Positions 1 to 64,000 of a DNA stretch of 64,000 nucleotides are shown here, in pieces (positions within the stretch are counted from its first letter, which is position 1; every line of letters begins with the position of its first letter). Both the position numbers and the translations under genes were made by a program. The notes beneath the pieces are model-generated. The model searched no databases. It was not told the DNA's origin and worked only from the letters and a program-made list of their open reading frames with translations. Source of the stretch: Marinoscillum sp. 108. Lineage in GTDB: Bacteria > Bacteroidota > Bacteroidia > Cytophagales > Cyclobacteriaceae. The DNA lies in contig NZ_LR734808.1 of NCBI RefSeq assembly GCF_902506655.1, forward strand, positions 1,488,001-1,552,000, in the 5' to 3' direction.

Positions 1-3000
1 CTCTGAATGGCGAAGTGACTGTTGTTTACTTCTGAAGCTGTTCCCCATTTAAGCTCTACCTCAGAGCTGTTCCTCTCTGCCGTAAAATACAACCATGTGA
101 CAGGCAATGGATTATCTAATGACGAAGACCCAAGCGTGATGGGACTAAACGAACTCACCCCTGATGCCGTAATGGTGCCCCCTGTCACATTTCCACTAGT
201 ACCACTGTTTCCGTAATTGTCCCAACTCGAGCCATTCCAATGAGCAACCCGCAGGTCATCCAAATTTTCAACTTCACTCAGTGCGTCCCAACTCAAGATA
301 ACATCCACCGTGGGGCTACCATTGGTCACACTCAGAGTCCAGTACTCCAAGGCACTCACCCTTTCCAAACCGGGCTCCCGAGAGTTGATGGGATAAGAAG
401 AGTGCGGACTGGAAGCAAAATATCGCGCCTGAAATGCATCTGTAGATGTACCGGAAGCTGAAATGCTGATGGGCCGGTAAGACCCTCCATCCCCCACAGG
501 AAAAGTAAATGCTGTTCCTCCAATTTTCTGGATCTCTCCATCGATAAAGCTAGCCTCAGAAACAGAAACAATAAATGATCCTGCATTCATCGTAATCACT
601 TCAGCCGCTTGTGGTGTTACGATTCCATTTTGTAAATCCAGCGAATTTCCTATGGTTAAATCATCTGCTAAGACCACCCCGCTTGCATTATTTACAATCA
701 GGTCATGGATGAGGGGTGTGCTCCCTCCAAAATCCAAAACCTGCTCTGCCGATCCATCGAGAGTAAGAGACCCATTGCGAAAATCAATCATCCCAGAACC
801 AGTAATATTAAGGTCACCTTCCAGGTCAAAAGTGTAATTACTAGCAGTCAAATCCATGGTATTGGCGTCTCCGATATTCAAATCACCACGAATATCTATA
901 TCCCCCTCCAGCATTTTGATTCGCTGAACCCCCGCAACGTTGATCAGGGTAAGGCTCCCATAACTACTATTACCTCCTCCATTCAGGGCCTTGATCACCT
1001 GACCATCATCCTGCCCGGAAGCATAAATGATCTCTGTGCTGGCATCAATATTAAAAGCATCATGACCTGTAGGGAATTGAGTGGTTGTAGTGCTTGTACC
1101 TATGGTGAATGAGCTATTCGCATCCATTCTGAAAGTCTGACCCGAAGCTCCGGTTATTTGATACCCGTTATCAAAGAAATCATTGTAATCATCAATCCTA
1201 AGTTCACCATTTACTGTGATCGCTCCCTGCAGTACTTTCGACCTGGAAGCATTCCCTCCTCCGGCCAGAAAGAGTCTGCCATAGGTGATTCCCCCTTCCA
1301 CATCCTGATCCACCCGACTCCTATACTCCACGATACTCAGGTTGCCCAAACTCACACTCCCAAATCCAATAGGAAATAATGAGGCCACGGTGTTAGATCC
1401 CAACCTCAACCATTCACCGTTTTGAACCGTCAGAGTACCTCCAGCATTCCCTGTAATCTGAAACCCACCGTCCTCCAGCCGTCCCCGTTGTATGGTTAAA
1501 TCGTTATTGATCGTCACATCCGAAAGCAACGCGACAGTAGAACTACCCCCACTGCTCTGTCTATCTATGGTTAGGTTATAAAAAGGACTCCCCCCGGCAT
1601 CCACCTCCTGATCTCCACTTGAATTTTGACCGTCTAATAATACCGTACCAGTACCCGCAGTAAAAGATCCCCCTGCTGATACTGTCCAGTTGTTCTCCAA
1701 TGCGATGGTATGGCTCCCTGCACTTAATGTACCATTGGTAATAATCAGGTCGGCATCATCACCATTGATATCCAAATCATCTGAAAGCGTCCAGGTGCCT
1801 CCAGTGAAATCAAACTCCACAGTCCCCATCAGTGAGACTCCATTGGTGGTGATGCTATTGGTGGTGGCAGAAGCCATGGTAAAAATGATGTTTCCCAAAT
1901 AGTTGGCTGTCACATCTGCATCCAGAACCAGGTCGCCAAAGACGTAAAGTGTATTGGTGACCAGCCCCTCCCATCTCACAGCGGTATTCACTCCCGACCA
2001 ATCCATATCCTGAACTTCTGCTCCTGCTATATCCAATGTCACAGAAGGATCAATCCCTGAAAAGGAGTTAGCATCAAAATATGCATTATCAGCACTGGAT
2101 GGTACGCATACTCCTGCTGCACCTCCGCTCGTAGTTGACCAATTGCTTTCATCAGACCAGTTCCCCGAGTTTCCACCAATCCAATAAAGATTAACAGGTG
2201 AATGGCTGCCGCTAAATGTAATTCCGGAATTATTCCCATGGTCAATTCCAGAGTTGTTGGTGAAGGAGGCTCCTGACACGGCAATGTCCTGAATAACATT
2301 TGCATCCGCACTCTGGGCCGCACCAAAGGATAAGTCTGCCTGTACGCCTTCTGCATTTGATCGGATGGTTCGCCAACTGGCACAATCTCCATTAGAAATA
2401 AGATTTCCTGAAAATGAAGTCCCACTACTGGCACTGTTAAACCTCACGATGTTAAAGTCTCCCATCGTAAGACTCGCCAGTGACACACTCTCTGCTCCAT
2501 TATTAAAAGTGATATCAACAGACGCACCGCAGGCAATGTTGCCCAGTGTATAAGGCGCATCCACTCCATCTCCTAAAGTCAGGATCACATTATCACTAAG
2601 ACTAACGGCTCCTGAAACGTCTAAAGATGGGCTATTGTCATTGGTATTGGTGAACGAAAGAGTGGCGGCGGTGCCCACCGTGAGATTTCCAGCCACCGTA
2701 GTGGCTCTATCAATCCTGATGGATGATACTGTACTCGCCGCAACCACAATATCACCGCCTATGGTGGCTGACCTGTCGAAAACGACAATTGTGCTTCCTG
2801 TGAGATTAAAATCTCCATCGAGCTCCATATTCTGACTAAATATAATGTCACTACCAGAGGATCCATCAATGGTCAAATCAGCCTCAAATTCCACCTGATC
2901 ACGCCATCGAACCTCACCATCGGCACCCAAATCAACATTTCCCTGAAAGATTGTATAATCACCCCTAAAGTCTCCATCTCCGCCATCTCCAACAATGAAG

Positions 3001-3677
3001 TCACCCGAAAAGATATTGCCATCTCCAACCCCAAAACCACTACCATTGGGTCCCCTTATACTGTAGGAACAATTGGCAGGAAGGGAAATCACTCCAAAGG
3101 TTTTGGCATTGCTATTGAGATTATTGCTTTCCACCCTAAAAGTAACGCCCGCCGTAGAGACTGTGATATTGCCAAATACCACCCGATCAACGGTGTTCGC
3201 AGCACTGCCCGTATTGATTTGAATGGTACCTGAACTATTAGGAAAATAAAAATCTGGAAGTGACCTGGCGATGCTCCCTAGCTCTACAGTGATATTTCCG
3301 CTTGAAGTAAAAGTGAGATCACCGGTAACCGTAAAAGCGAGATCGTCATCCAATGTAAGATCACCCGCTATGGTTAGACCAAAGGCACCCGTGAATATAG
3401 GAGAATTGATTACCCCGCTAAAGCTGACATTATTAGCCGTACCCATCTGATCCAAAGTAACAACCTGGCCTCCTGTGGTAAATGAATTCGCATCAAAAAA
3501 AACATCATCACCTGCACCCGGTACATTGGTATGAAAGGTGCTGCCTCCCGAGGTGGTAGCCCAGTGAGAGGAATAATCACTCCAATTCCCACCATCTCCT
3601 ACCCAATAAAATTGACCGAAAGCGGTAGAAGAAATAATCATGAATAGCGCAAAAAAAACAGGTTGGGATGCCTTCAT
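1..3677 (-). CDS. Giant T9SS-type secreted surface protein (C-terminus beyond window)
   Basis: The frame is open from an ATG at 3677 to the left edge, about 1,225 residues, with no stop. It begins with a signal peptide ending near AFGQ, followed by a module starting YWVGDGGNWSD (about residues 20-60); a second such module, YWIGGNSGNWSDES, lies near residue 495. Between and after them are beta-rich segments with recurring short strands such as NGTLSAGSHTIALE, suggesting a beta-helix or stacked-strand adhesin. The visible C-terminal part has a FPVGDGGSYRPI segment and then LKWGTASEVNNSHFAIQ, which in Bacteroidota usually sits just before a T9SS type A sorting domain, so only the last part is missing. 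The role is probably cell-surface or adhesive; no enzymatic domain is seen. The export route and truncation are well supported, the function is inference. Confidence 0.8.
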   Translation of the reverse strand, partial: MKASQPVFFALFMIISSTAFGQFYWVGDGGNWSDYSSHWATTSGGSTFHTNVPGAGDDVFFDANSFTTGGQVVTLDQMGTANNVSFSGVINSPIFTGAFGLTIAGDLTLDDDLAFTVTGDLTFTSSGNITVELGSIARSLPDFYFPNSSGTIQINTGSAANTVDRVVFGNITVSTAGVTFRVESNNLNSNAKTFGVISLPANCSYSIRGPNGSGFGVGDGNIFSGDFIVGDGGDGDFRGDYTIFQGNVDLGADGEVRWRDQVEFEADLTIDGSSGSDIIFSQNMELDGDFNLTGSTIVVFDRSATIGGDIVVAASTVSSIRIDRATTVAGNLTVGTAATLSFTNTNDNSPSLDVSGAVSLSDNVILTLGDGVDAPYTLGNIACGASVDITFNNGAESVSLASLTMGDFNIVRFNSASSGTSFSGNLISNGDCASWRTIRSNAEGVQADLSFGAAQSADANVIQDIAVSGASFTNNSGIDHGNNSGITFSGSHSPVNLYWIGGNSGNWSDESNWSTTSGGAAGVCVPSSADNAYFDANSFSGIDPSVTLDIAGAEVQDMDWSGVNTAVRWEGLVTNTLYVFGDLVLDADVTANYLGNIIFTMASATTNSITTNGVSLMGTVEFDFTGGTWTLSDDLDINGDDADLIITNGTLSAGSHTIALENNWTVSAGGSFTAGTGTVLLDGQNSSGDQEVDAGGSPFYNLTIDRQSSGGSSTVALLSDVTINNDLTIQRGRLEDGGFQITGNAGGTLTVQNGEWLRLGSNTVASLFPIGFGSVSLGNLSIVEYRSRVDQDVEGGITYGRLFLAGGGNASRSKVLQGAITVNGELRIDDYNDFFDNGYQITGASGQTFRMDANSSFTIGTSTTTTQFPTGHDAFNIDASTEIIYASGQDDGQVIKALNGGGNSSYGSLTLINVAGVQRIKMLEGDIDIRGDLNIGDANTMDLTASNYTFDLEGDLNITGSGMIDFRNGSLTLDGSAEQVLDFGGSTPLIHDLIVNNASGVVLADDLTIGNSLDLQNGIVTPQAAEVITMNAGSFIVSVSEASFIDGEIQKIGGTAFTFPVGDGGSYRPISISASGTSTDAFQARYFASSPHSSYPINSREPGLERVSALEYWTLSVTNGSPTVDVILSWDALSEVENLDDLRVAHWNGSSWDNYGNSGTSGNVTGGTITASGVSSFSPITLGSSSLDNPLPVTWLYFTAERNSSEVELKWGTASEVNNSHFAIQ

Positions 3678-3877
3678 TGTTTGCTGAAAAAATGCAAATT
3701 CTTCTTCAAATTAGAATAACAAGCGCCTATATCAAAGAAGAAATTAACGAAATAACCAATTTTTCAAAAGATCAATAGTACTTGCACATACCTCACCAAA
3801 GCTATTAATCATGAATTTTATAATCTTCTAACCAGCAATTCTCATCGGTTAAAGAATTAACTTTCAAACAAAAAAGA
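3678..3877. other. Divergent intergenic region
   Basis: This AT-rich spacer separates the giant surface protein (minus) from the NTF2-like gene (plus). It should hold both promoters. I see no full TAnnTTTG with a matching -33 element; the closest for the minus gene is a TAATTTG that is one base short. No RNA gene or repeat is recognised. Confidence 0.4.
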
Positions 3878-4342
3878 ATGAATGTAATCCTCCAATTTTA
3901 TGAAGCCTTCAGGAAGCTGGACGCAGAAGCCATGGCTGAATGCTATCATCCGGATGTTACCTTCGAAGATCCGGCATTTGGAGTACTCAAAGGTGAGCAT
4001 GCCTGCAACATGTGGCGGATGCTTTGTAAGACTCAGACCGGCAAAGACTTTTTGGTTGTTTTTTCGGGAATAGAAGAAGACGAAGAGAAAGGAAAAGCTC
4101 ACTGGGAAGCGCACTACACCTTTAGCCAGACGGGCAGGCGTGTTCACAACATCATTGAAGCGAGTTTCCTCCTGAAGGACGGCAAAATCATCCAACATAC
4201 CGATCATTTCCCTTTATACCGATGGGCACGTCAGGCCATGGGTTTTTCTGGATTTCTTATCGGATGGAGCGGTTTTTTCAAAAAGAAATTGAATGCCAAA
4301 ACAGCCGGGCTCCTGGCTAAATTTGAAGCCAGCCTGGACTAA
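3878..4342 (+). CDS. NTF2-like / SnoaL-like small protein
   Basis: The 154-residue protein starts with an alpha-helical segment and the pattern FYEAFRKLDAEAMAECYHPD-VTFEDPAFG, typical of the SnoaL-like branch of the NTF2 (cone-shaped alpha+beta barrel) superfamily. The core spans residues 1-115; a C-terminal amphipathic tail rich in Gly, Phe and Lys follows. Such proteins are ligand-binding or isomerase-like, and the substrate cannot be deduced. No signal peptide is present, so it is cytoplasmic. It lies 12 bases before a DinB-like gene and is probably co-transcribed with it. Family assignment is secure; function is unknown. Confidence 0.8.
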   Translation: MNVILQFYEAFRKLDAEAMAECYHPDVTFEDPAFGVLKGEHACNMWRMLCKTQTGKDFLVVFSGIEEDEEKGKAHWEAHYTFSQTGRRVHNIIEASFLLKDGKIIQHTDHFPLYRWARQAMGFSGFLIGWSGFFKKKLNAKTAGLLAKFEASLD

Positions 4343-4354
4343 AACCATAGGTGT

Positions 4355-4804
4355 ATGAACGATAGCATACAAAAACTTGAGCGCCTTCTGGTGCAAACTG
4401 AGGCTTACCTGACCAGCTGCTCAGAAGAAGTACTTTCTCAAAAGCCCGCGCCTAATAAATGGTCTAAAAGAGAGATCCTTGGACACCTGATCGATTCAGC
4501 CATCAACAATCTGCAGCGATTTACCGAGATTCAGTATGCGGAGAAACCTTATGTGATCAGAAACTACCGTCAGGATGACCTGGTACGTGTCAATGATTAT
4601 CAGCATGCTGATTTGCAGGAATTGCTCATACTTTGGAAATCACTCAATCGCCGCATTGGAATCATCATAGCAGCCCAAACCGATGCTACGTTATCCTATG
4701 AAATTCGATTTGCAGATAACAGCGCTTCTGACCTGAGGTTTCTGATGACTGACTATGTGGAACACATGGAACATCATATCCTTCAGATCAGACGCGTGCA
4801 TTGA
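4355..4804 (+). CDS. DinB-like (DinB_2) family protein
   Basis: This 149-residue four-helix-bundle protein has the pattern KPAPNKWSKREILGHLIDSA near residues 30-50 and VEHMEHHILQI at the C-terminus. The histidines at these two places match the metal-binding triad of the DinB/YfiT superfamily, which includes thiol-dependent S-transferases and damage-inducible proteins of unknown activity. It is cytoplasmic. It follows the NTF2-like gene by 12 bases, suggesting one transcript. Its TGA stop abuts the stop of the opposing acyl-CoA dehydrogenase gene, the two forming TGATCA with no room for a terminator. The substrate is not inferable. Confidence 0.85.
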   Translation: MNDSIQKLERLLVQTEAYLTSCSEEVLSQKPAPNKWSKREILGHLIDSAINNLQRFTEIQYAEKPYVIRNYRQDDLVRVNDYQHADLQELLILWKSLNRRIGIIIAAQTDATLSYEIRFADNSASDLRFLMTDYVEHMEHHILQIRRVH

Positions 4805-7114
4805 TCATTTCATGGCAATGGGCGCAGCCAGACAGCTCTCTGGGATCTCGAAGGTATTGACCAGTGGCACTGCATTTTCCCTTACCTCCAGGCAAAGCTG
4901 GTTGATCATTTTACGAATCGCCTTGGTCTTCACTCCTGCCATGTAATCATGTTCCAGGTACCAGCCCTTGTTTTTCTCCATCTGAGACAATGCAAAAAGC
5001 TGACACAACTTGGTCAGGATCATCTTGCAGCCCTCATCTTCGGTCTTCTTCACCTGAGCGATGAATTGTTCAAGGATTAGCCGCTCGATATAGGCAAAGC
5101 CCACATTTACCATGTGGTACTGCGTTTGATTGAAAGCATCAAAAGAATCCATACCATTGTCAAGATGCTTCTTGATGCGCCGTGCTGCAGAAGTGAGAAT
5201 GTCCCGTTCACGATATCTGAAAGCATTGAGATAAAACTCAAAATCCAGCAAGTGCTCAGGGTCCGTGTTACGCACCGTAAGCGGATTCATTTCTGAGAGA
5301 CTGGTTTTTGCCTGAGACGCCACATAGCTCAGTACTCCAAAAAGGTTGATGTCGGAAAACTCCTTCTTAAACTCTGACAACCTGCTTTTGGCTACAAGTT
5401 GCATCAGCACGGTGTTATCACCTTCAAAGGTGGTGTACACGTCAGTGTCATTTTTGAGTCTGTCTATCCGGTTTTCGGATAGATAGCCCTTACCCCCACA
5501 AGCCTCCCTGCACTCCTGCAGGGCATGGGTCGTTCGCCAGGTAGCAAATGATTTCAATCCTGCGGCCATCGCCTCTATTTCCTGCATATCCTCCTCACTT
5601 CGGCTCAAAAAACGATTGGTGAGGTACTGCAATGAAAAATGGATGGCGTAGCTCTCAGCCAGTAGGGGCATCAGCCTGCGCTGATGGGTGCGGTAATTCA
5701 GAATAGGTACCTCGGAGCCATTCTCAGGTCCAAACTGCCGACGTGTGTCACCATATCGGATGGCTATGGTCAACCCCGTTTTCATAGCGCTAAGGCCCGA
5801 GCGAGGAATGCCAATTCTACCCCCCACCAAGGTACCCAGCATGGTAAAAAATCGCCTGTTATCACTGGTAATCGGGCTTTTGAATTTTCCATCTGCATCG
5901 ATAGACGCAAATTTGTCCAGCATATTCTCTACAGGGATTACCACTTCATCAAACCAAATTCGGCCATTGTCGACACCATTGAGTCCCATTTTATGCCCAC
6001 AATCTTCTATGATCACCCCACTTACTGTATGACCATCCGAATCACGCAGTGGCACCACAAAGGCATTCACCCCATAGTCTACCTCATCGATAATCAGTTT
6101 GGCAAAAACTGTGGCCATTTGGCCATGCACGGCGGCATTCCCAATATATTCTTTGCCGGCACCATGGTGCGGCGTATTGATCACAAGGGTTTTGGTCTTG
6201 TGATGGTAAGTGGCGGTGGTCTCTATCCCTTTCACATTGGACCCATGCCCGGTCTCGGTCATTGCAAAACAGCCCGGAAGTTTCAATGTGCCGATATCCT
6301 TGAGATACTGCTGATGGTGTTTTTCTGTACCCAAAAAGTAGACACTCATCCCCCATAGCCCAAACTGCACGCCAAACTTGATAACCATGCTCAGGTCGTG
6401 ATAAGAAAGCGTTTCCATGATGGCAAAATAACTGGCCATGTCATCCTGACCTCCAAAGGCCTCCGGATATGCCATGCCTCCAAAGCCCTGATCTGCCAGG
6501 TATTGGCACCATTTCAGCACCTGCTCCCGATACTCTGCAGTACTTTCTCCCCTATAATATTCAAACTCCGGATCGGAAAGTATCGTCTTGACCTTTCTGA
6601 TCACCACCCGGTTTTTACCATCCAGCAGTTCACTCATCTTATTAAGATCAAAACTAGCCTCTGTTTGCTGTCCCCCGGTCTGGGTGGTACGCTCCTGTGA
6701 TCTCAGATGAAAGGCCGCCTCCCTGGAGAGAATCCCCAGCGCCTCCTCAATATCGGTAAGTGGAGCCCTGGCTGCCTCCAAAGTCTTGTCATCCTGATTT
6801 CTGGCATTTAACCGGGCCAATTCAATGCCAATATCGACCAAGCTGCGCTTCATCTGGGGAGTAAGGTCCTGAGAAACCCGCCTGATTTCGAAGAGCCATT
6901 CCTTCAGCTGGCCGGGTGACGGTGGGTTTTGAGGATCCAGGTGCGAGAGCAAAAAGGTTCGCTCCTTTTGCGTAATCCAGGCCTGTTGTTCAATCAGCTC
7001 TCTAATCTTCAGTATCTCACTGGGTGTGAGAATGGCATCGGCCCACACCATGTAAAACATGGGCACAAAAGAGAAGAGAAACGGGTTTTCCTTTAAATAA
7101 TCGGACTGAATCAT
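4805..7114 (-). CDS. Acyl-CoA dehydrogenase/oxidase family protein
   Basis: The 769-residue protein would catalyse FAD-dependent alpha,beta-oxidation of acyl-CoA, the first step of beta-oxidation. The FAD/substrate motif CFAMTETGHGSNVKGIETT (about residues 280-300) and the C-terminal motif ACGGKGYLSENRIDRLKND then TTFEGDNTVLMQL resemble acyl-CoA oxidases more than ordinary 380-residue dehydrogenases; the Glu of FEGDN is the expected catalytic base. An N-terminal helical extension of roughly 150 residues and a C-terminal domain after about residue 560 give the acyl-CoA-oxidase length. No signal peptide is seen, so it is cytoplasmic. The gene stands alone and is divergent from 7203; an inverted repeat sits just upstream. 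Whether electrons go to oxygen or to an ETF cannot be told from the sequence. Confidence 0.88.
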   Translation of the reverse strand: MIQSDYLKENPFLFSFVPMFYMVWADAILTPSEILKIRELIEQQAWITQKERTFLLSHLDPQNPPSPGQLKEWLFEIRRVSQDLTPQMKRSLVDIGIELARLNARNQDDKTLEAARAPLTDIEEALGILSREAAFHLRSQERTTQTGGQQTEASFDLNKMSELLDGKNRVVIRKVKTILSDPEFEYYRGESTAEYREQVLKWCQYLADQGFGGMAYPEAFGGQDDMASYFAIMETLSYHDLSMVIKFGVQFGLWGMSVYFLGTEKHHQQYLKDIGTLKLPGCFAMTETGHGSNVKGIETTATYHHKTKTLVINTPHHGAGKEYIGNAAVHGQMATVFAKLIIDEVDYGVNAFVVPLRDSDGHTVSGVIIEDCGHKMGLNGVDNGRIWFDEVVIPVENMLDKFASIDADGKFKSPITSDNRRFFTMLGTLVGGRIGIPRSGLSAMKTGLTIAIRYGDTRRQFGPENGSEVPILNYRTHQRRLMPLLAESYAIHFSLQYLTNRFLSRSEEDMQEIEAMAAGLKSFATWRTTHALQECREACGGKGYLSENRIDRLKNDTDVYTTFEGDNTVLMQLVAKSRLSEFKKEFSDINLFGVLSYVASQAKTSLSEMNPLTVRNTDPEHLLDFEFYLNAFRYRERDILTSAARRIKKHLDNGMDSFDAFNQTQYHMVNVGFAYIERLILEQFIAQVKKTEDEGCKMILTKLCQLFALSQMEKNKGWYLEHDYMAGVKTKAIRKMINQLCLEVRENAVPLVNTFEIPESCLAAPIAMK

Positions 7115-7138
7115 GGGACTGTCGTTTAAATCATGAGA

Positions 7139-7169
7139 AAGTTACATCCGTTCGGATAAAAAGTAACTT
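7139..7169. promoter_or_regulatory. Nested inverted repeat, candidate operator
   Basis: AAGTTAC at 7139-7145 is mirrored by GTAACTT at 7163-7169, and inside it ATCCG, TT, CGGAT forms a second perfect dyad at 7146-7157. It lies 25 bases upstream of the acyl-CoA dehydrogenase start and 34 bases before the divergent gene at 7203. A TACTTTTT reading on the minus strand, one mismatch from the -7 consensus, overlaps the right arm. Binding by a regulator of fatty-acid oxidation is inference; no regulator gene is adjacent. Confidence 0.45.
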
Positions 7170-7202
7170 CATAATATTTGTTAAAATGGCTGTTGAGCAA
7201 AA

Positions 7203-7997
7203 ATGTTTCTGCATCATTCTGTGTTTCTTTGCTACGTGAAAAACTGGTTTTATGCCATTTTATTATTTCATTTCACAAGCATATCAGCTCAGCATGTGAT
7301 CTCAGGGACCGTTCTCAACGAAAGCGAGGAACCGGTGGGCTTCTGCCATGTGTACAATCAAACCATGGGTCTGGGAAAAGTCAGTGACATCCATGGCAAC
7401 TTCAAGGTGACCGCCAAAAAGGGGGACACCTTGCTTTTCTCTTATGTTGGGTACCAATCCCTTACCCTTCCGGTCAACTCCGTTCATCTGGTGAATTACC
7501 TGAAAATCACCCTGCCTGAGGACTCCATTTTATTGCCATCCATTACCATTTATGCAGACCCCAATTATCGGGTCCCTCTGAATGTTCATGATGAGCCTAT
7601 TATCATTCCTGGTGTGAGTATTACGGAAAAGACAGATGGCATTCAGCCAGGTGATGTAGGGTTTGGAGCCACAGGGGTAGGTGGTGTGCCTGTACCAGCG
7701 GTCACCATCTACGGCCCCATCACCTACTTCAGTAGGGACGAGAGGGAAAAACGTCAGGCAGTGGAAGCCTATAAGGAGACCCGTGAAACGATCACCTATC
7801 AGAAATTCATCGTGCAAGATTCTGTCAAACAGAAACTTTGTGAACTCTACCACCTCAACAGTCAGCAATATGACCAGGTGATTGTAAGGCTCCACAACCA
7901 GTTTCCCGGCATACAAAAGCAGTACAACCCCATGGAAATCTGGAACTGGCTGCTCATGCATTTTGACCGGTCAGCCAATATTGTCAGGGATTATTAG
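7203..7997 (+). CDS. Exported carboxypeptidase-regulatory-like domain protein
   Basis: This 264-residue protein has a hydrophobic N-terminus ending ISAQ (about residue 29), followed by HVISGTVLNESEEPVGFCHV and GKVSDIHGNFKVTAKKGDTLLFSYVGYQS, the beta-sandwich CarboxypepD_reg-like domain (residues 30-110) found at the N-terminus of SusC proteins and in many Bacteroidota envelope proteins. No TonB-dependent barrel follows. The remaining 150 residues contain a Gly/Val/Pro-rich stretch (about 145-165) and a charged helical tail of unknown fold. It probably acts in the periplasm or at the outer membrane. It is convergent with the gene ending at 7999, one base away. The function is unknown. Confidence 0.75.
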   Translation: MFLHHSVFLCYVKNWFYAILLFHFTSISAQHVISGTVLNESEEPVGFCHVYNQTMGLGKVSDIHGNFKVTAKKGDTLLFSYVGYQSLTLPVNSVHLVNYLKITLPEDSILLPSITIYADPNYRVPLNVHDEPIIIPGVSITEKTDGIQPGDVGFGATGVGGVPVPAVTIYGPITYFSRDEREKRQAVEAYKETRETITYQKFIVQDSVKQKLCELYHLNSQQYDQVIVRLHNQFPGIQKQYNPMEIWNWLLMHFDRSANIVRDY

Positions 7998-7998
7998 G

Positions 7999-8688
7999 CT
8001 AAGGTCTCTTCATCAGTACATAGCCCACTTTTGCCGACAAAGTAGGCTGTAATCTCAGGCCTCTTTCGTTATTGAAGAAAAAATCATCCCGAAAGAAGTA
8101 GGTTACATTCTCCTCTTGCCTTCGGTTCAGAAGTAGATACATCATGTTCAGTCCAATGTCACCTTCCAGTGTCAGGCGTGGACTTACACTTTTGCTGATC
8201 CCCATCCGGAACCCACCTCCATATCGATGTGAACTAGTCTCTTCATCATAAAACCTGAGATAATCACACGAGCCAGTCCAGTCTGAGGTACATCCATAGC
8301 CTACAGTCACGGGCTCGTCTACCTTCAGATACCGATACATTGCATTGACACTAAAGTACCAAAGGGCTTCCTCCGAGCTTCCGGGTTGATAATAAAAGCG
8401 TAGCTCTTCGCGGGCCTTAAACCCCAAATATTCATCTCCCACAGACTCTTCGCTACGCACCTCAGCCACCACACCCACTTCCTGGGTGAAGCTCACCCAG
8501 GTGCGAAATTGATATTCTAATGACAACAGCACGGATGGATCCTTGGGATTCACAGCATTGGCAAAATCTCCTTTCAGGATCAATCGATTTGCAGTCAGGG
8601 GATGATCTTCCTTCTGAGGCTCCTGATACTGGGCATACAAGCTCGCCGCAAAGAGCGGGAGCAAGCTTACAAGCAGATACTTTTTCAT
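7999..8688 (-). CDS. Predicted outer-membrane beta-barrel-like protein
   Basis: The 229-residue protein begins with a clear signal peptide (MKKYLLVSLLPLFAASLYAQ). The mature part has alternating amphipathic strands rich in Tyr, Phe and Arg, for example LKGDFANAV, LSLEYQFRTWVSF, ELRFYYQP, RYGGGFRMGIS, LTLEGDIGLNMMYLLL, and ends in a strand-like segment, as in small outer-membrane barrels of about 8-10 strands. I do not recognise a named family. It is the last gene of a three-gene operon: its ATG overlaps the TGA of the LVIVD lipoprotein gene as ATGA, so translation is probably coupled. It may anchor or display the two lipoproteins; that is inference. Confidence 0.7.
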   Translation of the reverse strand: MKKYLLVSLLPLFAASLYAQYQEPQKEDHPLTANRLILKGDFANAVNPKDPSVLLSLEYQFRTWVSFTQEVGVVAEVRSEESVGDEYLGFKAREELRFYYQPGSSEEALWYFSVNAMYRYLKVDEPVTVGYGCTSDWTGSCDYLRFYDEETSSHRYGGGFRMGISKSVSPRLTLEGDIGLNMMYLLLNRRQEENVTYFFRDDFFFNNERGLRLQPTLSAKVGYVLMKRP

Positions 8689-9428
8689 TGAATTGGACTG
8701 AATAACTCCAGGTCTTCATCCACGCATCCAAACTGATAGATCCCATCATCTCTGGTGATGATCATGGTGTTTTCAAGGGCGATCATATCGTTTGCCGCTA
8801 TCTCTGTATGGAAATGAATCAAAACAGGGTGTGCCGGATCCTCCAGACTGAACTGCTTGAGCCCGCTAGCCCCTTCGGCTACAAAGAGGTCTCCCTTAAA
8901 AAACGCCAACCCACGAGGATTGATCATCTGCTGCTGATCCACATCAAATGGGTTATCGAGGTTGGATACATCGAGTGTTACCAGCCTATTGGCCTCAAAA
9001 AGCGTGTTATTGCATCCCTCCCCTGATCTGGTTGTGACATACGCATATTGATCATTGGCGATGACCGGATCGCAGGCCGTGCGATGCACAAACTCCGATC
9101 GGTAGGTAGGTCTTCCCAGGGCATCCACGGTGTAGATTTTCATTCCGCTCTGTCCGCCAATAAACAGGTTTCCTTTGAAACCAAAAATCGTTTCTATACC
9201 AGAGCCAATTGGAGTGGAGCTCTGATACTGTGGGTCGGCTACACTGCTGATATTGATAACCTTCAGATCGGTGTTGCTGACGATGTAAAGGAATTCACCA
9301 TTGATGGCAAAACGAGCAGTAGAACCACCCACACCAACACCTCCTCCATCGATGAAGCCTACATCTCCACTCTCATCGGTACAAGACCAGCAAAAAGATA
9401 CTACGAGTAATAAAAGGAGCTTTCTCAT
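8685..9428 (-). CDS. LVIVD-repeat lipoprotein (second of pair)
   Basis: I take the ATG at 9428 (MRKLLLLLVVSFCWSC), because it overlaps the previous stop as ATGA; an in-frame ATG at 9440 would give four more residues. The N-terminus looks like a lipoprotein signal with Cys near residue 16. The 247-residue protein holds repeated blades of the LVIVD type, visible as LKVINISSVADPQYQSS, MKIYTVDALGRPTYRS, LVTLDVSNLDNPFDV and LKQFSLEDPAHPVLI, which would build a beta-propeller. Such propellers in Bacteroidota are surface or periplasmic and of unknown ligand. It is the middle gene of the operon 9949-7999. Confidence 0.8.
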   Translation of the reverse strand: MRKLLLLLVVSFCWSCTDESGDVGFIDGGGVGVGGSTARFAINGEFLYIVSNTDLKVINISSVADPQYQSSTPIGSGIETIFGFKGNLFIGGQSGMKIYTVDALGRPTYRSEFVHRTACDPVIANDQYAYVTTRSGEGCNNTLFEANRLVTLDVSNLDNPFDVDQQQMINPRGLAFFKGDLFVAEGASGLKQFSLEDPAHPVLIHFHTEIAANDMIALENTMIITRDDGIYQFGCVDEDLELFSPIQ

Positions 9429-9949
9429 GGCTTGTAGCATTTAGGTTTTTCAATCATGGTTTGTTCCCAACCTACCACTATTCCCTTACCCTCTTCCACA
9501 CATTCAAAATAGACATTGTTTTGTGATGGGAACTCAGCTGTAAAGCCGATCACATCCTCCAGACGCTTTAAAACGATCACCGTATCGCTGGAAACCTGCA
9601 AAGCGAGGAGATCGTCATAATTATCCGCATAGAGCACCCCATCTTTCATAGCCATATCATGGTTGCCCGGTATGGTCACAAAAAACTTATTCACCGGTTT
9701 TCTGGGATCAGTATTATCATAGACGTGAAGCCCTTTGCCCACTTCGTTGACCAGAAGGAGGTTGCCATAGCTATAGATCTTTCCTGCCGAAACGATGTTT
9801 CTGGCGCTTTCAAGGCCTATGTTTAGTTCGGAGCTGTCTGCATAGATGGGTCTGAAACCCATAGTTGACTCCTGATTGAAATCAGGATGGAAGTCGTCCG
9901 GGCCACAGGCCAGGACCAGCATCGAGAGGAGTAAAAGTGTGTAACGCAT
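9425..9949 (-). CDS. Short LVIVD-like lipoprotein (first of pair)
   Basis: The 174-residue protein has a good lipoprotein signal (MRYTLLLLSMLVLAC; Cys at residue 15). One LVIVD-type blade is visible, GLHVYDNTDPRKPVNKFF, followed by NHDMAMKDGVLYADNYDDLLALQV. It is shorter than the following gene and resembles a partial propeller, so the two may assemble into, or be derived from, a single larger LVIVD protein. It opens an operon with ATGA overlaps at both junctions. A 12-bp hairpin lies 13 bases upstream of its start codon. Confidence 0.78.
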   Translation of the reverse strand: MRYTLLLLSMLVLACGPDDFHPDFNQESTMGFRPIYADSSELNIGLESARNIVSAGKIYSYGNLLLVNEVGKGLHVYDNTDPRKPVNKFFVTIPGNHDMAMKDGVLYADNYDDLLALQVSSDTVIVLKRLEDVIGFTAEFPSQNNVYFECVEEGKGIVVGWEQTMIEKPKCYKP

Positions 9950-9961
9950 GATGGGTCAGTG

Positions 9962-9999
9962 TTTAGTGATGATATGCCTTATGACACATCATCACTAAA
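9962..9999. terminator. Strong 12-bp stem-loop
   Basis: TTTAGTGATGAT at 9962-9973 pairs perfectly with ATCATCACTAAA at 9988-9999, with a 14-base loop. It lies 20 bases downstream of the 4-alpha-glucanotransferase stop and 13 bases upstream of the LVIVD lipoprotein start, both on the minus strand. There is no T-run after it, so it could be a weak terminator, a processing site or a leader structure. Confidence 0.55.
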
Positions 10000-10018
10000 A
10001 ACCGTTGGACGTAGCGCG

Positions 10019-12742
10019 TCAATAATCGGCACTTCGCCCACCCTGATCGATCAGCTGACGGAGAAAAGAGTTAAATCCTTCTTCCTGCAGCAGATCCTCC
10101 ATATTCATATGAAAGCGATACTTCCAGTAATGCTGTGGATTAGCGGGCACATTGATGCGTTCTTTCTCTGGTGTATCAGATCGCAGAGCACCATCCATGG
10201 CAATGAGATCCTGAATAGGAAATATAGCCAGCATACTTGGTGAATGCAGGTGCTGATTGATCACCTGATGAGCCACCCATGGCTCACAGAAGTAGGGAGC
10301 TTTACCCTGTTGTCCCAAAATCTGATTGTAAAACCGCTGGGTCTGCTTATCGTCCTCCTGCCACCATTCTCTCAAAGTAGTCATATCATGGCTGCCCGTA
10401 CTGGTCACACTGAGGTACGGCGTATCCGCGGGATGCCAGAACTCTCTGTCGTCATTGGGCATACGCTGAATGGCCAGACTGAGGATTTGTAATTCACTCA
10501 TTACTCCGGGCACACTGGCCGGCACCATCCCCAGATCCTCTCCGCAGATGAGCATATCAGTTGCCCCTTTCAGCATGGGAAGTTTGCGCATGGCACTTTC
10601 CCTCCAAAAATCATTGTGCCGCTGATAAAAAAAGTGGACATACAGTTGATCTACCTTTTGCTGAGTGTCGTAATCCAGCTCACCATAGGAGTAGGTACTG
10701 TGCAGGCCGATTCGGGGATTAAATGCCTGGCCATCCGAAAGAGGAGCCTCCAGAAACAGTACCTCACTATGAAGTCTGTAGAGGCTGTTTCTGATCCATA
10801 TATTGAAATCCTTGCTCTCGGGATCATTATTCACCAGCTCATCGAAGTGAGCTTTAATTTTTCTTTGGGTATCAAAGGGCTCTTTGAGTGCATAGCATCC
10901 GGCCTTATATTCATGGAGGTACTCTTCCAGTACCAGATCAGCGTAGTTTCCAAAAATATCATAGATCATGTGCCTCCTGATATATGGTCGGCAAAAGCGA
11001 TCATAGTCAAAATTGATTCCACGATCTCTGAGCTCGTTTAAGTGAACTGGGAGAGCCGGGTTAAATCTTCCCAGCAATCCCTCCACGTGCTCCCATGGAA
11101 TCTCCCAGATCCTGAAAAACCCAAGGATGTGATCAATTCTGAATACGTCAAAGTACTCGGACATTTTCACCATGCGATCGCGCCACCAGTGGTAGTCATC
11201 CTTGGCCATTTCCTCCCAATTGTAGGTAGGGAAGCCCCAGTTTTGGCCGGAGATAGAAAAGTCATCCGGCGGGGCTCCAGCCTGAGTGTCCATATTGAAT
11301 AAGTGAGGCAGTCTCCAGGCATCTACAGAGTTTCTGTATATCCCTATGGGGATGTCTCCCTTCAGCACCACACCCTGAGATCTGGCATAAGCGGTAGCCT
11401 CCTTCAGTTGCTTGTCCAGGTGGTACTGGATGTAATAATGGATGGCAATGTCCTGGTAGTGCTTCTGCTTGGGGGCCACGAAAGTTTCCAGCGCATCGCT
11501 GCTCATCTCGGCACAGCTCCCCCATTGGGTGAAATCCGGGGTACCATGTTTATCCCGTAGGTAGCTAAATGCAGCATAATCCGGCAGCCAGTTTTCATTG
11601 TTTTGGAAAAAGTCCTTGAACTCCTTACTCTTCAAAAATGCAGCTCCCTTCTCTTCAAAACTCAGTTTGAAAAATCGGGTTTTTAATTTCATCACACCCT
11701 CATAGTCTACCTCAGGCAGAGCATTCAACCTCGCGGCCTCCTTATCAATCTCCAACTGTACCTTTTTGTCCTTGAGCTTTCCCATGGACTGGAGGTTGGC
11801 ATAAATCGGATGAAGGGCCTCTACCGAGATCGCTGCATACGGGTAAGAGTCCACCCAGGTATGAGTAGCTACCGTATCATTCACGGGCAGTATCTGCACC
11901 ACTTTCAATCCTGTCTTAACGGACCAGTCCACCAGTTTTTTGATATCTGTGAACTCACCCACTCCCGACCCCTCTTTGGACCTGAGCGAAAAAACGGGAA
12001 TGGCCACTCCGGCAGTTTTCCAGTTACCCACCGGGTAATGAAAAAACTCCTCAGAATGCACAATGAGCTTGGACTCCAACGAGAAGGTATAAAGCGGGAA
12101 ATACCTATTTTCACCACCCTCCCAGGTGACCACCCGACCCTCTTTGTGGCTGTAAATGACAAATTTGTATTCAAAAGGCACTTCCTTGGCAGAGGTTGGA
12201 ATATCAACCTTCCATACCGGAAAGTCCTCATCACTCATCAAAACAGCCTTGGACTCGTCCCAGGCTCCCAGGGATTTGGTACTTCCCACCACAGCCATCT
12301 GATAATCTCGCCCGATGCGCGGAGCCCGCAATTGCAAGCGCACAAAATGCGAAGAAGACTTGAGGTCTACTTTGTGTTTGACAGCCTTACCACGCGCAAA
12401 GAATGCTTTGGTGAAGGGCGCCGTGTAAAGTGAGTTCTCAAAGGCATGCTGAGGTCTCCAGTAATCCCGCAAGTGAATCTTATCAAAGTGCTTGTTGACT
12501 TGCAACTTGCGTTCCTCACCAAACTCATGATGCTCCTGGCCGCTCTCATCTCTCAAGAAATAGTGATAGGTGAAATCACCGGTAGATTCGAACGCTACCT
12601 CTGCTGTCCACAAATCTCCGGAGGAGGGCTGCATCTTGACTGCCTGTCTTGCATCTCCTTTTCCCAGCTCTTTCGCTGATCCTGTCACATATACATTCTG
12701 ACCCCACTGTGTCCTATAACCCACTACAAATTTCAGCTTCAT
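10019..12742 (-). CDS. malQ: 4-alpha-glucanotransferase with two N-terminal CBM20-like domains
   Basis: The enzyme disproportionates malto-oligosaccharides (GH77 amylomaltase). Residues 1-100 and about 125-235 look like tandem CBM20 starch-binding domains (KLKFVVGYRTQWGQNVYVTG; YQMAVVGSTKSLGAWDESKA). The catalytic barrel follows: GDIPIGIYRNSVDAW, FDVFRIDHILGFFRIW (nucleophile Asp), CGEDLGMVP (acid/base Glu) and STGSHDMTTLREWW (transition-state Asp). At 907 residues it has the architecture of plant DPE2 and Bacteroides MalQ, and is much longer than the roughly 500-700-residue bacterial form. There is no signal peptide, so it is cytoplasmic. Its ATG overlaps the stop of the SLC45-type transporter gene as ATGA, so uptake and processing are co-expressed. 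Confidence 0.93.
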   Translation of the reverse strand: MKLKFVVGYRTQWGQNVYVTGSAKELGKGDARQAVKMQPSSGDLWTAEVAFESTGDFTYHYFLRDESGQEHHEFGEERKLQVNKHFDKIHLRDYWRPQHAFENSLYTAPFTKAFFARGKAVKHKVDLKSSSHFVRLQLRAPRIGRDYQMAVVGSTKSLGAWDESKAVLMSDEDFPVWKVDIPTSAKEVPFEYKFVIYSHKEGRVVTWEGGENRYFPLYTFSLESKLIVHSEEFFHYPVGNWKTAGVAIPVFSLRSKEGSGVGEFTDIKKLVDWSVKTGLKVVQILPVNDTVATHTWVDSYPYAAISVEALHPIYANLQSMGKLKDKKVQLEIDKEAARLNALPEVDYEGVMKLKTRFFKLSFEEKGAAFLKSKEFKDFFQNNENWLPDYAAFSYLRDKHGTPDFTQWGSCAEMSSDALETFVAPKQKHYQDIAIHYYIQYHLDKQLKEATAYARSQGVVLKGDIPIGIYRNSVDAWRLPHLFNMDTQAGAPPDDFSISGQNWGFPTYNWEEMAKDDYHWWRDRMVKMSEYFDVFRIDHILGFFRIWEIPWEHVEGLLGRFNPALPVHLNELRDRGINFDYDRFCRPYIRRHMIYDIFGNYADLVLEEYLHEYKAGCYALKEPFDTQRKIKAHFDELVNNDPESKDFNIWIRNSLYRLHSEVLFLEAPLSDGQAFNPRIGLHSTYSYGELDYDTQQKVDQLYVHFFYQRHNDFWRESAMRKLPMLKGATDMLICGEDLGMVPASVPGVMSELQILSLAIQRMPNDDREFWHPADTPYLSVTSTGSHDMTTLREWWQEDDKQTQRFYNQILGQQGKAPYFCEPWVAHQVINQHLHSPSMLAIFPIQDLIAMDGALRSDTPEKERINVPANPQHYWKYRFHMNMEDLLQEEGFNSFLRQLIDQGGRSADY

Positions 12743-14070
12743 GCTACTACCTCGTCTTTATCTTCTACAAAATTTACCGTCAGGGCTGCTATAAGCAGAC
12801 ATCCTCCCGCTATGATGAGCGCGAAAATCGCCTGAGAATCAAACAATCTCTTGATAATTGGGCCGCCGATTACGCCATTGACAATCTGCGGCATCACAAT
12901 GAAAAAATTAAAAATCCCCATATAAATCCCCATTTTCCCGCCGGGAATGGCTCCCGCCAGAATGGCATAAGGCATAGAGAGAATGCTGGCCCAGGCCAAC
13001 CCTACAAAGACCATAGCCACCAAAGTGACTGGCTGAGAAGGGAAGAAATAAATAGAGAGTAATCCGAGGCCACCCAGGCCCAATGCGATGGCATGTGTTC
13101 TCTTTCGGCCGACCCTGGCCGCAATGGCCGGAAGTAACAAGGCTACCACCGCGGACACAGCATTGTAAACGGTGAACATCACCCCCACCCAGTTGCCAGC
13201 GTCATTATAAGCCACCGAGGACGAATCCTCAGCGCCAGCGCCATATACGTGCTGCGCAATGGCAGGTGTACAAAAGACCCACATGGAAAACAGCCCAAAC
13301 CAGCTAAAAAACTGCACCAACCCCAATTGCTTCATGGTTTTGGGCATTTTGGCAAAGTCTCTGAAAATATCCATAATGCTGCCCTTCTCCTTCGATTCTT
13401 CCTGCCCATTGAAGGCGGCATACTCCTCAGGGGGATATTCTTTGGTCTTAGCCAGAGTCCATAAGATAGTAGCTATAAAAACTACTGCTCCAAAATAGAA
13501 GCTGAAAATCACATTATCTGGAACCACACCAGCCGGAGCTACTTTGGACACACCCACCCATTCTGCCAGCATGTACGGAAGAAATGAGCCAACCACTGCG
13601 CCCAACCCAATGAGGGAGGCCTGAACCGAAAATCCCTGCGTGCGCTGCTCGGTGGGCAGCATATCCCCCACCAGGGCCCTGAATGGCTCCATAGAGATAT
13701 TGATGGAGGCATCCATGATCATCAACATACCAGCTCCCACAAACATCGGTGGGATAAATGAAGCCAGTGCTCCTGAGTTGGGCATCAAACATAAGGCGAT
13801 AGATGCCAGGATGGCCCCTGTGAGGAAATAAGGCTTTCTTCGCCCCATCCTGTTCCAGGTACGATCACTGTAGTGACCAATAATGGGTTGGACAATTAGA
13901 CCGGTGACCGGTGCTGCCAGCCAAAACCATGACAAGTGCTCTACATCCGCTCCAAAATTTTGGAGTATTCTGCTGGCGTTGGCATTCTGTAGTGCAAACC
14001 CAAACTGAATCCCCAAAAAGCCCATGCTCATGTTCCAAATTTGAGCTGTACTAAGGCCTGGCTTCTTCAT
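12739..14070 (-). CDS. SLC45-type MFS sugar transporter (maltose/malto-oligosaccharide)
   Basis: A polytopic inner-membrane protein with about 12 hydrophobic segments. The signature GHYSDRTWNRMGRRKPYFLTG-like loop (between segments 2 and 3) and MDASINISMEPFRALVGDMLP are characteristic of the SLC45/GPH-like sugar:proton symporters found beside alpha-glucan genes in Bacteroidota. I choose the ATG at 14070 (MKKPGLSTAQIWNMSMG), preceded by an AGAGAG-rich stretch; the frame extends to 14130 but adds an unlikely basic leader. About 443 residues. It is translationally coupled to the 4-alpha-glucanotransferase downstream, so maltose or short maltodextrins are the likely substrate; the exact sugar is inference. 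Confidence 0.88.
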   Translation of the reverse strand: MKKPGLSTAQIWNMSMGFLGIQFGFALQNANASRILQNFGADVEHLSWFWLAAPVTGLIVQPIIGHYSDRTWNRMGRRKPYFLTGAILASIALCLMPNSGALASFIPPMFVGAGMLMIMDASINISMEPFRALVGDMLPTEQRTQGFSVQASLIGLGAVVGSFLPYMLAEWVGVSKVAPAGVVPDNVIFSFYFGAVVFIATILWTLAKTKEYPPEEYAAFNGQEESKEKGSIMDIFRDFAKMPKTMKQLGLVQFFSWFGLFSMWVFCTPAIAQHVYGAGAEDSSSVAYNDAGNWVGVMFTVYNAVSAVVALLLPAIAARVGRKRTHAIALGLGGLGLLSIYFFPSQPVTLVAMVFVGLAWASILSMPYAILAGAIPGGKMGIYMGIFNFFIVMPQIVNGVIGGPIIKRLFDSQAIFALIIAGGCLLIAALTVNFVEDKDEVVA

Positions 14071-14383
14071 ATTTTTCTCTCTTTTATTTTTTCCCAAAAA
14101 CCGGAATTTTTCTAATCTGAAGACTGCCACCGAGAATATCTCTTGAAAAATGTCAAAAACTTCTCAAAACTCTCCATCATGGGTTGGCGAGATACAAACG
14201 ATTGCAAGCTCTCGATTCCATGATTATCTTGCATAATCCTCAAAAAACGGCCTTTTCACAGCTTTAAAATAGAAAATTCCCAATAATTAACAGGCTCCGA
14301 TACAAGAATTTAAAAGGTAGCCATAGGTATCCGACGAACGACTTATATTTGCCACTTATTAAAAGCAACCTAAATACTTACTT
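14071..14383. other. Divergent intergenic region, transporter / aldolase
   Basis: This 313-base spacer separates the transporter gene (minus) from the aldolase gene (plus). TATATTTG at 14344-14351 matches the Bacteroidota -7 element TAnnTTTG and sits 32 bases before the aldolase start; I see no TTTG at the matching -33 distance. No RNA gene, repeat or small ORF is recognised. Confidence 0.5.
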
Positions 14384-15448
14384 ATGAAATTCAGACCTGG
14401 TGTACTTACTGGAAAAGAGGCAACAGACCTTCTTAACTATGCTAACGAAAATGGATTTGCACTGCCTGCTGTAAATACCATCGGCACCAACACGATCAAC
14501 GCAGTACTGGAAGCGGCACGGGAAGTGAATTCTCCAGTGATTGTTCAGTTTTCTAATGGTGGAGCAGCATTCATTGCCGGTAAAGGCTTGAGCAATGACA
14601 ACCAGGCAGCAGCAGTGGCCGGGGCAGTAGCTGGCGCAAAGCACGTACATCAAATGGCAGAAAAATATGGTGTTTCTGTGATCCTCCACACCGACCATGC
14701 AGCCCGCAAACTCCTTCCCTGGATAGACGGAATGCTTGATGCCAACGAAAAGCACTTTGCCGAAACAGGTTCTCCACTTTTCAGCTCTCACATGATTGAC
14801 CTTTCTGAGGAGCCTTTAGAAGAAAACATCGGCACCTGTAAGAAATACTTCGAGCGCATGGCCAAAATGGACATGATTTTGGAAATAGAACTGGGAGTTA
14901 CCGGTGGTGAAGAAGATGGTGTAGACAATACAGACATTGACAACAGCCGACTCTATACACAACCTGAAGAAGTGGCCTATTGCTACGAGCAGTTGATGGA
15001 AATCAGCCCTAATTTCACCATTGCGGCTGCATTTGGCAACGTACATGGTGTCTACAAGCCAGGTAATGTGAAGCTTACACCTAAGATTCTTAAAAACTCT
15101 CAGGATTACATTCAGGAGAAATTTGGCACAGGCAAGAACCCTGTAAACTTTGTATTCCACGGTGGATCAGGATCCACCCGCGAAGAAATCAGAGAAGCGA
15201 TCTCTTATGGTGCCATCAAAATGAACCTTGACACTGACTTGCAGTGGGCATTCTGGGACGGTATCAAAAATTATTACCAGGCCAAAGAAGGTTATCTACA
15301 GGAGCAAATCGGTAACCCTGATGGAGATGATGTGCCAAACAAGAAGCACTATGACCCAAGGGTATGGCTGAGAGAAGCTGAAAAAAGCTTTATCTCCAGA
15401 TTGAAAGTGTCGTTTGAAGATCTAAACAATATCAATCAAAACGCATAA
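14384..15448 (+). CDS. fbaA: Class II fructose-bisphosphate aldolase
   Basis: The 354-residue zinc enzyme cleaves fructose-1,6-bisphosphate in glycolysis and condenses trioses in gluconeogenesis. It is of the E. coli FbaA type: ILHTDHAARKLLPW carries the catalytic Asp and a zinc His, LEIELGVTGGEEDGVDN the following acidic ligands, NVHGVYKPGNVKLTP the next His, and FHGGSGST plus NLDTDLQWAFW the phosphate-binding region. Length and motifs are complete. It is cytoplasmic, transcribed alone, and ends at a strong terminator at 15468. It lies inside the alpha-glucan cluster but is a general housekeeping enzyme. Confidence 0.96.
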   Translation: MKFRPGVLTGKEATDLLNYANENGFALPAVNTIGTNTINAVLEAAREVNSPVIVQFSNGGAAFIAGKGLSNDNQAAAVAGAVAGAKHVHQMAEKYGVSVILHTDHAARKLLPWIDGMLDANEKHFAETGSPLFSSHMIDLSEEPLEENIGTCKKYFERMAKMDMILEIELGVTGGEEDGVDNTDIDNSRLYTQPEEVAYCYEQLMEISPNFTIAAAFGNVHGVYKPGNVKLTPKILKNSQDYIQEKFGTGKNPVNFVFHGGSGSTREEIREAISYGAIKMNLDTDLQWAFWDGIKNYYQAKEGYLQEQIGNPDGDDVPNKKHYDPRVWLREAEKSFISRLKVSFEDLNNINQNA

Positions 15449-15467
15449 TCATTCATAAAATCTAATG

Positions 15468-15492
15468 AAAAGCCATCCTTGTGATGGCTTTT
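15468..15492 (+). terminator. Rho-independent terminator of the aldolase gene
   Basis: AAAAGCCATC at 15468-15477 pairs perfectly with GATGGCTTTT at 15483-15492 around a 5-base loop, and the 3' arm ends in four Ts, followed by CTGTTTT. It lies 20 bases after the aldolase stop. Confidence 0.88.
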
Positions 15493-15574
15493 CTGTTTTA
15501 AAGTCACCAACGAATCCAACCGGTTACTTCCAACTCCGCTTAAGAAATCGATCGAAAACCCCTATTTTAGGCCC

Positions 15575-17398
15575 ATGAAAACACCCCTGTTAATCTTTAT
15601 AATGACCGTCTGCATGTTGGCATGCAGTACCAAAGAATACAACTACAAAGGCGTGCATCCGATGAAAAAAAGCAACGAAAGAATGGTTCTGTATCAGATG
15701 TTTACCCGTCTGTTCGGCAACACCAACACCACCAACAAGCCCTGGGGCACTTTAGAGGAAAATGGGGTGGGTAAGTTCAAAGACATCAATGCAAAGGCGC
15801 TTGGGGAAATTCGAAAAATGGGATTTACCCACATGTGGTATACCGGCGTGATCGAACATGGTGTCCTCACAGATTACACCTCCTTTGGCATCCCGCTGGA
15901 TGATGCAGATGTGGTAAAAGGCCGCGCCGGCTCACCCTATGCCATTAAGGACTATTATGATGTCAATCCGGATCTGGCCGAGTCAGTACCGGACAGAATG
16001 CAGGAGTTTGAAGCACTTATCAGGAGGACGCATGCTGCCAACCTGAAAGTGATGATCGATTTTGTGCCCAATCATGTGGCCAGGGCCTACCACTCAGACG
16101 CAAGACCCGAAGGCATCATTGACTTTGGGGAGGATGACGATACCACCAGGGCCTTTGATCCCAACAACAACTTCTATTACCTGCCCGGTGAGCCTTTTAA
16201 AGTACCAGAAGGTTACCAGTCGCTGGGGGACAACGACTTCCCCACCAAGGATGGACAATTCGCAGAGTTCCCGGCCAAAGCCACCGGAAACGATGTATTC
16301 TCAGCATCCCCTTCAGTGTACGACTGGTTTGAAACCGTAAAGCTCAACTATGGTGTGGATTACCAAAACAACCGCACCACATATTTTGACACAATCCCTG
16401 ACACCTGGAGTAAGATGCGTGACATCCTTCTCTATTGGGCCGCCAAAGATGTAGATGGCTTCCGCTGCGATATGGCTGAGATGGTACCCGTGCAATTTTG
16501 GCAATGGGTGACCAAAGAAGTAAAGGAGCAGTATCCCGAAGTGGTATTCCTGGCGGAGATTTACAATCCCCATGCCTACAGGGAATACATCCAAACAGGT
16601 GGATTTGACTACCTGTATGATAAAGTGGAAATGTATGATACCCTGAAATATATCATACAAAACAAAATGACCACAGATGCCATCACTGGCATCTGGCAGC
16701 GCCAGGATGGGATCGGAGCCAACATGCTCAGGTTTCTTGAAAATCACGACGAACAGCGTATTGCGTCTCCTGATTTTGCGGGAGATATGTGGAAAGGCAT
16801 CCCTATGATGGCGGCATCCACCTTCATGCATACAGGTCCTGTGATGCTTTATTTTGGACAGGAAGTTGGCGAACCCGGCCAGGGGGTGTCAGGTTTTGGT
16901 GGCGATGATGGAAGGACCACCATTTTCGACTACTGGGGGGTGCCAGAGCATGTAAAATGGGTAAATAACGGAGCGTATGATGGTGGCCAACTATCAGAAG
17001 ATCAGAAAGCTTTGCGGGAGGAATACATCGAAATCCTCAAGGCCTGCAATAACATGGAAGCCATTCGTGAGGGCCAGTTTTATGACCTTCACTACTACAA
17101 CCGCAACGATGATTACACAGGCTATAGCGATAAAGTCTACACGTTTGTCAGACATACCCCGAGCGAAGTATTACTGATCGTGATCAACTTTGATGAGAAC
17201 CCACAAACCGCCAAAATAAAGATTCCGGCCCCTGCGTGGGAAACTTTTGGGATCAACACTCCTGTGGCACAAATCAGTGGACCGGTACAAATTAGCATCG
17301 AAGTGGCTTCCACACTGGATTACACGGACGACACTGATCTGGTGATTAAGGTATCCCCCATGAACTATGCGATTTATCAGATGCAGGAAAAACAATAA
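15575..17398 (+). CDS. GH13 alpha-amylase family lipoprotein
   Basis: The 607-residue protein starts with a lipoprotein signal (MLAC, Cys at residue 17) and is therefore envelope-anchored. All GH13 regions are present: VMIDFVPNHV (region I), DGFRCDMAEMVP (region II, nucleophile Asp), VFLAEIYNP (region III, acid/base Glu) and FLENHDEQRI (region IV, Asp). Region II has Cys-Asp-Met rather than the usual Leu-Asp-Ala, so this enzyme belongs to a different GH13 subgroup from the next two. The C-terminal beta-domain ends in YAIYQM. It is the first gene of a run of three with 1- and 8-base gaps (15575-19897). It should act on alpha-glucans at the cell surface or in the periplasm; the product profile cannot be read from sequence. 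Confidence 0.9.
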   Translation: MKTPLLIFIMTVCMLACSTKEYNYKGVHPMKKSNERMVLYQMFTRLFGNTNTTNKPWGTLEENGVGKFKDINAKALGEIRKMGFTHMWYTGVIEHGVLTDYTSFGIPLDDADVVKGRAGSPYAIKDYYDVNPDLAESVPDRMQEFEALIRRTHAANLKVMIDFVPNHVARAYHSDARPEGIIDFGEDDDTTRAFDPNNNFYYLPGEPFKVPEGYQSLGDNDFPTKDGQFAEFPAKATGNDVFSASPSVYDWFETVKLNYGVDYQNNRTTYFDTIPDTWSKMRDILLYWAAKDVDGFRCDMAEMVPVQFWQWVTKEVKEQYPEVVFLAEIYNPHAYREYIQTGGFDYLYDKVEMYDTLKYIIQNKMTTDAITGIWQRQDGIGANMLRFLENHDEQRIASPDFAGDMWKGIPMMAASTFMHTGPVMLYFGQEVGEPGQGVSGFGGDDGRTTIFDYWGVPEHVKWVNNGAYDGGQLSEDQKALREEYIEILKACNNMEAIREGQFYDLHYYNRNDDYTGYSDKVYTFVRHTPSEVLLIVINFDENPQTAKIKIPAPAWETFGINTPVAQISGPVQISIEVASTLDYTDDTDLVIKVSPMNYAIYQMQEKQ

Positions 17399-17399
17399 C

Positions 17400-19001
17400 A
17401 TGAGAGCGAATCTATGGTTGTTTTCAATGGCACTTATCACCCTTGCCTGTAGTCCTATGGAGAAAGAGTTGAAAGAATCTCTACCCGATCGCTGGCCGAA
17501 TGCAGTGACTTACGAAATCTTTGTGCAGTCCTTTGCCGACAGTGATGGAGATGGGATTGGAGACATCAAAGGGATGACCTCCAAACTTGACTATCTACAG
17601 GAGCTCGGAGTAGAGGCAGTCTGGCTGATGCCCATTAACCCCTCTCCCTCCTATCATAAATATGACGTTTCTGATTACTATGGCATTCATAGCGACTATG
17701 GTACAATGGAGGATTTTCAGGAATTCCTGAAGGAAGCACACCAGCGACATATCAAGGTGATCATGGATCTGGTCATCAACCATTGCTCCAGGCTACATCC
17801 GTGGTTTCTCAATGCCCTGAAAGAAGATGGAGAATACAGAGACTATTTTGTATGGGCCGACAAAGCGGGAATTGAGGCTGAGGGAAATCTCCTGAAAGCC
17901 AAAACCGGAGATAGTGACAACATCCACCAATGGAATGAAGTAAGCGGGCAGGATGAGCTTTATTTTTCCTTTTTCTGGAGTGGCATGCCCGATCTTAACT
18001 ATGATAACCCCAAACTGCGAGAAGAAATCTATGAGATTGGAAATTTCTGGCTGACCAAAATAGGCGTGGATGGGTTTCGCCTGGATGCTGCCAAACACAT
18101 CTATCCGGACCATCGGGCAGCCGATAATCACGCCTTCTGGAAAGAATTCAAAACCAAAATGGAGACTTACAAACCAGAGGTCTATCTGGTAGGAGAAGTT
18201 TGGGCAGACCTGCCTACTCAGGCACCCTTTGCTCAGGGATTTAGTGCCCTTTTCAACTTTGACCTGGCTTTTTCCATTATGGAAACAGTGAAAAATGGCC
18301 AGATCGTCAGTGCCACCATCCATGAACACGCCTGGAAAGTCCTGGATGAGGGTTCTCCGGTCACACTTTTCAATGAAAGTGAGAAAGCATTTAAGCAATA
18401 CAACCCCGGTTTTATCAACACCACCTTTCTCACCAATCATGATCAGAATCGGGTGATGTCATTCTTTGAGAATCACGAGAAGAAAGCAAAACTCGCTACC
18501 TCCATTCTGCTGACTTTGCCGGGAGCGCCCTACATCTACTATGGTGAGGAGATTGGCATGCGCGGATTGAAGCCCGATGAACTGATCAGAGAGCCCTTCC
18601 TTTGGGAAACCAAAAACGACTCTATGCGAACACAATGGATGGAACCCACCTATAACACCACGAATGTAGTGGCTCCGCTAAGTGTGCAGCGGAAAGACTC
18701 TGGATCTATCTTCAATCACTATAAATCACTGATTCATTTCAGGAGAAAGTCAGCCGTAATGACCTACGGAGGGGTAGAGCAGATAGACCTGGCCAATGAT
18801 GAATTGCTGGCATTTACCCGATCCCATGCTGGTGACACTGTGCTGGTAGTTCACAACCTCAGCAGCCGAGTGAAGCGTATTCGCCAGCTTGAACCCTACT
18901 CCCTTATCCTTTTTACCTCTTCCAAAAAGGTAAGACAAACCGCGGATGTTTTAGCTTTGCCACCGTACCAAACAATCATTTTATCAAAACCCCAAAAATA
19001 A
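17400..19001 (+). CDS. GH13 alpha-amylase/alpha-glucosidase-type lipoprotein
   Basis: I take the ATG at 17400, one base after the previous stop; the frame runs back to 17367 but the lipoprotein signal (MRANLWLFSMALITLAC) begins here. The mature enzyme has MPINPSPSYHKYDVSDYYG, VIMDLVINHC, DGFRLDAAKHIYPD (nucleophile Asp), LVGEVWAD (acid/base Glu) and FLTNHDQNRVM (Asp). About 533 residues, with a beta-domain at the C-terminus. It is clearly paralogous to the secreted amylase at 20046. Export to the periplasm or surface as a lipoprotein is likely. It would hydrolyse maltodextrins made by the surface amylases; that is inference from context. Confidence 0.9.
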   Translation: MRANLWLFSMALITLACSPMEKELKESLPDRWPNAVTYEIFVQSFADSDGDGIGDIKGMTSKLDYLQELGVEAVWLMPINPSPSYHKYDVSDYYGIHSDYGTMEDFQEFLKEAHQRHIKVIMDLVINHCSRLHPWFLNALKEDGEYRDYFVWADKAGIEAEGNLLKAKTGDSDNIHQWNEVSGQDELYFSFFWSGMPDLNYDNPKLREEIYEIGNFWLTKIGVDGFRLDAAKHIYPDHRAADNHAFWKEFKTKMETYKPEVYLVGEVWADLPTQAPFAQGFSALFNFDLAFSIMETVKNGQIVSATIHEHAWKVLDEGSPVTLFNESEKAFKQYNPGFINTTFLTNHDQNRVMSFFENHEKKAKLATSILLTLPGAPYIYYGEEIGMRGLKPDELIREPFLWETKNDSMRTQWMEPTYNTTNVVAPLSVQRKDSGSIFNHYKSLIHFRRKSAVMTYGGVEQIDLANDELLAFTRSHAGDTVLVVHNLSSRVKRIRQLEPYSLILFTSSKKVRQTADVLALPPYQTIILSKPQK

Positions 19002-19009
19002 ATTTTCAA

Positions 19010-19897
19010 ATGAACAACATCTCAGTAATAGGCTCTGGTACCATGGGCAACGGAATCGCACACGTGTTTGCGCAGCACGGCTATCAGGTGGCCCTGATTG
19101 ACATTTCGGAAGAAGCCCTAAAAAAAGCATTGGCTACCATCAGCAAAAATCTGGATCGACAGGTCGCCAAAGAGAAGATTACGGAAGCCGATAAAACGGC
19201 CACCCTTGCCAATATCACCACTTTTAGGGAGGTAGCACAAGGCGTAAAAAATGCAGATCTGGTGATAGAAGCCGCCACGGAAAATTTTGAGATCAAAAAG
19301 CAAATTTTCCAGACGATGGACGCACACTCACCGGCCAAGGCCATTCTGGCTACCAACACCTCCTCCATCTCCATCACTAAAATAGCGGCAGAAACCAAAA
19401 GACCAGCACAGGTGATCGGTATGCACTTCATGAATCCTGTACCGGTAATGAAACTGGTAGAAGTGATCCGTGGCTACGCTACCAGTGATGAAACCACCCA
19501 GGCCGTGATGGAAGCTTCAGCCAAACTCCAGAAATCACCCGTAGAAGTCAACGACTATCCTGGTTTTGTGGCCAATAGAATACTCATGCCGATGATCAAT
19601 GAAGCTATTTACACCCTTTTTGAAGGAGTAGCTGGTGTAGAGGAAATAGACACGGTGATGAAATTGGGCATGGCTCACCCAATGGGCCCACTTCAGCTGG
19701 CCGATTTCATCGGGCTTGATGTGTGTCTCTCTATCATGAAGGTGCTGCACGAAGGCTTTGGCAATCCAAAATATGCACCCTGCCCGCTGCTGGTCAATAT
19801 GGTCACTGCCGGCTACAAGGGCGTAAAAACCGGCGAGGGTTTTTACCAATACACTCCGGGTTCCAAAGACCTGGTAGTGAGCGGAATGTTCAAATAA
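19010..19897 (+). CDS. 3-hydroxybutyryl-CoA dehydrogenase
   Basis: The 295-residue NAD(P)-dependent enzyme interconverts 3-hydroxyacyl-CoA and acetoacyl-CoA. It shows the Rossmann motif VIGSGTMGNGIAHVFA, the motif ATNTSSISITKIA, the catalytic-His region GMHFMNPVPVMKLVEVI, and NRILMPMINEA followed by GMAHPMGPLQLADFIGLD. The length is that of the stand-alone short-chain form. It follows the GH13 gene by 8 bases, so it is probably on the same transcript, although it has no obvious role in glucan use; it ends at a strong terminator at 19908. It is cytoplasmic, unlike its two exported neighbours. Confidence 0.93.
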   Translation: MNNISVIGSGTMGNGIAHVFAQHGYQVALIDISEEALKKALATISKNLDRQVAKEKITEADKTATLANITTFREVAQGVKNADLVIEAATENFEIKKQIFQTMDAHSPAKAILATNTSSISITKIAAETKRPAQVIGMHFMNPVPVMKLVEVIRGYATSDETTQAVMEASAKLQKSPVEVNDYPGFVANRILMPMINEAIYTLFEGVAGVEEIDTVMKLGMAHPMGPLQLADFIGLDVCLSIMKVLHEGFGNPKYAPCPLLVNMVTAGYKGVKTGEGFYQYTPGSKDLVVSGMFK

Positions 19898-19907
19898 AAC
19901 TCAGCAA

Positions 19908-19943
19908 TACAGGCTGCTCAATTAAATCACAGAGCAGCCTGTA
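19908..19943 (+). terminator. Rho-independent terminator after 3-hydroxybutyryl-CoA dehydrogenase
   Basis: TACAGGCTGCTC at 19908-19919 pairs perfectly over 12 bp with GAGCAGCCTGTA at 19932-19943, loop 12 bases, followed by CTTTTG. It closes the GH13-GH13-dehydrogenase transcript. Confidence 0.85.
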
Positions 19944-20045
19944 CTTTTGCCATACGTTAGGTATTAGGGATAAAGGCTGGTATCAAAACGCTACCCTCCT
20001 TTTTACCGATTTCATTACCTTGCCCCTTCCCTTGAACCTCATTGT

Positions 20046-21872
20046 ATGAAAAACTACCTCCTTGTCTCCATTCTTTTCCTCGGTCACCTCACCCAGGCAC
20101 AATCCGAACTTGACTGGTGGAATGATGCGGTCTTCTATGAAGTATTTCTAAGGAGCTTTTATGACAGTGATGGGGATGGTGTGGGAGACTTCAAAGGACT
20201 CACCGAAAAGCTGGATTACCTCAACGACGGTGACCCCAACACGGACACTGACTTGGGAATCACAGGCATCTGGTTGATGCCCATCAACCCATCTCCCAGC
20301 TATCATGGCTATGACGTCACCGACTATAGTGGCATCAACCCTGACTATGGCACCATGGAAGACTTCAAGGCCTTTCTGGCTGCTGCACATGCCCGCGGCA
20401 TTAAGGTAATCATAGACTATGTAATGAACCACTCTTCTGCGCAGCATCAGTGGTTTGTGGACTCAAAAAGCTCCGCATCTGCTGAAAAACGGGACTGGTA
20501 CAGGTGGAGCGACACGAAGCCCGGATACAGCGGGCCCTGGGGACAAAACGTTTGGCACAGCTCCGGCACCGGATACTACTACGGTATATTCTGGGATCAA
20601 ATGCCCGATCTCAACTATGAAAATGCAGACCTGAAAGCCGCCATGTTTGACCATGCCGCCTACTGGATCGATGAAATAGGGATCGATGGATTTCGGCTGG
20701 ATGCCGTCAAATACATCTATGAAAATGGTAGTCAGCTGGAAGACCTGGAAGCCACCCATACGTTTTTCAAAGACCTGAGCAGCCATATCAAATCCTTCAA
20801 TCCTGATGCCATCACCGTAGGGGAAGCCTGGACCAGCACGAGCAAAGTGGTTCCTTACGTGACCGATGAGCGCATTGACTTCTGTTTTGAGTTTGACCTG
20901 GCCACGAGCATCATCAATGCGGCCAGATCGGGAAGTATTAGCAATCTGACTGACCAGGTCACCAATGTGATCAACGCTTACCCGTGGTATCAGTTTTCTA
21001 CTTTTCTCACCAACCATGATCAAAACCGCATCATGAATGAGTTAAGTTCTGACATTGGCAAATCCAAAATTGCAGCGTCTATATACCTGACACTGCCCGG
21101 TGTACCTTTCCTCTATTATGGCGAGGAAGTGGGCATGCTGGGAGCCAAGCCAGATGAAAACATACGTCGCCCTATGCAATGGACGGGAGGGAGAAACGCC
21201 GGGTTTACCACCGCCGGATCAGCCTGGAATGCCCCCTCTTCCAATTATGCCGACAACAACGTAGATAAAATGGAAGATGACCCCTCTTCCCTACTCAACC
21301 ATTACAAAAAACTCATTCATACCCGCAACGAGTATGCAGCACTGCGTACCGGAGATTTCATTACCCTTGATGCTTCTCTGGGTGGCGTGCTCACCTACCT
21401 GCGCCAATTAGATGATGAAAGGGTAGTCATTGCCATCAACACTACTTCCAGTAACAAGCGCTTCGATATTGACTTTTCGTCCTATGCAAGCGCCTCTGAC
21501 CTACCGCCTTTTGACCATATAGGTGGTGAATCCCTCCTCTCGGTATCCTCTGAGGGCGATCTTAAAGGCCTCTTTTTATCTCCCTATCAGACCATGATAC
21601 TTACGTTTGATCGGGAGGCCACCGTGCTCAACGCCTCCTCCTACGGGCAGTTTGAGGTTGTCCCCAATCCGGCTCATGATCTCATCAGGATCAACACTGG
21701 GACTAAAAACCTTGTACAACACTATCAATTGTTGGCTCTGAATGGTGCGGTCGTACAATCAGGAGTTTTTAAAAATGAAATCCCGGTAGAGAAGGTGGAT
21801 AACGGGCTTTATCTGCTGAAAATCACAATGGGCAACATCACCCATCAGCAAAAAATCATCATCAAGCACTAG
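20046..21872 (+). CDS. Secreted GH13 alpha-amylase with T9SS sorting domain
   Basis: The 608-residue enzyme has a standard signal peptide (ending TQAQ), a GH13 barrel with MPINPSPSYHGYDVTDYSG, VIIDYVMNHSS, DGFRLDAVKYIYENG (nucleophile Asp), TVGEAWTSTSK (Glu) and FLTNHDQNRIM (Asp), a beta-domain to about residue 520, and then a C-terminal T9SS type A domain starting FEVVPNPAHDLIRIN and ending LYLLKITMGNITHQQKIII. It should be exported through the outer membrane and attached to the surface or released, to open starch-like glucan. It has its own transcript after the terminator at 19908. The T9SS tail is the main difference from the lipoprotein paralogue at 17400. Confidence 0.93.
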   Translation: MKNYLLVSILFLGHLTQAQSELDWWNDAVFYEVFLRSFYDSDGDGVGDFKGLTEKLDYLNDGDPNTDTDLGITGIWLMPINPSPSYHGYDVTDYSGINPDYGTMEDFKAFLAAAHARGIKVIIDYVMNHSSAQHQWFVDSKSSASAEKRDWYRWSDTKPGYSGPWGQNVWHSSGTGYYYGIFWDQMPDLNYENADLKAAMFDHAAYWIDEIGIDGFRLDAVKYIYENGSQLEDLEATHTFFKDLSSHIKSFNPDAITVGEAWTSTSKVVPYVTDERIDFCFEFDLATSIINAARSGSISNLTDQVTNVINAYPWYQFSTFLTNHDQNRIMNELSSDIGKSKIAASIYLTLPGVPFLYYGEEVGMLGAKPDENIRRPMQWTGGRNAGFTTAGSAWNAPSSNYADNNVDKMEDDPSSLLNHYKKLIHTRNEYAALRTGDFITLDASLGGVLTYLRQLDDERVVIAINTTSSNKRFDIDFSSYASASDLPPFDHIGGESLLSVSSEGDLKGLFLSPYQTMILTFDREATVLNASSYGQFEVVPNPAHDLIRINTGTKNLVQHYQLLALNGAVVQSGVFKNEIPVEKVDNGLYLLKITMGNITHQQKIIIKH

Positions 21873-21899
21873 GTATGTGCCACTCAGGCATTAAACTCC

Positions 21900-23852
21900 T
21901 TAAGCTTTTGGGAGGTAGATCTCTATGGTTGTGCCCTGGTTGGGTTCACTTTTGATGTTCAGCCTCCCCTTGCACTCCTTTAGAAAATCCTTGACAAGGT
22001 TTAAACCCAGACCGGATCCATGCTCATCTTCGGTACCTTTTTGAGTATTGAGTTCGTTTCGAGACAAGATCAACTCCAGCTGGGATGATGTCATACCAAT
22101 ACCCGTATCTGACACATACAAGACGACCATCGATGGATCATCCAGGGCGGCACTGAGGGTGATGGTTCCGCCCTTTTCGGTGAATTTGATGGCATTGGAA
22201 ATCAGATTTCTAATAATGGTGGACACGGCCTTTACATCGGCAAATGCCCTGATACCCTCGGGCACCTCATTTCTGATGGCTATCTCCTTGCTCTTTGCAT
22301 GAAGATGATAGAGATCAGCATTTTTCTGCGACACTTCCCGAAGGTTCACCTCTTTCGGCTTAAAATCATAACCGTGCTGCTGAGCGATGGACCATAATAG
22401 CACATCTTTTAATAAAATCAACACCGAACTGGCCGAATTGTGCATATCACGCATCATATTGTCCCGTTCCTGCTTGGTCAGATCAAAACCAGAGTCAGGT
22501 GAAAGCAAATCGGCAAGTGACTTAATAATGCCCATTGGACTGATCAGATCATGGGCGATGAATCCAAACATTTTATCCTTTGTTTTATTGGCTCTGGATA
22601 GTAACAGTTTGTTCCGGTAAAGTTTAACCGACAGGTAAATGGCGATCAGTAACAACAAGACCAATAGTCCACCCATGATATACTGTTTTCTGATGGTGGA
22701 CTGCTTAATGGCGAGTTGTTCTTCCTTGGCTTCATTTTCCTTTGCCAGAAAAAAGTTTTCCTGCTCTTTCTTCTCCAAATCATACTTAGCCCTGATCTCC
22801 TCCAACTGATTGTTCTTCGTAATGTTGAACAGAGAGTCTTTGGCTGCCGCATGCCGCTTGTGATAGATAAAAGCTTCCTCAAATTTGTTCTGTGCAGCGT
22901 AGTTTTCGGCCATCAAACCATACACCATCTGCTTTTCACGGGTTTCTCCAGAGAGCTCCATCAGCTCCAGGCTCTTCTGATAAAATGCGATTCCAAGATC
23001 ATATTGCTTTAGTTGCGTATAAGTATCCCCCATGGTGTAATAAACAAAAATGAGACCTGAGAGAAAGTCATACCGCTTCATCACCTTTTCACCCTTTTTC
23101 AGATATTTCAAGGCCTCTCTGTACTCTCCTAGTTTATTCAGCGACTCTGCGATGTTGCTGTAATTGATGCCAGACTCAAGGCCCCTATCCATACCCAAAT
23201 TGATCTGCAGTGCCTGTTCATAGAGGTCGATGGCTCGATAATAATCCTCCCTAAAAAACTCCAACACCCCCAGGTACTCATATGCCTGTGCAATATTCAG
23301 GGAGTCCTGCATACCCAGCGCCATACCCAGTGCCTCCTGATAAAGTTTGCCAGCATCATCCAGATTGCCAACACTCATGTAGATGCCCGCCAGTATATTG
23401 GAGGAGGTGATCATAGCTGCTGTATCCTGCTGTTTTCTGGAAAGCTCAATGCTTTCGATGATGAGGGTCGTGGCCCTCACGTTTTCACCTGTTCGCCACA
23501 AAATATGTGCAAGGCCTTTCAAAGCCAATGCCTTTTCATAGTCCAGGCCCATCTTTTCGGCCATCAAGAGGGCGCTATCAAATTGAACAAAAGCAAGATC
23601 AAACTGCCCCAGCTGATACCTGATGTCTCCCAGTGCCAATCGGATCGTAAGGGAGTCTGATGAATCAATACCTGTGGTCAACGCCAACTCATAAAGCTCT
23701 AAGGCACACTGGAAATCGGGTACTTTGGCACATGAATCTGCCCGGGTGATCAGCGTACCGGGCTGATCAGTGGTAGCCCCAGCAAAAACCCGTATAGGAC
23801 ACGATATACTAAAGAACAAGCACAGGAGCACTATGATGTAGGTCGCTTTCAA
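21900..23852 (-). CDS. TPR sensor histidine kinase
   Basis: The 650-residue membrane kinase has a signal peptide, at least six TPR repeats (about residues 40-345), a coiled coil, one transmembrane helix near residues 390-410 (IMGGLLVLLLLIAIYLSV), a HisKA domain with FGFIAHDLISPMG (phospho-His near residue 434), and a HATPase domain with NAIKFTEKGG, VSDTGIGM and GSGLGLNLVKDF. The TPR part would face the periplasm and sense a protein or peptide partner. No response regulator is adjacent. It is convergent with the secreted amylase and divergent from the APC permease. This layout is common in Bacteroidota; the signal is unknown. Confidence 0.9.
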   Translation of the reverse strand: MKATYIIVLLCLFFSISCPIRVFAGATTDQPGTLITRADSCAKVPDFQCALELYELALTTGIDSSDSLTIRLALGDIRYQLGQFDLAFVQFDSALLMAEKMGLDYEKALALKGLAHILWRTGENVRATTLIIESIELSRKQQDTAAMITSSNILAGIYMSVGNLDDAGKLYQEALGMALGMQDSLNIAQAYEYLGVLEFFREDYYRAIDLYEQALQINLGMDRGLESGINYSNIAESLNKLGEYREALKYLKKGEKVMKRYDFLSGLIFVYYTMGDTYTQLKQYDLGIAFYQKSLELMELSGETREKQMVYGLMAENYAAQNKFEEAFIYHKRHAAAKDSLFNITKNNQLEEIRAKYDLEKKEQENFFLAKENEAKEEQLAIKQSTIRKQYIMGGLLVLLLLIAIYLSVKLYRNKLLLSRANKTKDKMFGFIAHDLISPMGIIKSLADLLSPDSGFDLTKQERDNMMRDMHNSASSVLILLKDVLLWSIAQQHGYDFKPKEVNLREVSQKNADLYHLHAKSKEIAIRNEVPEGIRAFADVKAVSTIIRNLISNAIKFTEKGGTITLSAALDDPSMVVLYVSDTGIGMTSSQLELILSRNELNTQKGTEDEHGSGLGLNLVKDFLKECKGRLNIKSEPNQGTTIEIYLPKA

Positions 23853-23994
23853 TCTGTAGTGGTTAGACTAGCAAATTAGCCCCAATCTCAGTCAATGACA
23901 AAACTGAAAAAGGACCTGAGGTCTAGTATCACATCTGCATTTGGGTTCTATTGTCTAATTTAGAATGTGCGAATCAAGCTACCGACCATACCAG

Positions 23995-25281
23995 ATGCTT
24001 AAAAGAGAAATCAGAAGATGGGATCTTGTACTTCTGCTCATCAATAGCATCATAGGTGCCGGCATATTTGGATTACCTTCCAAGATTTATGCACTCTCTG
24101 GTATTTACAGCATCGCTGCTTTGCTGGTCTGTGCTGTGATCGTTCTGATCATCGTCTTCAATTTTGCGGAAGTGGCCAGTCGGTTTGACAAAACCGGCGG
24201 ACCATATCTCTATACCCTTGCTGCCTTTGGCAAAATTCCTGCCTTTGTCATTGGTTGGATTCTCCTGATCACACGCATTTCCACCTATGCGGCACTCATC
24301 AATCTCCTGGCGACCTATCTGGTGTATTGTTATCCCCCGTTTCAAGGTCAAATATGGCGTGCGGCCATCATCTCTGGGGTCACACTCCTCCTCACGCTTA
24401 TCAATTTCATTGGGGTGAAGAGCTCCACCAGGGTGAGTAATGGATTGGCCATTGCTAAGGTGCTTCCGCTGTTCATTTTTGTGATCGTAGGTTTCTTCTT
24501 CATCGACACCAGCCTCATTCAGACATCTCAGTCCTACCCATCCTCTGGTGAATTTGCCACGTCCGTACTGGTACTCATTTTTGCTTTCACCGGCTTTGAA
24601 TCGGTACTGGTCAATACCGGGGAAATCCAAAACCCTGCTAAGAACATTCCCTTTGCGCTGATTCTCTCCATCCTGTGCGTAGCGGTCTTCTATGATCTCA
24701 TTCAGGTGGTGAGTATGGGCACACTGCCCGGGCTGGCTACTTCCAATACCCCCATCGCTGACGCAGCTCAGTTGTTTATGGGGTCTGGCGGTGGCTGGTT
24801 AATCACCGTTGGGGCAGTGATTTCTATCAGTGGCACGCTCAACAGTGTGATGCTGGTGGGCTCCAGGGTACCCTATGCACTCAGTGAAGAGAATCAGTTT
24901 CCGGGTATCTTCGGACGTCTGCACCGGAAATATCAAACACCAACGCTCTCTTTGTTGTGGTTTTCTGGTGTTGCCCTCCTGGGTTCCTTGTCGGGTTCTT
25001 TTCTGTACGCCCTTTCCATCAGTGTGATCAGTAAAATCCTCATTTTTCTTACGGTATGTGGAGCACTGATCAAGCTTCGTCGCAACAAACGCCAGCCTAC
25101 CAGCTATTTCAAACTTCCATGGGGTCATCTTTTTGCAGTAGGCGGTATATTCGCCTCCTTATGGTTGCTCTTTAGCTCAAAAACAGCGGAGTTGGTCGAT
25201 GTACTTATCACCACCGCCGTTGGGCTGATGCTATTTGCTTTGTACAAGCTATTTATCCGGAGATCGGAGGAAAAAGATTAA
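23995..25281 (+). CDS. APC superfamily amino-acid permease
   Basis: The polytopic protein (about 428 residues, 12 hydrophobic segments) has the first-helix motif NSIIGAGIFGLPSKIYALSG and the helix-6 pattern FAFTGFESVLVNTGEIQNPA, both typical of APC/LAT-type amino-acid permeases. I choose the ATG at 23995 (MLKREIRRWDLVLL), giving a short basic cytoplasmic N-terminus; an in-frame ATG at 23965 would add ten residues. A small membrane protein gene follows 5 bases later. The substrate cannot be told from the sequence. Confidence 0.85.
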   Translation: MLKREIRRWDLVLLLINSIIGAGIFGLPSKIYALSGIYSIAALLVCAVIVLIIVFNFAEVASRFDKTGGPYLYTLAAFGKIPAFVIGWILLITRISTYAALINLLATYLVYCYPPFQGQIWRAAIISGVTLLLTLINFIGVKSSTRVSNGLAIAKVLPLFIFVIVGFFFIDTSLIQTSQSYPSSGEFATSVLVLIFAFTGFESVLVNTGEIQNPAKNIPFALILSILCVAVFYDLIQVVSMGTLPGLATSNTPIADAAQLFMGSGGGWLITVGAVISISGTLNSVMLVGSRVPYALSEENQFPGIFGRLHRKYQTPTLSLLWFSGVALLGSLSGSFLYALSISVISKILIFLTVCGALIKLRRNKRQPTSYFKLPWGHLFAVGGIFASLWLLFSSKTAELVDVLITTAVGLMLFALYKLFIRRSEEKD

Positions 25282-25286
25282 TTACC

Positions 25287-25733
25287 ATGACTGACAATAG
25301 AAAAATAAAGATCAGGCCTTATGTCATTTACTTGTTTGTGGGCATGTTCGTGATGTTTGCCCTCAACAAAGTGTTGCTCAGGCCATATGTCCTCCAAAAC
25401 GATCTCCCCAATGCACTTCAGGTCATAGTGCTGTCCTTCCCCAATTTTGCTGAAGCGATCATGGGCACCATGGTACTCACAGGTATACTTTTCAGAGTCA
25501 AGCACATCACCCTACATAAAGTAACTTTCCTCAGACCTGGCCATGTATTTCTGACAGCAGCTGTCCTGGCGGCGATCTACGTCATCTCGGGCGAATTGAG
25601 GGTGCATGGGCTTGGCAATAACAACACTTATGATCCCAATGACCTGATCGCCTCTGTCATAGGACTAAATCTGGCCTATTTCACCGTACGGAAGTTTGGT
25701 TTTGCAACCATACAGGAATCTTCGGAAAACTAG
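25287..25733 (+). CDS. Small four-helix membrane protein of unknown function
   Basis: The 148-residue protein has about four hydrophobic segments (VIYLFVGMFVMFALN; AIMGTMVLTGILF; VFLTAAVLAAIYVIS; LIASVIGLNLAYF). I recognise no family. It starts 5 bases after the APC permease stop, so it is co-transcribed and may assist or regulate the permease; that is inference. A bidirectional terminator follows at 25745. Confidence 0.7.
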   Translation: MTDNRKIKIRPYVIYLFVGMFVMFALNKVLLRPYVLQNDLPNALQVIVLSFPNFAEAIMGTMVLTGILFRVKHITLHKVTFLRPGHVFLTAAVLAAIYVISGELRVHGLGNNNTYDPNDLIASVIGLNLAYFTVRKFGFATIQESSEN

Positions 25734-25744
25734 TCGCAACAAAA

Positions 25745-25769
25745 AAGGGGCGAACATGGTCCGCCCCTT
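25745..25769. terminator. Bidirectional terminator between convergent genes
   Basis: AAGGGGCG at 25745-25752 pairs with CGCCCCTT at 25762-25769, loop 9 bases. A run of six As precedes it on the plus strand, so it reads as stem plus T-run on the minus strand, where it ends the 25825 gene; on the plus strand it ends the permease pair with a weaker tail (TTCATT). Confidence 0.8.
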
Positions 25770-25824
25770 CATTAACTGCCAATATGCACCGGCCAACCGA
25801 TGACCGATGAATGATGGCGTGAGT

Positions 25825-27603
25825 CTATTTCAAAGCCCATATTTTCTCATAACCCTTATTGGCTTCATCTGCCTTCAAACCTTCCATAGCTTCCGTAAAC
25901 AATGCAATGACCCTGTCTACATTCATGATTTGATTGAGCTGATCGGTGATGTCGGCAGCATTCTTTGCGGTCTCACTGACCCCTTGTCCAGGACCTGCTA
26001 TAAGGCCATTGGCATAGGTAGTAGGGCCTACTTTCCATCCATTGGTAGGTCCGTTGATCCTGAAGGACATCCGTGGGCTCAGAGAGCCATCCTCCCAGGA
26101 CATGGCACAGTCTACTGTCACTGAGATGATCCCGTCCACGCCAAGCTCTTCCAGAAGTTTGATTTCCGGCTTATCTGAGGGAAAGGTACTTGTTCGGCTG
26201 GCCCATGTTTCACTAAACGTGGTTGGCAAAAGCAGCTTACAACCCTTATATGGCTTCACTACTATTTCCTCCGATACGGTATCCATCGTAGCAAACAAAT
26301 TCTGGTATTGACTGGCTTTCATGGTGGTTTCTATTGGCACCAGCTGCACATTCATTTGCTCAAGTAAGGCCGTTTCAAACTTCTTGTAAAACTCATTCAC
26401 AAGTTGATCCCAATAAGCCTCTGGCACCTCCGGGAAAGTTTTGGTGGTGGTGGTAGTGGTAGTAGTGGTCACATTGCCAGAGGTGGAAGTGGAGGTATTT
26501 ACCTGCTGCTGCTTGAGTTGCGTGGCCCGAACTACGAAGGAAGCCATGGCCAGTTTCTTTGGTTCAGAGAGTGGCGGCCCCCAGAAGGCATTTGGCTTAT
26601 TGGCATTGACTTCAAAACCATCCTTGGTTTTGGCCTTATAGCCAGCGTTGAACTCATCAGTACCGATACCCAGAAAGGTTTTTTGATCCCCCACCAAATT
26701 AATGGGTGACCAGTCCATGGCTCCGGATATCACCTGAGCAGCACCCAAAGCAGGCAGGTTCACTACTTTTTCCTTTGTGCGCTGCACCAGCAGGTAATTG
26801 CTTCCCTGCTCAAACTTGTAAGCTGTGGTGGCTGTATGCCTGAAGGCTTCTTTCGGAATGATGATTTTGGTGGTGCTTTTGAAAAAACCAATTTCGTTAA
26901 AGCCCCTGATACCCATCACTTTTCCCAACACGGCTACATAAAAATCCGCGGTGCCACCCTCGGGATGGTTGAGCTCCAGCACCAGGTCCTCATCCATGTT
27001 CACATCTACCACTTCGCCTTTGGGTTTCCCATTGACCGAAATGATTTCAATCGGCTCGATAGGATCTGCCTTCAACTCAGCCTGATCCCCGCGCACAGTA
27101 GACACGTTGACGGTATGTGCTCCGCTGTTTTGCGACACAATACCTCCATAAAACCCATTGGCCACATGCTCTGTAAGGTTTCCATCAATATTTACCGTAC
27201 CATCAATCTTACTCATCCCAACGCCTTCTTTTTTCAGAAATAACACACCAGCCATGTCCATACCGGGCTCCCAGAAACCGAAATATTCGGTTTCGATCGT
27301 CTCCGTCTCGCTGGGATAGAGGTTTTGCATGTAGATCACCTGCATGGAAAGGGTAGACAAATCATCGGTAGTAGATGTAAGTAGATTTCCCGCCAGCTTG
27401 CCGAGGGATTTCATAACATTGAAATTTTTGGCTTTTGCTTTCAGCTTGCCGCCGAAACCCCCGGATTCTTCTTCCGTGGCTTCCTCTTTTGGATCATCGT
27501 TTGCGTCGTCCTTCTTTCCAAAAGGTAATTTTTGTGCTTCCGCATTGAATGCAAGAAGACCACCCAGGGTCAAGTAGATGGCGAATAGTTTGATTCGGTT
27601 CAT
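25825..27603 (-). CDS. Large exported protein of unknown function with poly-Thr linker
   Basis: The 592-residue protein has a signal peptide (ending NAEAQ), then an acidic low-complexity stretch (about residues 28-48), a mixed alpha/beta region and, near residues 378-387, a run of about ten Thr encoded by GGT/AGT repeats on the complementary strand. A C-terminal part resembles a lipid-binding or SRPBCC-like fold only vaguely, so I do not assign a family. A segment before it (FEVNANKPNAFWGPPLSEPKK) is conserved-looking. It is a single-gene unit, ending at the terminator at 25745, and starts 80 bases from the left copy of the 60-bp repeat that marks the mannan locus edge. Confidence 0.7.
   Translation of the reverse strand: MNRIKLFAIYLTLGGLLAFNAEAQKLPFGKKDDANDDPKEEATEEESGGFGGKLKAKAKNFNVMKSLGKLAGNLLTSTTDDLSTLSMQVIYMQNLYPSETETIETEYFGFWEPGMDMAGVLFLKKEGVGMSKIDGTVNIDGNLTEHVANGFYGGIVSQNSGAHTVNVSTVRGDQAELKADPIEPIEIISVNGKPKGEVVDVNMDEDLVLELNHPEGGTADFYVAVLGKVMGIRGFNEIGFFKSTTKIIIPKEAFRHTATTAYKFEQGSNYLLVQRTKEKVVNLPALGAAQVISGAMDWSPINLVGDQKTFLGIGTDEFNAGYKAKTKDGFEVNANKPNAFWGPPLSEPKKLAMASFVVRATQLKQQQVNTSTSTSGNVTTTTTTTTTKTFPEVPEAYWDQLVNEFYKKFETALLEQMNVQLVPIETTMKASQYQNLFATMDTVSEEIVVKPYKGCKLLLPTTFSETWASRTSTFPSDKPEIKLLEELGVDGIISVTVDCAMSWEDGSLSPRMSFRINGPTNGWKVGPTTYANGLIAGPGQGVSETAKNAADITDQLNQIMNVDRVIALFTEAMEGLKADEANKGYEKIWALK
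26443..26469. repeat. GGT/AGT trinucleotide tract
   Basis: A run of GGT and AGT units encoding consecutive Thr on the minus strand inside the 25825 gene. It is in frame, so length change would alter the linker by whole residues; slippage could vary it between strains. Confidence 0.7.
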
Positions 27604-27683
27604 GTGCGTGATGTTTTTTGGATAAAGTTATGCTTGCCTATGAGCCGAAAACATACCCTGCTCTCGGTATATTGTAGTACGTG

Positions 27684-27743
27684 GATACCGAAACCGCTTA
27701 AGCCAATTGAGTGCCTCTCATCCTCCTTTCGAGCTGAAATTCG
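27684..27743 (+). repeat. 60-bp direct repeat, left copy
   Basis: This sequence starts GATACCGAAACCGCTTAAG and recurs at 45872-45931 in the same orientation with 56 of 60 bases identical (differences at offsets for G/A, TC/AT and A/T). A shared TCTCGGT a little upstream of both suggests the similarity once extended further. The copies bracket the mannan locus with an 18.1-kb interval. Confidence 0.9.
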
Positions 27744-27968
27744 GCGTACCAACCTTCTGAAAAATTGCACCCAGTAAAGCCCTGGTAGCTGCATGGTAGT
27801 TTAGAGTTAATTTGGCCAAGTGTTGCTGCTCCTGTGGTGTAAGGCTCTTTACTTGTTTGAGAACAACAGGTACCTGATCGGGACAGGAGTCTGGGAATAA
27901 TATCCTTTATAGCATCCAACAACTGAAGTAATTAAATATCCTGATCTATCTGCAACTGTACAAGAAAA

Positions 27969-27989
27969 GATGCTCCTTATAAGAGCATC
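27969..27989 (-). terminator. Terminator of the mannan operon (GH76 end)
   Basis: GATGCTC at 27969-27975 pairs with GAGCATC at 27983-27989 around a 7-base loop. On the minus strand it is followed by TTTTCTTG, and it lies 20 bases after the GH76 stop. Confidence 0.8.
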
Positions 27990-28009
27990 CTTTCATAGCA
28001 AGTGCAAGT

Positions 28010-29233
28010 CTACCTGTACTCGGCAAGCATTCCTTGAATTCTCTGCATCCACGCCTGATCAACAGACTCATATTTACCATCACTGAGTGTTCCATTCAAA
28101 TTGGTAAAATGATAATAGCCATGATTGGTTGTATTTCTATTGTGGGAATTGATGAAATCAATATTATCCTGAGCATAGTCCAACCAGGCAGAATTGCCAT
28201 CGGCCTCATAAAGCTTGATCATCGCCTGAGACCCCCAACCGCACCAAGCTGGATTTACTCTAGGGTCTGAAGTATTGAATTCGTAAACGTTGGAAGTATA
28301 GTCCCAAAGAACTGTATTTAGCGCAATACCGAGGTTTTGAGCTTTAGTGAGATAACTGTTATTACCAGTTACGTCATAGTAGGCCAGGTATGCTTCTATC
28401 ATGATGGCATTGTCATAGGTAAACTTCTCATACCGCTTTGTTCCGCCCGGTTCGATTTGCCAGATAAATAGTCCATCACTGCTATCATACATTTCACTTT
28501 CTAACCACGCCTTAATTGAATTGGCCCAGGAGAGATAATACGATTGTCCGGTAAGATCATAGAGCCTGATAAACAAATGCATGGCTAGACCATTGGTTTG
28601 AGTTGGCTTGACGTTTGGCGCCACATTCTTTGTGCCATCATTCCACCAGAACCCACCGTTAAAGGTATAATCCCAGACACCAGCATTCATAAGCCAGTTA
28701 GCTACCGCAATGGCCGAATTCAAGTACTGGGTTTGTTGAGTACCTGATGTAACATTGTAGCAATCAAGGTATGTAATTCCGGTTACTGAATTGTCATCTA
28801 CATACTTGTCGCCTCCTGCACCTGTACCATCCAGGTTAACTGAGGAAAAATACCCTCCAAGTCCACTGGATGCATAGTCCCACATATTTCCCATAAATGT
28901 ATAAGTATCATTCATATACGGAAGGTATTGTGTATCACCTTGCCTTACCATTTCCGCATCCGCATAGATGTGGCTGACATTGTACCATTCCCAACAGTTG
29001 TTATAATTGGTCGTAAGATTAGCATGATAACTATCATAGGAAGTCAATGTATTTCCATAAATAAAATTATGGGTTTCTTGAGCCTTTGTCCAATATGCAG
29101 AATTTGCAGTGGATGAGGGAACTACCCCTGGCTCCATGGGTGGAGAGATCTTGGTTACATCCACCTCTTGATGGCATGAGAAAAGAATCATCAAAATTAC
29201 TAAGGACAGACTTTTTGGGTTTTCTTTTTTCAT
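28010..29233 (-). CDS. GH76 endo-alpha-1,6-mannanase lipoprotein (a)
   Basis: GH76 enzymes cut the alpha-1,6-mannan backbone. The 407-residue protein has a lipoprotein signal (LMILFSC, Cys near residue 20), then an (alpha/alpha)6-type fold with repeated Tyr/Trp-rich helical motifs. The conserved Asp-Asp pair appears in KYVDDNSVTGITYLDCYN, the expected catalytic site; GGFWWNDGTKN and KFTYDNAIMIEAYLAYYDVTGN are further family landmarks. It is the last gene of the mannan operon, after a 112-base gap with a strong hairpin. It is probably surface-exposed, generating fragments for SusC/D. Family call is strong; linkage specificity is by family. Confidence 0.9.
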   Translation of the reverse strand: MKKENPKSLSLVILMILFSCHQEVDVTKISPPMEPGVVPSSTANSAYWTKAQETHNFIYGNTLTSYDSYHANLTTNYNNCWEWYNVSHIYADAEMVRQGDTQYLPYMNDTYTFMGNMWDYASSGLGGYFSSVNLDGTGAGGDKYVDDNSVTGITYLDCYNVTSGTQQTQYLNSAIAVANWLMNAGVWDYTFNGGFWWNDGTKNVAPNVKPTQTNGLAMHLFIRLYDLTGQSYYLSWANSIKAWLESEMYDSSDGLFIWQIEPGGTKRYEKFTYDNAIMIEAYLAYYDVTGNNSYLTKAQNLGIALNTVLWDYTSNVYEFNTSDPRVNPAWCGWGSQAMIKLYEADGNSAWLDYAQDNIDFINSHNRNTTNHGYYHFTNLNGTLSDGKYESVDQAWMQRIQGMLAEYR

Positions 29234-29273
29234 TGTGTTATTGATTTATGTTTATTAAAAATTTTCAGAGAGT

Positions 29274-29298
29274 ATTCCGGCCCCCTAGGGGCCGGAAT
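29274..29298 (-). terminator. GC-rich intercistronic hairpin
   Basis: ATTCCGGCCCC at 29274-29284 pairs perfectly with GGGGCCGGAAT at 29288-29298 with a 3-base loop CTA. On the minus strand it follows the isomerase gene by 47 bases and is trailed by ACTCTCTGAAAATTTTT rather than an immediate T-run. It could be a partial terminator or an mRNA-stabilising element setting the level of the last GH76 gene. Confidence 0.7.
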
Positions 29299-29345
29299 TG
29301 GATTCCCACATGACATGGAAAGTCCGCCTTAGTGTCCTAATAGCC

Positions 29346-31118
29346 CTATTTGATAAATGCCTTTACCACTAAAACGGGGGTTTGAGATAAATTCTCAATA
29401 ACATATTGATTCGCGGCGGCAGGAATAACGAATGTTTCAGCATACTTGAATATCATGGAATTGTTTTTGGTCGTAACCCGTATTTGACCTCCTTCTACTA
29501 GGCTCAACACATGCGCTTTACCTTCTGTATTTATTGTCACCTCTGAGTTGACCACATATCTGTGCACATCATATAAATGCTTTTCGTGGGTGGGCAAATG
29601 ATACAATTCCCAGTTTTCTGTCTGATCAAGTAGGTAGGGTTTCGAGATGAGTTCGTCCTTTACACTTGCTCCGGATCGTTCGAAATCGAGATTATCCATG
29701 CCTCTTTCGATATTCAAGGGCCTTGGATTACCATCCAGATCCAGCCTCAACCAGTCATACATCTTAAAAGTATAGATGTACGGTGTGGAGCTAATCTCTA
29801 GTACCAGATTATCCGTTCCTGACCCGTGAATAGTGCCAGGAGGAATGAGATACAGGCCATGCTTTTGTGCATCGAAAACCTGAACGTACTCTTCAATCTT
29901 AATTGTTTCTTTATTTTTCTGACTATTCTCCAGAGCCTCCTGAAATGCTGCAGGGGTTACTCCTTCTTGAAATCCAAGATAAACTTTCGCATCATTTTGA
30001 CAATCAAGTATATAGTAGGTTTCTTCCTGTGTGATATTCTCACCAAAGTTCTTTTTCATGTAATCCAGCTGAGGATGGCACTGGATAGAGAGGTTACCAC
30101 CATCAAACGTGTCTAGAAAATCAAAACGAATTGGGAACTCAAAACCATACTCCTCATAGTCGGTTCCGAGTATCTTTTGGCCGGCCATGAACATAAGAAA
30201 ATCAAAAGAATACTCAAGCATCAATCCTGAGCTCTCGATAATGACCCCATTTTCAGGAACAATCAATTCAAAAGACCATGCATAATTGACCACATCCTGT
30301 TCAAGGCCTTCGATTTTGTCTTTGATCCAGGTTCCGCCCCAGGCACCTGGCTCAAACCACGGGCGTACACGAATAGGCTCTTCTACAATTTTAGCCAAGG
30401 TTTTCCTCCATTCATTCCCTTTAATCCATGTTATATTCTGCGAACGCTGCCCATCCACCAAAAGATCAATCTCATTTTTCACTCGCTCCTTATGCTTATT
30501 GAGTACAACCCAATCAACGAAATAGAACCGTTTGTACATGACCTTCGGGTCTGCAGGCTTAGAGCTGCCCAAATTGAGAACCGATCCCGCCCTTGATCGA
30601 AATTGAATTTCGCTTTTACTTATTTCAAAGTAGACATTCACCCCGTCAACTGGGATCAGAGAAGCACCCACTCCATAAAAAATTATCGGTTCGACGGTGT
30701 TTTCGGAAGCCAACGTTTTTAGCTGATCTGAATTGAAAAAATCAATAAGCTCTAGACATGTTAGCTTTCCGAAAACCGGATCATCACCTCCTAAAAACGG
30801 CCCAACCTTATCGTTGATCTCCTCCTCTGGAAACATAGCATCCTTTACATTCACCCATTTCGGGCGAATATCAATTTTCTCAAACGCGCTATCCAACTGC
30901 TGCTTGAGGTCTTCAAACAAGACTCCCACATAGCCATCGATCTTTACATGAGAACTATTAGCCAACTCCCTGGCCAGTGACTCATAACCTTCAAATATTA
31001 ACCCTGCACCTATATTATGAGTCGGGTAGATATCATATCCGTTTGATCTATTCTCTTTCTTTACGGGTAATTCGTACTGTTGTGTATTTCTAATTTCCTC
31101 TTGCTGTGTTACAGACAT
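29346..31118 (-). CDS. manA: Class I mannose-6-phosphate isomerase with long N-terminal domain
   Basis: The zinc cupin enzyme converts mannose-6-phosphate to fructose-6-phosphate, completing mannose entry into glycolysis. The cupin part (about residues 250-590) has the metal-site motifs IQCHPQLDYM, QEETYYIL and PPGTIHGSG. The first 230 residues (YDIYPTHNIGAGLIFEGYES; IDGYVGVLFEDLKQQLD) form an additional domain not found in ordinary 300-400-residue class I enzymes; its role is unknown, though the size suggests a small-molecule-binding or kinase-like fold. There is no signal peptide, so it is cytoplasmic while its neighbours are exported. It follows the second GH76 gene by 24 bases. Confidence 0.85.
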   Translation of the reverse strand: MSVTQQEEIRNTQQYELPVKKENRSNGYDIYPTHNIGAGLIFEGYESLARELANSSHVKIDGYVGVLFEDLKQQLDSAFEKIDIRPKWVNVKDAMFPEEEINDKVGPFLGGDDPVFGKLTCLELIDFFNSDQLKTLASENTVEPIIFYGVGASLIPVDGVNVYFEISKSEIQFRSRAGSVLNLGSSKPADPKVMYKRFYFVDWVVLNKHKERVKNEIDLLVDGQRSQNITWIKGNEWRKTLAKIVEEPIRVRPWFEPGAWGGTWIKDKIEGLEQDVVNYAWSFELIVPENGVIIESSGLMLEYSFDFLMFMAGQKILGTDYEEYGFEFPIRFDFLDTFDGGNLSIQCHPQLDYMKKNFGENITQEETYYILDCQNDAKVYLGFQEGVTPAAFQEALENSQKNKETIKIEEYVQVFDAQKHGLYLIPPGTIHGSGTDNLVLEISSTPYIYTFKMYDWLRLDLDGNPRPLNIERGMDNLDFERSGASVKDELISKPYLLDQTENWELYHLPTHEKHLYDVHRYVVNSEVTINTEGKAHVLSLVEGGQIRVTTKNNSMIFKYAETFVIPAAANQYVIENLSQTPVLVVKAFIK

Positions 31119-31142
31119 TTGCTCTTGCTTTATTCTAATACT

Positions 31143-32327
31143 TTATTCACCTCTATAAATTGCAGCCCTGCCAAATACTTCGATCATACACGCCTGATGC
31201 AAAAGCCAGAAGTACCTTCCCTGGCTGTTGCCGGACCAGTCTTCATAAAAGTGGCCCTCCTGAGTGCGCGCATTTTCCCATGCATGATCTGCGTTTTTGA
31301 TAAAAACCTCAATGTATTCTTTCGATTTGTCGTCATACGTTGACAACTTGATAAATGAGGTCATCAGCTCAGTATTAAACCATGGATCATTCGCCGGAAA
31401 GAAAAGTTGATCGTCACGCACAGATGTAAACTTTGAAAAAGATGATCTGGCCGTGGCAATGGACTCATCTAAATAGGATTGCTCTCCGGTGATCTCATAG
31501 AGGTTCACCCCTGACATGATCATCATGGCGGCATTGTAAGTCCACTTTACAGGGTTGATTTGATTGGTACCTATGTTTATATCGTTCCAATACAAATCAT
31601 CAGAAGTATCCCGTAAAGTGTTGTAATTCCACTTATAAGTCCTTTTCGCAAAGTCAAGATATCTTTCTTCCTGAGTCTCTTTATACAGCTCACTGGTGAC
31701 AAAAGCTGCATATGCGGTAGTATTGGCTGCTTTTATGCAATTGGGGCCGGAGGTACAATCTCCGGCTACTGCTTCCAGCCAGTAGAGGCCACCGCCCATT
31801 CGTGAATCTTCACCGGACATGATAAATTCCGTAATTGCAATGGCCCGATCCAGAAACTGCTGATCTCCGAGCAACCTGTAAGCGTCTATCAACTCCATCG
31901 CCACAATACAATTGTCATCATAATAGTGGTCAGATTTGACCTCAATTATGGGATATGCCTGATACCCGGGAAGCTCTTCCCTGGCTTCATAAAAAAACTC
32001 CAAACCATCAAATTCCTTGTCATGGATGGATTGGTCATAACCCAGCTCATAGAGCACATTACCGGCAGTGAGCATTCCTACATAAGGCCAGAGATAGCAG
32101 TACTTGTTATCTCCACCTTGAGTAGGATTATTCTCCCGATATAAGTCACCAGCTTTATAATTGTTTTGGATGAAATCATAAACAGACTTTGCCTTCTCCT
32201 TATAAGATATCTCAACACTTGTAGTGTCTTTGTCCGTAGGGTCAACAAGCTGATCATCCACGGGTTCTTTGCAGGCGATTAAGCTGATAATTGATATAAT
32301 TAGAATATTCACAACTGTATATTTCAT
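31143..32327 (-). CDS. GH76 endo-alpha-1,6-mannanase lipoprotein (b)
   Basis: The 394-residue enzyme has a lipoprotein signal (IISLIAC, Cys near residue 19) and the GH76 landmark YYDDNCIVAMELIDAYRLLG with the catalytic Asp-Asp, followed by MGGGLYWLEAV and later KWTYNAAMMIMSGVNLYEITG. The pattern of Tyr/Trp-rich helix pairs matches the (alpha/alpha)6 barrel. It is only moderately similar to the other GH76 here, so the two may differ in cleavage mode or location. It starts 15 bases after the SusE stop in the same operon. Confidence 0.9.
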   Translation of the reverse strand: MKYTVVNILIISIISLIACKEPVDDQLVDPTDKDTTSVEISYKEKAKSVYDFIQNNYKAGDLYRENNPTQGGDNKYCYLWPYVGMLTAGNVLYELGYDQSIHDKEFDGLEFFYEAREELPGYQAYPIIEVKSDHYYDDNCIVAMELIDAYRLLGDQQFLDRAIAITEFIMSGEDSRMGGGLYWLEAVAGDCTSGPNCIKAANTTAYAAFVTSELYKETQEERYLDFAKRTYKWNYNTLRDTSDDLYWNDINIGTNQINPVKWTYNAAMMIMSGVNLYEITGEQSYLDESIATARSSFSKFTSVRDDQLFFPANDPWFNTELMTSFIKLSTYDDKSKEYIEVFIKNADHAWENARTQEGHFYEDWSGNSQGRYFWLLHQACMIEVFGRAAIYRGE

Positions 32328-32342
32328 GTGTATTTAATAGTA

Positions 32343-33572
32343 CTAATTCAATTCAAACTCATGGTAATAGTGATCCGCTTTGGGATCAAATATTACCCTT
32401 ACGGTAAATGGTGCTCCATTGTACTCATCAGCAAACTTCCAGGCTCCTTGCCAGTAACCTGCATCAGCTCCAAGAAAATAAACATTGTAGTAGCTGACTG
32501 GCTCTTCTCCTGTTGGCCTGACATTATAAGCACTCTGACCCTCTACCAGCGATGCATTCATAGCTTCGTTGTGAAAGCTGCCAAGGTAAGTTTGCGTCCC
32601 ATCTATCATAAATTTGAAGCGATATCGCTCTTCCTCCCAACCTAACCAGTCTGGGGCTTCCGGATCGCCGGGATTTAGAAAATCAAAAAATCCATTGGTT
32701 GATTCAAAGGTGTGATTACCGACATAAGATAATTCCGCCTTGGTGACCTGACTCGCAAATATGTAGAGCTCCAAATCCGATATTTTCTCATAGGAAATGG
32801 TGGCAGCAGACAAATTCATCCTTATCCTGTAAACTCCCTCTTCTCCGGTAAATGAAGTAGCCTGATCCCCACTTCTGATTTTACCTTCACTGTTCAGGTA
32901 ATAGTTGTTTACCGTAGAGTCCGGATTATTCGAATCAACAATATAGAATTCACCCGGTGTTAGTTTAGAAATTGATTCGAAAACACCAGGGTTGAAGTTA
33001 TCTGTAGGTAGTTCGTTGACAATCTCTTTGAAGGCAACCGCATCTGACAACTCCTCGCCTTCTGTCGCTGATCCATGGATGTACATGTATTTCGGGAAAA
33101 TCGCCAAACCTTCAGGCCTTGTCAGCGAAAGCTCAAGACTTTGATCAAAGACCTTTGACTGATATCCACTGGAGGCTTTTACAGTCCATTTCACCTTACC
33201 CGTTGTTAACTGTTCAATACCTGCCTTGGCAGCTATTATATTCAGAAACACTTGGCTCAAAGTAAGCGTAGTTCCTCCTCCTTTGTTGTCAGATGAAATG
33301 GAATAAATTGGTTCTTCGAATGAGCCGCTTTCCACATCAAATAAAACTGTGTAGAGTATCAATCCCCCATCAGCGGCCTGTGCCGGAGTCCAGTTAAAAG
33401 TCACGCTTTCTCCATTTTCAGGATCTATTTGAATTCTTGTGTCATTCACAGGACCTTCCAATGAACCCACCTGCGCTATTTCACTATTAAGTTCAAATTC
33501 CTCCTTATTACAGGAGAAAAACATCAAGGCAAAAACCATTGCCAAAACCGAATATTTTCTAATCTTTTTCAT
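32343..33572 (-). CDS. SusE-like outer-membrane glycan-binding lipoprotein
   Basis: I choose the ATG at 33572 (MKKIRKYSVLAM), which shares its A with the SusD stop as TAATG; an ATG two codons upstream is possible. The 409-residue protein has a lipoprotein signal with FFSCNKEEFE, where Lys-Glu-Glu after the Cys fits the Bacteroidota surface-export signal. An N-terminal SusE-type Ig-like domain (VTFNWTPAQAADGGLILYTVLFD) is followed by two beta-sandwich regions likely to bind mannan fragments at the surface. It is in the expected place after SusC and SusD. Family call strong; ligand from context. Confidence 0.85.
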   Translation of the reverse strand: MKKIRKYSVLAMVFALMFFSCNKEEFELNSEIAQVGSLEGPVNDTRIQIDPENGESVTFNWTPAQAADGGLILYTVLFDVESGSFEEPIYSISSDNKGGGTTLTLSQVFLNIIAAKAGIEQLTTGKVKWTVKASSGYQSKVFDQSLELSLTRPEGLAIFPKYMYIHGSATEGEELSDAVAFKEIVNELPTDNFNPGVFESISKLTPGEFYIVDSNNPDSTVNNYYLNSEGKIRSGDQATSFTGEEGVYRIRMNLSAATISYEKISDLELYIFASQVTKAELSYVGNHTFESTNGFFDFLNPGDPEAPDWLGWEEERYRFKFMIDGTQTYLGSFHNEAMNASLVEGQSAYNVRPTGEEPVSYYNVYFLGADAGYWQGAWKFADEYNGAPFTVRVIFDPKADHYYHEFELN

Positions 33573-35143
33573 TACCAATTTGGGTTTTGTGATAATTTGT
33601 CATTGATATCTCTTTCACTTTGCGGAATAGGCCAGAGATAGTGCTTGTCAGTATCAAAAGTTCTTAAATCCACTCTTTCATAACCATCATCCTGTGGTGA
33701 CACATTGGTTTGTATACCATGTGCCCAGCCGTCAAGTACTTCATCTGCGATTTGCCACCTCCTGATATCAAAAAATCTGTGCCCTGCTTCAAAAGCCAGT
33801 TCTAACCTTCTTTCATTGCGTACTATAGTTCGCAATGCTTCCTGGTCATTCCCAGGGTAATTCAATGCTGCAGCACCAGATAAACCAGCCCTTTCACGAA
33901 TCTGCCGAACGGTATTATTCCAATCAGCAGAAGTAAAAGTTCCTGATTCAATCTTTGCTTCAGCGTAGTTGAGCAAGACTTCTGCATACCTGATCACTAT
34001 GAGATTCAAACCAGAATTTGATACATTTCTTGCTTGCTGGTCATAAAATTTAGACACATAATATCCGGTAGGTGTGGAATTGGACGAGAAGTTCAACCCA
34101 TTTGGTTCGGCACCAGGTGAAGTATCGATAGTCACTTCATTTCCACTAAAATCAGTCAAGCTATATTCATCATGAATAATTGTCGCTGAAAGCCGGGGAT
34201 CTCTATTTTGGTAAGGGTTTGATTCATCGTACCCTGATAATGGATCATCTATAGCAAGGCCATTGGCCATTGGGTAGCTATCAACCAGCTCCTGCAAAGG
34301 AGAAAAGTTGGCATAACCACCCAAACTTGGAGGAATCAAGAAGTACTGAATGCCATGCTCCCGATCCACCGGCACATACTGCAAACTCAGTATCACTTCT
34401 TCATTATTTTCATTGGCCATGTTAAACAGCCCACCATAGTCAGGAAACAGAGCGTATTCATCAATCAATTGTCCTGCCAAAGCAGCGGCTTCAGAATGCT
34501 GACCATTATACAGGTGTACCCTGGATTTGAAAGCAATAGCTGCTCCTGAAGTAATTCTTCCTTGCTGATCTCCCGCAACATCTGAAGGTAAGTCCGAAAT
34601 GGCCAGATCAAGTTCATCATAGATAAAACCAAGAATCTCAGCTTCATCAGTACGTGTGACCTCCAGCGACTCCTCAATGCTGATTTCATCGGTAATGAAA
34701 GGTACGTCTCCAAACAGTTCGATCAAATAGAAGTAATGCCAAGCCCTGATGAACCTCGCTTCTGCGATGTAGGCAGCTCTTTTCTCTTCACTTATCTCGA
34801 CAACATTATTAATGTTATTTAAGAAAATATTGGATCGGCGAATACTGGCGTAACGACCAGACCACATGCCACGCACCACTCCATTTGAGGCGTCATAGTT
34901 TCCATTGGCAATGTTTCGATAGCCTTCCTGTGCCCTGGTATAAGCATCATCACTGAGTGCACTCAATAGTAAATAAGAGTCTGCACTCATTAAGTCAGCA
35001 TACATGGAGTTCAGAAAGATTCTTGCATCCTCCTCGGTCTGCCAATAATTAAGTTCACTTTGTGCATCCTTAGGCACCAGATCCAAATCGGCACAGCTAC
35101 TGATCACAGCTATCACCACTAAATATGTTATAATTCGTTTCAT
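33572..35143 (-). CDS. SusD/RagB-type nutrient-binding lipoprotein
   Basis: The 523-residue surface lipoprotein (signal MKRIITYLVVIAVISSC) caps the SusC barrel and captures mannan fragments. It shows the family N-terminus DLVPKDAQSELNYWQTEEDA, ARFIRAWHYFYLIELFGDVP in the TPR part, and the C-terminal VRQIRERAGLSGAAAL and NERRLELAFEAGHRFFDIRRW. The length is typical. It follows SusC by 12 bases and overlaps SusE by one base, so SusC/D/E are made together. The glycan is inferred from the GH92 and GH76 neighbours. Confidence 0.95.
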   Translation of the reverse strand: MKRIITYLVVIAVISSCADLDLVPKDAQSELNYWQTEEDARIFLNSMYADLMSADSYLLLSALSDDAYTRAQEGYRNIANGNYDASNGVVRGMWSGRYASIRRSNIFLNNINNVVEISEEKRAAYIAEARFIRAWHYFYLIELFGDVPFITDEISIEESLEVTRTDEAEILGFIYDELDLAISDLPSDVAGDQQGRITSGAAIAFKSRVHLYNGQHSEAAALAGQLIDEYALFPDYGGLFNMANENNEEVILSLQYVPVDREHGIQYFLIPPSLGGYANFSPLQELVDSYPMANGLAIDDPLSGYDESNPYQNRDPRLSATIIHDEYSLTDFSGNEVTIDTSPGAEPNGLNFSSNSTPTGYYVSKFYDQQARNVSNSGLNLIVIRYAEVLLNYAEAKIESGTFTSADWNNTVRQIRERAGLSGAAALNYPGNDQEALRTIVRNERRLELAFEAGHRFFDIRRWQIADEVLDGWAHGIQTNVSPQDDGYERVDLRTFDTDKHYLWPIPQSERDINDKLSQNPNW

Positions 35144-35155
35144 TGATCTGTTTGT

Positions 35156-38100
35156 TTAAAAATTAATATCTAACCCTGCTGAGATGACTCGGCTTACCGG
35201 ATACACTCGACCACTATAAGGTGCTCCTGCTCCGCTAAGGCTGCCATTGACCTCTGGATCTAGGCCAATATCAAATGGACTGAATGTCAATAAGTTGAAC
35301 CCTGACACATAAAATCTGGCATTCGACATTCCAATTTTACCGGTCCACGTTTCCGGTAGCGTATATCCAATCTGTACATTTTTGATGCGTAGATACTTAG
35401 CATCAAAAATCCAAAAATCTGACCGGGCTGCATTGTTGACTGATTCAGAACCAATGGTTAATCTTGGATAAGAAGCATCCGTATTCACAGGTGTCCACCT
35501 ATCCAGATGTTGCTTAAAAACAGGACCTTCGTTGCTATTGTGAAAAGCCTCTACAATTTCACCCCTTACCCACTGAGATCTCTTACCTAACCCCTGTAGA
35601 AACAGGCTGAAATCAAGTCCATTCCACTCAGCTCTATATGTGAAACCAAAATTGTATCGCGGAAATGGGTTACCCACAATGAACCGGTCATCTTCATAGT
35701 TGATTTCATCATCACCATTTCTGTCTACATACTTAATATCTCCAGGCTTCACACTTGTGGCAAAGATGGGTGTAGCACTTGCATCGATCTCCTCTGTGGA
35801 GTTAAAAAAGCCATCAGACATTAGGGCATAGTAAGAATACATCGGATACCCTTCTCTGAGGATGGTCTGAACATCACCACCAGAAATAAACTCTCTTCCT
35901 TTTAGGTCAACGACTTCATTCAGGTTATCAGATACGTTCACATTAAATGAGTGATTGAATGAGCCACTTCTGAAACGGTAATCAAGAGCAACTTCCCATC
36001 CACGATTTCTTACTGAACCTGCATTTTGAAAGGGTTGCCCCAATCCATAAATATCTGGTACAGGCAGTTGCAATAGGATATCTTCTGTAAGGTTGTCAAA
36101 CACATCCACGGACAAATTCAACTGATCTTTCATAAAGGAAAGATCCAATCCAATATTTTTCATGGTAGATGTCTCCCAGGTTCTGGAAGCATTGGATACG
36201 GAATAAAAAGATCCGGGTACCCCCACATTTCCAAAAGCATAAATATTTGGAGAAGCACTTACTAGACTTTGGTAGCCATAAAGGTCGTTGATGTCCTGGT
36301 TACCCAACTTGCCCCATGAGGCACGTATCTTGGCAAATGATATAACTGACGTGAGTGGTTGGAAGAAAGCCTCATTGCTAGCCACCCAACCTAAGGAAAA
36401 GGAAGGAAACGTACCCCACCTATTCTCATCAGAGAACCTGGACGCCCCATCATATCTCAGATTGGCTTCAAACAAGTACTTGTCTGAAATGGTATACCCT
36501 ACCCGCCCAAAGAATGAATTAATAGCCCAGTCATTTGCCGATCCGTATGTTTCGCTCTGAAGAATCTCCGATGTATTTCCGATGACTCCAAATTCATTCC
36601 CAGGTACATCTAAGCCCGTCACTCCAAAAAATTGCGTCTTGAAACTTTCAGATGAAGCACCAATCAAAACCTCAAACTCGTGATTATCAAATAACTCCAG
36701 TTGATAATTGGCAGTAACATACGGATTCAAATAGAGTGATCTACTGTACTGATCCGTTACGGAGTTTTGATTATCACCACCTCCAGGGTAAGCGTACGTT
36801 ATCGCCTTTCGGAACTGGTGGGTTTGGTTGCTCGTAATATTACCACCTAATACACCTCGCAATGTCAACCCATCTATTGGTTTATATTCCAGGCTAACAT
36901 TTCCCAATGCTTCATCATTTTGACTAGTCCTGGAACCACCTTGTTCCAGTCTGGCTAAACTGTTACCATTACTACCACTTACCAGGGTATAATCTCCATT
37001 CTCGTCTACTATGTCATAAATAGTTGGTATTCGAACTGTCGGCTCTATCAACCACTCGGTCCACCATGCATGATCCTTAATGTCGTTTCTGGCAAAAGAC
37101 ATGCGACCTGACACCTTCAACTTATCACTGATCTCCTTTGATAGGTTAATTCGAAAGTTGTATCTCTTATAGCCATAATCTGGACCCTTGAACAAACTAT
37201 TCTGGTCCAGGTAACCCAAAGACATAAAATAGTTAAGGCCATTATCAGCTCCACTCATGGATAAATTATGGCTGCTTTGCGCTGCCTGGTCTTTAAAAAT
37301 CTCTCTGTAATGAAATGTGTTCGGGCCATTTTCCTTAAATCCTAAAATCTGCTCAGGTGTGAAAGCTGGTGATAGCCCAGAGTTGACCAAAGCTTCATTC
37401 CGGAGCGTGGCGTACTCCCATGAATCAGCAGCCTTAGGAAAATTAGTCGGCTGCTGGATCCCCATCATTGTGCTGTAAGTGAACTTAGGTTTCCCCGGTT
37501 CTCCTGATTTTGTGGTAACTAAAATCACTCCATTAGCAGCCCTTGACCCATAGATTGCTGCTGAAGCTGCATCTTTTAGTACACTTACACTTTCAATATT
37601 ATTCGGGTTAACATTATTTAGCGAACTGATTACTCCGTCTACCACTATCAGTGGTGTGTTTCCATTGATCGTACTCAACCCTCTGATATTGATTTGAGGT
37701 ACTGAGCCCGGCTCTGAAGTTCCTTGCTGTATGATCAGCCCGGGAGCTTCACCCTGCAAGGCCTGGTAAGAATTAGTTACAGATTTCCCTTTAAATGCCT
37801 GCTCATCAACCTGACTTATGGAGCCAGTTAAGTTTACTTTTTTCTTGGTTCCATAGCCAACAACTACAACTTCTTCAAGTGAAGCGTAATCAACTTCCAG
37901 CATGACTTCTATCTGTGTTTGAGCGCTGGACAGTGTAACCTCTCGCGATTGAAAACCAACAAACGACGCCACGATTGTCTTGGTGTTTTCACCGGCTAGT
38001 AAAAGTTGGAAATTACCGTCTATATCGGTGATTGTACCATTAGACGTGCCTTTCTCAACTACAGAGGCCCCAATTAATGGCCCATCTTCACTTGTGACTG

Positions 38101-38191
38101 TACCTTTGATCACCCGCTCTTGAGCAAACAATCCAGTGCTCAACAAAGCCAAAAGGCATAGTGATAAAAATTTTGTATAATTCTTCATCAT
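35156..38191 (-). CDS. SusC/RagA-type TonB-linked outer-membrane transporter
   Basis: The 1,011-residue protein has a signal peptide, a CarboxypepD_reg-like domain (VIKGTVTSEDGPLIGASVVE), a TonB-box-like region, the SusC motif LEEVVVVGYGTKKKVNLTGS, a plug with LQGEAPGLIIQQG, ISVNIRGLSTINGNTP-like segment and SVSVLKDAASAAIYGSRAANG, then a 22-strand barrel ending ISAGLDINF. It imports oligosaccharides across the outer membrane with the SusD lid, driven by TonB. It follows the LamG/PKD gene by 12 bases. A start at the second Met (38188) is equally possible. Confidence 0.96.
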   Translation of the reverse strand: MMKNYTKFLSLCLLALLSTGLFAQERVIKGTVTSEDGPLIGASVVEKGTSNGTITDIDGNFQLLLAGENTKTIVASFVGFQSREVTLSSAQTQIEVMLEVDYASLEEVVVVGYGTKKKVNLTGSISQVDEQAFKGKSVTNSYQALQGEAPGLIIQQGTSEPGSVPQINIRGLSTINGNTPLIVVDGVISSLNNVNPNNIESVSVLKDAASAAIYGSRAANGVILVTTKSGEPGKPKFTYSTMMGIQQPTNFPKAADSWEYATLRNEALVNSGLSPAFTPEQILGFKENGPNTFHYREIFKDQAAQSSHNLSMSGADNGLNYFMSLGYLDQNSLFKGPDYGYKRYNFRINLSKEISDKLKVSGRMSFARNDIKDHAWWTEWLIEPTVRIPTIYDIVDENGDYTLVSGSNGNSLARLEQGGSRTSQNDEALGNVSLEYKPIDGLTLRGVLGGNITSNQTHQFRKAITYAYPGGGDNQNSVTDQYSRSLYLNPYVTANYQLELFDNHEFEVLIGASSESFKTQFFGVTGLDVPGNEFGVIGNTSEILQSETYGSANDWAINSFFGRVGYTISDKYLFEANLRYDGASRFSDENRWGTFPSFSLGWVASNEAFFQPLTSVISFAKIRASWGKLGNQDINDLYGYQSLVSASPNIYAFGNVGVPGSFYSVSNASRTWETSTMKNIGLDLSFMKDQLNLSVDVFDNLTEDILLQLPVPDIYGLGQPFQNAGSVRNRGWEVALDYRFRSGSFNHSFNVNVSDNLNEVVDLKGREFISGGDVQTILREGYPMYSYYALMSDGFFNSTEEIDASATPIFATSVKPGDIKYVDRNGDDEINYEDDRFIVGNPFPRYNFGFTYRAEWNGLDFSLFLQGLGKRSQWVRGEIVEAFHNSNEGPVFKQHLDRWTPVNTDASYPRLTIGSESVNNAARSDFWIFDAKYLRIKNVQIGYTLPETWTGKIGMSNARFYVSGFNLLTFSPFDIGLDPEVNGSLSGAGAPYSGRVYPVSRVISAGLDINF

Positions 38192-38203
38192 CTGTATTTG
38201 AGT

Positions 38204-40327
38204 TTATTGTTTTAGGACTTTTTGTGAAATATTGACCTTATCATTAGAGATCTCAATCAAGTACATCCCTTTTGGAAGGTGTGATATATTTAGGGATGTT
38301 TGTTGTGTATCTTGACTGAGATATACCCTACCGTCCATTCCGATGATACTGTATGTAAAGGCTCCTTCCAGTCCTTCTATTTTCACAAAATTATTTACCG
38401 GATTGGGATAGACCTGAAGACCTACTTGAGAATCAGTAGATAAGGTTACCTGCTCTTCCAACACCCCCACAGTGGTACTTTCCGTTGCTGAACCTCCATA
38501 GCTATCAGATACCGTAAGTACTACGTCAAATGTCCCAACTTGCTCAAAACTATGAGTGACCTGCACACCTTCTCCCGTATTTCCATCGCCAAAATCCCAG
38601 TCATATGAAAGTTCGTGTCCTTCAGGATCAACAGTAGTTGAAGCGTCAAAATCAACTGTGAGTACCAAAAATCCAGACGTGGCTGAAGAGGTAAAAGCGG
38701 CTATTGGATTCTGGTTAACAGAAACAGAAACAGACAAACTAGCCGTACTACTGGCCTCTCCATCTGAAACCATCAATACTACCTCATACTCACCTTCGGT
38801 ATCATAAGCATGACTAACTGACTCACCAGATTCACTATTGCCGTCACCAAAATCCCAAGTGTAAGTCAGAGGATCTCCATCTCTGTCAGAAGAACCTGAC
38901 GCATCAAAAGTAAATGTCTGACCAATAACCCCATCCTCAATATCAACAGTCGCACTGGCCTGAGGAGCCTGGTTTTCGGTATCGGTCGATTGTGTAACAT
39001 AATAACCATTCTGAACCCAGGTTACGTTGCTCAAAGTACCGGTGTATACCTGTGCTACGTCAGTTGTTGTATTTCCAGCCCCCTCATTGAAAGCCCATGC
39101 AGCGATTAAATCATCAGATGCTTCTTCGATAATCGTATCCTTAAGCAGCAAGACTTCACCCGACTTAATTGCGGTATTCCATAACCTTACATTGTCAATT
39201 TTTCCAGTAAACCCACGATCTCTGTATTCAGAACCTTCACCAACTGTAAAAGCAGTTGTAGAGACTCCTACTGCATTGGTGTTATATGCTTTGGCCATTT
39301 CAGAACCATTAATGTATAGTCTCAGCGTATCCTCGGCATAAGTACCCACCACATGAGACCACTTTCCAGAATCCAGGGCATTGTCTCCTGAGTTGATCAG
39401 ATTCCAGTTTCCACTCCCTCCAAAATAAAAGTCAACACCGTATGTACCGGCCATTCTTAAAGTGATACCATTTGGCCCATCTGTTCCATTTTCACCTGAA
39501 ACGATATATCCGTTGTTATTTTCAAATGGGCACACCATCGCTTCAATAGTGAAAGGAGCAGCAGGAGATAAAGATGCATTCACACCAAAGTCCACCAAAC
39601 TTGGCGTCTGGCTTTTATCAAAAACTAATGAAAAGTCCTCCTTTAAAGATACTCGGGTAACTGAGTTGCCTAAAGTTGCTGCATAGGCACCACCAGCACT
39701 TGAAGCTGTGCTTCCAGATACTTCATTAAACAACCACGCAGCGATTAAACCCGTCTCTGTACCGGCTGGTTCTTCAAACAAACTTTCTTTGATGGCCGTC
39801 TCTGAGCGAGCTTCAGACCATATCTGCACATTGTCAATAATACCTGTAAATCGTCTTTCCTTCCATGTAGCACCCTCTCCTATAATCAGATTCTGGGTTG
39901 AGGTAATCATTGGCTCAGCTGGTTGATTGGATGTGACCGAATCTCCATTCATCAAAAGTACCAGGTCGGTACCATCATAGGTAGCCGCCACGTGTGTCCA
40001 TGTTTTCAAAGGAACTGTAACTTCTCCACTGTTAATGGTATGCCATCCAGGAATACCGTGAACAAACTCTACAGCGTCATTTGTTGACATCCGAAACGAA
40101 AATCCTTTTTGATCATCCTCAGTAGCCATAATGTAGCCATTAGTATTGGCAGCTTCCAGATAAATCCATGCCTGATAGGTGTAACTTCCTTCAGTGAGAT
40201 AATCGTCATTATAACCTGCATCAACATAACTATCAGTGTTGCTTGCATTCAATTTGACTGCTCCATTCTGGCCTAAAGCCGAAATAGCTATGGTGCAAAA
40301 GAGTAAAAGTAAGTAGGTATGTCTCAT
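38204..40327 (-). CDS. LamG-LamG-PKD-PKD secreted protein with T9SS sorting domain
   Basis: The 707-residue protein has a signal peptide, two laminin-G/concanavalin-like lectin domains (about 25-200 and 235-415; VEFVHGIPGWHTINSG and VDFYFGGSGNWNLINSG are matching strands), two PKD domains (about 450-535 and 540-625; YTWDFGDGNSESGE and YDWDFGDGNTGEGV) and a T9SS type A domain (VYPNPVNNFVKIEG to the end). It has no catalytic motif, so it should be a surface or released carbohydrate-binding protein. It opens the susCDE-GH76 operon, an unusual lead position. Binding of mannan is inferred from context. Confidence 0.9.
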   Translation of the reverse strand: MRHTYLLLLFCTIAISALGQNGAVKLNASNTDSYVDAGYNDDYLTEGSYTYQAWIYLEAANTNGYIMATEDDQKGFSFRMSTNDAVEFVHGIPGWHTINSGEVTVPLKTWTHVAATYDGTDLVLLMNGDSVTSNQPAEPMITSTQNLIIGEGATWKERRFTGIIDNVQIWSEARSETAIKESLFEEPAGTETGLIAAWLFNEVSGSTASSAGGAYAATLGNSVTRVSLKEDFSLVFDKSQTPSLVDFGVNASLSPAAPFTIEAMVCPFENNNGYIVSGENGTDGPNGITLRMAGTYGVDFYFGGSGNWNLINSGDNALDSGKWSHVVGTYAEDTLRLYINGSEMAKAYNTNAVGVSTTAFTVGEGSEYRDRGFTGKIDNVRLWNTAIKSGEVLLLKDTIIEEASDDLIAAWAFNEGAGNTTTDVAQVYTGTLSNVTWVQNGYYVTQSTDTENQAPQASATVDIEDGVIGQTFTFDASGSSDRDGDPLTYTWDFGDGNSESGESVSHAYDTEGEYEVVLMVSDGEASSTASLSVSVSVNQNPIAAFTSSATSGFLVLTVDFDASTTVDPEGHELSYDWDFGDGNTGEGVQVTHSFEQVGTFDVVLTVSDSYGGSATESTTVGVLEEQVTLSTDSQVGLQVYPNPVNNFVKIEGLEGAFTYSIIGMDGRVYLSQDTQQTSLNISHLPKGMYLIEISNDKVNISQKVLKQ

Positions 40328-40382
40328 ATAGGTTTTAGTTTAATTGATGCTAATTATTCTCCATTTTAGTTATTAAGTCCAA

Positions 40383-40394
40383 ATGTTCAGACAT
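40383..40394. promoter_or_regulatory. Operator-like dyad at the second mannan promoter
   Basis: ATGTTCAGACAT (minus strand ATGTCTGAACAT) is an imperfect dyad with ATGT/ACAT arms, two bases downstream of the -7 element. It shares ATGTYTGAACA with the dyad at the gntR promoter (45637-45656), suggesting both are bound by the locus GntR regulator. Confidence 0.55.
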
Positions 40395-40396
40395 AT

Positions 40397-40426
40397 CAAA
40401 TGTAATAAATATTTTTTACAAATCAA
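40397..40426 (-). promoter_or_regulatory. Promoter of the LamG/PKD-susCDE-GH76 operon
   Basis: On the minus strand TACATTTG (40397-40404) matches the -7 element TAnnTTTG and TTG (40424-40426) lies 19 bases upstream, the Bacteroidota -33 distance. It lies 70 bases upstream of the LamG/PKD gene start. Confidence 0.6.
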
Positions 40427-40446
40427 TATCCTGAATTGCGATTATT

Positions 40447-40480
40447 GCAATACGTAGCCCCATAGAGATCTCCGTATTGC
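40447..40480 (-). terminator. Stem-loop downstream of the GH92 gene
   Basis: GCAATACG at 40447-40454 pairs with CGTATTGC at 40473-40480 across an 18-base loop that contains AGAGATCTC. It follows the GH92 stop on the minus strand by 6 bases but lacks a T-run, so it is a weak terminator candidate separating the two mannan transcripts. Confidence 0.5.
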
Positions 40481-40486
40481 CTTATT

Positions 40487-42835
40487 CTAATTCCCATCAT
40501 AAAGCTCCTTCTGAGGACTACTTCCCATCTCAATGATAATATGAGCTCCATTTTTCAATCGTTCATAAGGAATTTGGCTTTCCGTAAATAGTGATCCGTC
40601 AATGTTAATGGACTGGATGTACATATTGTCCTTGCTGTTATTACTTGCTTCTATAGTTAGTTCGTTGGAAGCACCTGTCTGAATTTCGATTTTGTCAAAA
40701 ATTGGGCTTCCAAACTGGAATGTTGGTTCTGTCTCAATCAAACCTTTCACATCAAACAGTCCCATGGCAGCCATGACATACCAGGCACCTAACTGACCCT
40801 GATCTTCATCCTGACCATAGCCATAACCATGCACAGGCCCTGTTCCATAAAACTCATCACAGATCCGTCGGACCCATTTTTGCGTCAACCACGGATGATC
40901 AGTGTAATTAAACAACCACGGGATATGTAGATTCGGTTGGTTACCCTGATTGTAGAGGTACGTCAGGCCTGCAAAAGCATCTATTTCTTCTCCTCCGAAC
41001 TTTGTCTTTTCTGAAACGGTAAAGATGGAATCCAGCCGATCTACGAATTTCCTTTCACCCATTCTGGAAATGAGTGCTTCGGGATCATGCGGCACATAGA
41101 AGGTATACTGCCAGGCGTTTCCTTCCTGGAAACCTATCCATGGCGCGAAGGTGTCAAAATCCTCAATGAACTCACCGGAAGGCATGATAGGCCGCACAAA
41201 ATCAATCTCATCATCATAAAAGTTCTTCCATTTATCTGCCAGAGCCATTAACTCTTCATATTCGTCATCCTTACCGAGTGCTTTAGCAAACTGCGCAACT
41301 GAATATGCACTGTAAGCATACTCCAGTGAATGCGAAACGGAAAAACCTGAACCTTCTGAGGTGGTATTCCAGCCAGGTACATAAGCGACGTACCCATTTT
41401 TAACAAAACCTTCCAAATCGGTCTTACCAGCACCCTCTATTCGGTTCTGATAGGCCACTTCGTTTTTGTACGCCGCCTCGAAAGCCAGTTCCACATCATA
41501 GTCCCGAATACCACACTGATAGGCCGATGCGATAATCAGACTTACGAAGTTGGTACCAACCCCTGAGACAAATTTCGAATTGGCGATACCATCACCCAAC
41601 CAGCCTGAGTTTTTATAAACAGCGAGGTGCGTTTGCACAAAGTCATTGTAGTATTCTGGCCATGCCAAAGCCCATAGCTGTGTCAGGTTCCAGTATGCAC
41701 CCCAGACCGCATCTGTATTATAAAAGTTAAACGCTGGCTCACCAGACTCTTTCAATGGGATACTCCCAATAGATCCATCATTCTGTGGAAAGCTACCATC
41801 TACATCACTTGCAAGTCCTCGACCTAATAGAGCATGGTACAAACCAGTGTAAAATTTGGTTTTATCCTCTTCGTTCGAACCAGAAACCTTTATTTTATTC
41901 AGTTCTTCTGCCCAAACTTCCTGAGCAGCAAGCAGCGCATCCTCAAATGTCAGATCCGCTGCTTCTGCATCTAAATTTTCCCTGGCATTTTCAATGGATG
42001 TGAATGAAAAACCTGCTTTAATTCCAATGGACTCATCTTCCTCTGTAGCATACTTAAAGTATATGCCTGCTCCTTTTCCTGAAATACTCGCTTCACCTTC
42101 ATAAGCCTCTTCGTTTCTAAATGTACCAATAGCGTCAGGGTTTCGATCCAGAACCCCTGAAAAATACATTCTGACTTCACCTCCAGCCTGATATTTCTTC
42201 ACATACTCAGGGTAAGTAATCACCCAGCCTTCTACTTGTCCATCTCCTACATAGCGCACCATCGCATCCTTCACCTTACCACTTTCTCCTAGCTGGTTAC
42301 CAATATCCAGAAGAATATATGAATCCCTGGATTGAGGAAAGGTATATTTTTGATAACCTACCCTTTTGGTGGCGGTAAGCTCTGCTGTTACACCATAGTC
42401 TTTGAGCAACACCCTGTAGTAACCAGGTGAAGCCTCTTCATCCTTCTTATCAAACCTGGAACGATATCCACCATCAGGATCATCCAAAGTACCTGGGATG
42501 GTCCTTAGATCACCGGTCATGGCGGTAAACAATAGTCCTCCCACCTGAAACTCATGAAGGTTCGCAAATCCTTCAATACTCTCATGACGTGAATCATACC
42601 CTACAGCTTCCCATCCTTGTTCATTACCATAGCTACCATCAGTAGATGGGCCTAGCTTGGCCATCCCAAAAGGAACGGCTGCTGGCGTATAAAAAAACCA
42701 TCGACTGTGAGCTGTCCCAATATTTGGATCTACATAATCCAGAACGGACGCTTTAGCTTCTTGAGTAGGAGCTGATTGCGGAACATTGCAAGAGAAAGCC
42801 ACAACAACCAGAAATAAGTATAAAATATTTTTCAT
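40487..42835 (-). CDS. GH92 alpha-mannosidase lipoprotein
   Basis: GH92 enzymes are calcium-dependent exo-alpha-mannosidases, mostly alpha-1,2. The 782-residue protein has a lipoprotein signal (VVAFSC, Cys at residue 16), then YVDPNIGTAHSRWFFYTPAAVPFGMAKLG (shown here in two parts: the PNIGT and PFGMAKLGP motifs), NTDAVWGAYWNLTQLW, EGNAWQYTFYVPHDPE, NQPNLHIPWLFNY and GQDEDQGQLGAWYVMAAMG, which hold the family's catalytic acidic residues. It should remove mannose side chains from imported oligosaccharides; the signal after Cys (NVPQS) is not of the surface-export type, so the periplasm is likely. It is the last gene of the gntR-ROK-MFS-GH92 operon. Confidence 0.94.
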   Translation of the reverse strand: MKNILYLFLVVVAFSCNVPQSAPTQEAKASVLDYVDPNIGTAHSRWFFYTPAAVPFGMAKLGPSTDGSYGNEQGWEAVGYDSRHESIEGFANLHEFQVGGLLFTAMTGDLRTIPGTLDDPDGGYRSRFDKKDEEASPGYYRVLLKDYGVTAELTATKRVGYQKYTFPQSRDSYILLDIGNQLGESGKVKDAMVRYVGDGQVEGWVITYPEYVKKYQAGGEVRMYFSGVLDRNPDAIGTFRNEEAYEGEASISGKGAGIYFKYATEEDESIGIKAGFSFTSIENARENLDAEAADLTFEDALLAAQEVWAEELNKIKVSGSNEEDKTKFYTGLYHALLGRGLASDVDGSFPQNDGSIGSIPLKESGEPAFNFYNTDAVWGAYWNLTQLWALAWPEYYNDFVQTHLAVYKNSGWLGDGIANSKFVSGVGTNFVSLIIASAYQCGIRDYDVELAFEAAYKNEVAYQNRIEGAGKTDLEGFVKNGYVAYVPGWNTTSEGSGFSVSHSLEYAYSAYSVAQFAKALGKDDEYEELMALADKWKNFYDDEIDFVRPIMPSGEFIEDFDTFAPWIGFQEGNAWQYTFYVPHDPEALISRMGERKFVDRLDSIFTVSEKTKFGGEEIDAFAGLTYLYNQGNQPNLHIPWLFNYTDHPWLTQKWVRRICDEFYGTGPVHGYGYGQDEDQGQLGAWYVMAAMGLFDVKGLIETEPTFQFGSPIFDKIEIQTGASNELTIEASNNSKDNMYIQSINIDGSLFTESQIPYERLKNGAHIIIEMGSSPQKELYDGN

Positions 42836-42840
42836 GAGTA

Positions 42841-43983
42841 CTAGTGTTTTTTTAAAATAAATGAAGAACCAAAAACGTATAGCGCACAGATCAGAAGCAC
42901 TACAAAGCTTAAAGAAGCCCCCAACATTTTATTGACGAGCCCCATGACCGGAGGTATTACAGCTCCACCAACCACAGCCATTATCATTAAGGCTGATATT
43001 TCATTTGACCGCTCTGGAAGCTTGTTGATCGTTAGTGAAAATACGAGTGGAAAGAGATTGCCAGAAACCAGACCAATCAATGCAATTGACACAATAGCCA
43101 GACTGGATGATGGCGAAACCATTAATAAAATGATGAATAAGCACGAAAGCAAAGCTGACCAAACTAGGAATGAGAAGTTCTTTACTTTAGCCAGTAAAAT
43201 TGCCCCGAAGAACCTACTGACCATCAGCGCAAAAAAGTAAACACTTATACCGAGAGATGCCTTCTCAAGGGTCAAACCAAACTTTTGAACCAGTAGGTTT
43301 TGAATGTTGGTGTTCATACCCACATCCAGACCTACGATTAGAAAGATGGACACCACCATTGACAGGACCAATGGGTTCCGAAGGAGCTTGAGACTTGAAC
43401 TGAAAGAAGCTTTTTGTGTGGTTTGGGCCTCTTCAATATTCACCATTATCAACCATGTGCCAGAGATAATGGAGACTGCACCATAAACAAGGAAAACATG
43501 CTTCCAGTCACCAAACCTCGTCACCATTATGGTCACAATGAGAGGCCCAATCAATGAACTGATTGCTTTGATGAATTGTGATAAACTCATAAAGCTGGAG
43601 AATTTACTCTCCGGGACAGCATCTTTTAGTAGTGGATTAGAAGCAACTTGAATTACTGTATTTCCAACACCGAGAAATAAAAATGATAGCAAAAGCGTAG
43701 GGTAAGAATAATGGATAAATGGCACAAACATTCCCAAGGAGGTTAGGAAAACACCTGTTATCAAGATTCTTTTCTTGCCTAATCGGCTCTGCAATACTCC
43801 AACCGGGATCGACAGAACAAAAAACCAAACGAATACCATGGATGGGATCAACTGAGCCATGTCCGGTGTCAGGCTAAAATCTCGCTGAGCATAACCTGTA
43901 GAAACACCGACAATGTCTACAAAACCCATAACGATATAGGATAAAAGGACAGGTGCTATTAATTTGATTGATTGACCTCTCAT
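42841..43983 (-). CDS. FHS-type MFS sugar transporter
   Basis: The 380-residue protein has about 12 hydrophobic segments and the pattern of the fucose/glucose-galactose-permease type (FHS) MFS family: LSYIVMGFVDIVGVSTGYAQRDF at the first helix (FVDIVG), SRLGKKRILITG in the loop between helices 2 and 3, and GNTVIQVASNPLL. It is slightly shorter than FucP-type permeases. It should carry mannose across the inner membrane, since it lies between a ROK kinase (TAATG overlap) and the GH92 enzyme (5-base gap). The sugar is inferred from context. Confidence 0.85.
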   Translation of the reverse strand: MRGQSIKLIAPVLLSYIVMGFVDIVGVSTGYAQRDFSLTPDMAQLIPSMVFVWFFVLSIPVGVLQSRLGKKRILITGVFLTSLGMFVPFIHYSYPTLLLSFLFLGVGNTVIQVASNPLLKDAVPESKFSSFMSLSQFIKAISSLIGPLIVTIMVTRFGDWKHVFLVYGAVSIISGTWLIMVNIEEAQTTQKASFSSSLKLLRNPLVLSMVVSIFLIVGLDVGMNTNIQNLLVQKFGLTLEKASLGISVYFFALMVSRFFGAILLAKVKNFSFLVWSALLSCLFIILLMVSPSSSLAIVSIALIGLVSGNLFPLVFSLTINKLPERSNEISALMIMAVVGGAVIPPVMGLVNKMLGASLSFVVLLICALYVFGSSFILKKH

Positions 43984-44900
43984 TAGTTCATCAGTTTGAG
44001 CGTAGTTGATAACTCGGAATAATAGCCCTTCTCGAAAAGGCTTACCCCTCCGATTAGGGCAGCATTTTCATTGAGTTTCGATACAGTTATTTTAATTTCA
44101 GGTAATTGCTCCTGAAGTTTATCCCCAAAATATTCAAAGGCCTTAGAGATGTTCCCACCGAGAATCAACACTTCGGCATTAAATAGAGAAAGGTGAGGTT
44201 TCAGGAACTTCCCTAGTTCTGAGCCGAAATCTTGGAACACCTCATATGCAGTTGTGTTTTCTTTAGCCATTTGATATATATCCAGTACAGAATCAACTTT
44301 CTTGCCTGTCAGTTGATTAAATGAATTGATCAGACCCCTGGTAGAAAACAGATCGTCGGCCATATGTCCGTCAAAGTATTTATCATACAAGACACCTTGC
44401 TCTGGAACGTTAGGCCCATTGACAATAGGCTGTCCATCAATCAAAAAGCAAGAACCGAAACCAGTCCCCAACGTTATAGCGACACATCTCCTAAAAGTGG
44501 ACGCTTCTCCAAATTTTGCTTCTCCGATTGAAAACGAAGCTGCGTCATTGATAAACCGAATTTTATCGCCTGGTAGATTTAACCGCGAGGAAAGTTCTTC
44601 TCTTATGTTTACCTCATACAGTGAGTCAAACTTCTGCACACCCTTGATTAAACAGATTCCATTGTAATAGTCAAACGGCCCTGGTACTGCCAAACCAATA
44701 CCTTCTACATGAGCTACTCCGCTGATCGACATGGTCCGCTGAATCGCTTCAGTCCATTGAGATAATATTTCTGATTTAGAAGCTCCATTGTCAACCGGAA
44801 GTGTAACAATAGTATTTTTCATTAATTGTTTGTTCATATGTTCAAACATTCCAGAGGTTATGTGACTACCTCCTATATCTACTCCTATGCTATACATCAT
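43983..44900 (-). CDS. ROK family sugar kinase (probable mannokinase)
   Basis: The 305-residue protein has the ATP-binding signature GVDIGGSHITSG at the N-terminus, FINDAASFSIGEAKFG with the catalytic Asp of the ROK/glucokinase fold, and GTGFGSCFLIDG. The usual ROK zinc motif with three Cys (CxCGxxGC) is missing, so it belongs to a metal-less branch. It would phosphorylate mannose imported by the adjacent permease, feeding the isomerase at 29346. Both junctions are TAATG overlaps (gntR upstream, transporter downstream). A start at the second Met (44897) is possible. Confidence 0.85.
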   Translation of the reverse strand: MMYSIGVDIGGSHITSGMFEHMNKQLMKNTIVTLPVDNGASKSEILSQWTEAIQRTMSISGVAHVEGIGLAVPGPFDYYNGICLIKGVQKFDSLYEVNIREELSSRLNLPGDKIRFINDAASFSIGEAKFGEASTFRRCVAITLGTGFGSCFLIDGQPIVNGPNVPEQGVLYDKYFDGHMADDLFSTRGLINSFNQLTGKKVDSVLDIYQMAKENTTAYEVFQDFGSELGKFLKPHLSLFNAEVLILGGNISKAFEYFGDKLQEQLPEIKITVSKLNENAALIGGVSLFEKGYYSELSTTLKLMN

Positions 44901-45622
44901 TATCGTCTGATTTCTATTGTGTAGGTAAACATGTCTGACCGATAGTAACCAATATTGTACTCCAATGGTCTATTTCCTGGATCTGACACATATCGCTCTC
45001 TAATGAGGATGGGGTCATTTTCCCCTATCTTCAACTTCTTCGCCTTACTTCCCGCTAAACCAGCCTTAATATTCTCTTTCGAAATAGCTGGTATGGAATG
45101 ATAATCCCGCTCAAGAATATCGTATAGTGGCTTACTGAAATCTTCATTACCTGTTAGACCTATACGGGGCTGGAAATAACTTTCAAAATAAACAAGAGGT
45201 TCTTCTGTGCCTTTAAGTCTGGAAAGTTTCAGAACCTTAAATCCCGGATCAACATTCAGAAAATTACTAATTCTCTCTGAAACAACGACCCACTCAACTT
45301 CCAGTTCAAGGTTCCTAAAGGGTATTCCCTTTGAACTCATCTCCTGAGTGAAGCTATGCCACTCCCCCAGGTTGGTACTTATTTCTCTTTTAGCGACTTT
45401 TGTTCCCACTCCCTTCTTCCGAAATATTAAACCTTCATACTCGAGTTTGTTGGTGGCTTGTCGCACTGTATTTCTAGAAACTCCTAAAAGTTTAGATAAC
45501 TCAACCTCCTTTGGCAAGAATGCACCATTGGTATAATTGGGATGATCAATCAGATCTCTCAATAATTTCTCCACTTGTAGGTGAAGAGGTACAGGACTGC
45601 TATGATCTACTTTTAAATCCAA
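44900..45622 (-). CDS. GntR/HutC-type transcriptional regulator with UTRA domain
   Basis: The 240-residue regulator has an N-terminal winged helix-turn-helix (LSKLLGVSRNTVRQATNKLE, then EGLIFRKKGVGTKVAK) and a C-terminal UTRA ligand-binding domain (about residues 95-235; VLKLSRLKGTEEPLVYFESY and DPILIRERYVSDPGNRPLEY). HutC-type regulators bind a sugar phosphate or related metabolite and release DNA. It heads the locus, 15 bases from a dyad overlapping its own promoter, and so probably controls both mannan transcripts. The effector is unknown; mannose-6-phosphate would fit. Confidence 0.92.
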   Translation of the reverse strand: MDLKVDHSSPVPLHLQVEKLLRDLIDHPNYTNGAFLPKEVELSKLLGVSRNTVRQATNKLEYEGLIFRKKGVGTKVAKREISTNLGEWHSFTQEMSSKGIPFRNLELEVEWVVVSERISNFLNVDPGFKVLKLSRLKGTEEPLVYFESYFQPRIGLTGNEDFSKPLYDILERDYHSIPAISKENIKAGLAGSKAKKLKIGENDPILIRERYVSDPGNRPLEYNIGYYRSDMFTYTIEIRR

Positions 45623-45636
45623 TTAAATAATCTAAT

Positions 45637-45656
45637 ATGTTTATTTGTTCAAACAT
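45637..45656. promoter_or_regulatory. Candidate GntR operator
   Basis: ATGTTT at 45637-45642 is mirrored by AAACAT at 45651-45656 with an 8-base spacer, a 20-bp dyad of the size bound by GntR dimers. It overlaps the -7 element of the gntR promoter, so binding would block transcription; a related half-site is at 40383. Confidence 0.6.
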
Positions 45657-45681
45657 AATGAATAGTTCAAGAATACACCAA
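45650..45681 (-). promoter_or_regulatory. Promoter of gntR-ROK-MFS-GH92
   Basis: On the minus strand TATGTTTG (45650-45657) matches the -7 element TAnnTTTG, and TTG (45679-45681) lies 21 bases upstream, within the Bacteroidota -33 spacing. It is 28 bases from the gntR start. Confidence 0.6.
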
Positions 45682-45871
45682 TTTCACTATTCATATTTAC
45701 ACATATCGTAACAATTCATTCAGATAGATACAAAACCAACAAAATAATGAGGTATTAATTAATACTGATTCAACTTATTGACTAGAAGCTTTGGACAATC
45801 TCTGATCCCCTAGTATTCCCTTCAGTTTCTTCATATCCTGGCTTACCTTTTCCAGTCTCGGTGCGATCTAC

Positions 45872-45931
45872 GATACCGAAACCGCTTAAGCCAATTGAGT
45901 ACCTCTCATCCTCCTTATGAGCTGAATTTCG
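45872..45931 (+). repeat. 60-bp direct repeat, right copy
   Basis: Second copy of the repeat at 27684-27743, same orientation, 56 of 60 identical. It lies between gntR and the efflux operon and thus at the outer edge of the mannan locus. Confidence 0.9.
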
Positions 45932-46005
45932 ACCTTTGTCCACTACCTTTATGAATCAGATTCTGATCAGTAAAAGGGAGAGAACCCGCAGACAACACTA
46001 ATTCC

Positions 46006-47070
46006 ATGAACAAAAACATCAAAAGGCTGCTGTACATCATCATTGCCCTGGTCATACTTGGCTTGATTGCCTATCCGAAAATCCCAAAGGGTGGTGATAA
46101 AGCTAACAAAGCTGTGCAAGCTGCAAGTGGCCCCCAGATCACCGTAGATGCCGTTATTCTAAAGAAAGAGCAACTCAAAAACCAGGTAAATACCACCGGG
46201 AGCCTGCTGGCAGATGAGTCAGTGACTTTGAATGCGGAAGTAGCGGGCAAAATAGAAGCCATCTCCTTCACGGAGGGGCAAAAAGTGAAAAAGGGTGAAC
46301 TCCTGCTCAAACTAAATGACGAGGAGATTCTCGCAGAGATAGAAAAGCTTCGATTTACAGTAAAACTGAATGAAGACAACGAGTTTCGTCAGCGTCAACT
46401 ATTGGAAAAGGAAGCCATCAGTAGTGAAGAATATGAAACTGCCCTCACCACCCTCAACACGGTAAGGTCAGAGATTAAGGTTTTACAGGCCAGGCTTGAA
46501 AAGCATTATATCCGGGCACCCTTTGATGGGACGGTAGGCCTTCGAAGTATCTCCGAAGGCGGTTACCTCAACCCCGGGACGCGTGTAGCTGAACTTTACA
46601 AAATCAACCCAATCAAACTGGAATTCACCATCCCCAGCAAGTACATTGGAGTGGTCAATGTGGGAGACCGGATAGACTTCACGGTGGATGCATATGATCA
46701 AAGCTTTGGGGGTACCATCTATGCCATTGAGCCACAGATAGACCCACAGACCAGGAGTATTCGCTTGAGAGCAAAAGCTGATAACACGGGTGGGAAGCTT
46801 TTTCCGGGACAGTTTGCCCGGATCAGCTTGACGCTGGAGGTCATTGAGGATGCCCTGCTGGTGCCCTCAGAAGCGGTAATTCCTGAACTCAATGGAAAAA
46901 AGGTCTATTTGTACCGTGAAGGTGTGGTCAACTCAAAGCAGGTGACCTCTGGTATCCGTACGGAAAACAGGTTGCAGATTATAAGTGGCCTCAATGAAGG
47001 AGACACCGTAATCTCCAGCGGGATTCTTCAGATCGGTCAGGGGATGGAAGTAAACCTCAACATCAAATAG
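46006..47070 (+). CDS. RND efflux periplasmic adaptor (membrane fusion protein)
   Basis: The 354-residue adaptor bridges the RND pump and the outer-membrane factor. It has one N-terminal membrane anchor (LLYIIIALVILGLIAYPKI), a beta-barrel/lipoyl half-motif (AEVAGKIEAISFTEGQKVKKGELLL), a coiled-coil hairpin (about 105-165), the second lipoyl half (YIRAPFDGTVGLRSISEGGY), and the membrane-proximal domain ending in LNEGDTVISSGILQIGQG. It opens a four-gene operon (46006-51963) with 2-base, overlapping and 2-base junctions. HlyD/AcrA family assignment is secure; the drug or metabolite exported is unknown. Confidence 0.94.
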   Translation: MNKNIKRLLYIIIALVILGLIAYPKIPKGGDKANKAVQAASGPQITVDAVILKKEQLKNQVNTTGSLLADESVTLNAEVAGKIEAISFTEGQKVKKGELLLKLNDEEILAEIEKLRFTVKLNEDNEFRQRQLLEKEAISSEEYETALTTLNTVRSEIKVLQARLEKHYIRAPFDGTVGLRSISEGGYLNPGTRVAELYKINPIKLEFTIPSKYIGVVNVGDRIDFTVDAYDQSFGGTIYAIEPQIDPQTRSIRLRAKADNTGGKLFPGQFARISLTLEVIEDALLVPSEAVIPELNGKKVYLYREGVVNSKQVTSGIRTENRLQIISGLNEGDTVISSGILQIGQGMEVNLNIK

Positions 47071-47072
47071 CC

Positions 47073-50000
47073 ATGGCCAGCATCTCTAACATCAGTATAG
47101 AACGCCCTGTATTAGCCATCGTGATGTCAGTGATCATCATTTTGTTTGGTGTCATTGGATTCAACTTTCTGGGCGTACGGGAATACCCGAGTGTGGATCC
47201 CCCGGTTATCACGGTTTCTACCAGCTACACCGGGGCCAGTGCAGATGTCATCGAAACCCAGATCACAGAGCCTCTGGAAGAATCGATCAATGGAATAGAT
47301 GGCATCAAAACCCTCTCCTCGATCAGCGCGGATGGTCGCAGTACCATCACCGTCGAGTTTAATCTGGAAGTAGACCTGGAAGCAGCCGCCAACGACGTGC
47401 GCGACAAAGTATCCCGGGCCATCAGAAACCTCCCCCCGGATGCAGATCCGCCTATTGTGACCAAAGCAGATGCCGATTCCAGCCCAATCATTGCCCTCAG
47501 GATATTCAGCGAGAAGCGCAACCTGTTGGAAATGACAGAAATAGCAGACAACATTTTCAAAGAAACTTTTCAGACCATACCTGGTGTAAGTGAAGTCAGA
47601 ATCTGGGGTGAAAAGAAATATTCCATCCGGCTCTGGATGGACCCTGATAAGCTGGCTGCCTATCGCCTTACCCCTCTGGATATTCTGAACTCTGTGGGTG
47701 ACCAAAACATCGAACTCCCCTCCGGACGAATCGAAGGATCGGCCACAGAACTTACCGTGCGGACTTTCGGACGATTATCCTCCCCTGAGGAATTCAATGA
47801 CCTGATTTTAAAGGAGTCTGACAATGACATTGTGCGATTCAGAGATATTGGCAGAGCCGAGTTTTTCCCTGAAAATGAACGAACAGCACTGAGGAACAAT
47901 GGTATCCCGCTGGTGCTCAATGCCATCGTACCACAGCCCGGCTCCAACAACCTGGAAATCGCTGCTGAGTTCTACAAGCGTCTTGAAGGCCTTCAGAAAA
48001 ACTTGCCAGAGGACATTTCCACGGAAATAGCCTTTGACAATACGCAGTACATCAAAGAATCCATAGCGGAGGTACAGCAAACCATTTTTGTAGCCTTCGG
48101 ACTGGTAGTGCTGATCATCTTTGCCTTTTTAAGAGACTGGCGTACCACGTTTATCCCCGTGATCACGGTGCCTATTGCCCTGATTGGGTCCTTCTTCACC
48201 ATGTACGCCCTGGATTTTTCCATCAATGTCCTCACGCTACTCGGTATTGTACTGGCTATCGGGCTGGTGGTGGATGATGCCATTGTGGTACTGGAAAACA
48301 TCTACAGCAAGATAGAGGATGGCATGGAGCCCGAAGAAGCAGGTAAGAAAGGGACCAAAGAGATTTTCTTTGCGGTCATATCTACCACTGTGGCACTGAC
48401 CTCCGTATTCTTCCCCATCGTGTTTCTTCAGGGCCTCACAGGACGTCTTTTCAGAGAGTTTGGCATCACCGTAGCTGTGGCAGTGGTCATTTCTTCTTTT
48501 GTGGCACTCACGCTTACCCCGATGCTTTCCAGTAAAATGCTCAAGAAAAGGGAGCGAAAGCAGTGGTTTTATCGCAAAACCGAACCCTTTTTTATCTGGA
48601 TGAATAATGGGTACAACAATGCCCTTGACTCCTTCATGGACAACAGGTGGTTGTCAGGACTGATCATCATCATATCAGGAGTGCTTATCTACATTTTTGC
48701 ACTCACTCTGCCTTCAGAGCTCTCACCACTGGAAGATCGGGGACAGTTTAGAATATTCGCTACTGGTCCGGAAGGAGCCACTTTCGAATACATGGATGCC
48801 TATGCTACAGAAATGACCTCTGTACTTTCAGAGAAGGTACCCGAAGCAAAATCCATCATTACCATTACTTCACCGGGTTTCACATCATCCGGGTCGGTCA
48901 ACTCGGCTTTCATTATCATGAAACTGGAAGACGCCAAAAATAGAAAGCGCACACAGCATGAGATCGTTATGGACGTACAGCCAGAGGTGGCTAAAAACAC
49001 AAAAGCACGGGCTTTTATCAATGAACCCGAATCCATTGGACGGAGCTTTGGTGGCATGCCGGTGAGCTTTGTCATCCAGGCCAGAAACCTGGATCAGCTC
49101 AAAGAGGTGCTCCCTGCTTTTTTAGCAAAAGCCTCGGCCAATCCCCATTTCAGTTTTGTGGATTTGAACCTGAAATTCAACAAGCCTGAGATTGGAGTAC
49201 GGATAGATCGTGAAAAGGCTCAGACGATGGGCGTTTCAGTGAAAGACATTGCCCAGACGCTTCAACTGAGTCTGAGTGGGAATCGATTCGGCTATTTCAT
49301 CATGAATGGAAAGCAATACTACGTAATCGGTCAGCTGGAAAAGAGTAACCGAAATGAACCTCTGGACTTAAGATCGATCTATGTAAAGGCTAGCAACGGG
49401 GAGCTGGTGCAGTTGGATAATCTGGTCACCCTGGAGGAACGCTCCACTCCTCCTCAGCTCTTTCATTACAACCGATTCACTTCAGCCACTGTATCAGCCA
49501 AACTCGCCGAAGGGGTTTCTCTGGGTGAGGGATTGAAAGAAATGGACCTGATTGCCGAGGAGGTGTTGGATGATCGTTTCCAAACAGCCCTTTCGGGAAC
49601 GTCTCTGGAGTTCCAGCAAAGCGCAAGCAACCTCTATTTTGCATTTGCTCTGGCGCTGATATTGATATACCTGGTGTTGGCAGCCCAGTTTGAGAGTTTC
49701 CGCGATCCGCTGATCATCATGTTTACGGTGCCATTGGCTCTGTCAGGCGCGCTGCTCAGTCTTTGGTATTTCAACGAATCACTCAATATTTTCTCTCAAA
49801 TCGGGATGATCATGCTGATCGGACTCATCACCAAAAACGGAATTCTGATAGTGGAATTTGCCAACCAGCGTAAAGCACAGGACTATTCCATTATGGAGTC
49901 AATCAAAGGGGCAGCAAAAATGCGATTCAGGCCCATCCTGATGACCAGCTTATCCACCATACTGGGTATCCTCCCTATAGCCCTGGCGCTAGGTGCCGGA

Positions 50001-50132
50001 GCGGAAAGTCGTGTTTCCATGGGGATAGCCGTGATTGGGGGCATGATTATCGCCACCTTTCTGAGCTTATTTGTGATACCGGCCATTTACTCATTCCTTA
50101 CCAGCAAGCAAAAAAGACTAAGCAGAGTATGA
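47073..50132 (+). CDS. RND (HAE1-type) efflux transporter
   Basis: The 1,019-residue inner-membrane pump exports hydrophobic or amphiphilic compounds by proton exchange. It has the AcrB-type N-terminus (SISNISIERPVLAIVMSVII), YPSVDPPVITVSTSYTGA, the helix-4 proton-relay GLVVDDAIVVLENIYS, and the C-terminal half MIMLIGLITKNGILIVEFAN. Two large periplasmic loops follow helices 1 and 7. It is slightly shorter than AcrB. The stop overlaps the TolC-type gene as ATGA. Confidence 0.96.
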   Translation: MASISNISIERPVLAIVMSVIIILFGVIGFNFLGVREYPSVDPPVITVSTSYTGASADVIETQITEPLEESINGIDGIKTLSSISADGRSTITVEFNLEVDLEAAANDVRDKVSRAIRNLPPDADPPIVTKADADSSPIIALRIFSEKRNLLEMTEIADNIFKETFQTIPGVSEVRIWGEKKYSIRLWMDPDKLAAYRLTPLDILNSVGDQNIELPSGRIEGSATELTVRTFGRLSSPEEFNDLILKESDNDIVRFRDIGRAEFFPENERTALRNNGIPLVLNAIVPQPGSNNLEIAAEFYKRLEGLQKNLPEDISTEIAFDNTQYIKESIAEVQQTIFVAFGLVVLIIFAFLRDWRTTFIPVITVPIALIGSFFTMYALDFSINVLTLLGIVLAIGLVVDDAIVVLENIYSKIEDGMEPEEAGKKGTKEIFFAVISTTVALTSVFFPIVFLQGLTGRLFREFGITVAVAVVISSFVALTLTPMLSSKMLKKRERKQWFYRKTEPFFIWMNNGYNNALDSFMDNRWLSGLIIIISGVLIYIFALTLPSELSPLEDRGQFRIFATGPEGATFEYMDAYATEMTSVLSEKVPEAKSIITITSPGFTSSGSVNSAFIIMKLEDAKNRKRTQHEIVMDVQPEVAKNTKARAFINEPESIGRSFGGMPVSFVIQARNLDQLKEVLPAFLAKASANPHFSFVDLNLKFNKPEIGVRIDREKAQTMGVSVKDIAQTLQLSLSGNRFGYFIMNGKQYYVIGQLEKSNRNEPLDLRSIYVKASNGELVQLDNLVTLEERSTPPQLFHYNRFTSATVSAKLAEGVSLGEGLKEMDLIAEEVLDDRFQTALSGTSLEFQQSASNLYFAFALALILIYLVLAAQFESFRDPLIIMFTVPLALSGALLSLWYFNESLNIFSQIGMIMLIGLITKNGILIVEFANQRKAQDYSIMESIKGAAKMRFRPILMTSLSTILGILPIALALGAGAESRVSMGIAVIGGMIIATFLSLFVIPAIYSFLTSKQKRLSRV

Positions 50133-51427
50133 TAAAAGGACTTTTCATTCTGATCGGTATGATTTCATTTATTCAGGATCCGCATCTGGTAATGGATGAA
50201 GAAACTGCCGTATCTATCGCCCTGGAGAAAAATTTTGACCTGATCCTGGAATCGTATCAGGTAGTATTAGCGGAAAACGATAATACCATGGGGAATGCAG
50301 GCATGCTCCCCACCATCGACCTGAGTGGGGAAGCCCGGCAAAGTATTCAGAACACTGAGCAACAGTTTTTCTCCGGAGATACACAGTCCCGCACAGCGGC
50401 CAAAACCACCAATTACAATGCTGGTGTCAATATGGCCTGGACCCTTTTTGATGGACTGAAGATGTTTGCCACAAAAGAACGTCTGGAGGAAATTCAAAAA
50501 ACCAACGAATACGCCTTCAGGGCACAGGTGCAGAACGTGCTATCCGATGTAATGAAGGCCTTTTACAACACGGCGTTGGAGCAGGAACGACTGGCGCTAC
50601 TCCAAAGTACTCTGGCCCTCTCCGAGGAGCGGGTGGGTATCAGTAAGGAGAAATATGAAGTGGGCAAGGCCAGCAAACTGGAATACCTGCAAGCTCAGGT
50701 GGACTACAATACTGACCAGTCTGCTCTGGTGCGCCAGCAGGAAGTCATCGCCCGAAGTAAACTGGCACTTCTCCAACTGCTGGGACTGGATACATCGGAT
50801 AGTCTGTCACTTCAGTACAACTATGAGCTGAATGGGCTGCTAGCTCTTCCTGAGCTGGAAGAGACCGCCTTGCAGCAAAACCCGGATCTGCAGTACCTCC
50901 AAAGTCAGCGGGAAGTAGCCATGCTCACCACGCGGGAGCGAGAGCGGGAGCTGTATCCCTCACTTGACTTTAACCTGGGCTACAACTATTCCAACCTGAA
51001 GGCCGAAGCGGGTTTCCTGCAAAGCAACAGAACCAATGGTGTCAACTATGGCCTCTCTGCTACCATGACCCTCTTTGATGGGCTCAACCAGCAAAGGGCC
51101 ATACAAAACTCCAGGATCCAAAGTGAGTACGCCATGACTGCTTTTGAACAAGCCAAAATGCAGCTCCTTACCGCCATTAGGTCAGGATTTCTGACTTTGA
51201 AAAATTCACTCACCCTCGTGGCGCTGGAAGAGCAGAACCTGGAAGTGGCCAAGGAAAACGTGGAAATCGCCCTGGAGCGATACCGCATTGGTAAATCCAA
51301 CCCACTCGAGATCAGAGAAGCACAAAACAATGCTGTGAATGCCCAGATCAGACACCTGGAAGCACTTAACTCGGCCAAAATCGCCGAAATTGAACTCAAA
51401 AGATTGAGTGGTCAAATCATCAATTAA
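50129..51427 (+). CDS. TolC-family outer-membrane efflux protein
   Basis: The 432-residue outer-membrane factor completes the tripartite pump. It has a short hydrophobic leader (FILIGMISFI), then two OEP repeats with long helical hairpins: AVSIALEKNFDLILESYQ and YEVGKASKLEYLQAQVDYN in the first, LNFNLGYNYS-like strands, YALSATMTLFDGLNQQ-type strand and RYRIGKSNPLEIREAQNN in the second. The ATG overlaps the pump stop by four bases. The signal peptide is weak but the adaptor and pump context is decisive. Confidence 0.92.
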   Translation: MIKGLFILIGMISFIQDPHLVMDEETAVSIALEKNFDLILESYQVVLAENDNTMGNAGMLPTIDLSGEARQSIQNTEQQFFSGDTQSRTAAKTTNYNAGVNMAWTLFDGLKMFATKERLEEIQKTNEYAFRAQVQNVLSDVMKAFYNTALEQERLALLQSTLALSEERVGISKEKYEVGKASKLEYLQAQVDYNTDQSALVRQQEVIARSKLALLQLLGLDTSDSLSLQYNYELNGLLALPELEETALQQNPDLQYLQSQREVAMLTTRERERELYPSLDFNLGYNYSNLKAEAGFLQSNRTNGVNYGLSATMTLFDGLNQQRAIQNSRIQSEYAMTAFEQAKMQLLTAIRSGFLTLKNSLTLVALEEQNLEVAKENVEIALERYRIGKSNPLEIREAQNNAVNAQIRHLEALNSAKIAEIELKRLSGQIIN

Positions 51428-51429
51428 CC

Positions 51430-51963
51430 ATGAAAAGATTAATCATTCTACTGCTGATTGGTTTATGTAGCACTTGCCAGACAACAAAAAGTTGGTATGA
51501 AATCACCACCAACAAGACCGCATTGCAAGCCTCTGAGCTGGATAATGTCCCCGACAGCAGTCAAATTATCATTGCCTATTCGTTCCTGCCTGCTTCACAG
51601 CTGATGAACAGGATGCTGGAGCAGTTGAAAGACCAAAACATTGACCTTCAATCCTCTGACCGGGACAAGCTTACTTTTAGCACATCCCCCACCTTTATCG
51701 GACAAAACACCCAATATAAAATGGAGGTACGGCTGGAGCCAAGCGAGGTGGAACTCTTCAAGGGCAAAGCCACAATAAGAACCCTCTACAAAGAGGGTGG
51801 TGAAGTAAAAGGACAAGCCTATGCCGAAGACAGCAGGGGCACCACCTTCGCAGCGAACTCACAGTGGCAACTTGCTGAGAAATCAGATAGCCGGTCGGGT
51901 TACGCCTTTTTTCATGCCTACCAGTTCGCTAAATCCACTGCCAACCTGATAAAATTTGAATGA
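51430..51963 (+). CDS. Small lipoprotein of unknown function in the RND operon
   Basis: The 177-residue protein has a lipoprotein-like signal (LLLIGLCSTC, Cys near residue 16) and a compact mature part with strands KLTFSTSPTFIG, YKMEVRLEPSEVEL and FKGKATIRTLYKEGGEV. I recognise no family. It follows the TolC-type gene by 2 bases and ends 2 bases before an opposing small gene. A role in pump assembly or in sensing is inference. Confidence 0.7.
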   Translation: MKRLIILLLIGLCSTCQTTKSWYEITTNKTALQASELDNVPDSSQIIIAYSFLPASQLMNRMLEQLKDQNIDLQSSDRDKLTFSTSPTFIGQNTQYKMEVRLEPSEVELFKGKATIRTLYKEGGEVKGQAYAEDSRGTTFAANSQWQLAEKSDSRSGYAFFHAYQFAKSTANLIKFE

Positions 51964-51965
51964 AA

Positions 51966-52094
51966 TCAGCCCGATTTTCGCCGTTCGAAGTGTTCGATGA
52001 TTACTTTGGCGATGTATTCATTAACAGTGAGGCCCACCCTATCGGCGGCAGCCGAAACCAGCTTAAGGTATTCAGGGGTAAGTTGTATTTTCAT
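51966..52094 (-). CDS. 42-residue ribbon-helix-helix-like protein
   Basis: The ATG at 52094 opens a 42-codon frame ending at TGA 51966. Its sequence, beginning MKIQLTPEYLKLV and continuing SAAADRVGLTVNEYIAKVII, has the beta-strand plus two helices of the MetJ/Arc (CopG-like) DNA-binding fold. It lies convergent to the RND operon with a 2-base gap. Such proteins are often antitoxins or small repressors, but no toxin gene is adjacent. The codon pattern and fold make a real gene likely; the target is unknown. Confidence 0.6.
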   Translation of the reverse strand: MKIQLTPEYLKLVSAAADRVGLTVNEYIAKVIIEHFERRKSG

Positions 52095-52172
52095 CCCTAT
52101 TGAAACGATTTACAGCACCAGGATGTTTTAAGAGCACAAAAGATAAAGTTTTCAAATAATTAAGCAGAAGGC

Positions 52173-52203
52173 TTTGCAAATCTAAAAGACTGTACTACTT
52201 TTG
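52173..52203 (+). promoter_or_regulatory. Promoter of the initiator tRNA gene
   Basis: TTTG (52173-52176), 19 bases, TACTTTTG (52196-52203): a full match to the Bacteroidota -33/-7 consensus, ending 10 bases before the tRNA gene. It is the clearest promoter in the window. Confidence 0.8.
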
Positions 52204-52213
52204 CAGTCCACAT

Positions 52214-52286
<73 letters not shown>

Positions 52287-52290
52287 CTAC

Positions 52291-52322
52291 AAAGCCTCAG
52301 ATTCATTTCTGAGGCTTTTTTT
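52291..52322 (+). terminator. Terminator of the initiator tRNA gene
   Basis: AAAGCCTCAG at 52291-52300 pairs with CTGAGGCTTT at 52309-52318, 8-base loop, followed by TTTT. A degenerate copy lies at 54458-54478. Confidence 0.88.
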
Positions 52323-52505
52323 GTGCCTTTTTGACTCTATTCCCTGAGGACTCAACGCGCGTATTCCCCAAGTCAACGGGTACACTATCCCAATAACCGA
52401 GTACATCTGTCATCATATTGCCAATTCGCTAGTTTTGTACTACTCCTAACAACTTCGGAACAGCATAACGTCCTACCTCTCATCTCAGGGCTCAGAAAAA
52501 CTACT

Positions 52506-53978
52506 ATGAACAATATCAAAAGTGTCAGCCATCATCACCTTTCCATGTTGGAATCTTTTCCCTGTGCCACGGTCGTCATAGATGATAAAGGTGAAATTCA
52601 CTACGCCAACCATCAGGTGAGGGAACTCTTTGGCCATGATCCAAATGGCCTTGTAGGACAGACGCTTGAGACCCTTATTCCCCCTAAGTTTGGTAAGAGT
52701 CAAATAGACAATCTGGTAAGTGACATCCGTGACCAACCTCTCAGCCAATTGAAAAACACAGTTCTTCATGGCAATCACATTGATGGCCAAGAATTTCCGG
52801 TGAAAGTAAAATTAACCACCCTACCAATTGAATTTGGGGGATTGGTGGCTGCGGTCATAAGTGATGAAAGTCGGAAAGTGAACATTGAGAATGAATTGAT
52901 CAGGAAGAACCACCTCCTGAATTTTGCGGAAGAGATCGTGGGAATGGGTCATTGGCAATGGGATCTTCGAACCAATGACGTCATATGGTCGGATAATCTA
53001 TACAAAGTCTTTGGCAGAAATGAGGAAGGAGGGCTCAAATATGATACTTACTTTAGCTACGTTCACCCTGATGACATAGAGTATGTCACTGAGCGGGTTC
53101 AAACCTCTATCGCAGACAAAAAATTTCATCATTTTTTTCACAAGATCTTACTCAGGGATGGCAGGGTGAAAACCATCCATTTGGTGGGTCAAATTTTCAC
53201 CAATGACAATGATGAAGTCATAGAAATGGTAGGAACATGCCAGGATGTGACCGAAAACCTGAAGAATGAAGAGCTATTGAGAAATGCTTCGATATTAGAA
53301 GCCAAAAGCACGGAAATGGAGCAATTTGCCTATATCGCTTCTCATGACCTCAGACACCCCTTATTGACGATCATCAATTACATCAAAGCATTTGACGAAG
53401 ATTTTGGTCATTCCCTGACCGATGAAGCTAAAGAATACCTTAACTCCATCAGCCAATCAGCCGACCGAATGGACAAACTCATCACGGGCCTGCTGGAATA
53501 CGCCAGGCTCAGCCAAAAGAAACAACGCGAAACGGTAGATTGCAACGAAGTAGTAAAAGATGTAATCAAGGACCTAAGTGCTACCATCGAAAAACAGGAT
53601 GCAAGAATCATCACTGATCCGCTACCTGTTATAGACGGCTACGAAATGGAAATGCACCAACTTTTTCAAAACATCATCCTCAACGCCATTAAGTTTCGAA
53701 AGAAGAAGATCACGCCGGTCATCCATATCAAATCTCAAAAAATGGAAACCGGAGAGGGCTATCTCTTTGAAATAAATGATAACGGGATTGGAATCCCTGA
53801 AAAAGATTTAGGTAAAATTTTTTCTATCTTTAGAAGACTTCATGAAAATGAGGAATTTGAAGGATACGGTCTGGGTCTAGCCAATTGCAAAAAAATTGTC
53901 GAACTTCACCATGGAAAAATATGGGCCCAATCAGAAGTTGGAATTGGAAGCTCATTCTATTTTACAATAAAAACCTAA
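52506..53978 (+). CDS. PAS-PAS sensor histidine kinase
   Basis: The 490-residue kinase lacks transmembrane segments, so it is cytoplasmic. Two PAS domains (residues about 10-125 and 140-260; TVVIDDKGEIHYANHQVREL and GHWQWDLRTNDVIWSDNLY) precede a HisKA domain with FAYIASHDLRHPLLTIINY (phospho-His at residue 280; Arg-His-Pro instead of the usual Arg-Glu/Asn-Pro) and a HATPase domain with NAIKFRKKK, FEINDNGIGIPEKD and GYGLGLANCKKIVELH. The sensed signal is unknown. Its stop overlaps the start of a response-regulator gene as TAATG, so the pair forms a two-component system. The unit lies between the tRNA terminator and a decayed copy of it. Confidence 0.92.
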   Translation: MNNIKSVSHHHLSMLESFPCATVVIDDKGEIHYANHQVRELFGHDPNGLVGQTLETLIPPKFGKSQIDNLVSDIRDQPLSQLKNTVLHGNHIDGQEFPVKVKLTTLPIEFGGLVAAVISDESRKVNIENELIRKNHLLNFAEEIVGMGHWQWDLRTNDVIWSDNLYKVFGRNEEGGLKYDTYFSYVHPDDIEYVTERVQTSIADKKFHHFFHKILLRDGRVKTIHLVGQIFTNDNDEVIEMVGTCQDVTENLKNEELLRNASILEAKSTEMEQFAYIASHDLRHPLLTIINYIKAFDEDFGHSLTDEAKEYLNSISQSADRMDKLITGLLEYARLSQKKQRETVDCNEVVKDVIKDLSATIEKQDARIITDPLPVIDGYEMEMHQLFQNIILNAIKFRKKKITPVIHIKSQKMETGEGYLFEINDNGIGIPEKDLGKIFSIFRRLHENEEFEGYGLGLANCKKIVELHHGKIWAQSEVGIGSSFYFTIKT

Positions 53979-54403
53979 TGAAAAAACTGAAGTGCGTCCT
54001 TCTCATTGACGATGATAAAGATTGCAATTTCCTTCAAAAAAGAACCATTCTCCGATCAACATGGGTGGAATATGTGGAAGTAGCCAGAAATGGAGAAATG
54101 GCATTGGAAATACTCAAAAAAGCAAAGTTCACTCCGGAGCTCATTTTTCTTGATATCAATATGCCCAAAATGAATGGTTGGGAGTTTTTGAACGAGCTCA
54201 AAAAAATAAAAGACACTTTTGAGAAAAAGATCGTGGTGATCATGCTCTCCTCCTCCTTAAATCCGGATGATCGTGTATTAGCCGAAACATATGACATAGT
54301 TGGGGGCTTTCAATCTAAGTACCTTGATGAAGCTAGTCTGAAGCAGATTTTGGTAGATCATTTCCCGACCAGATTCGATTTTCAACAAAAAGCTTCTCGA
54401 TAA
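53978..54403 (+). CDS. Stand-alone CheY-like response regulator
   Basis: I choose the ATG at 53978 (MKKLKCVLLIDDDKD), which overlaps the kinase stop. The 141-residue receiver domain has the acidic pair DDD near residues 11-13, phospho-acceptor LIFLDINMPKMNGWEF (Asp at residue 59), switch residues MLSSSLNPDD, and a KxxL-type lysine in FQSKYLDEASL. There is no DNA-binding domain. This receiver-only form beside a PAS kinase is frequent in Cytophagales, where the output partner is usually elsewhere. Confidence 0.9.
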   Translation: MKKLKCVLLIDDDKDCNFLQKRTILRSTWVEYVEVARNGEMALEILKKAKFTPELIFLDINMPKMNGWEFLNELKKIKDTFEKKIVVIMLSSSLNPDDRVLAETYDIVGGFQSKYLDEASLKQILVDHFPTRFDFQQKASR

Positions 54404-54457
54404 GTTAACATCAGAAGCTCCTTCCCAAAACAGTGAAGTGGATGAGTGTCTAACACC

Positions 54458-54478
54458 AAGCCTCAGGTTCATTTCTGA
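54458..54478. repeat. Degenerate copy of the tRNA terminator core
   Basis: AAGCCTCAGGTTCATTTCTGA matches 52292-52312 with one mismatch over 21 bases; from 54450 the match to the tRNA end and terminator is 25 of 29. The 3' arm that would pair is lost, so it is no longer a good terminator. Confidence 0.8.
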
Positions 54479-54499
54479 AGAGTTTTCTACCGACCCAGC

Positions 54500-54976
54500 T
54501 TACTTTTTCAGCCTGGCCCCATCGGAATGATAAACATCAGTCATACTAAATGCTAACCTGGAAGAACCAGATTCATTAAGCAAGTCCAGTTTTCCTTTGG
54601 CTTCTGCTAAAGAAGGGACATGCCCCTCATTGACATACCACATCACTGCTCTGTGTCCTTCAATTTCAAGAGACCATTTTTTTCGGCTTTTCAAAAAATA
54701 GCTGTGCACTGTCTGATAGGTGTACGCCTTCAGGTATTCGTAATCTTGCCACACAGACATATTCACAAATATCAATTCATCTTCATAGGGCGTTTCTATA
54801 TTAGCCGCACTTTCGCCCAGATCATCCTTTAGCCTCCACACGAAACCCGGGCTCTCCTCAGCCAGCTGATTCACTGGCGCCAGAAAATCACTGAATTCCT
54901 TTACAACCGGAGAAGCCAGATGATCCTTGAGTTTGATAATATTAAATTGGGCCAGGTGATATTGATTATTGCTCAT
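54500..54976 (-). CDS. DUF3291 family protein
   Basis: The 158-residue protein shows the DUF3291 pattern: YHLAQFNIIKLKDHLASPVV at the start, ESPGFVWRLKDDLG, FVNMSVWQDYEYLKAYTY and VMWYVNEGHVPSLAEAKGKL. It is a dimeric alpha+beta-barrel-like fold related to ABM monooxygenases, of unknown activity. It is cytoplasmic, a single-gene unit, convergent with the two-component pair. Family call is strong; no function can be stated. Confidence 0.88.
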   Translation of the reverse strand: MSNNQYHLAQFNIIKLKDHLASPVVKEFSDFLAPVNQLAEESPGFVWRLKDDLGESAANIETPYEDELIFVNMSVWQDYEYLKAYTYQTVHSYFLKSRKKWSLEIEGHRAVMWYVNEGHVPSLAEAKGKLDLLNESGSSRLAFSMTDVYHSDGARLKK

Positions 54977-55023
54977 GCTTAGTAGAGAAGATGTTTTTTA
55001 GAAGGATTGCAGCGTCAAAAGGG

Positions 55024-55047
55024 ACACTCGGGCCATTGCCCGGGTGT
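55024..55047 (-). terminator. Terminator of the esterase gene
   Basis: ACACTCGGGC at 55024-55033 pairs with GCCCGGGTGT at 55038-55047 (one G-T wobble), 4-base loop, followed on the minus strand by CCCTTTTG. It lies 26 bases after the esterase stop. A 15-base palindrome ACGTTAA-G-TTAACGT (55055-55069) sits between. Confidence 0.75.
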
Positions 55048-55073
55048 ATTTGGCACGTTAAGTTAACGTACTT

Positions 55074-56561
55074 TCAGTCGAAACCTAAGGCATTCAGGTA
55101 TTCACTCTGGATGGCCGCAACCTTGCCTCCATATCTTCCAAACCAGATAAAATGACCCGCACCCTCTATGGTGCGGAACGTCACTTCATTGTTCAGCCTC
55201 TCGGATGCTGTCACGAAGTATTCAGCTGTTGAGTAAAGACAATTTCCGTCATTCTCGCCATGAATAATCAGCATGGGTGGCAAACCGTCTTTGATCAGGT
55301 GATTCGGAGAAATCTCCTTCACCAGCTCTTTGTCATTCAAGGTCTTTACGATCCATTTTGAATTGTCCACAGTCAAATCAAAAACCCCGGAAACAACCAT
55401 TAATGCATTGGGTTTCGCGCTGAAATTAAGGTCATCAGACTCTTCATTCCAGCTTTCTGCCAGGACGGTCGCTAGAGCCAAATGCCCTCCGGCTGAATTT
55501 CCCGTTGCCACAATTTCGTCCGGATTGATTTTGTATTTCACAGCATTTTCCCGGAGCCAACGCACCGCAGACTTAGCATCTTTCACGGCCTCAAAAGGCA
55601 ATGTACCATGTCGTCCTTTTATCCTATACTCGATGGCTGCAGCCACCCAACCCCGTTTGGCGAATTCCTCACCTTCTCCAAAAAACCAGTCTGGCTTTCC
55701 CTCTGACCAGCTACCACCATGAAAGTAGAGGATGGTTGGCCGCTGACCGGTGAATTTCTGTGAATCCGGAAGAAACAAGTGCATTTCCAACTCATACCCA
55801 TCCACTTTCTTATAAATCTCGATGAGATGCGCTGCCCTTGCGTGCTCATATTTCTCGTAAGCCGCCTTCACTTTCCTTATGGCTTCTTCCTGGCTACAAG
55901 TGGCTACAAACTCATCATAGATGGGGCTGATGTTTTTGACTCCATAGTTATCCATGTGATTCATTAGATATTCCGCTCGCCAATAATCTCTGACCGCTGA
56001 ATCAGAGAAGCGCCTGTTAATACAAGCCCAAACAGCTTCCAACTGCTGATTATCGCTTTGGTCGTAGGCTCCAGTGGCTATCGCTTCGTTGGCATCTATG
56101 GTGAGTACCGCCTGCACATACGCTCGAAAATCTCTGTTGGAGAGTAAATCCGGATTATTTAAGTCGGCAGCATGCCCGGTTATCCTTGATTGCTTCTCGG
56201 CGGGAAGAGAAACCTGCTCCCCTGTATAGTCCTGATGATGATAAGGATACTCCAATAAGAACTTATCGAAAAAATACTGAATCCCTACGTTTTCATCTCG
56301 AATGACCGCAGCATCCAACTGATTGCTGTATTTATTCAAGTGGGCATAAAAGATGCCCTCCAGCGAATCAATGGTGGCACTAAAACGAATCGGGTCGACA
56401 GCATTGAATGAAGCGAAATCGGAATAGATATCCTTGATTATTTGCCGGGCAAACACTTGCTGCTCTGCGAAATACTGATCCTTGATGGCTTCCGCGCTGG
56501 TCTGCGCAAAGGAAAATTGGTGGATCAGAAACAGGGTGAGTAGGGCTAATGATTTTTGCAT
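55074..56561 (-). CDS. Exported alpha/beta-hydrolase (acetylesterase-like)
   Basis: I choose the ATG at 56561 (MQKSLALLTLFLIHQFSFAQ), a signal peptide; the frame extends to 56738 but that part would precede the signal. The 495-residue protein has an N-terminal helical region (about 25-245) of unknown role, then a BD-FAE/acetyl-xylan-esterase-like hydrolase: ILYFHGGSW (oxyanion hole), VATGNSAGGHLALA (nucleophile Ser), LIIHGENDGN (Asp) and IEGAGHFIWFG (His). All catalytic residues are present. It should act in the periplasm or at the surface. Substrate unknown. Confidence 0.85.
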   Translation of the reverse strand: MQKSLALLTLFLIHQFSFAQTSAEAIKDQYFAEQQVFARQIIKDIYSDFASFNAVDPIRFSATIDSLEGIFYAHLNKYSNQLDAAVIRDENVGIQYFFDKFLLEYPYHHQDYTGEQVSLPAEKQSRITGHAADLNNPDLLSNRDFRAYVQAVLTIDANEAIATGAYDQSDNQQLEAVWACINRRFSDSAVRDYWRAEYLMNHMDNYGVKNISPIYDEFVATCSQEEAIRKVKAAYEKYEHARAAHLIEIYKKVDGYELEMHLFLPDSQKFTGQRPTILYFHGGSWSEGKPDWFFGEGEEFAKRGWVAAAIEYRIKGRHGTLPFEAVKDAKSAVRWLRENAVKYKINPDEIVATGNSAGGHLALATVLAESWNEESDDLNFSAKPNALMVVSGVFDLTVDNSKWIVKTLNDKELVKEISPNHLIKDGLPPMLIIHGENDGNCLYSTAEYFVTASERLNNEVTFRTIEGAGHFIWFGRYGGKVAAIQSEYLNALGFD

Positions 56562-56628
56562 GCGAAAAGATAATGATTTACGCCATACGGCATAGCCTTT
56601 CACCTTGACGTTTGCTTGCTCAGAGGCA

Positions 56629-57015
56629 TCACTCAGACTTGACTTTCTGCACCACATAAGACGTGATGGAGCGCACTTTAGAGCCCTTGGCACTGGTGAA
56701 TTCGTAGAAATCCGCAAATCCAAAAACATTCCCGTCACCCATCACTATCTCTCCATTGATGGCAGCTTCCTTGCCATGGGTGACAATGCTGTGAATGGTG
56801 AGCTCGGTCGCCTTATTGTGCGCCATTTCCATAAGTGCCGCTGCAAATGGCTCCTTGCCGATGATGGGCTCATCCCCCACCAAAGTCCAAATAACGTCGT
56901 CCTCCAGGTACTGCATGGCCTGTGAAATATCATAGGCCGCAAATAATACGGTGAGGTCTTTAATCAGCTCCTTCTTGGGCGCATTTTCACAACTGGTTCT
57001 GATATTCAATTTCAT
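56629..57015 (-). CDS. NTF2-like / SnoaL-like protein
   Basis: The 128-residue protein has the NTF2 core: LTVLFAAYDISQAMQYLEDD, VIWTLVGDEPIIGKEPFAAAL, FGFADFYEFTSAKGSKVRSI. No signal peptide. It lies 67 bases upstream of the esterase gene on the same strand and could share its transcript. The C-terminal SYVVQKV strand closes the barrel. Function unknown; a ligand-binding or stress role is typical. Confidence 0.8.
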   Translation of the reverse strand: MKLNIRTSCENAPKKELIKDLTVLFAAYDISQAMQYLEDDVIWTLVGDEPIIGKEPFAAALMEMAHNKATELTIHSIVTHGKEAAINGEIVMGDGNVFGFADFYEFTSAKGSKVRSITSYVVQKVKSE

Positions 57016-57247
57016 CTCTTCCGGATTTACTCAAATGAACTTAGTAAAATCAGAGGTTTTCCGCAACTCACCTCGGTGGTTGGTCCATTTATACTTGGTT
57101 TAGAACCTCAATACGCTAAACGGATTATTGCTTTAATCCACCTGGTGAAAATCATCCATCCATTGACGGGATTTGTCCATTTTATCCAAGTAACGCACTC
57201 CCCAATTTTGTCTTGTCGATAATGACCAGAACAAAAAAACCAAGAAA

Positions 57248-57793
57248 ATGGAAAATGTAACTGTTGTGGACTTTAATGTCCCTACCAAAAGTGAAGTATC
57301 TCCAACCAATCAGGAGATTTTTGACAAACTAAATGGCGCATTGGGTTTTGTCCCGAACCTCTACGCGACCATAGCCTATTCAGATCATGGTCTCAAAAGG
57401 TATTTGGACTATCAAAATGCCAAAACATCCTTATCAAACAAAGAAAAGGAAGCCGTAAACCTTGTGGTCAGCCAGGTAAATGGGTGTATCTATTGCCAAA
57501 GTGCTCACCTTGTACTAGGAAAGATGAATGGGTTTGATGACAATCAATTACTTGACATCCGAAAGGGACAAAATGAAAATCCAAAACTCAATGCTTTGGT
57601 GAAACTGGCCGCAGACATTACTCAAAACAGGGGTAATGCAAGTAATAGCAACATCGAGGACTTTTTCTCCCAAGGCTATACCAAAGAAAACCTTGTTGAT
57701 TTGATCCTTCAGATAAGTGACAAGACGGCAATGAATTACCTACACAACCTCACCAAGGTTCCTGTAGATTTTCCGGTAGCCGAAAGTATATAA
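57248..57793 (+). CDS. AhpD-like carboxymuconolactone-decarboxylase family protein
   Basis: The 181-residue protein has the AhpD core with VVSQVNGCIYCQSAHLVLGK; Cys80 and Cys83 form the redox pair and His87 lies in the expected place, so an alkylhydroperoxidase/peroxidase-like activity is likely. LGFVPNLYATIAYSDHGLK is the usual N-terminal arm. It is cytoplasmic. A strong terminator at 57808 follows; the divergent NTF2-like gene starts 232 bases upstream. Confidence 0.88.
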   Translation: MENVTVVDFNVPTKSEVSPTNQEIFDKLNGALGFVPNLYATIAYSDHGLKRYLDYQNAKTSLSNKEKEAVNLVVSQVNGCIYCQSAHLVLGKMNGFDDNQLLDIRKGQNENPKLNALVKLAADITQNRGNASNSNIEDFFSQGYTKENLVDLILQISDKTAMNYLHNLTKVPVDFPVAESI

Positions 57794-57807
57794 ATCAACA
57801 GCTCAAG

Positions 57808-57836
57808 GAGGGAATGTGGCAAGATTGCATTCCCTC
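57808..57836 (+). terminator. Terminator of the AhpD-like gene
   Basis: GAGGGAATG at 57808-57816 pairs with CATTCCCTC at 57828-57836 across an 11-base loop, followed by TTTT. It sits 15 bases after the stop. Confidence 0.85.
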
Positions 57837-57865
57837 TTTTGAATTTTACCTTAAATTATTCTGAA

Positions 57866-58285
57866 ATGAATCAAGAAAAAAGATACCCACTTCCACCCTT
57901 TACCATGGAAACTGCACTCGAAAAGGTGCAAAAAGCCGAAGATGCCTGGAATTCCAAAAACCCGATAAACGTTTCAAAAGCTTATACACAAAATTCCGAA
58001 TGGAGAAACAGAACCCAATTTATCAATGGTCGTGAAGAGATTGTCGAATTTTTAACAAAGAAATGGCAGCAAGAAAGAAGTTATAAACTAAAAAAGGAAC
58101 TTTGGGGATTCAGGGAAAACAGGATCGCAGTGCAATTTGAATATGAGTATCAGGATGAAACTAATCAGTGGTATAGAGCATATGGTAATGAGCTCTGGGA
58201 GTTTGATGAGAATGGACTCATGCAAAAACGTTTTGCTAGCATCAATGACTTAAAGATTGACGAAAGTGCCAGAAGGCTGACATAA
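57866..58285 (+). CDS. DUF1348 (SnoaL-like) protein
   Basis: I choose the ATG at 57866 ([18 protein letters not shown]); a TTG at 57839 would add nine residues overlapping the preceding terminator region. The 139-residue protein shows the DUF1348 signature: [60 protein letters not shown], and [19 protein letters not shown]. It belongs to the NTF2 superfamily, of unknown activity. It is followed after 10 bases by an AraC regulator, so the two are probably one transcript. Confidence 0.88.
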
Positions 58286-58295
58286 TATTGATACC

Positions 58296-59180
58296 GTGGA
58301 AAAACAAAACAATTTAACCCTCATCAATCCTCAAACAGGAAATCTGGCTTTCAAGCTTTACACTTTCGAAAGGAACAATCCATTTGATCATATTCAGAGG
58401 CCGGGCTATTATTCATTGATTTGGGTGAAAAAAGGAAATGGGAAACTAAGAGCCAATTTTTCTGAGTATCCATTCAGCCAAAACTCCTTGCTCTCATTTT
58501 CACCATACGAACCTTTTATGCTCAAAGCCACTGAACCCATAAGCGGTTTGGTTATCAATTTTCATCCCGATTTTTTCTGCATCCATAAGCATCACAAGGA
58601 AGTTGCGTGCCACGGCGTATTATTCAATAACATTTACGACCCTCCGTTGATCAGTATTGATAAAGGAACAGAGGGAAATCTTGAAATGATCATCAGCCAA
58701 ATTCAAATAGAATTACAAAAACCAGCTTTGGCTCAGTACGAATTATTGGTTTCATATCTCAAAATATTCCTAATCACAGCATCCAGACTCAAAACAGAAC
58801 AGCAGGCCGACGCTCAAAAGGTGACTGCAGAAAATGAAGAGCCTTTTATCCTCCAAAACCTAAAAAATTATATTGAAACTCACTATAAAACAAAGCATAC
58901 CGCCAGTGACTATGCAGATATGCTCTCCATTACACCGAAAGCGTTAACCAAATTAACCAAGGTACATTACCACAAGACTTTAACTGATTTGATCTCCGAG
59001 CGCATTATAATTGAAGCCAAAAGAGAATTGTATTTAACCAATAAGAACATCAAAGAAATCGCCTACGAACTAGGCTATAACGATGAATACTACTTTAGCA
59101 GGTTCTTCAAAAAAAACACTGAAGTATCTCCTCAACTATACAGAGAAACAATCGGTTTTGATAAAGCTTCCTCCTTGTAG
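58296..59180 (+). CDS. AraC family transcriptional regulator
   Basis: The GTG at 58296 is the chosen start (MEKQNNLTLINPQTG). The 294-residue regulator has an N-terminal cupin-like sensor (about residues 20-150; YYSLIWVKKGNGKLRANFSE) and a C-terminal AraC double helix-turn-helix (SDYADMLSITPKALTKLTKV and IKEIAYELGYNDEYYFSRFF, FKKNTEVSPQLYRE). It probably controls its own transcript with the DUF1348 gene or the AhpD-like gene upstream; that is inference. Confidence 0.92.
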   Translation: MEKQNNLTLINPQTGNLAFKLYTFERNNPFDHIQRPGYYSLIWVKKGNGKLRANFSEYPFSQNSLLSFSPYEPFMLKATEPISGLVINFHPDFFCIHKHHKEVACHGVLFNNIYDPPLISIDKGTEGNLEMIISQIQIELQKPALAQYELLVSYLKIFLITASRLKTEQQADAQKVTAENEEPFILQNLKNYIETHYKTKHTASDYADMLSITPKALTKLTKVHYHKTLTDLISERIIIEAKRELYLTNKNIKEIAYELGYNDEYYFSRFFKKNTEVSPQLYRETIGFDKASSL

Positions 59181-59327
59181 TGGCAAACGAAGAAAGGAGT
59201 AAAGAAAGAAATCCCGCCACATACTCCTCAGCAAGTGAATTGAGCCCCTACACAGATGTGATAATCGCCTATGTGACAATCACTCTTATCCATGGTGACG
59301 AAGCAATCCTCTGTTCGTTCTGATTCG

Positions 59328-59359
59328 TTTGCAAAGGCCCGTGCGACAAGCTACTTTTA
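59328..59359 (+). promoter_or_regulatory. Promoter of the DUF2279 gene
   Basis: TTTG (59328-59331), 20 bases, TACTTTTA (59352-59359): a near match to -33/-7 (last base differs), followed by the palindrome AACGTACGTT (59359-59368). It is 34 bases upstream of the start. Confidence 0.5.
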
Positions 59360-59392
59360 ACGTACGTTGACAACAAAACTCCCATATAAAGA

Positions 59393-60289
59393 ATGACTTC
59401 AAAAGTCAGTAAAGTCATCCTGCTATTGTTAATTCCTTTCGGTCTACTCGCTCAGGAACAAAATCTAAATAAGAAGAGGTTCAATACACTGCTGATCGGT
59501 GGGGGTACACTATATACCGTCAGCATGATCGGTCTGGGTTCAGTTTGGTATCAGGATTTCGGAAGGTTCCATTTTTTCAACGACAACAACAGTTGGGGCT
59601 ATATGGATAAGCTCGGACATACAACCACCGCCTATCAAATAGGACGACTAAGTGCAAAAAGCCTGGCATGGTCGGGATTAGACCATCAGCAGGCTACCTG
59701 GTATGGCGGAATGACCGGATTGTTCTTTCTGACAAGCGTAGAAGTTTTTGATGGACTATCTGAGGATTGGGGGTTCTCTATCGGGGACTTTACAGCCAAT
59801 ACCCTGGGTTCCGCGGCGTTTATCAGTCAGGAGCTCATCTGGAGTGAACAAAAAGTCATGCTGAAATGGTCATACTCCGGCTCACCATATGCGCAGTACC
59901 GACCCGAGCTGCTCGGCTCCAGTAGCAGCCAGAGGTGGTTAAAAGATTACAATGGTCAGACTTATTGGCTCTCCACCAACCTCAGAAGCACTATTTTTCA
60001 AAACGCTTCGCGCTTACCTAAATGGCTCAATCTGGCCGTCGGTTATGGCATTGATGGATACACAGGCGGCAACAGTAACCCATCGGAAAACGAGGCAGGT
60101 CAGACACTCCCCGAATTCACTCGTTCTGGTCAATATTATCTCTCACTCGACGTGGACCTGACTAAAATAGAGACTCGGTCCAATCTGATAAGAGGCCTCC
60201 TCGGGGCTTTAAACTTCATAAAGATTCCCTTACCGGGAATAGAATATAACCCGGAAAATGGATGGAAATATCATTGGCTGGCTTTTTGA
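59393..60289 (+). CDS. DUF2279 (YfiM-like) exported protein
   Basis: The 298-residue protein has a signal peptide (ending GLLAQ), an early hydrophobic segment (about 32-52) and the DUF2279 signature WGYMDKLGHTTTAYQIGRLS followed by LTSVEVFDGLSEDWGFSIGDF. It lies in the envelope; the C-terminal part is Tyr/Trp-rich with amphipathic strands (YLSLDVDLTKIETR), which could be membrane-embedded. The activity is unknown. It is a single-gene unit with its own promoter. Confidence 0.82.
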   Translation: MTSKVSKVILLLLIPFGLLAQEQNLNKKRFNTLLIGGGTLYTVSMIGLGSVWYQDFGRFHFFNDNNSWGYMDKLGHTTTAYQIGRLSAKSLAWSGLDHQQATWYGGMTGLFFLTSVEVFDGLSEDWGFSIGDFTANTLGSAAFISQELIWSEQKVMLKWSYSGSPYAQYRPELLGSSSSQRWLKDYNGQTYWLSTNLRSTIFQNASRLPKWLNLAVGYGIDGYTGGNSNPSENEAGQTLPEFTRSGQYYLSLDVDLTKIETRSNLIRGLLGALNFIKIPLPGIEYNPENGWKYHWLAF

Positions 60290-60378
60290 ATAACTTTGGT
60301 AACATGCAGGATTATCGATCCTATGAATGGGGTTCTTTTGGGGTTCAAATCTTCCTGTGAAAATGTAAATTGAATAAA

Positions 60379-61488
60379 ATGATGATGTACAAATTTCTGC
60401 TTTCTTTAGGCATAATGATACTGACTTCCTTTCAGTTATTGGCCCAAAAGGAACCTGTGAAAGTCGGTGTGGTAGGGCTCACTCATACCCATGTACATTG
60501 GATTCTCGGACGTGAAGACCGGGGCGACATCCAGGTGGTTGGTATTGTGGAGCCCAATCGGGACCTGGCCAAACGATACTCAGAGCAGCACGGATTTCCC
60601 ATGAGTATGGTCTTTGATAGCATGGATGAAATGATTGATCGCATCCATCCGGAAGCTGTCACGGCCTTTGGCACCATATACGAGCACCTGGAAGTTGTGG
60701 AGAAGTGTGCGCCTTTGGGCATTCATGTCATGGTAGAAAAACCATTGGCGGTAAGCCTGGAGCATGCGAAAAAGATGGAAGCCCTTGCCCAAGCACATCA
60801 CATACACCTGCTCACCAACTATGAGACCACCTGGTACCCATCCAACCATAAAGCCTATGAGTTGCTGAAATCCGGTGCAGTGGGAGATTTGCGAAAGGTG
60901 ATCATACGCGACGGACATAAAGGACCCAAGAAAATAGGAGTAAATGATGAGTTCTTAGATTGGCTTACAGACCCCGTTCAAAACGGCGGTGGAGCCATTA
61001 TGGATTTTGGTTGTTACGGTGCAAACCTGATGACCTGGCTGCAAGATGGACAAAAGCCCAATACTGTAACTGCCATAACCCAACAACTACAGCCCGAAAA
61101 CAACCCAAAAGTAGGTGACGAAGCGATCATCATTTTGACTTATGATGATTCCAATGCCATCATTGAGGCATCGTGGAACTGGCCCATTGGGAGAAAGGAC
61201 ATGGACATTTATGGGCTAAACGGAGCTATTTATGCCGACAATCGCAACCAACTTCGGGTAAGAATGGCCGAGGGCTACGATGGCTATCAGGAGGAATCCC
61301 ATCAACTGGAAGAGCGACCAGCACCCCTGAATGACCCTTTTGCCCTATTGGCTGCCGTCATCCACAATGAGGTCGTGTTGAGCGCCAACGAGCCCACCTC
61401 ACTCCAGAATAACATGATTGTGATGGAAATACTTGAAGCTGCTCGTAAAAGTGCTGAAACAGGAAAAACAATTACCCTGGACAAATAG
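60379..61488 (+). CDS. Exported Gfo/Idh/MocA family oxidoreductase
   Basis: I choose the ATG at 60379 (MMMYKFLLSLGIMILTSF), a signal peptide ending LLAQ; a TTG at 60370 is not needed. The 369-residue protein has an N-terminal NAD-binding Rossmann fold (VGVVGLTHTHVHWILGR), the family motif VEKPLAVSLEHAKKMEA and the C-terminal domain landmark NGGGAIMDFGCYGANLMTWL. Exported members of this family are frequent in Bacteroidota and act on sugars or sugar derivatives in the periplasm. The exact substrate is not inferable. Confidence 0.9.
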   Translation: MMMYKFLLSLGIMILTSFQLLAQKEPVKVGVVGLTHTHVHWILGREDRGDIQVVGIVEPNRDLAKRYSEQHGFPMSMVFDSMDEMIDRIHPEAVTAFGTIYEHLEVVEKCAPLGIHVMVEKPLAVSLEHAKKMEALAQAHHIHLLTNYETTWYPSNHKAYELLKSGAVGDLRKVIIRDGHKGPKKIGVNDEFLDWLTDPVQNGGGAIMDFGCYGANLMTWLQDGQKPNTVTAITQQLQPENNPKVGDEAIIILTYDDSNAIIEASWNWPIGRKDMDIYGLNGAIYADNRNQLRVRMAEGYDGYQEESHQLEERPAPLNDPFALLAAVIHNEVVLSANEPTSLQNNMIVMEILEAARKSAETGKTITLDK

Positions 61489-61551
61489 CCTTTCACTTCT
61501 TTGTGGCTAACAATCACCTTTTCGGACTAGTACTCCCAGGAAGCTAATAAC

Positions 61552-61926
61552 CTACTTCCCTTTCACCTTACTGCGGCGTAAATACTCGAGCGCTCCTATG
61601 GCTATCAGCAGTCCGAGAAATTCCCGGGTACCTTCTATCCATGATTTAGTCACTTTCATGGCTCCGAAAAGTTCGGACTTATCAGGATTGCCCAGAAACT
61701 CCACAAAAACCGGCACATACATCAGTGAATAAAGCCCAAAAATGACCATAAAAGTAGTGACCAGTGGCTTGAAATTGAGCTGACGAAGGTAGACCTTCAG
61801 AACTGCTACCAGCGTCACCACACCATAGATCAGCATCCAGAGTAATGGATCAGGATCGTTGTATTGCAGTGCCGCGAAAGCGATAAAAATGACGGCTATC
61901 AGGTAGTGGATGTTCTTTGTGCTCAT
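61552..61926 (-). CDS. TMEM220-like small membrane protein
   Basis: The 124-residue protein has about four hydrophobic segments and the family motif FAALQYNDPDPLLWMLIYG, matching the transmembrane family 220. The function is unknown. It is a single gene, convergent with the oxidoreductase (63-base gap) and divergent from the dehydrogenase subunit gene. Confidence 0.85.
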   Translation of the reverse strand: MSTKNIHYLIAVIFIAFAALQYNDPDPLLWMLIYGVVTLVAVLKVYLRQLNFKPLVTTFMVIFGLYSLMYVPVFVEFLGNPDKSELFGAMKVTKSWIEGTREFLGLLIAIGALEYLRRSKVKGK

Positions 61927-62097
61927 GATGCCAAAGTTAATGAGAGAAATAATTACAGCCTCACCCCTGACTAAATCTATAGCCTTGTGCTATTGATCAG
62001 CATCATTTGATGGAAACATAGTATCCATATGTCTATTTCCTTCTGGATTGAGCTTGGGCTTGGTATCTTAAATTCCCTAAACAACATACCAACCCGT

Positions 62098-62631
62098 ATG
62101 AACAGACGCAATACACTCAAGGCACTGGCGGCCGCCTCGGTGGGCACCGTGGCACTTGGCTACTGGGCCAAAGACCTTACTTTCATCAAGGACCTGATGA
62201 GTAACTCATTTTTCAAACCAAGTGAGCAGGACCTCATCACCTCCATTGCAGATACCATCATCCCCAGAGGAGCTTACTATGGAGCTGTAGACCTGGGCGT
62301 ACCGGTCTATTTGTTGGGCTTTTTTGAGAAGTGCCAGGAAAAAGAGGAACAGGATAAGCTGAAATTGCAGCTGGCTGCACTAAACATGGCCGCCAATGAA
62401 AAATTCAATAATGACTTTGTGGACTGCACCACAGAGCAAAGGGAACAGCTCCTCACCGAATGGTCCGAATCCAAAGTAGAAGCTGAGCAGGATTTTTTCA
62501 ATCTGATGAAAGCCGAGACCATCACAGGATTTCGCACCACGGAGGAAGTGATGACCAATCACTACCACTACCGCGTAGTACCCGGCCATTTCCTGGGCTG
62601 TGTAGACATTCATCAACCTTTCGTATCATAA
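62098..62631 (+). CDS. Gluconate 2-dehydrogenase subunit 3-like protein
   Basis: I choose the ATG at 62098 (MNRRNTLKALAAASVGTVAL), which gives a twin-arginine-like leader; the frame runs to 62029 but adds unlikely residues. The 177-residue protein shows SEQDLITSIADTIIPR and VPVYLLGFFEKC, typical of the small subunit of membrane-bound GMC dehydrogenases. It precedes the GMC gene by 7 bases, so the pair should form one periplasmic sugar or alcohol dehydrogenase complex. Confidence 0.88.
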   Translation: MNRRNTLKALAAASVGTVALGYWAKDLTFIKDLMSNSFFKPSEQDLITSIADTIIPRGAYYGAVDLGVPVYLLGFFEKCQEKEEQDKLKLQLAALNMAANEKFNNDFVDCTTEQREQLLTEWSESKVEAEQDFFNLMKAETITGFRTTEEVMTNHYHYRVVPGHFLGCVDIHQPFVS

Positions 62632-62638
62632 TCCAATC

Positions 62639-64000
62639 ATGCTGCAAGATTCTAAAAAGAAAAGAACATACGATGCCATCGTCATTGGCTCTGGAGCCAG
62701 TGGTGGATGGGCGGCCAAAGAACTCTGCGAAAAAGGGCTCAAAACCCTGGTGCTGGAAAGAGGCAGGGATGTGAAGCACGTGCAAGACTACCCTACCGCC
62801 TCCAAGGCGCCCTGGCAGTTTGAATTTCGCGGGACTGTCCCCATCGACCAACGAATGGATTATCAGAACCTAAAGCGAGTCAGTGCAGACTCCCTCCATT
62901 GGAACATCAAAGATGAGGAGCAACCCTTTGTGGAGGAAAAGCCCTTTAGGTGGTTTCGCGGCTACCATGTGGGCGGCAAGTCGCTCCTTTGGGCAAGACA
63001 AACCCAACGCTGGAGTGATATGGATTTCGAAGGGCCGGTGCGTGACGGCTTTGCTGTGGACTGGCCCATCCGATACAAAGACCTGGAACCCTGGTACACC
63101 CATGTGGAGAAATTTGCCGGTATCGCAGGCAACAAAGATGGCCTTCCGGAATTACCCGACAGTGAGGTGATGCCGGCCTTTGAGATGAGCTGTATAGAGA
63201 GTCATTTCAAGGAAAGCCTGAAGAAAAACTATGGCGACACCAGGCACCTGATCAACGCCCGATGTGCCCATCTAACTGATCCGCAGCCCATTCACATGGA
63301 GCAGGGCCGATCCAAATGCCAAAACCAAAACATGTGCCGCAGAGGTTGCAATTTTGGGGGATATTTTAGCAGCAATGCTTCTACCCTCCCCTGGGCGATG
63401 AAAACCGGAAACATGACCCTCCGCCCTGATGCCGTGGTACATTCTATTATTTACGATGAGGAGCAGCAAAGAGCCGCGGGTGTACGTATTATTGATGCGC
63501 ATACCAAGAAGATGATAGAATTCTACGCAGACATTGTCTTTGTCAACGCCTCTACCTTCAACAGCAACGCCATCTTGCTTAACTCCACCTCCGGTCGGTT
63601 TCCAAACGGCCTGGGCAACGACAATGGACTTATGGGTAAGTACATCTCCTGGCATAACTATAGAGGCAAGGCCAATGCACAGTTCGAAGGGTTTGCAGAC
63701 AAAGTGACTAGTGGCCGCAACCCCAGTAATGCCTACATTCCCCGGTTCAGAAACCTGAGGAAGCAGGAAACCGATTTCTTAAGAGGCTACGCCATTGGGA
63801 TAGGTGGTGGCCGATGGATGGGGCCGGATACACAGGGGATCGGTTTGTCCCTGACCGAAAACTTGCTCAACCCCAAACATGGGCTCTGGAGCATTAGCAG
63901 CTGGATGATGGGCGAGTGTGTACCTGTAGAAGAAAATCACCTCCGGTTACACCCAGAGCTGAAAGACAAATATGGCATCCCTCAAATCGTGATGTCCTGC
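62639..64000 (+). CDS. GMC oxidoreductase (C-terminus beyond window)
   Basis: The frame is open for 454 codons to the window edge. It has the FAD dinucleotide-binding motif AIVIGSGASGGWAAKELCEK, FRGYHVGGKSLLWARQTQR (the second GMC signature) and NQNMCRRGCNFGGYFSSNA. It should oxidise a sugar or alcohol and pass electrons to a cytochrome via the small subunit upstream. No signal peptide is seen, so export would depend on the Tat-like leader of its partner. C-terminal catalytic His/Asn are outside the window. Confidence 0.9.
   Translation, partial: MLQDSKKKRTYDAIVIGSGASGGWAAKELCEKGLKTLVLERGRDVKHVQDYPTASKAPWQFEFRGTVPIDQRMDYQNLKRVSADSLHWNIKDEEQPFVEEKPFRWFRGYHVGGKSLLWARQTQRWSDMDFEGPVRDGFAVDWPIRYKDLEPWYTHVEKFAGIAGNKDGLPELPDSEVMPAFEMSCIESHFKESLKKNYGDTRHLINARCAHLTDPQPIHMEQGRSKCQNQNMCRRGCNFGGYFSSNASTLPWAMKTGNMTLRPDAVVHSIIYDEEQQRAAGVRIIDAHTKKMIEFYADIVFVNASTFNSNAILLNSTSGRFPNGLGNDNGLMGKYISWHNYRGKANAQFEGFADKVTSGRNPSNAYIPRFRNLRKQETDFLRGYAIGIGGGRWMGPDTQGIGLSLTENLLNPKHGLWSISSWMMGECVPVEENHLRLHPELKDKYGIPQIVMSC

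Follow-up and report, generated by a model that had tools for sequence, protein, structure and literature searches.

What do two short lipoproteins, encoded one after the other and followed by a small outer-membrane barrel, make together: two propellers and a neighbor, or one propeller delivered in two pieces? The question is raised by three genes on the minus strand of a 64,000-nucleotide stretch of the Marinoscillum sp. 108 genome, which we call the window. In order of reading they are P0002, P0001 and P0003 (Table 1). The initial annotation took the two lipoproteins for LVIVD propellers of unequal length. That they are lipoproteins stands, but single-chain relatives, in which both halves are fused in one gene, favor one seven-bladed propeller in two pieces over two propellers. 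The suspicion that the first lipoprotein is a partial propeller was well placed, as alignment to a fused relative gives P0002 two blades and a ribbon.

The gene trio and its families

Both junctions of the trio are exact ATGA overlaps, as the initial annotation had described. It had also read a fixed stoichiometry from them, and this we do not retain. In a gene list of the window made by hand, 4 of 29 same-strand neighbor pairs overlap by 4 nt, and the trio accounts for only two of these (the others are at 12739-12742 and 50129-50132), so such overlaps are nothing special here and are no sign of fixed stoichiometry. In relatives, with start codons picked by rule, the first junction (between the N-terminal and C-terminal pieces, hereafter N and C pieces) overlaps by any length in 15 of 20 loci of the same family vs. 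only 10 of 80 loci from the order and class. With a second in-frame ATG of P0001, at 9440, the first overlap would extend to 16 nt; the start at 9428 yields a typical lipoprotein signal, MRKLLLLLVVSFCWSC.

The LVIVD label holds for P0001, which matches PF08309 at 23.0 bits (curated cut-off 20.2, E = 4.9e-5) over residues 34-66. It does not hold for P0002, which matches nothing in Pfam or NCBIfam at E ≤ 1 and is recognizable solely through its single-chain relatives. PF08309 is described as a 42-residue repeat (PMC2447325), and a member of the family has been modeled by contacts and by homology to 4jsn_B (PMC8078820). P0003 scores 14.3 bits against PF12099 (DUF3575), under the curated cut-off of 21.1. 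DUF3575 is found at E ≤ 0.1 in 5 of 13 aligned P0003-type barrels, P0003 among the five at E = 0.026, with a best value of 1.5e-7.

Lipoprotein signals can be read from the sequence in P0002 (LACGPDD) and P0001 (CWSCTDES), and P0003 starts with a signal peptide that we read as ending in AQ. The first version of our lipobox rule allowed no Trp at position -2, so P0001 was missed; the second version accepts both P0002 and P0001. By our own pattern rule, a lipobox-like Cys is present in 78/101 first halves and 93/101 second halves of the split loci described below.

Table 1. Positions of the trio and of its junctions and cysteine codons in the window.
Feature	Position	Strand	Basis
P0002, 174 aa lipoprotein, putative first propeller piece (blades 1-2 + beta ribbon)	9425..9949	-	ORF; homology to N-terminal part of single-chain relatives; blades by hand from fused-relative model
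P0001, 247 aa lipoprotein, putative second propeller piece (blades 3-7), PF08309 LVIVD match	8685..9428	-	ORF, Pfam, homology, fused-relative model
P0003, 229 aa predicted outer-membrane beta-barrel, eight strands, OmpA/OmpW/NspA-like	7999..8688	-	Model m0d4dbb0fb03b, Foldseek PDB matches, DUF3575 matches in relatives
ATGA overlap, P0002 stop / P0001 start	9425..9428	-	Sequence
ATGA overlap, P0001 stop / P0003 start	8685..8688	-	Sequence
Presumed lipidated Cys15 codon of P0002 (CGPDDF from Cys)	9905..9907	-	Sequence; lipobox rule
Presumed lipidated Cys16 codon of P0001 (CTDESG from Cys)	9381..9383	-	Sequence; second lipobox rule
Cys150 of P0002 (YFEC), first Cys of pair	9500..9502	-	Invariant in 19 aligned split N halves
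Cys171 of P0002 (PKCY near C terminus), second Cys of pair	9437..9439	-	Invariant in 19 aligned split N halves
Cys133 to Cys141 codons of P0003, in predicted outer loop L3 (joins strands 5 and 6)	8266..8292	-	Model strands 108-131 and 143-167

Split and fused relatives of the lipoprotein pair

Of 60 genomes from the family Cyclobacteriaceae, the window's own among them, 51 have a match to P0002. Most of the matching open frames fall into two length classes, 170-212 and 424-507 aa; four more measure 117, 286, 330 and 670 aa. We read 20 short-frame and 20 fused-type loci from the same family. The C piece follows the N piece in 21/21 split loci (the 20 and the window), all of them picked for a short N frame. 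Of the 20 fused-type loci, 19 hold both halves in a single gene coding for 421-496 aa. Farther out, a profile of 19 split N pieces matches 90/192 genomes of the order and 75/296 of the class, and the C piece follows the N piece in 80/80 further short-frame loci from these ranks, again loci picked for a short N frame; three short-frame matches (G306, G452 and G334) were left out of the reading. The window, the 20 family loci and the 80 beyond the family make up our 101-locus split set, which contains no named loci. The 199-row and 48-row trees and the tabulation of Cys pairs mix named loci with those carrying G handles, and four loci found to be identical under two names were folded in the 199-row tree (L262 = L037, L249 = L124, L201 = L109 and L202 = L070). 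Among 162 newer loci added for covariation, three have an N piece with no C piece within the short locus. Genomes of family f11 often hold one short-frame and one long-frame copy (e.g. G069, G200 and G540). One split pair, L256, comes from a MAG labeled Desulfobacterales, outside Bacteroidota, where contamination seems likely.

At the level of sequence, these comparisons show the predicted products P0002 and P0001 to be homologous to one single chain, with conserved synteny. The initial annotation had proposed the trio as an envelope gene set, to be checked by a neighborhood survey; the survey finds the synteny conserved in relatives, with the C piece after the N piece in 101/101 split loci and a P0003-type barrel next in 65 of them. 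Might the split instead be a frameshift, annotation or sequencing artefact of a single gene? One broken fused gene does exist, the twentieth fused-type locus (L056 = L212), where the LVIVD gene is divided into frames of 272 and 166 aa; the same genome, G009, also has a split pair, L034. However, every one of the 100 relatives that were read for the split arrangement has it, and in 93/101 split loci the second piece opens with a lipoprotein signal of its own. Because the split recurs with its own signal on the second piece, we reject this reading as having a negligible chance of being right.

A beta-propeller is, as a rule, taken to be one closed chain, and the fused relatives offer such a chain for comparison. 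We used an AlphaFold model of L255, from Reichenbachiella versicolor, built from an alignment of 44 sequences (pLDDT 84.8, pTM 0.80). It has seven four-stranded blades, with strands counted by hand. As aligned, L255 is 36% identical to P0001 and 31% to P0002, and the fold is taken from the model of this relative, not from the pair itself. In the alignment to L255, the N piece falls on blades 1-2 and the C piece on blades 3-7, the blades having been assigned by hand from the strand list; strands 55-66 and 183-195 of the model sit outside the blades and are read as the ribbon of the N piece. The gene pair is cut between blades 2 and 3, at a place that corresponds to residues 207-219 of the model, and these have a pLDDT below 50. 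Such single-chain LVIVD lipoproteins, found in Bacteroidota and Balneolota, are homologous along the length of both window pieces. They differ from the window pair in having one signal peptide and a low-confidence linker where, in the pair, one chain stops and a second signal peptide begins.

Against solved propellers, VIA-align gives the L255 model a Z of 27 and 2.1 Å over 262 residues (model range 78-426). In Foldseek the top three matches, and many of the lower ones, are BamB, along with other propellers, with a TMq of up to ~0.51. Eight-bladed propellers also rank high in Foldseek, so the blade count of seven rests on the strand reading and VIA-align. A sequence search against solved structures at E ≤ 1 returned only two haloalkylphosphorus hydrolase chains, over 76 positions.

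If the two chains close into a ring, covariation between them is expected at two seams, blade 1 with 7 and blade 2 with 3. We ran mean-field direct coupling analysis on the propeller columns of 212 unique split pairs, among them that of the window (effective number 170). Of the 10, 20, 50 and 100 strongest inter-chain couplings, 6, 10, 19 and 32, respectively, fall on the seams, where 1.9, 3.7, 9.3 and 18.5 are expected. Over 20 shuffles of the N/C partners, the top 50 hold a mean of 7.7 and a maximum of 12 seam couplings, and the 1-7 plus 2-3 assignment ranks 1 among 20. When eight late splits are taken out (204 rows), the counts are 7/10, 8/20 and 18/50; 26 shuffles inside the two types reach maxima of 4, 7 and 17, respectively, one of the 26 being close for the top 50 (17 vs. 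18). The first run, with 132 split rows, had been weaker (2/10, 15/50 and 29/100 on the seams); the split set was enlarged after this result, and later runs were limited to blade columns. The 75 fused rows alone place 12/50 on the seams, rank 2 of 20, and some of the inter-chain coupling in the split forms may be a legacy of a fused ancestor. We also considered the window's own Cys-pair type by itself (154 rows), but at 11/50 vs. 9.3 expected the signal is too weak to stand as support of its own.

How the two forms are related was read from three trees. In a 199-row FastTree tree, the fused/split state changes at least six times, with five of the changes forced by supported branches. A 48-row mixture-model tree has four changes, two of them forced, and a first 40-row tree had two. 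Late splitting is seen most clearly in a Marinoscillum-type group (L160, L161, L200, L203 and L235) inside the fused clade of the 199-row tree; four of the five are also in the 48-row tree, where the Balneolota copies are fused. By these phylogenies, the split and fused forms have been exchanged several times at the predicted blade 2-3 linker.

The fused-relative model and the covariation make it very likely that the two chains would close into one ring. A different arrangement can be imagined, with P0001 as a self-closed five-bladed propeller and P0002 as an independent partner or ligand. Five-bladed propellers exist, and each protein has its own lipoprotein signal. P0002 might also be stabilized on its own by the Cys pair near its C terminus: both residues are invariant in the alignment of 19 split N halves, from which L048 and L050, both without Cys150, had been left out, and a pair of P0002-like spacing ends 58/101 split N halves. 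Yet the fused relative is modeled as one ring, the inter-chain couplings point to the 1-7 and 2-3 seams, and splits arise inside the fused clade, with five of eight retaining that clade's barrel family. We hold two separate proteins to be unlikely.

The barrel and its linkage to the propeller

The model of P0003 has a pLDDT of 83.8, a pTM of 0.75 and eight long strands. Its Foldseek matches in the PDB include OmpA, NspA and OmpW, at modest TM scores: 0.35-0.51 when normalized to the length of the query, 0.46-0.64 to that of the target. In the OmpA topology the loop between strands 5 and 6 faces outward, and this is the loop in which P0003 carries a Cys pair. The P0003 pattern of loop cysteines occurs in 41 of 86 adjacent barrels, with the pair elsewhere in the chain in one of the 41 (L172). 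In a plain table, 40/62 barrels next to a Cys-pair first half have it vs. 1/24 of the others. The tree offers only 1-2 independent pairs for co-evolution of the two Cys pairs, so nothing is drawn from this table.

Where a barrel is recognized, its family follows the propeller lineage. A P0003-type barrel lies directly downstream in 65/101 split loci (13/20 in the family, 51/80 beyond it, and the window) and in 0/61 fused loci. The single-chain lipoproteins have a small outer-membrane barrel downstream too, of a different family, in 39/61 loci (16/19 same-family, 23/42 named); this second family directly follows 2/101 split loci. Of the split forms, only late splits have it, five of the eight that lie within the fused clade; L137, L146 and L256, which make up the eight, have neither family. 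A profile comparison of the two barrel families gives a probability of 90 over just 60 columns, and their HMMs had no common matches in the loci searched. In three split loci (L111, L124 and L130), a second P0003-type barrel lies close to the first.

The main reason for thinking that P0003 may touch the propeller is that each propeller lineage goes with its own barrel family, and on this co-inheritance we judge contact reasonably likely. The barrel might, on the other hand, be merely an operon neighbor. Gene adjacency by itself is no proof of contact, and no barrel of either family is recognized directly downstream in 34/101 split loci (4 of the 34 with less than 1 kb of sequence left) or in 22/61 fused loci. 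Against a chance neighbor stands the tracking of the propeller lineage by the family of the recognized barrel, which includes the five late splits with the fused-clade family, and we consider an absence of contact fairly improbable.

Our overall reading, which we regard as probable, is of a two-piece seven-bladed propeller, each chain lipidated, that works with the P0003 barrel at the outer membrane. P0002 (blades 1-2 and the ribbon) and P0001 (blades 3-7) would each be exported by its own lipoprotein signal; both lipidated chains would reach the outer membrane and then close into one ring, and the ring would dock on, or be anchored by, the eight-stranded barrel. The assembly would probably face outward and serve at the cell surface as a platform for binding or as a receptor.

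On which face of the membrane the assembly lies is suggested by the residues after the lipid Cys. An acidic residue is present within five residues of it in 67/78 first halves and 83/93 second halves, counts that come without a control set of periplasmic lipoproteins. The published Bacteroidetes export signal is a polar or positive residue and then acidic residues after the +1 Cys (PMC5080379), and CGPDD of P0002 and CTDES of P0001 resemble such signals, a likeness also without a control set. Since the counts lack this control, surface exposure is something we infer from the acidic residues, and we lean toward it slightly.

The opposite orientation has a precedent. BamB is an eight-bladed propeller lipoprotein bound to BamA in the periplasm, and the trio could likewise be a periplasm-facing factor for outer-membrane assembly or quality control, with P0003 as its client or anchor. 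The Foldseek matches of the L255 model, with BamB in the first three places and many lower ones, speak for such a role. In VIA-align, however, BamB is not among the 50 matches listed, which is no proof of absence, and the acidic residues are of the kind found in the export signals above. Among the loci read, moreover, 65/70 P0003-type matches lie directly after a split pair, which would be odd for a general client. A BamB-like role therefore seems doubtful to us, if worth keeping in mind, beside the surface-facing assembly.

One further idea concerns why the ring would be split at all. Two lipidated pieces that meet at the outer membrane could let it close around something threaded through its central hole, either the projecting barrel loop with its disulphide cap or a surface polymer. 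This would be impossible for a one-piece closed ring, and recurrent splitting at one linker would then be adaptation, not drift. We give this idea very little credence.

Known systems and gene neighborhoods

Propellers completed between chains are known from Sec13-Nup145C and Seh1-Nup85, in which a blade inserted from another protein completes the propeller. The window shares with them completion between chains and differs in that one propeller appears to be divided between two lipidated chains. The propeller of BtuG is one chain, unlike the proposed two-chain propeller of the window. BtuG-BtuB of Bacteroides is the nearest working analogy to the trio, a likeness drawn from architecture only: BtuG is a seven-bladed surface lipoprotein propeller that is encoded beside the barrel BtuB and bound to it (PMC6143338). 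BtuB is a TonB-dependent transporter, and the barrel of the window is much smaller, with eight strands.

In the open-access literature searched on LVIVD, we found no function given for LVIVD-repeat proteins. The open-access work searched on LVIVD, surface/T9SS propeller lipoproteins, split or two-chain propellers, gene fission, DUF3575 and ECF sigma factors with type IX secretion yielded no description of this system or of a two-chain LVIVD propeller. Within the literature searched, the LVIVD repeat and propeller lipoproteins are already known and the two-chain form is apparently new. The family would be one that repeatedly divides one propeller into two separately exported, lipidated proteins, in some genomes with a single-chain cousin alongside. 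It lends itself to the questions of how two chains can close a ring and what would favor having two membrane anchors, and it gives a plausible structure to gene pairs barely recognized by family libraries.

The surroundings of the trio were also considered as a guide to function. In the window and in the congener G007, the trio adjoins malQ. Other split loci have other neighbors, named by reading sequences: an exopolyphosphatase-like cluster in six and a methionine-synthase-like one in four. Because the neighbors vary among split loci, no functional reading was taken from them. The window region 10019-21872 resembles a maltodextrin cluster beside the trio, with malQ, an MFS sugar transporter (Pfam) and three amylase-like proteins (at 15575, 17367 and 20046, from their translations). 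Between malQ and P0002 there is an inverted repeat at 9959-10002, with 18-nt arms (89%) and an 8-nt loop; by eye, a hairpin of other sequence occupies the same place in the congener locus L032. On the other side, a CarboxypepD_reg-like domain protein on the plus strand (7203-7997) is convergent with the trio; its BamP match is weak, at 26.9 bits against a cut-off of 230.

The fused cousins have neighbors of their own. In 9/20 fused-type loci (L053, L054, L055, L057, L061, L064, L065, L069 and L070), an ECF sigma-like gene and a gene for a large protein lie upstream of the fused gene, the large protein resembling an anti-sigma factor that ends in a barrel. Pfam confirmed the sigma domains in L053, the one locus scanned, whose 492 aa protein matches nothing in Pfam at E ≤ 0.1. 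These ECF sigma-like neighbors hint at envelope signaling. A divergent neighbor in L053 (9134-10432) carries a type 9 secretion plug domain (PF17116, E = 5e-34, from the scan of L053 only), and relatives of this protein are found in 7/20 fused-type loci.
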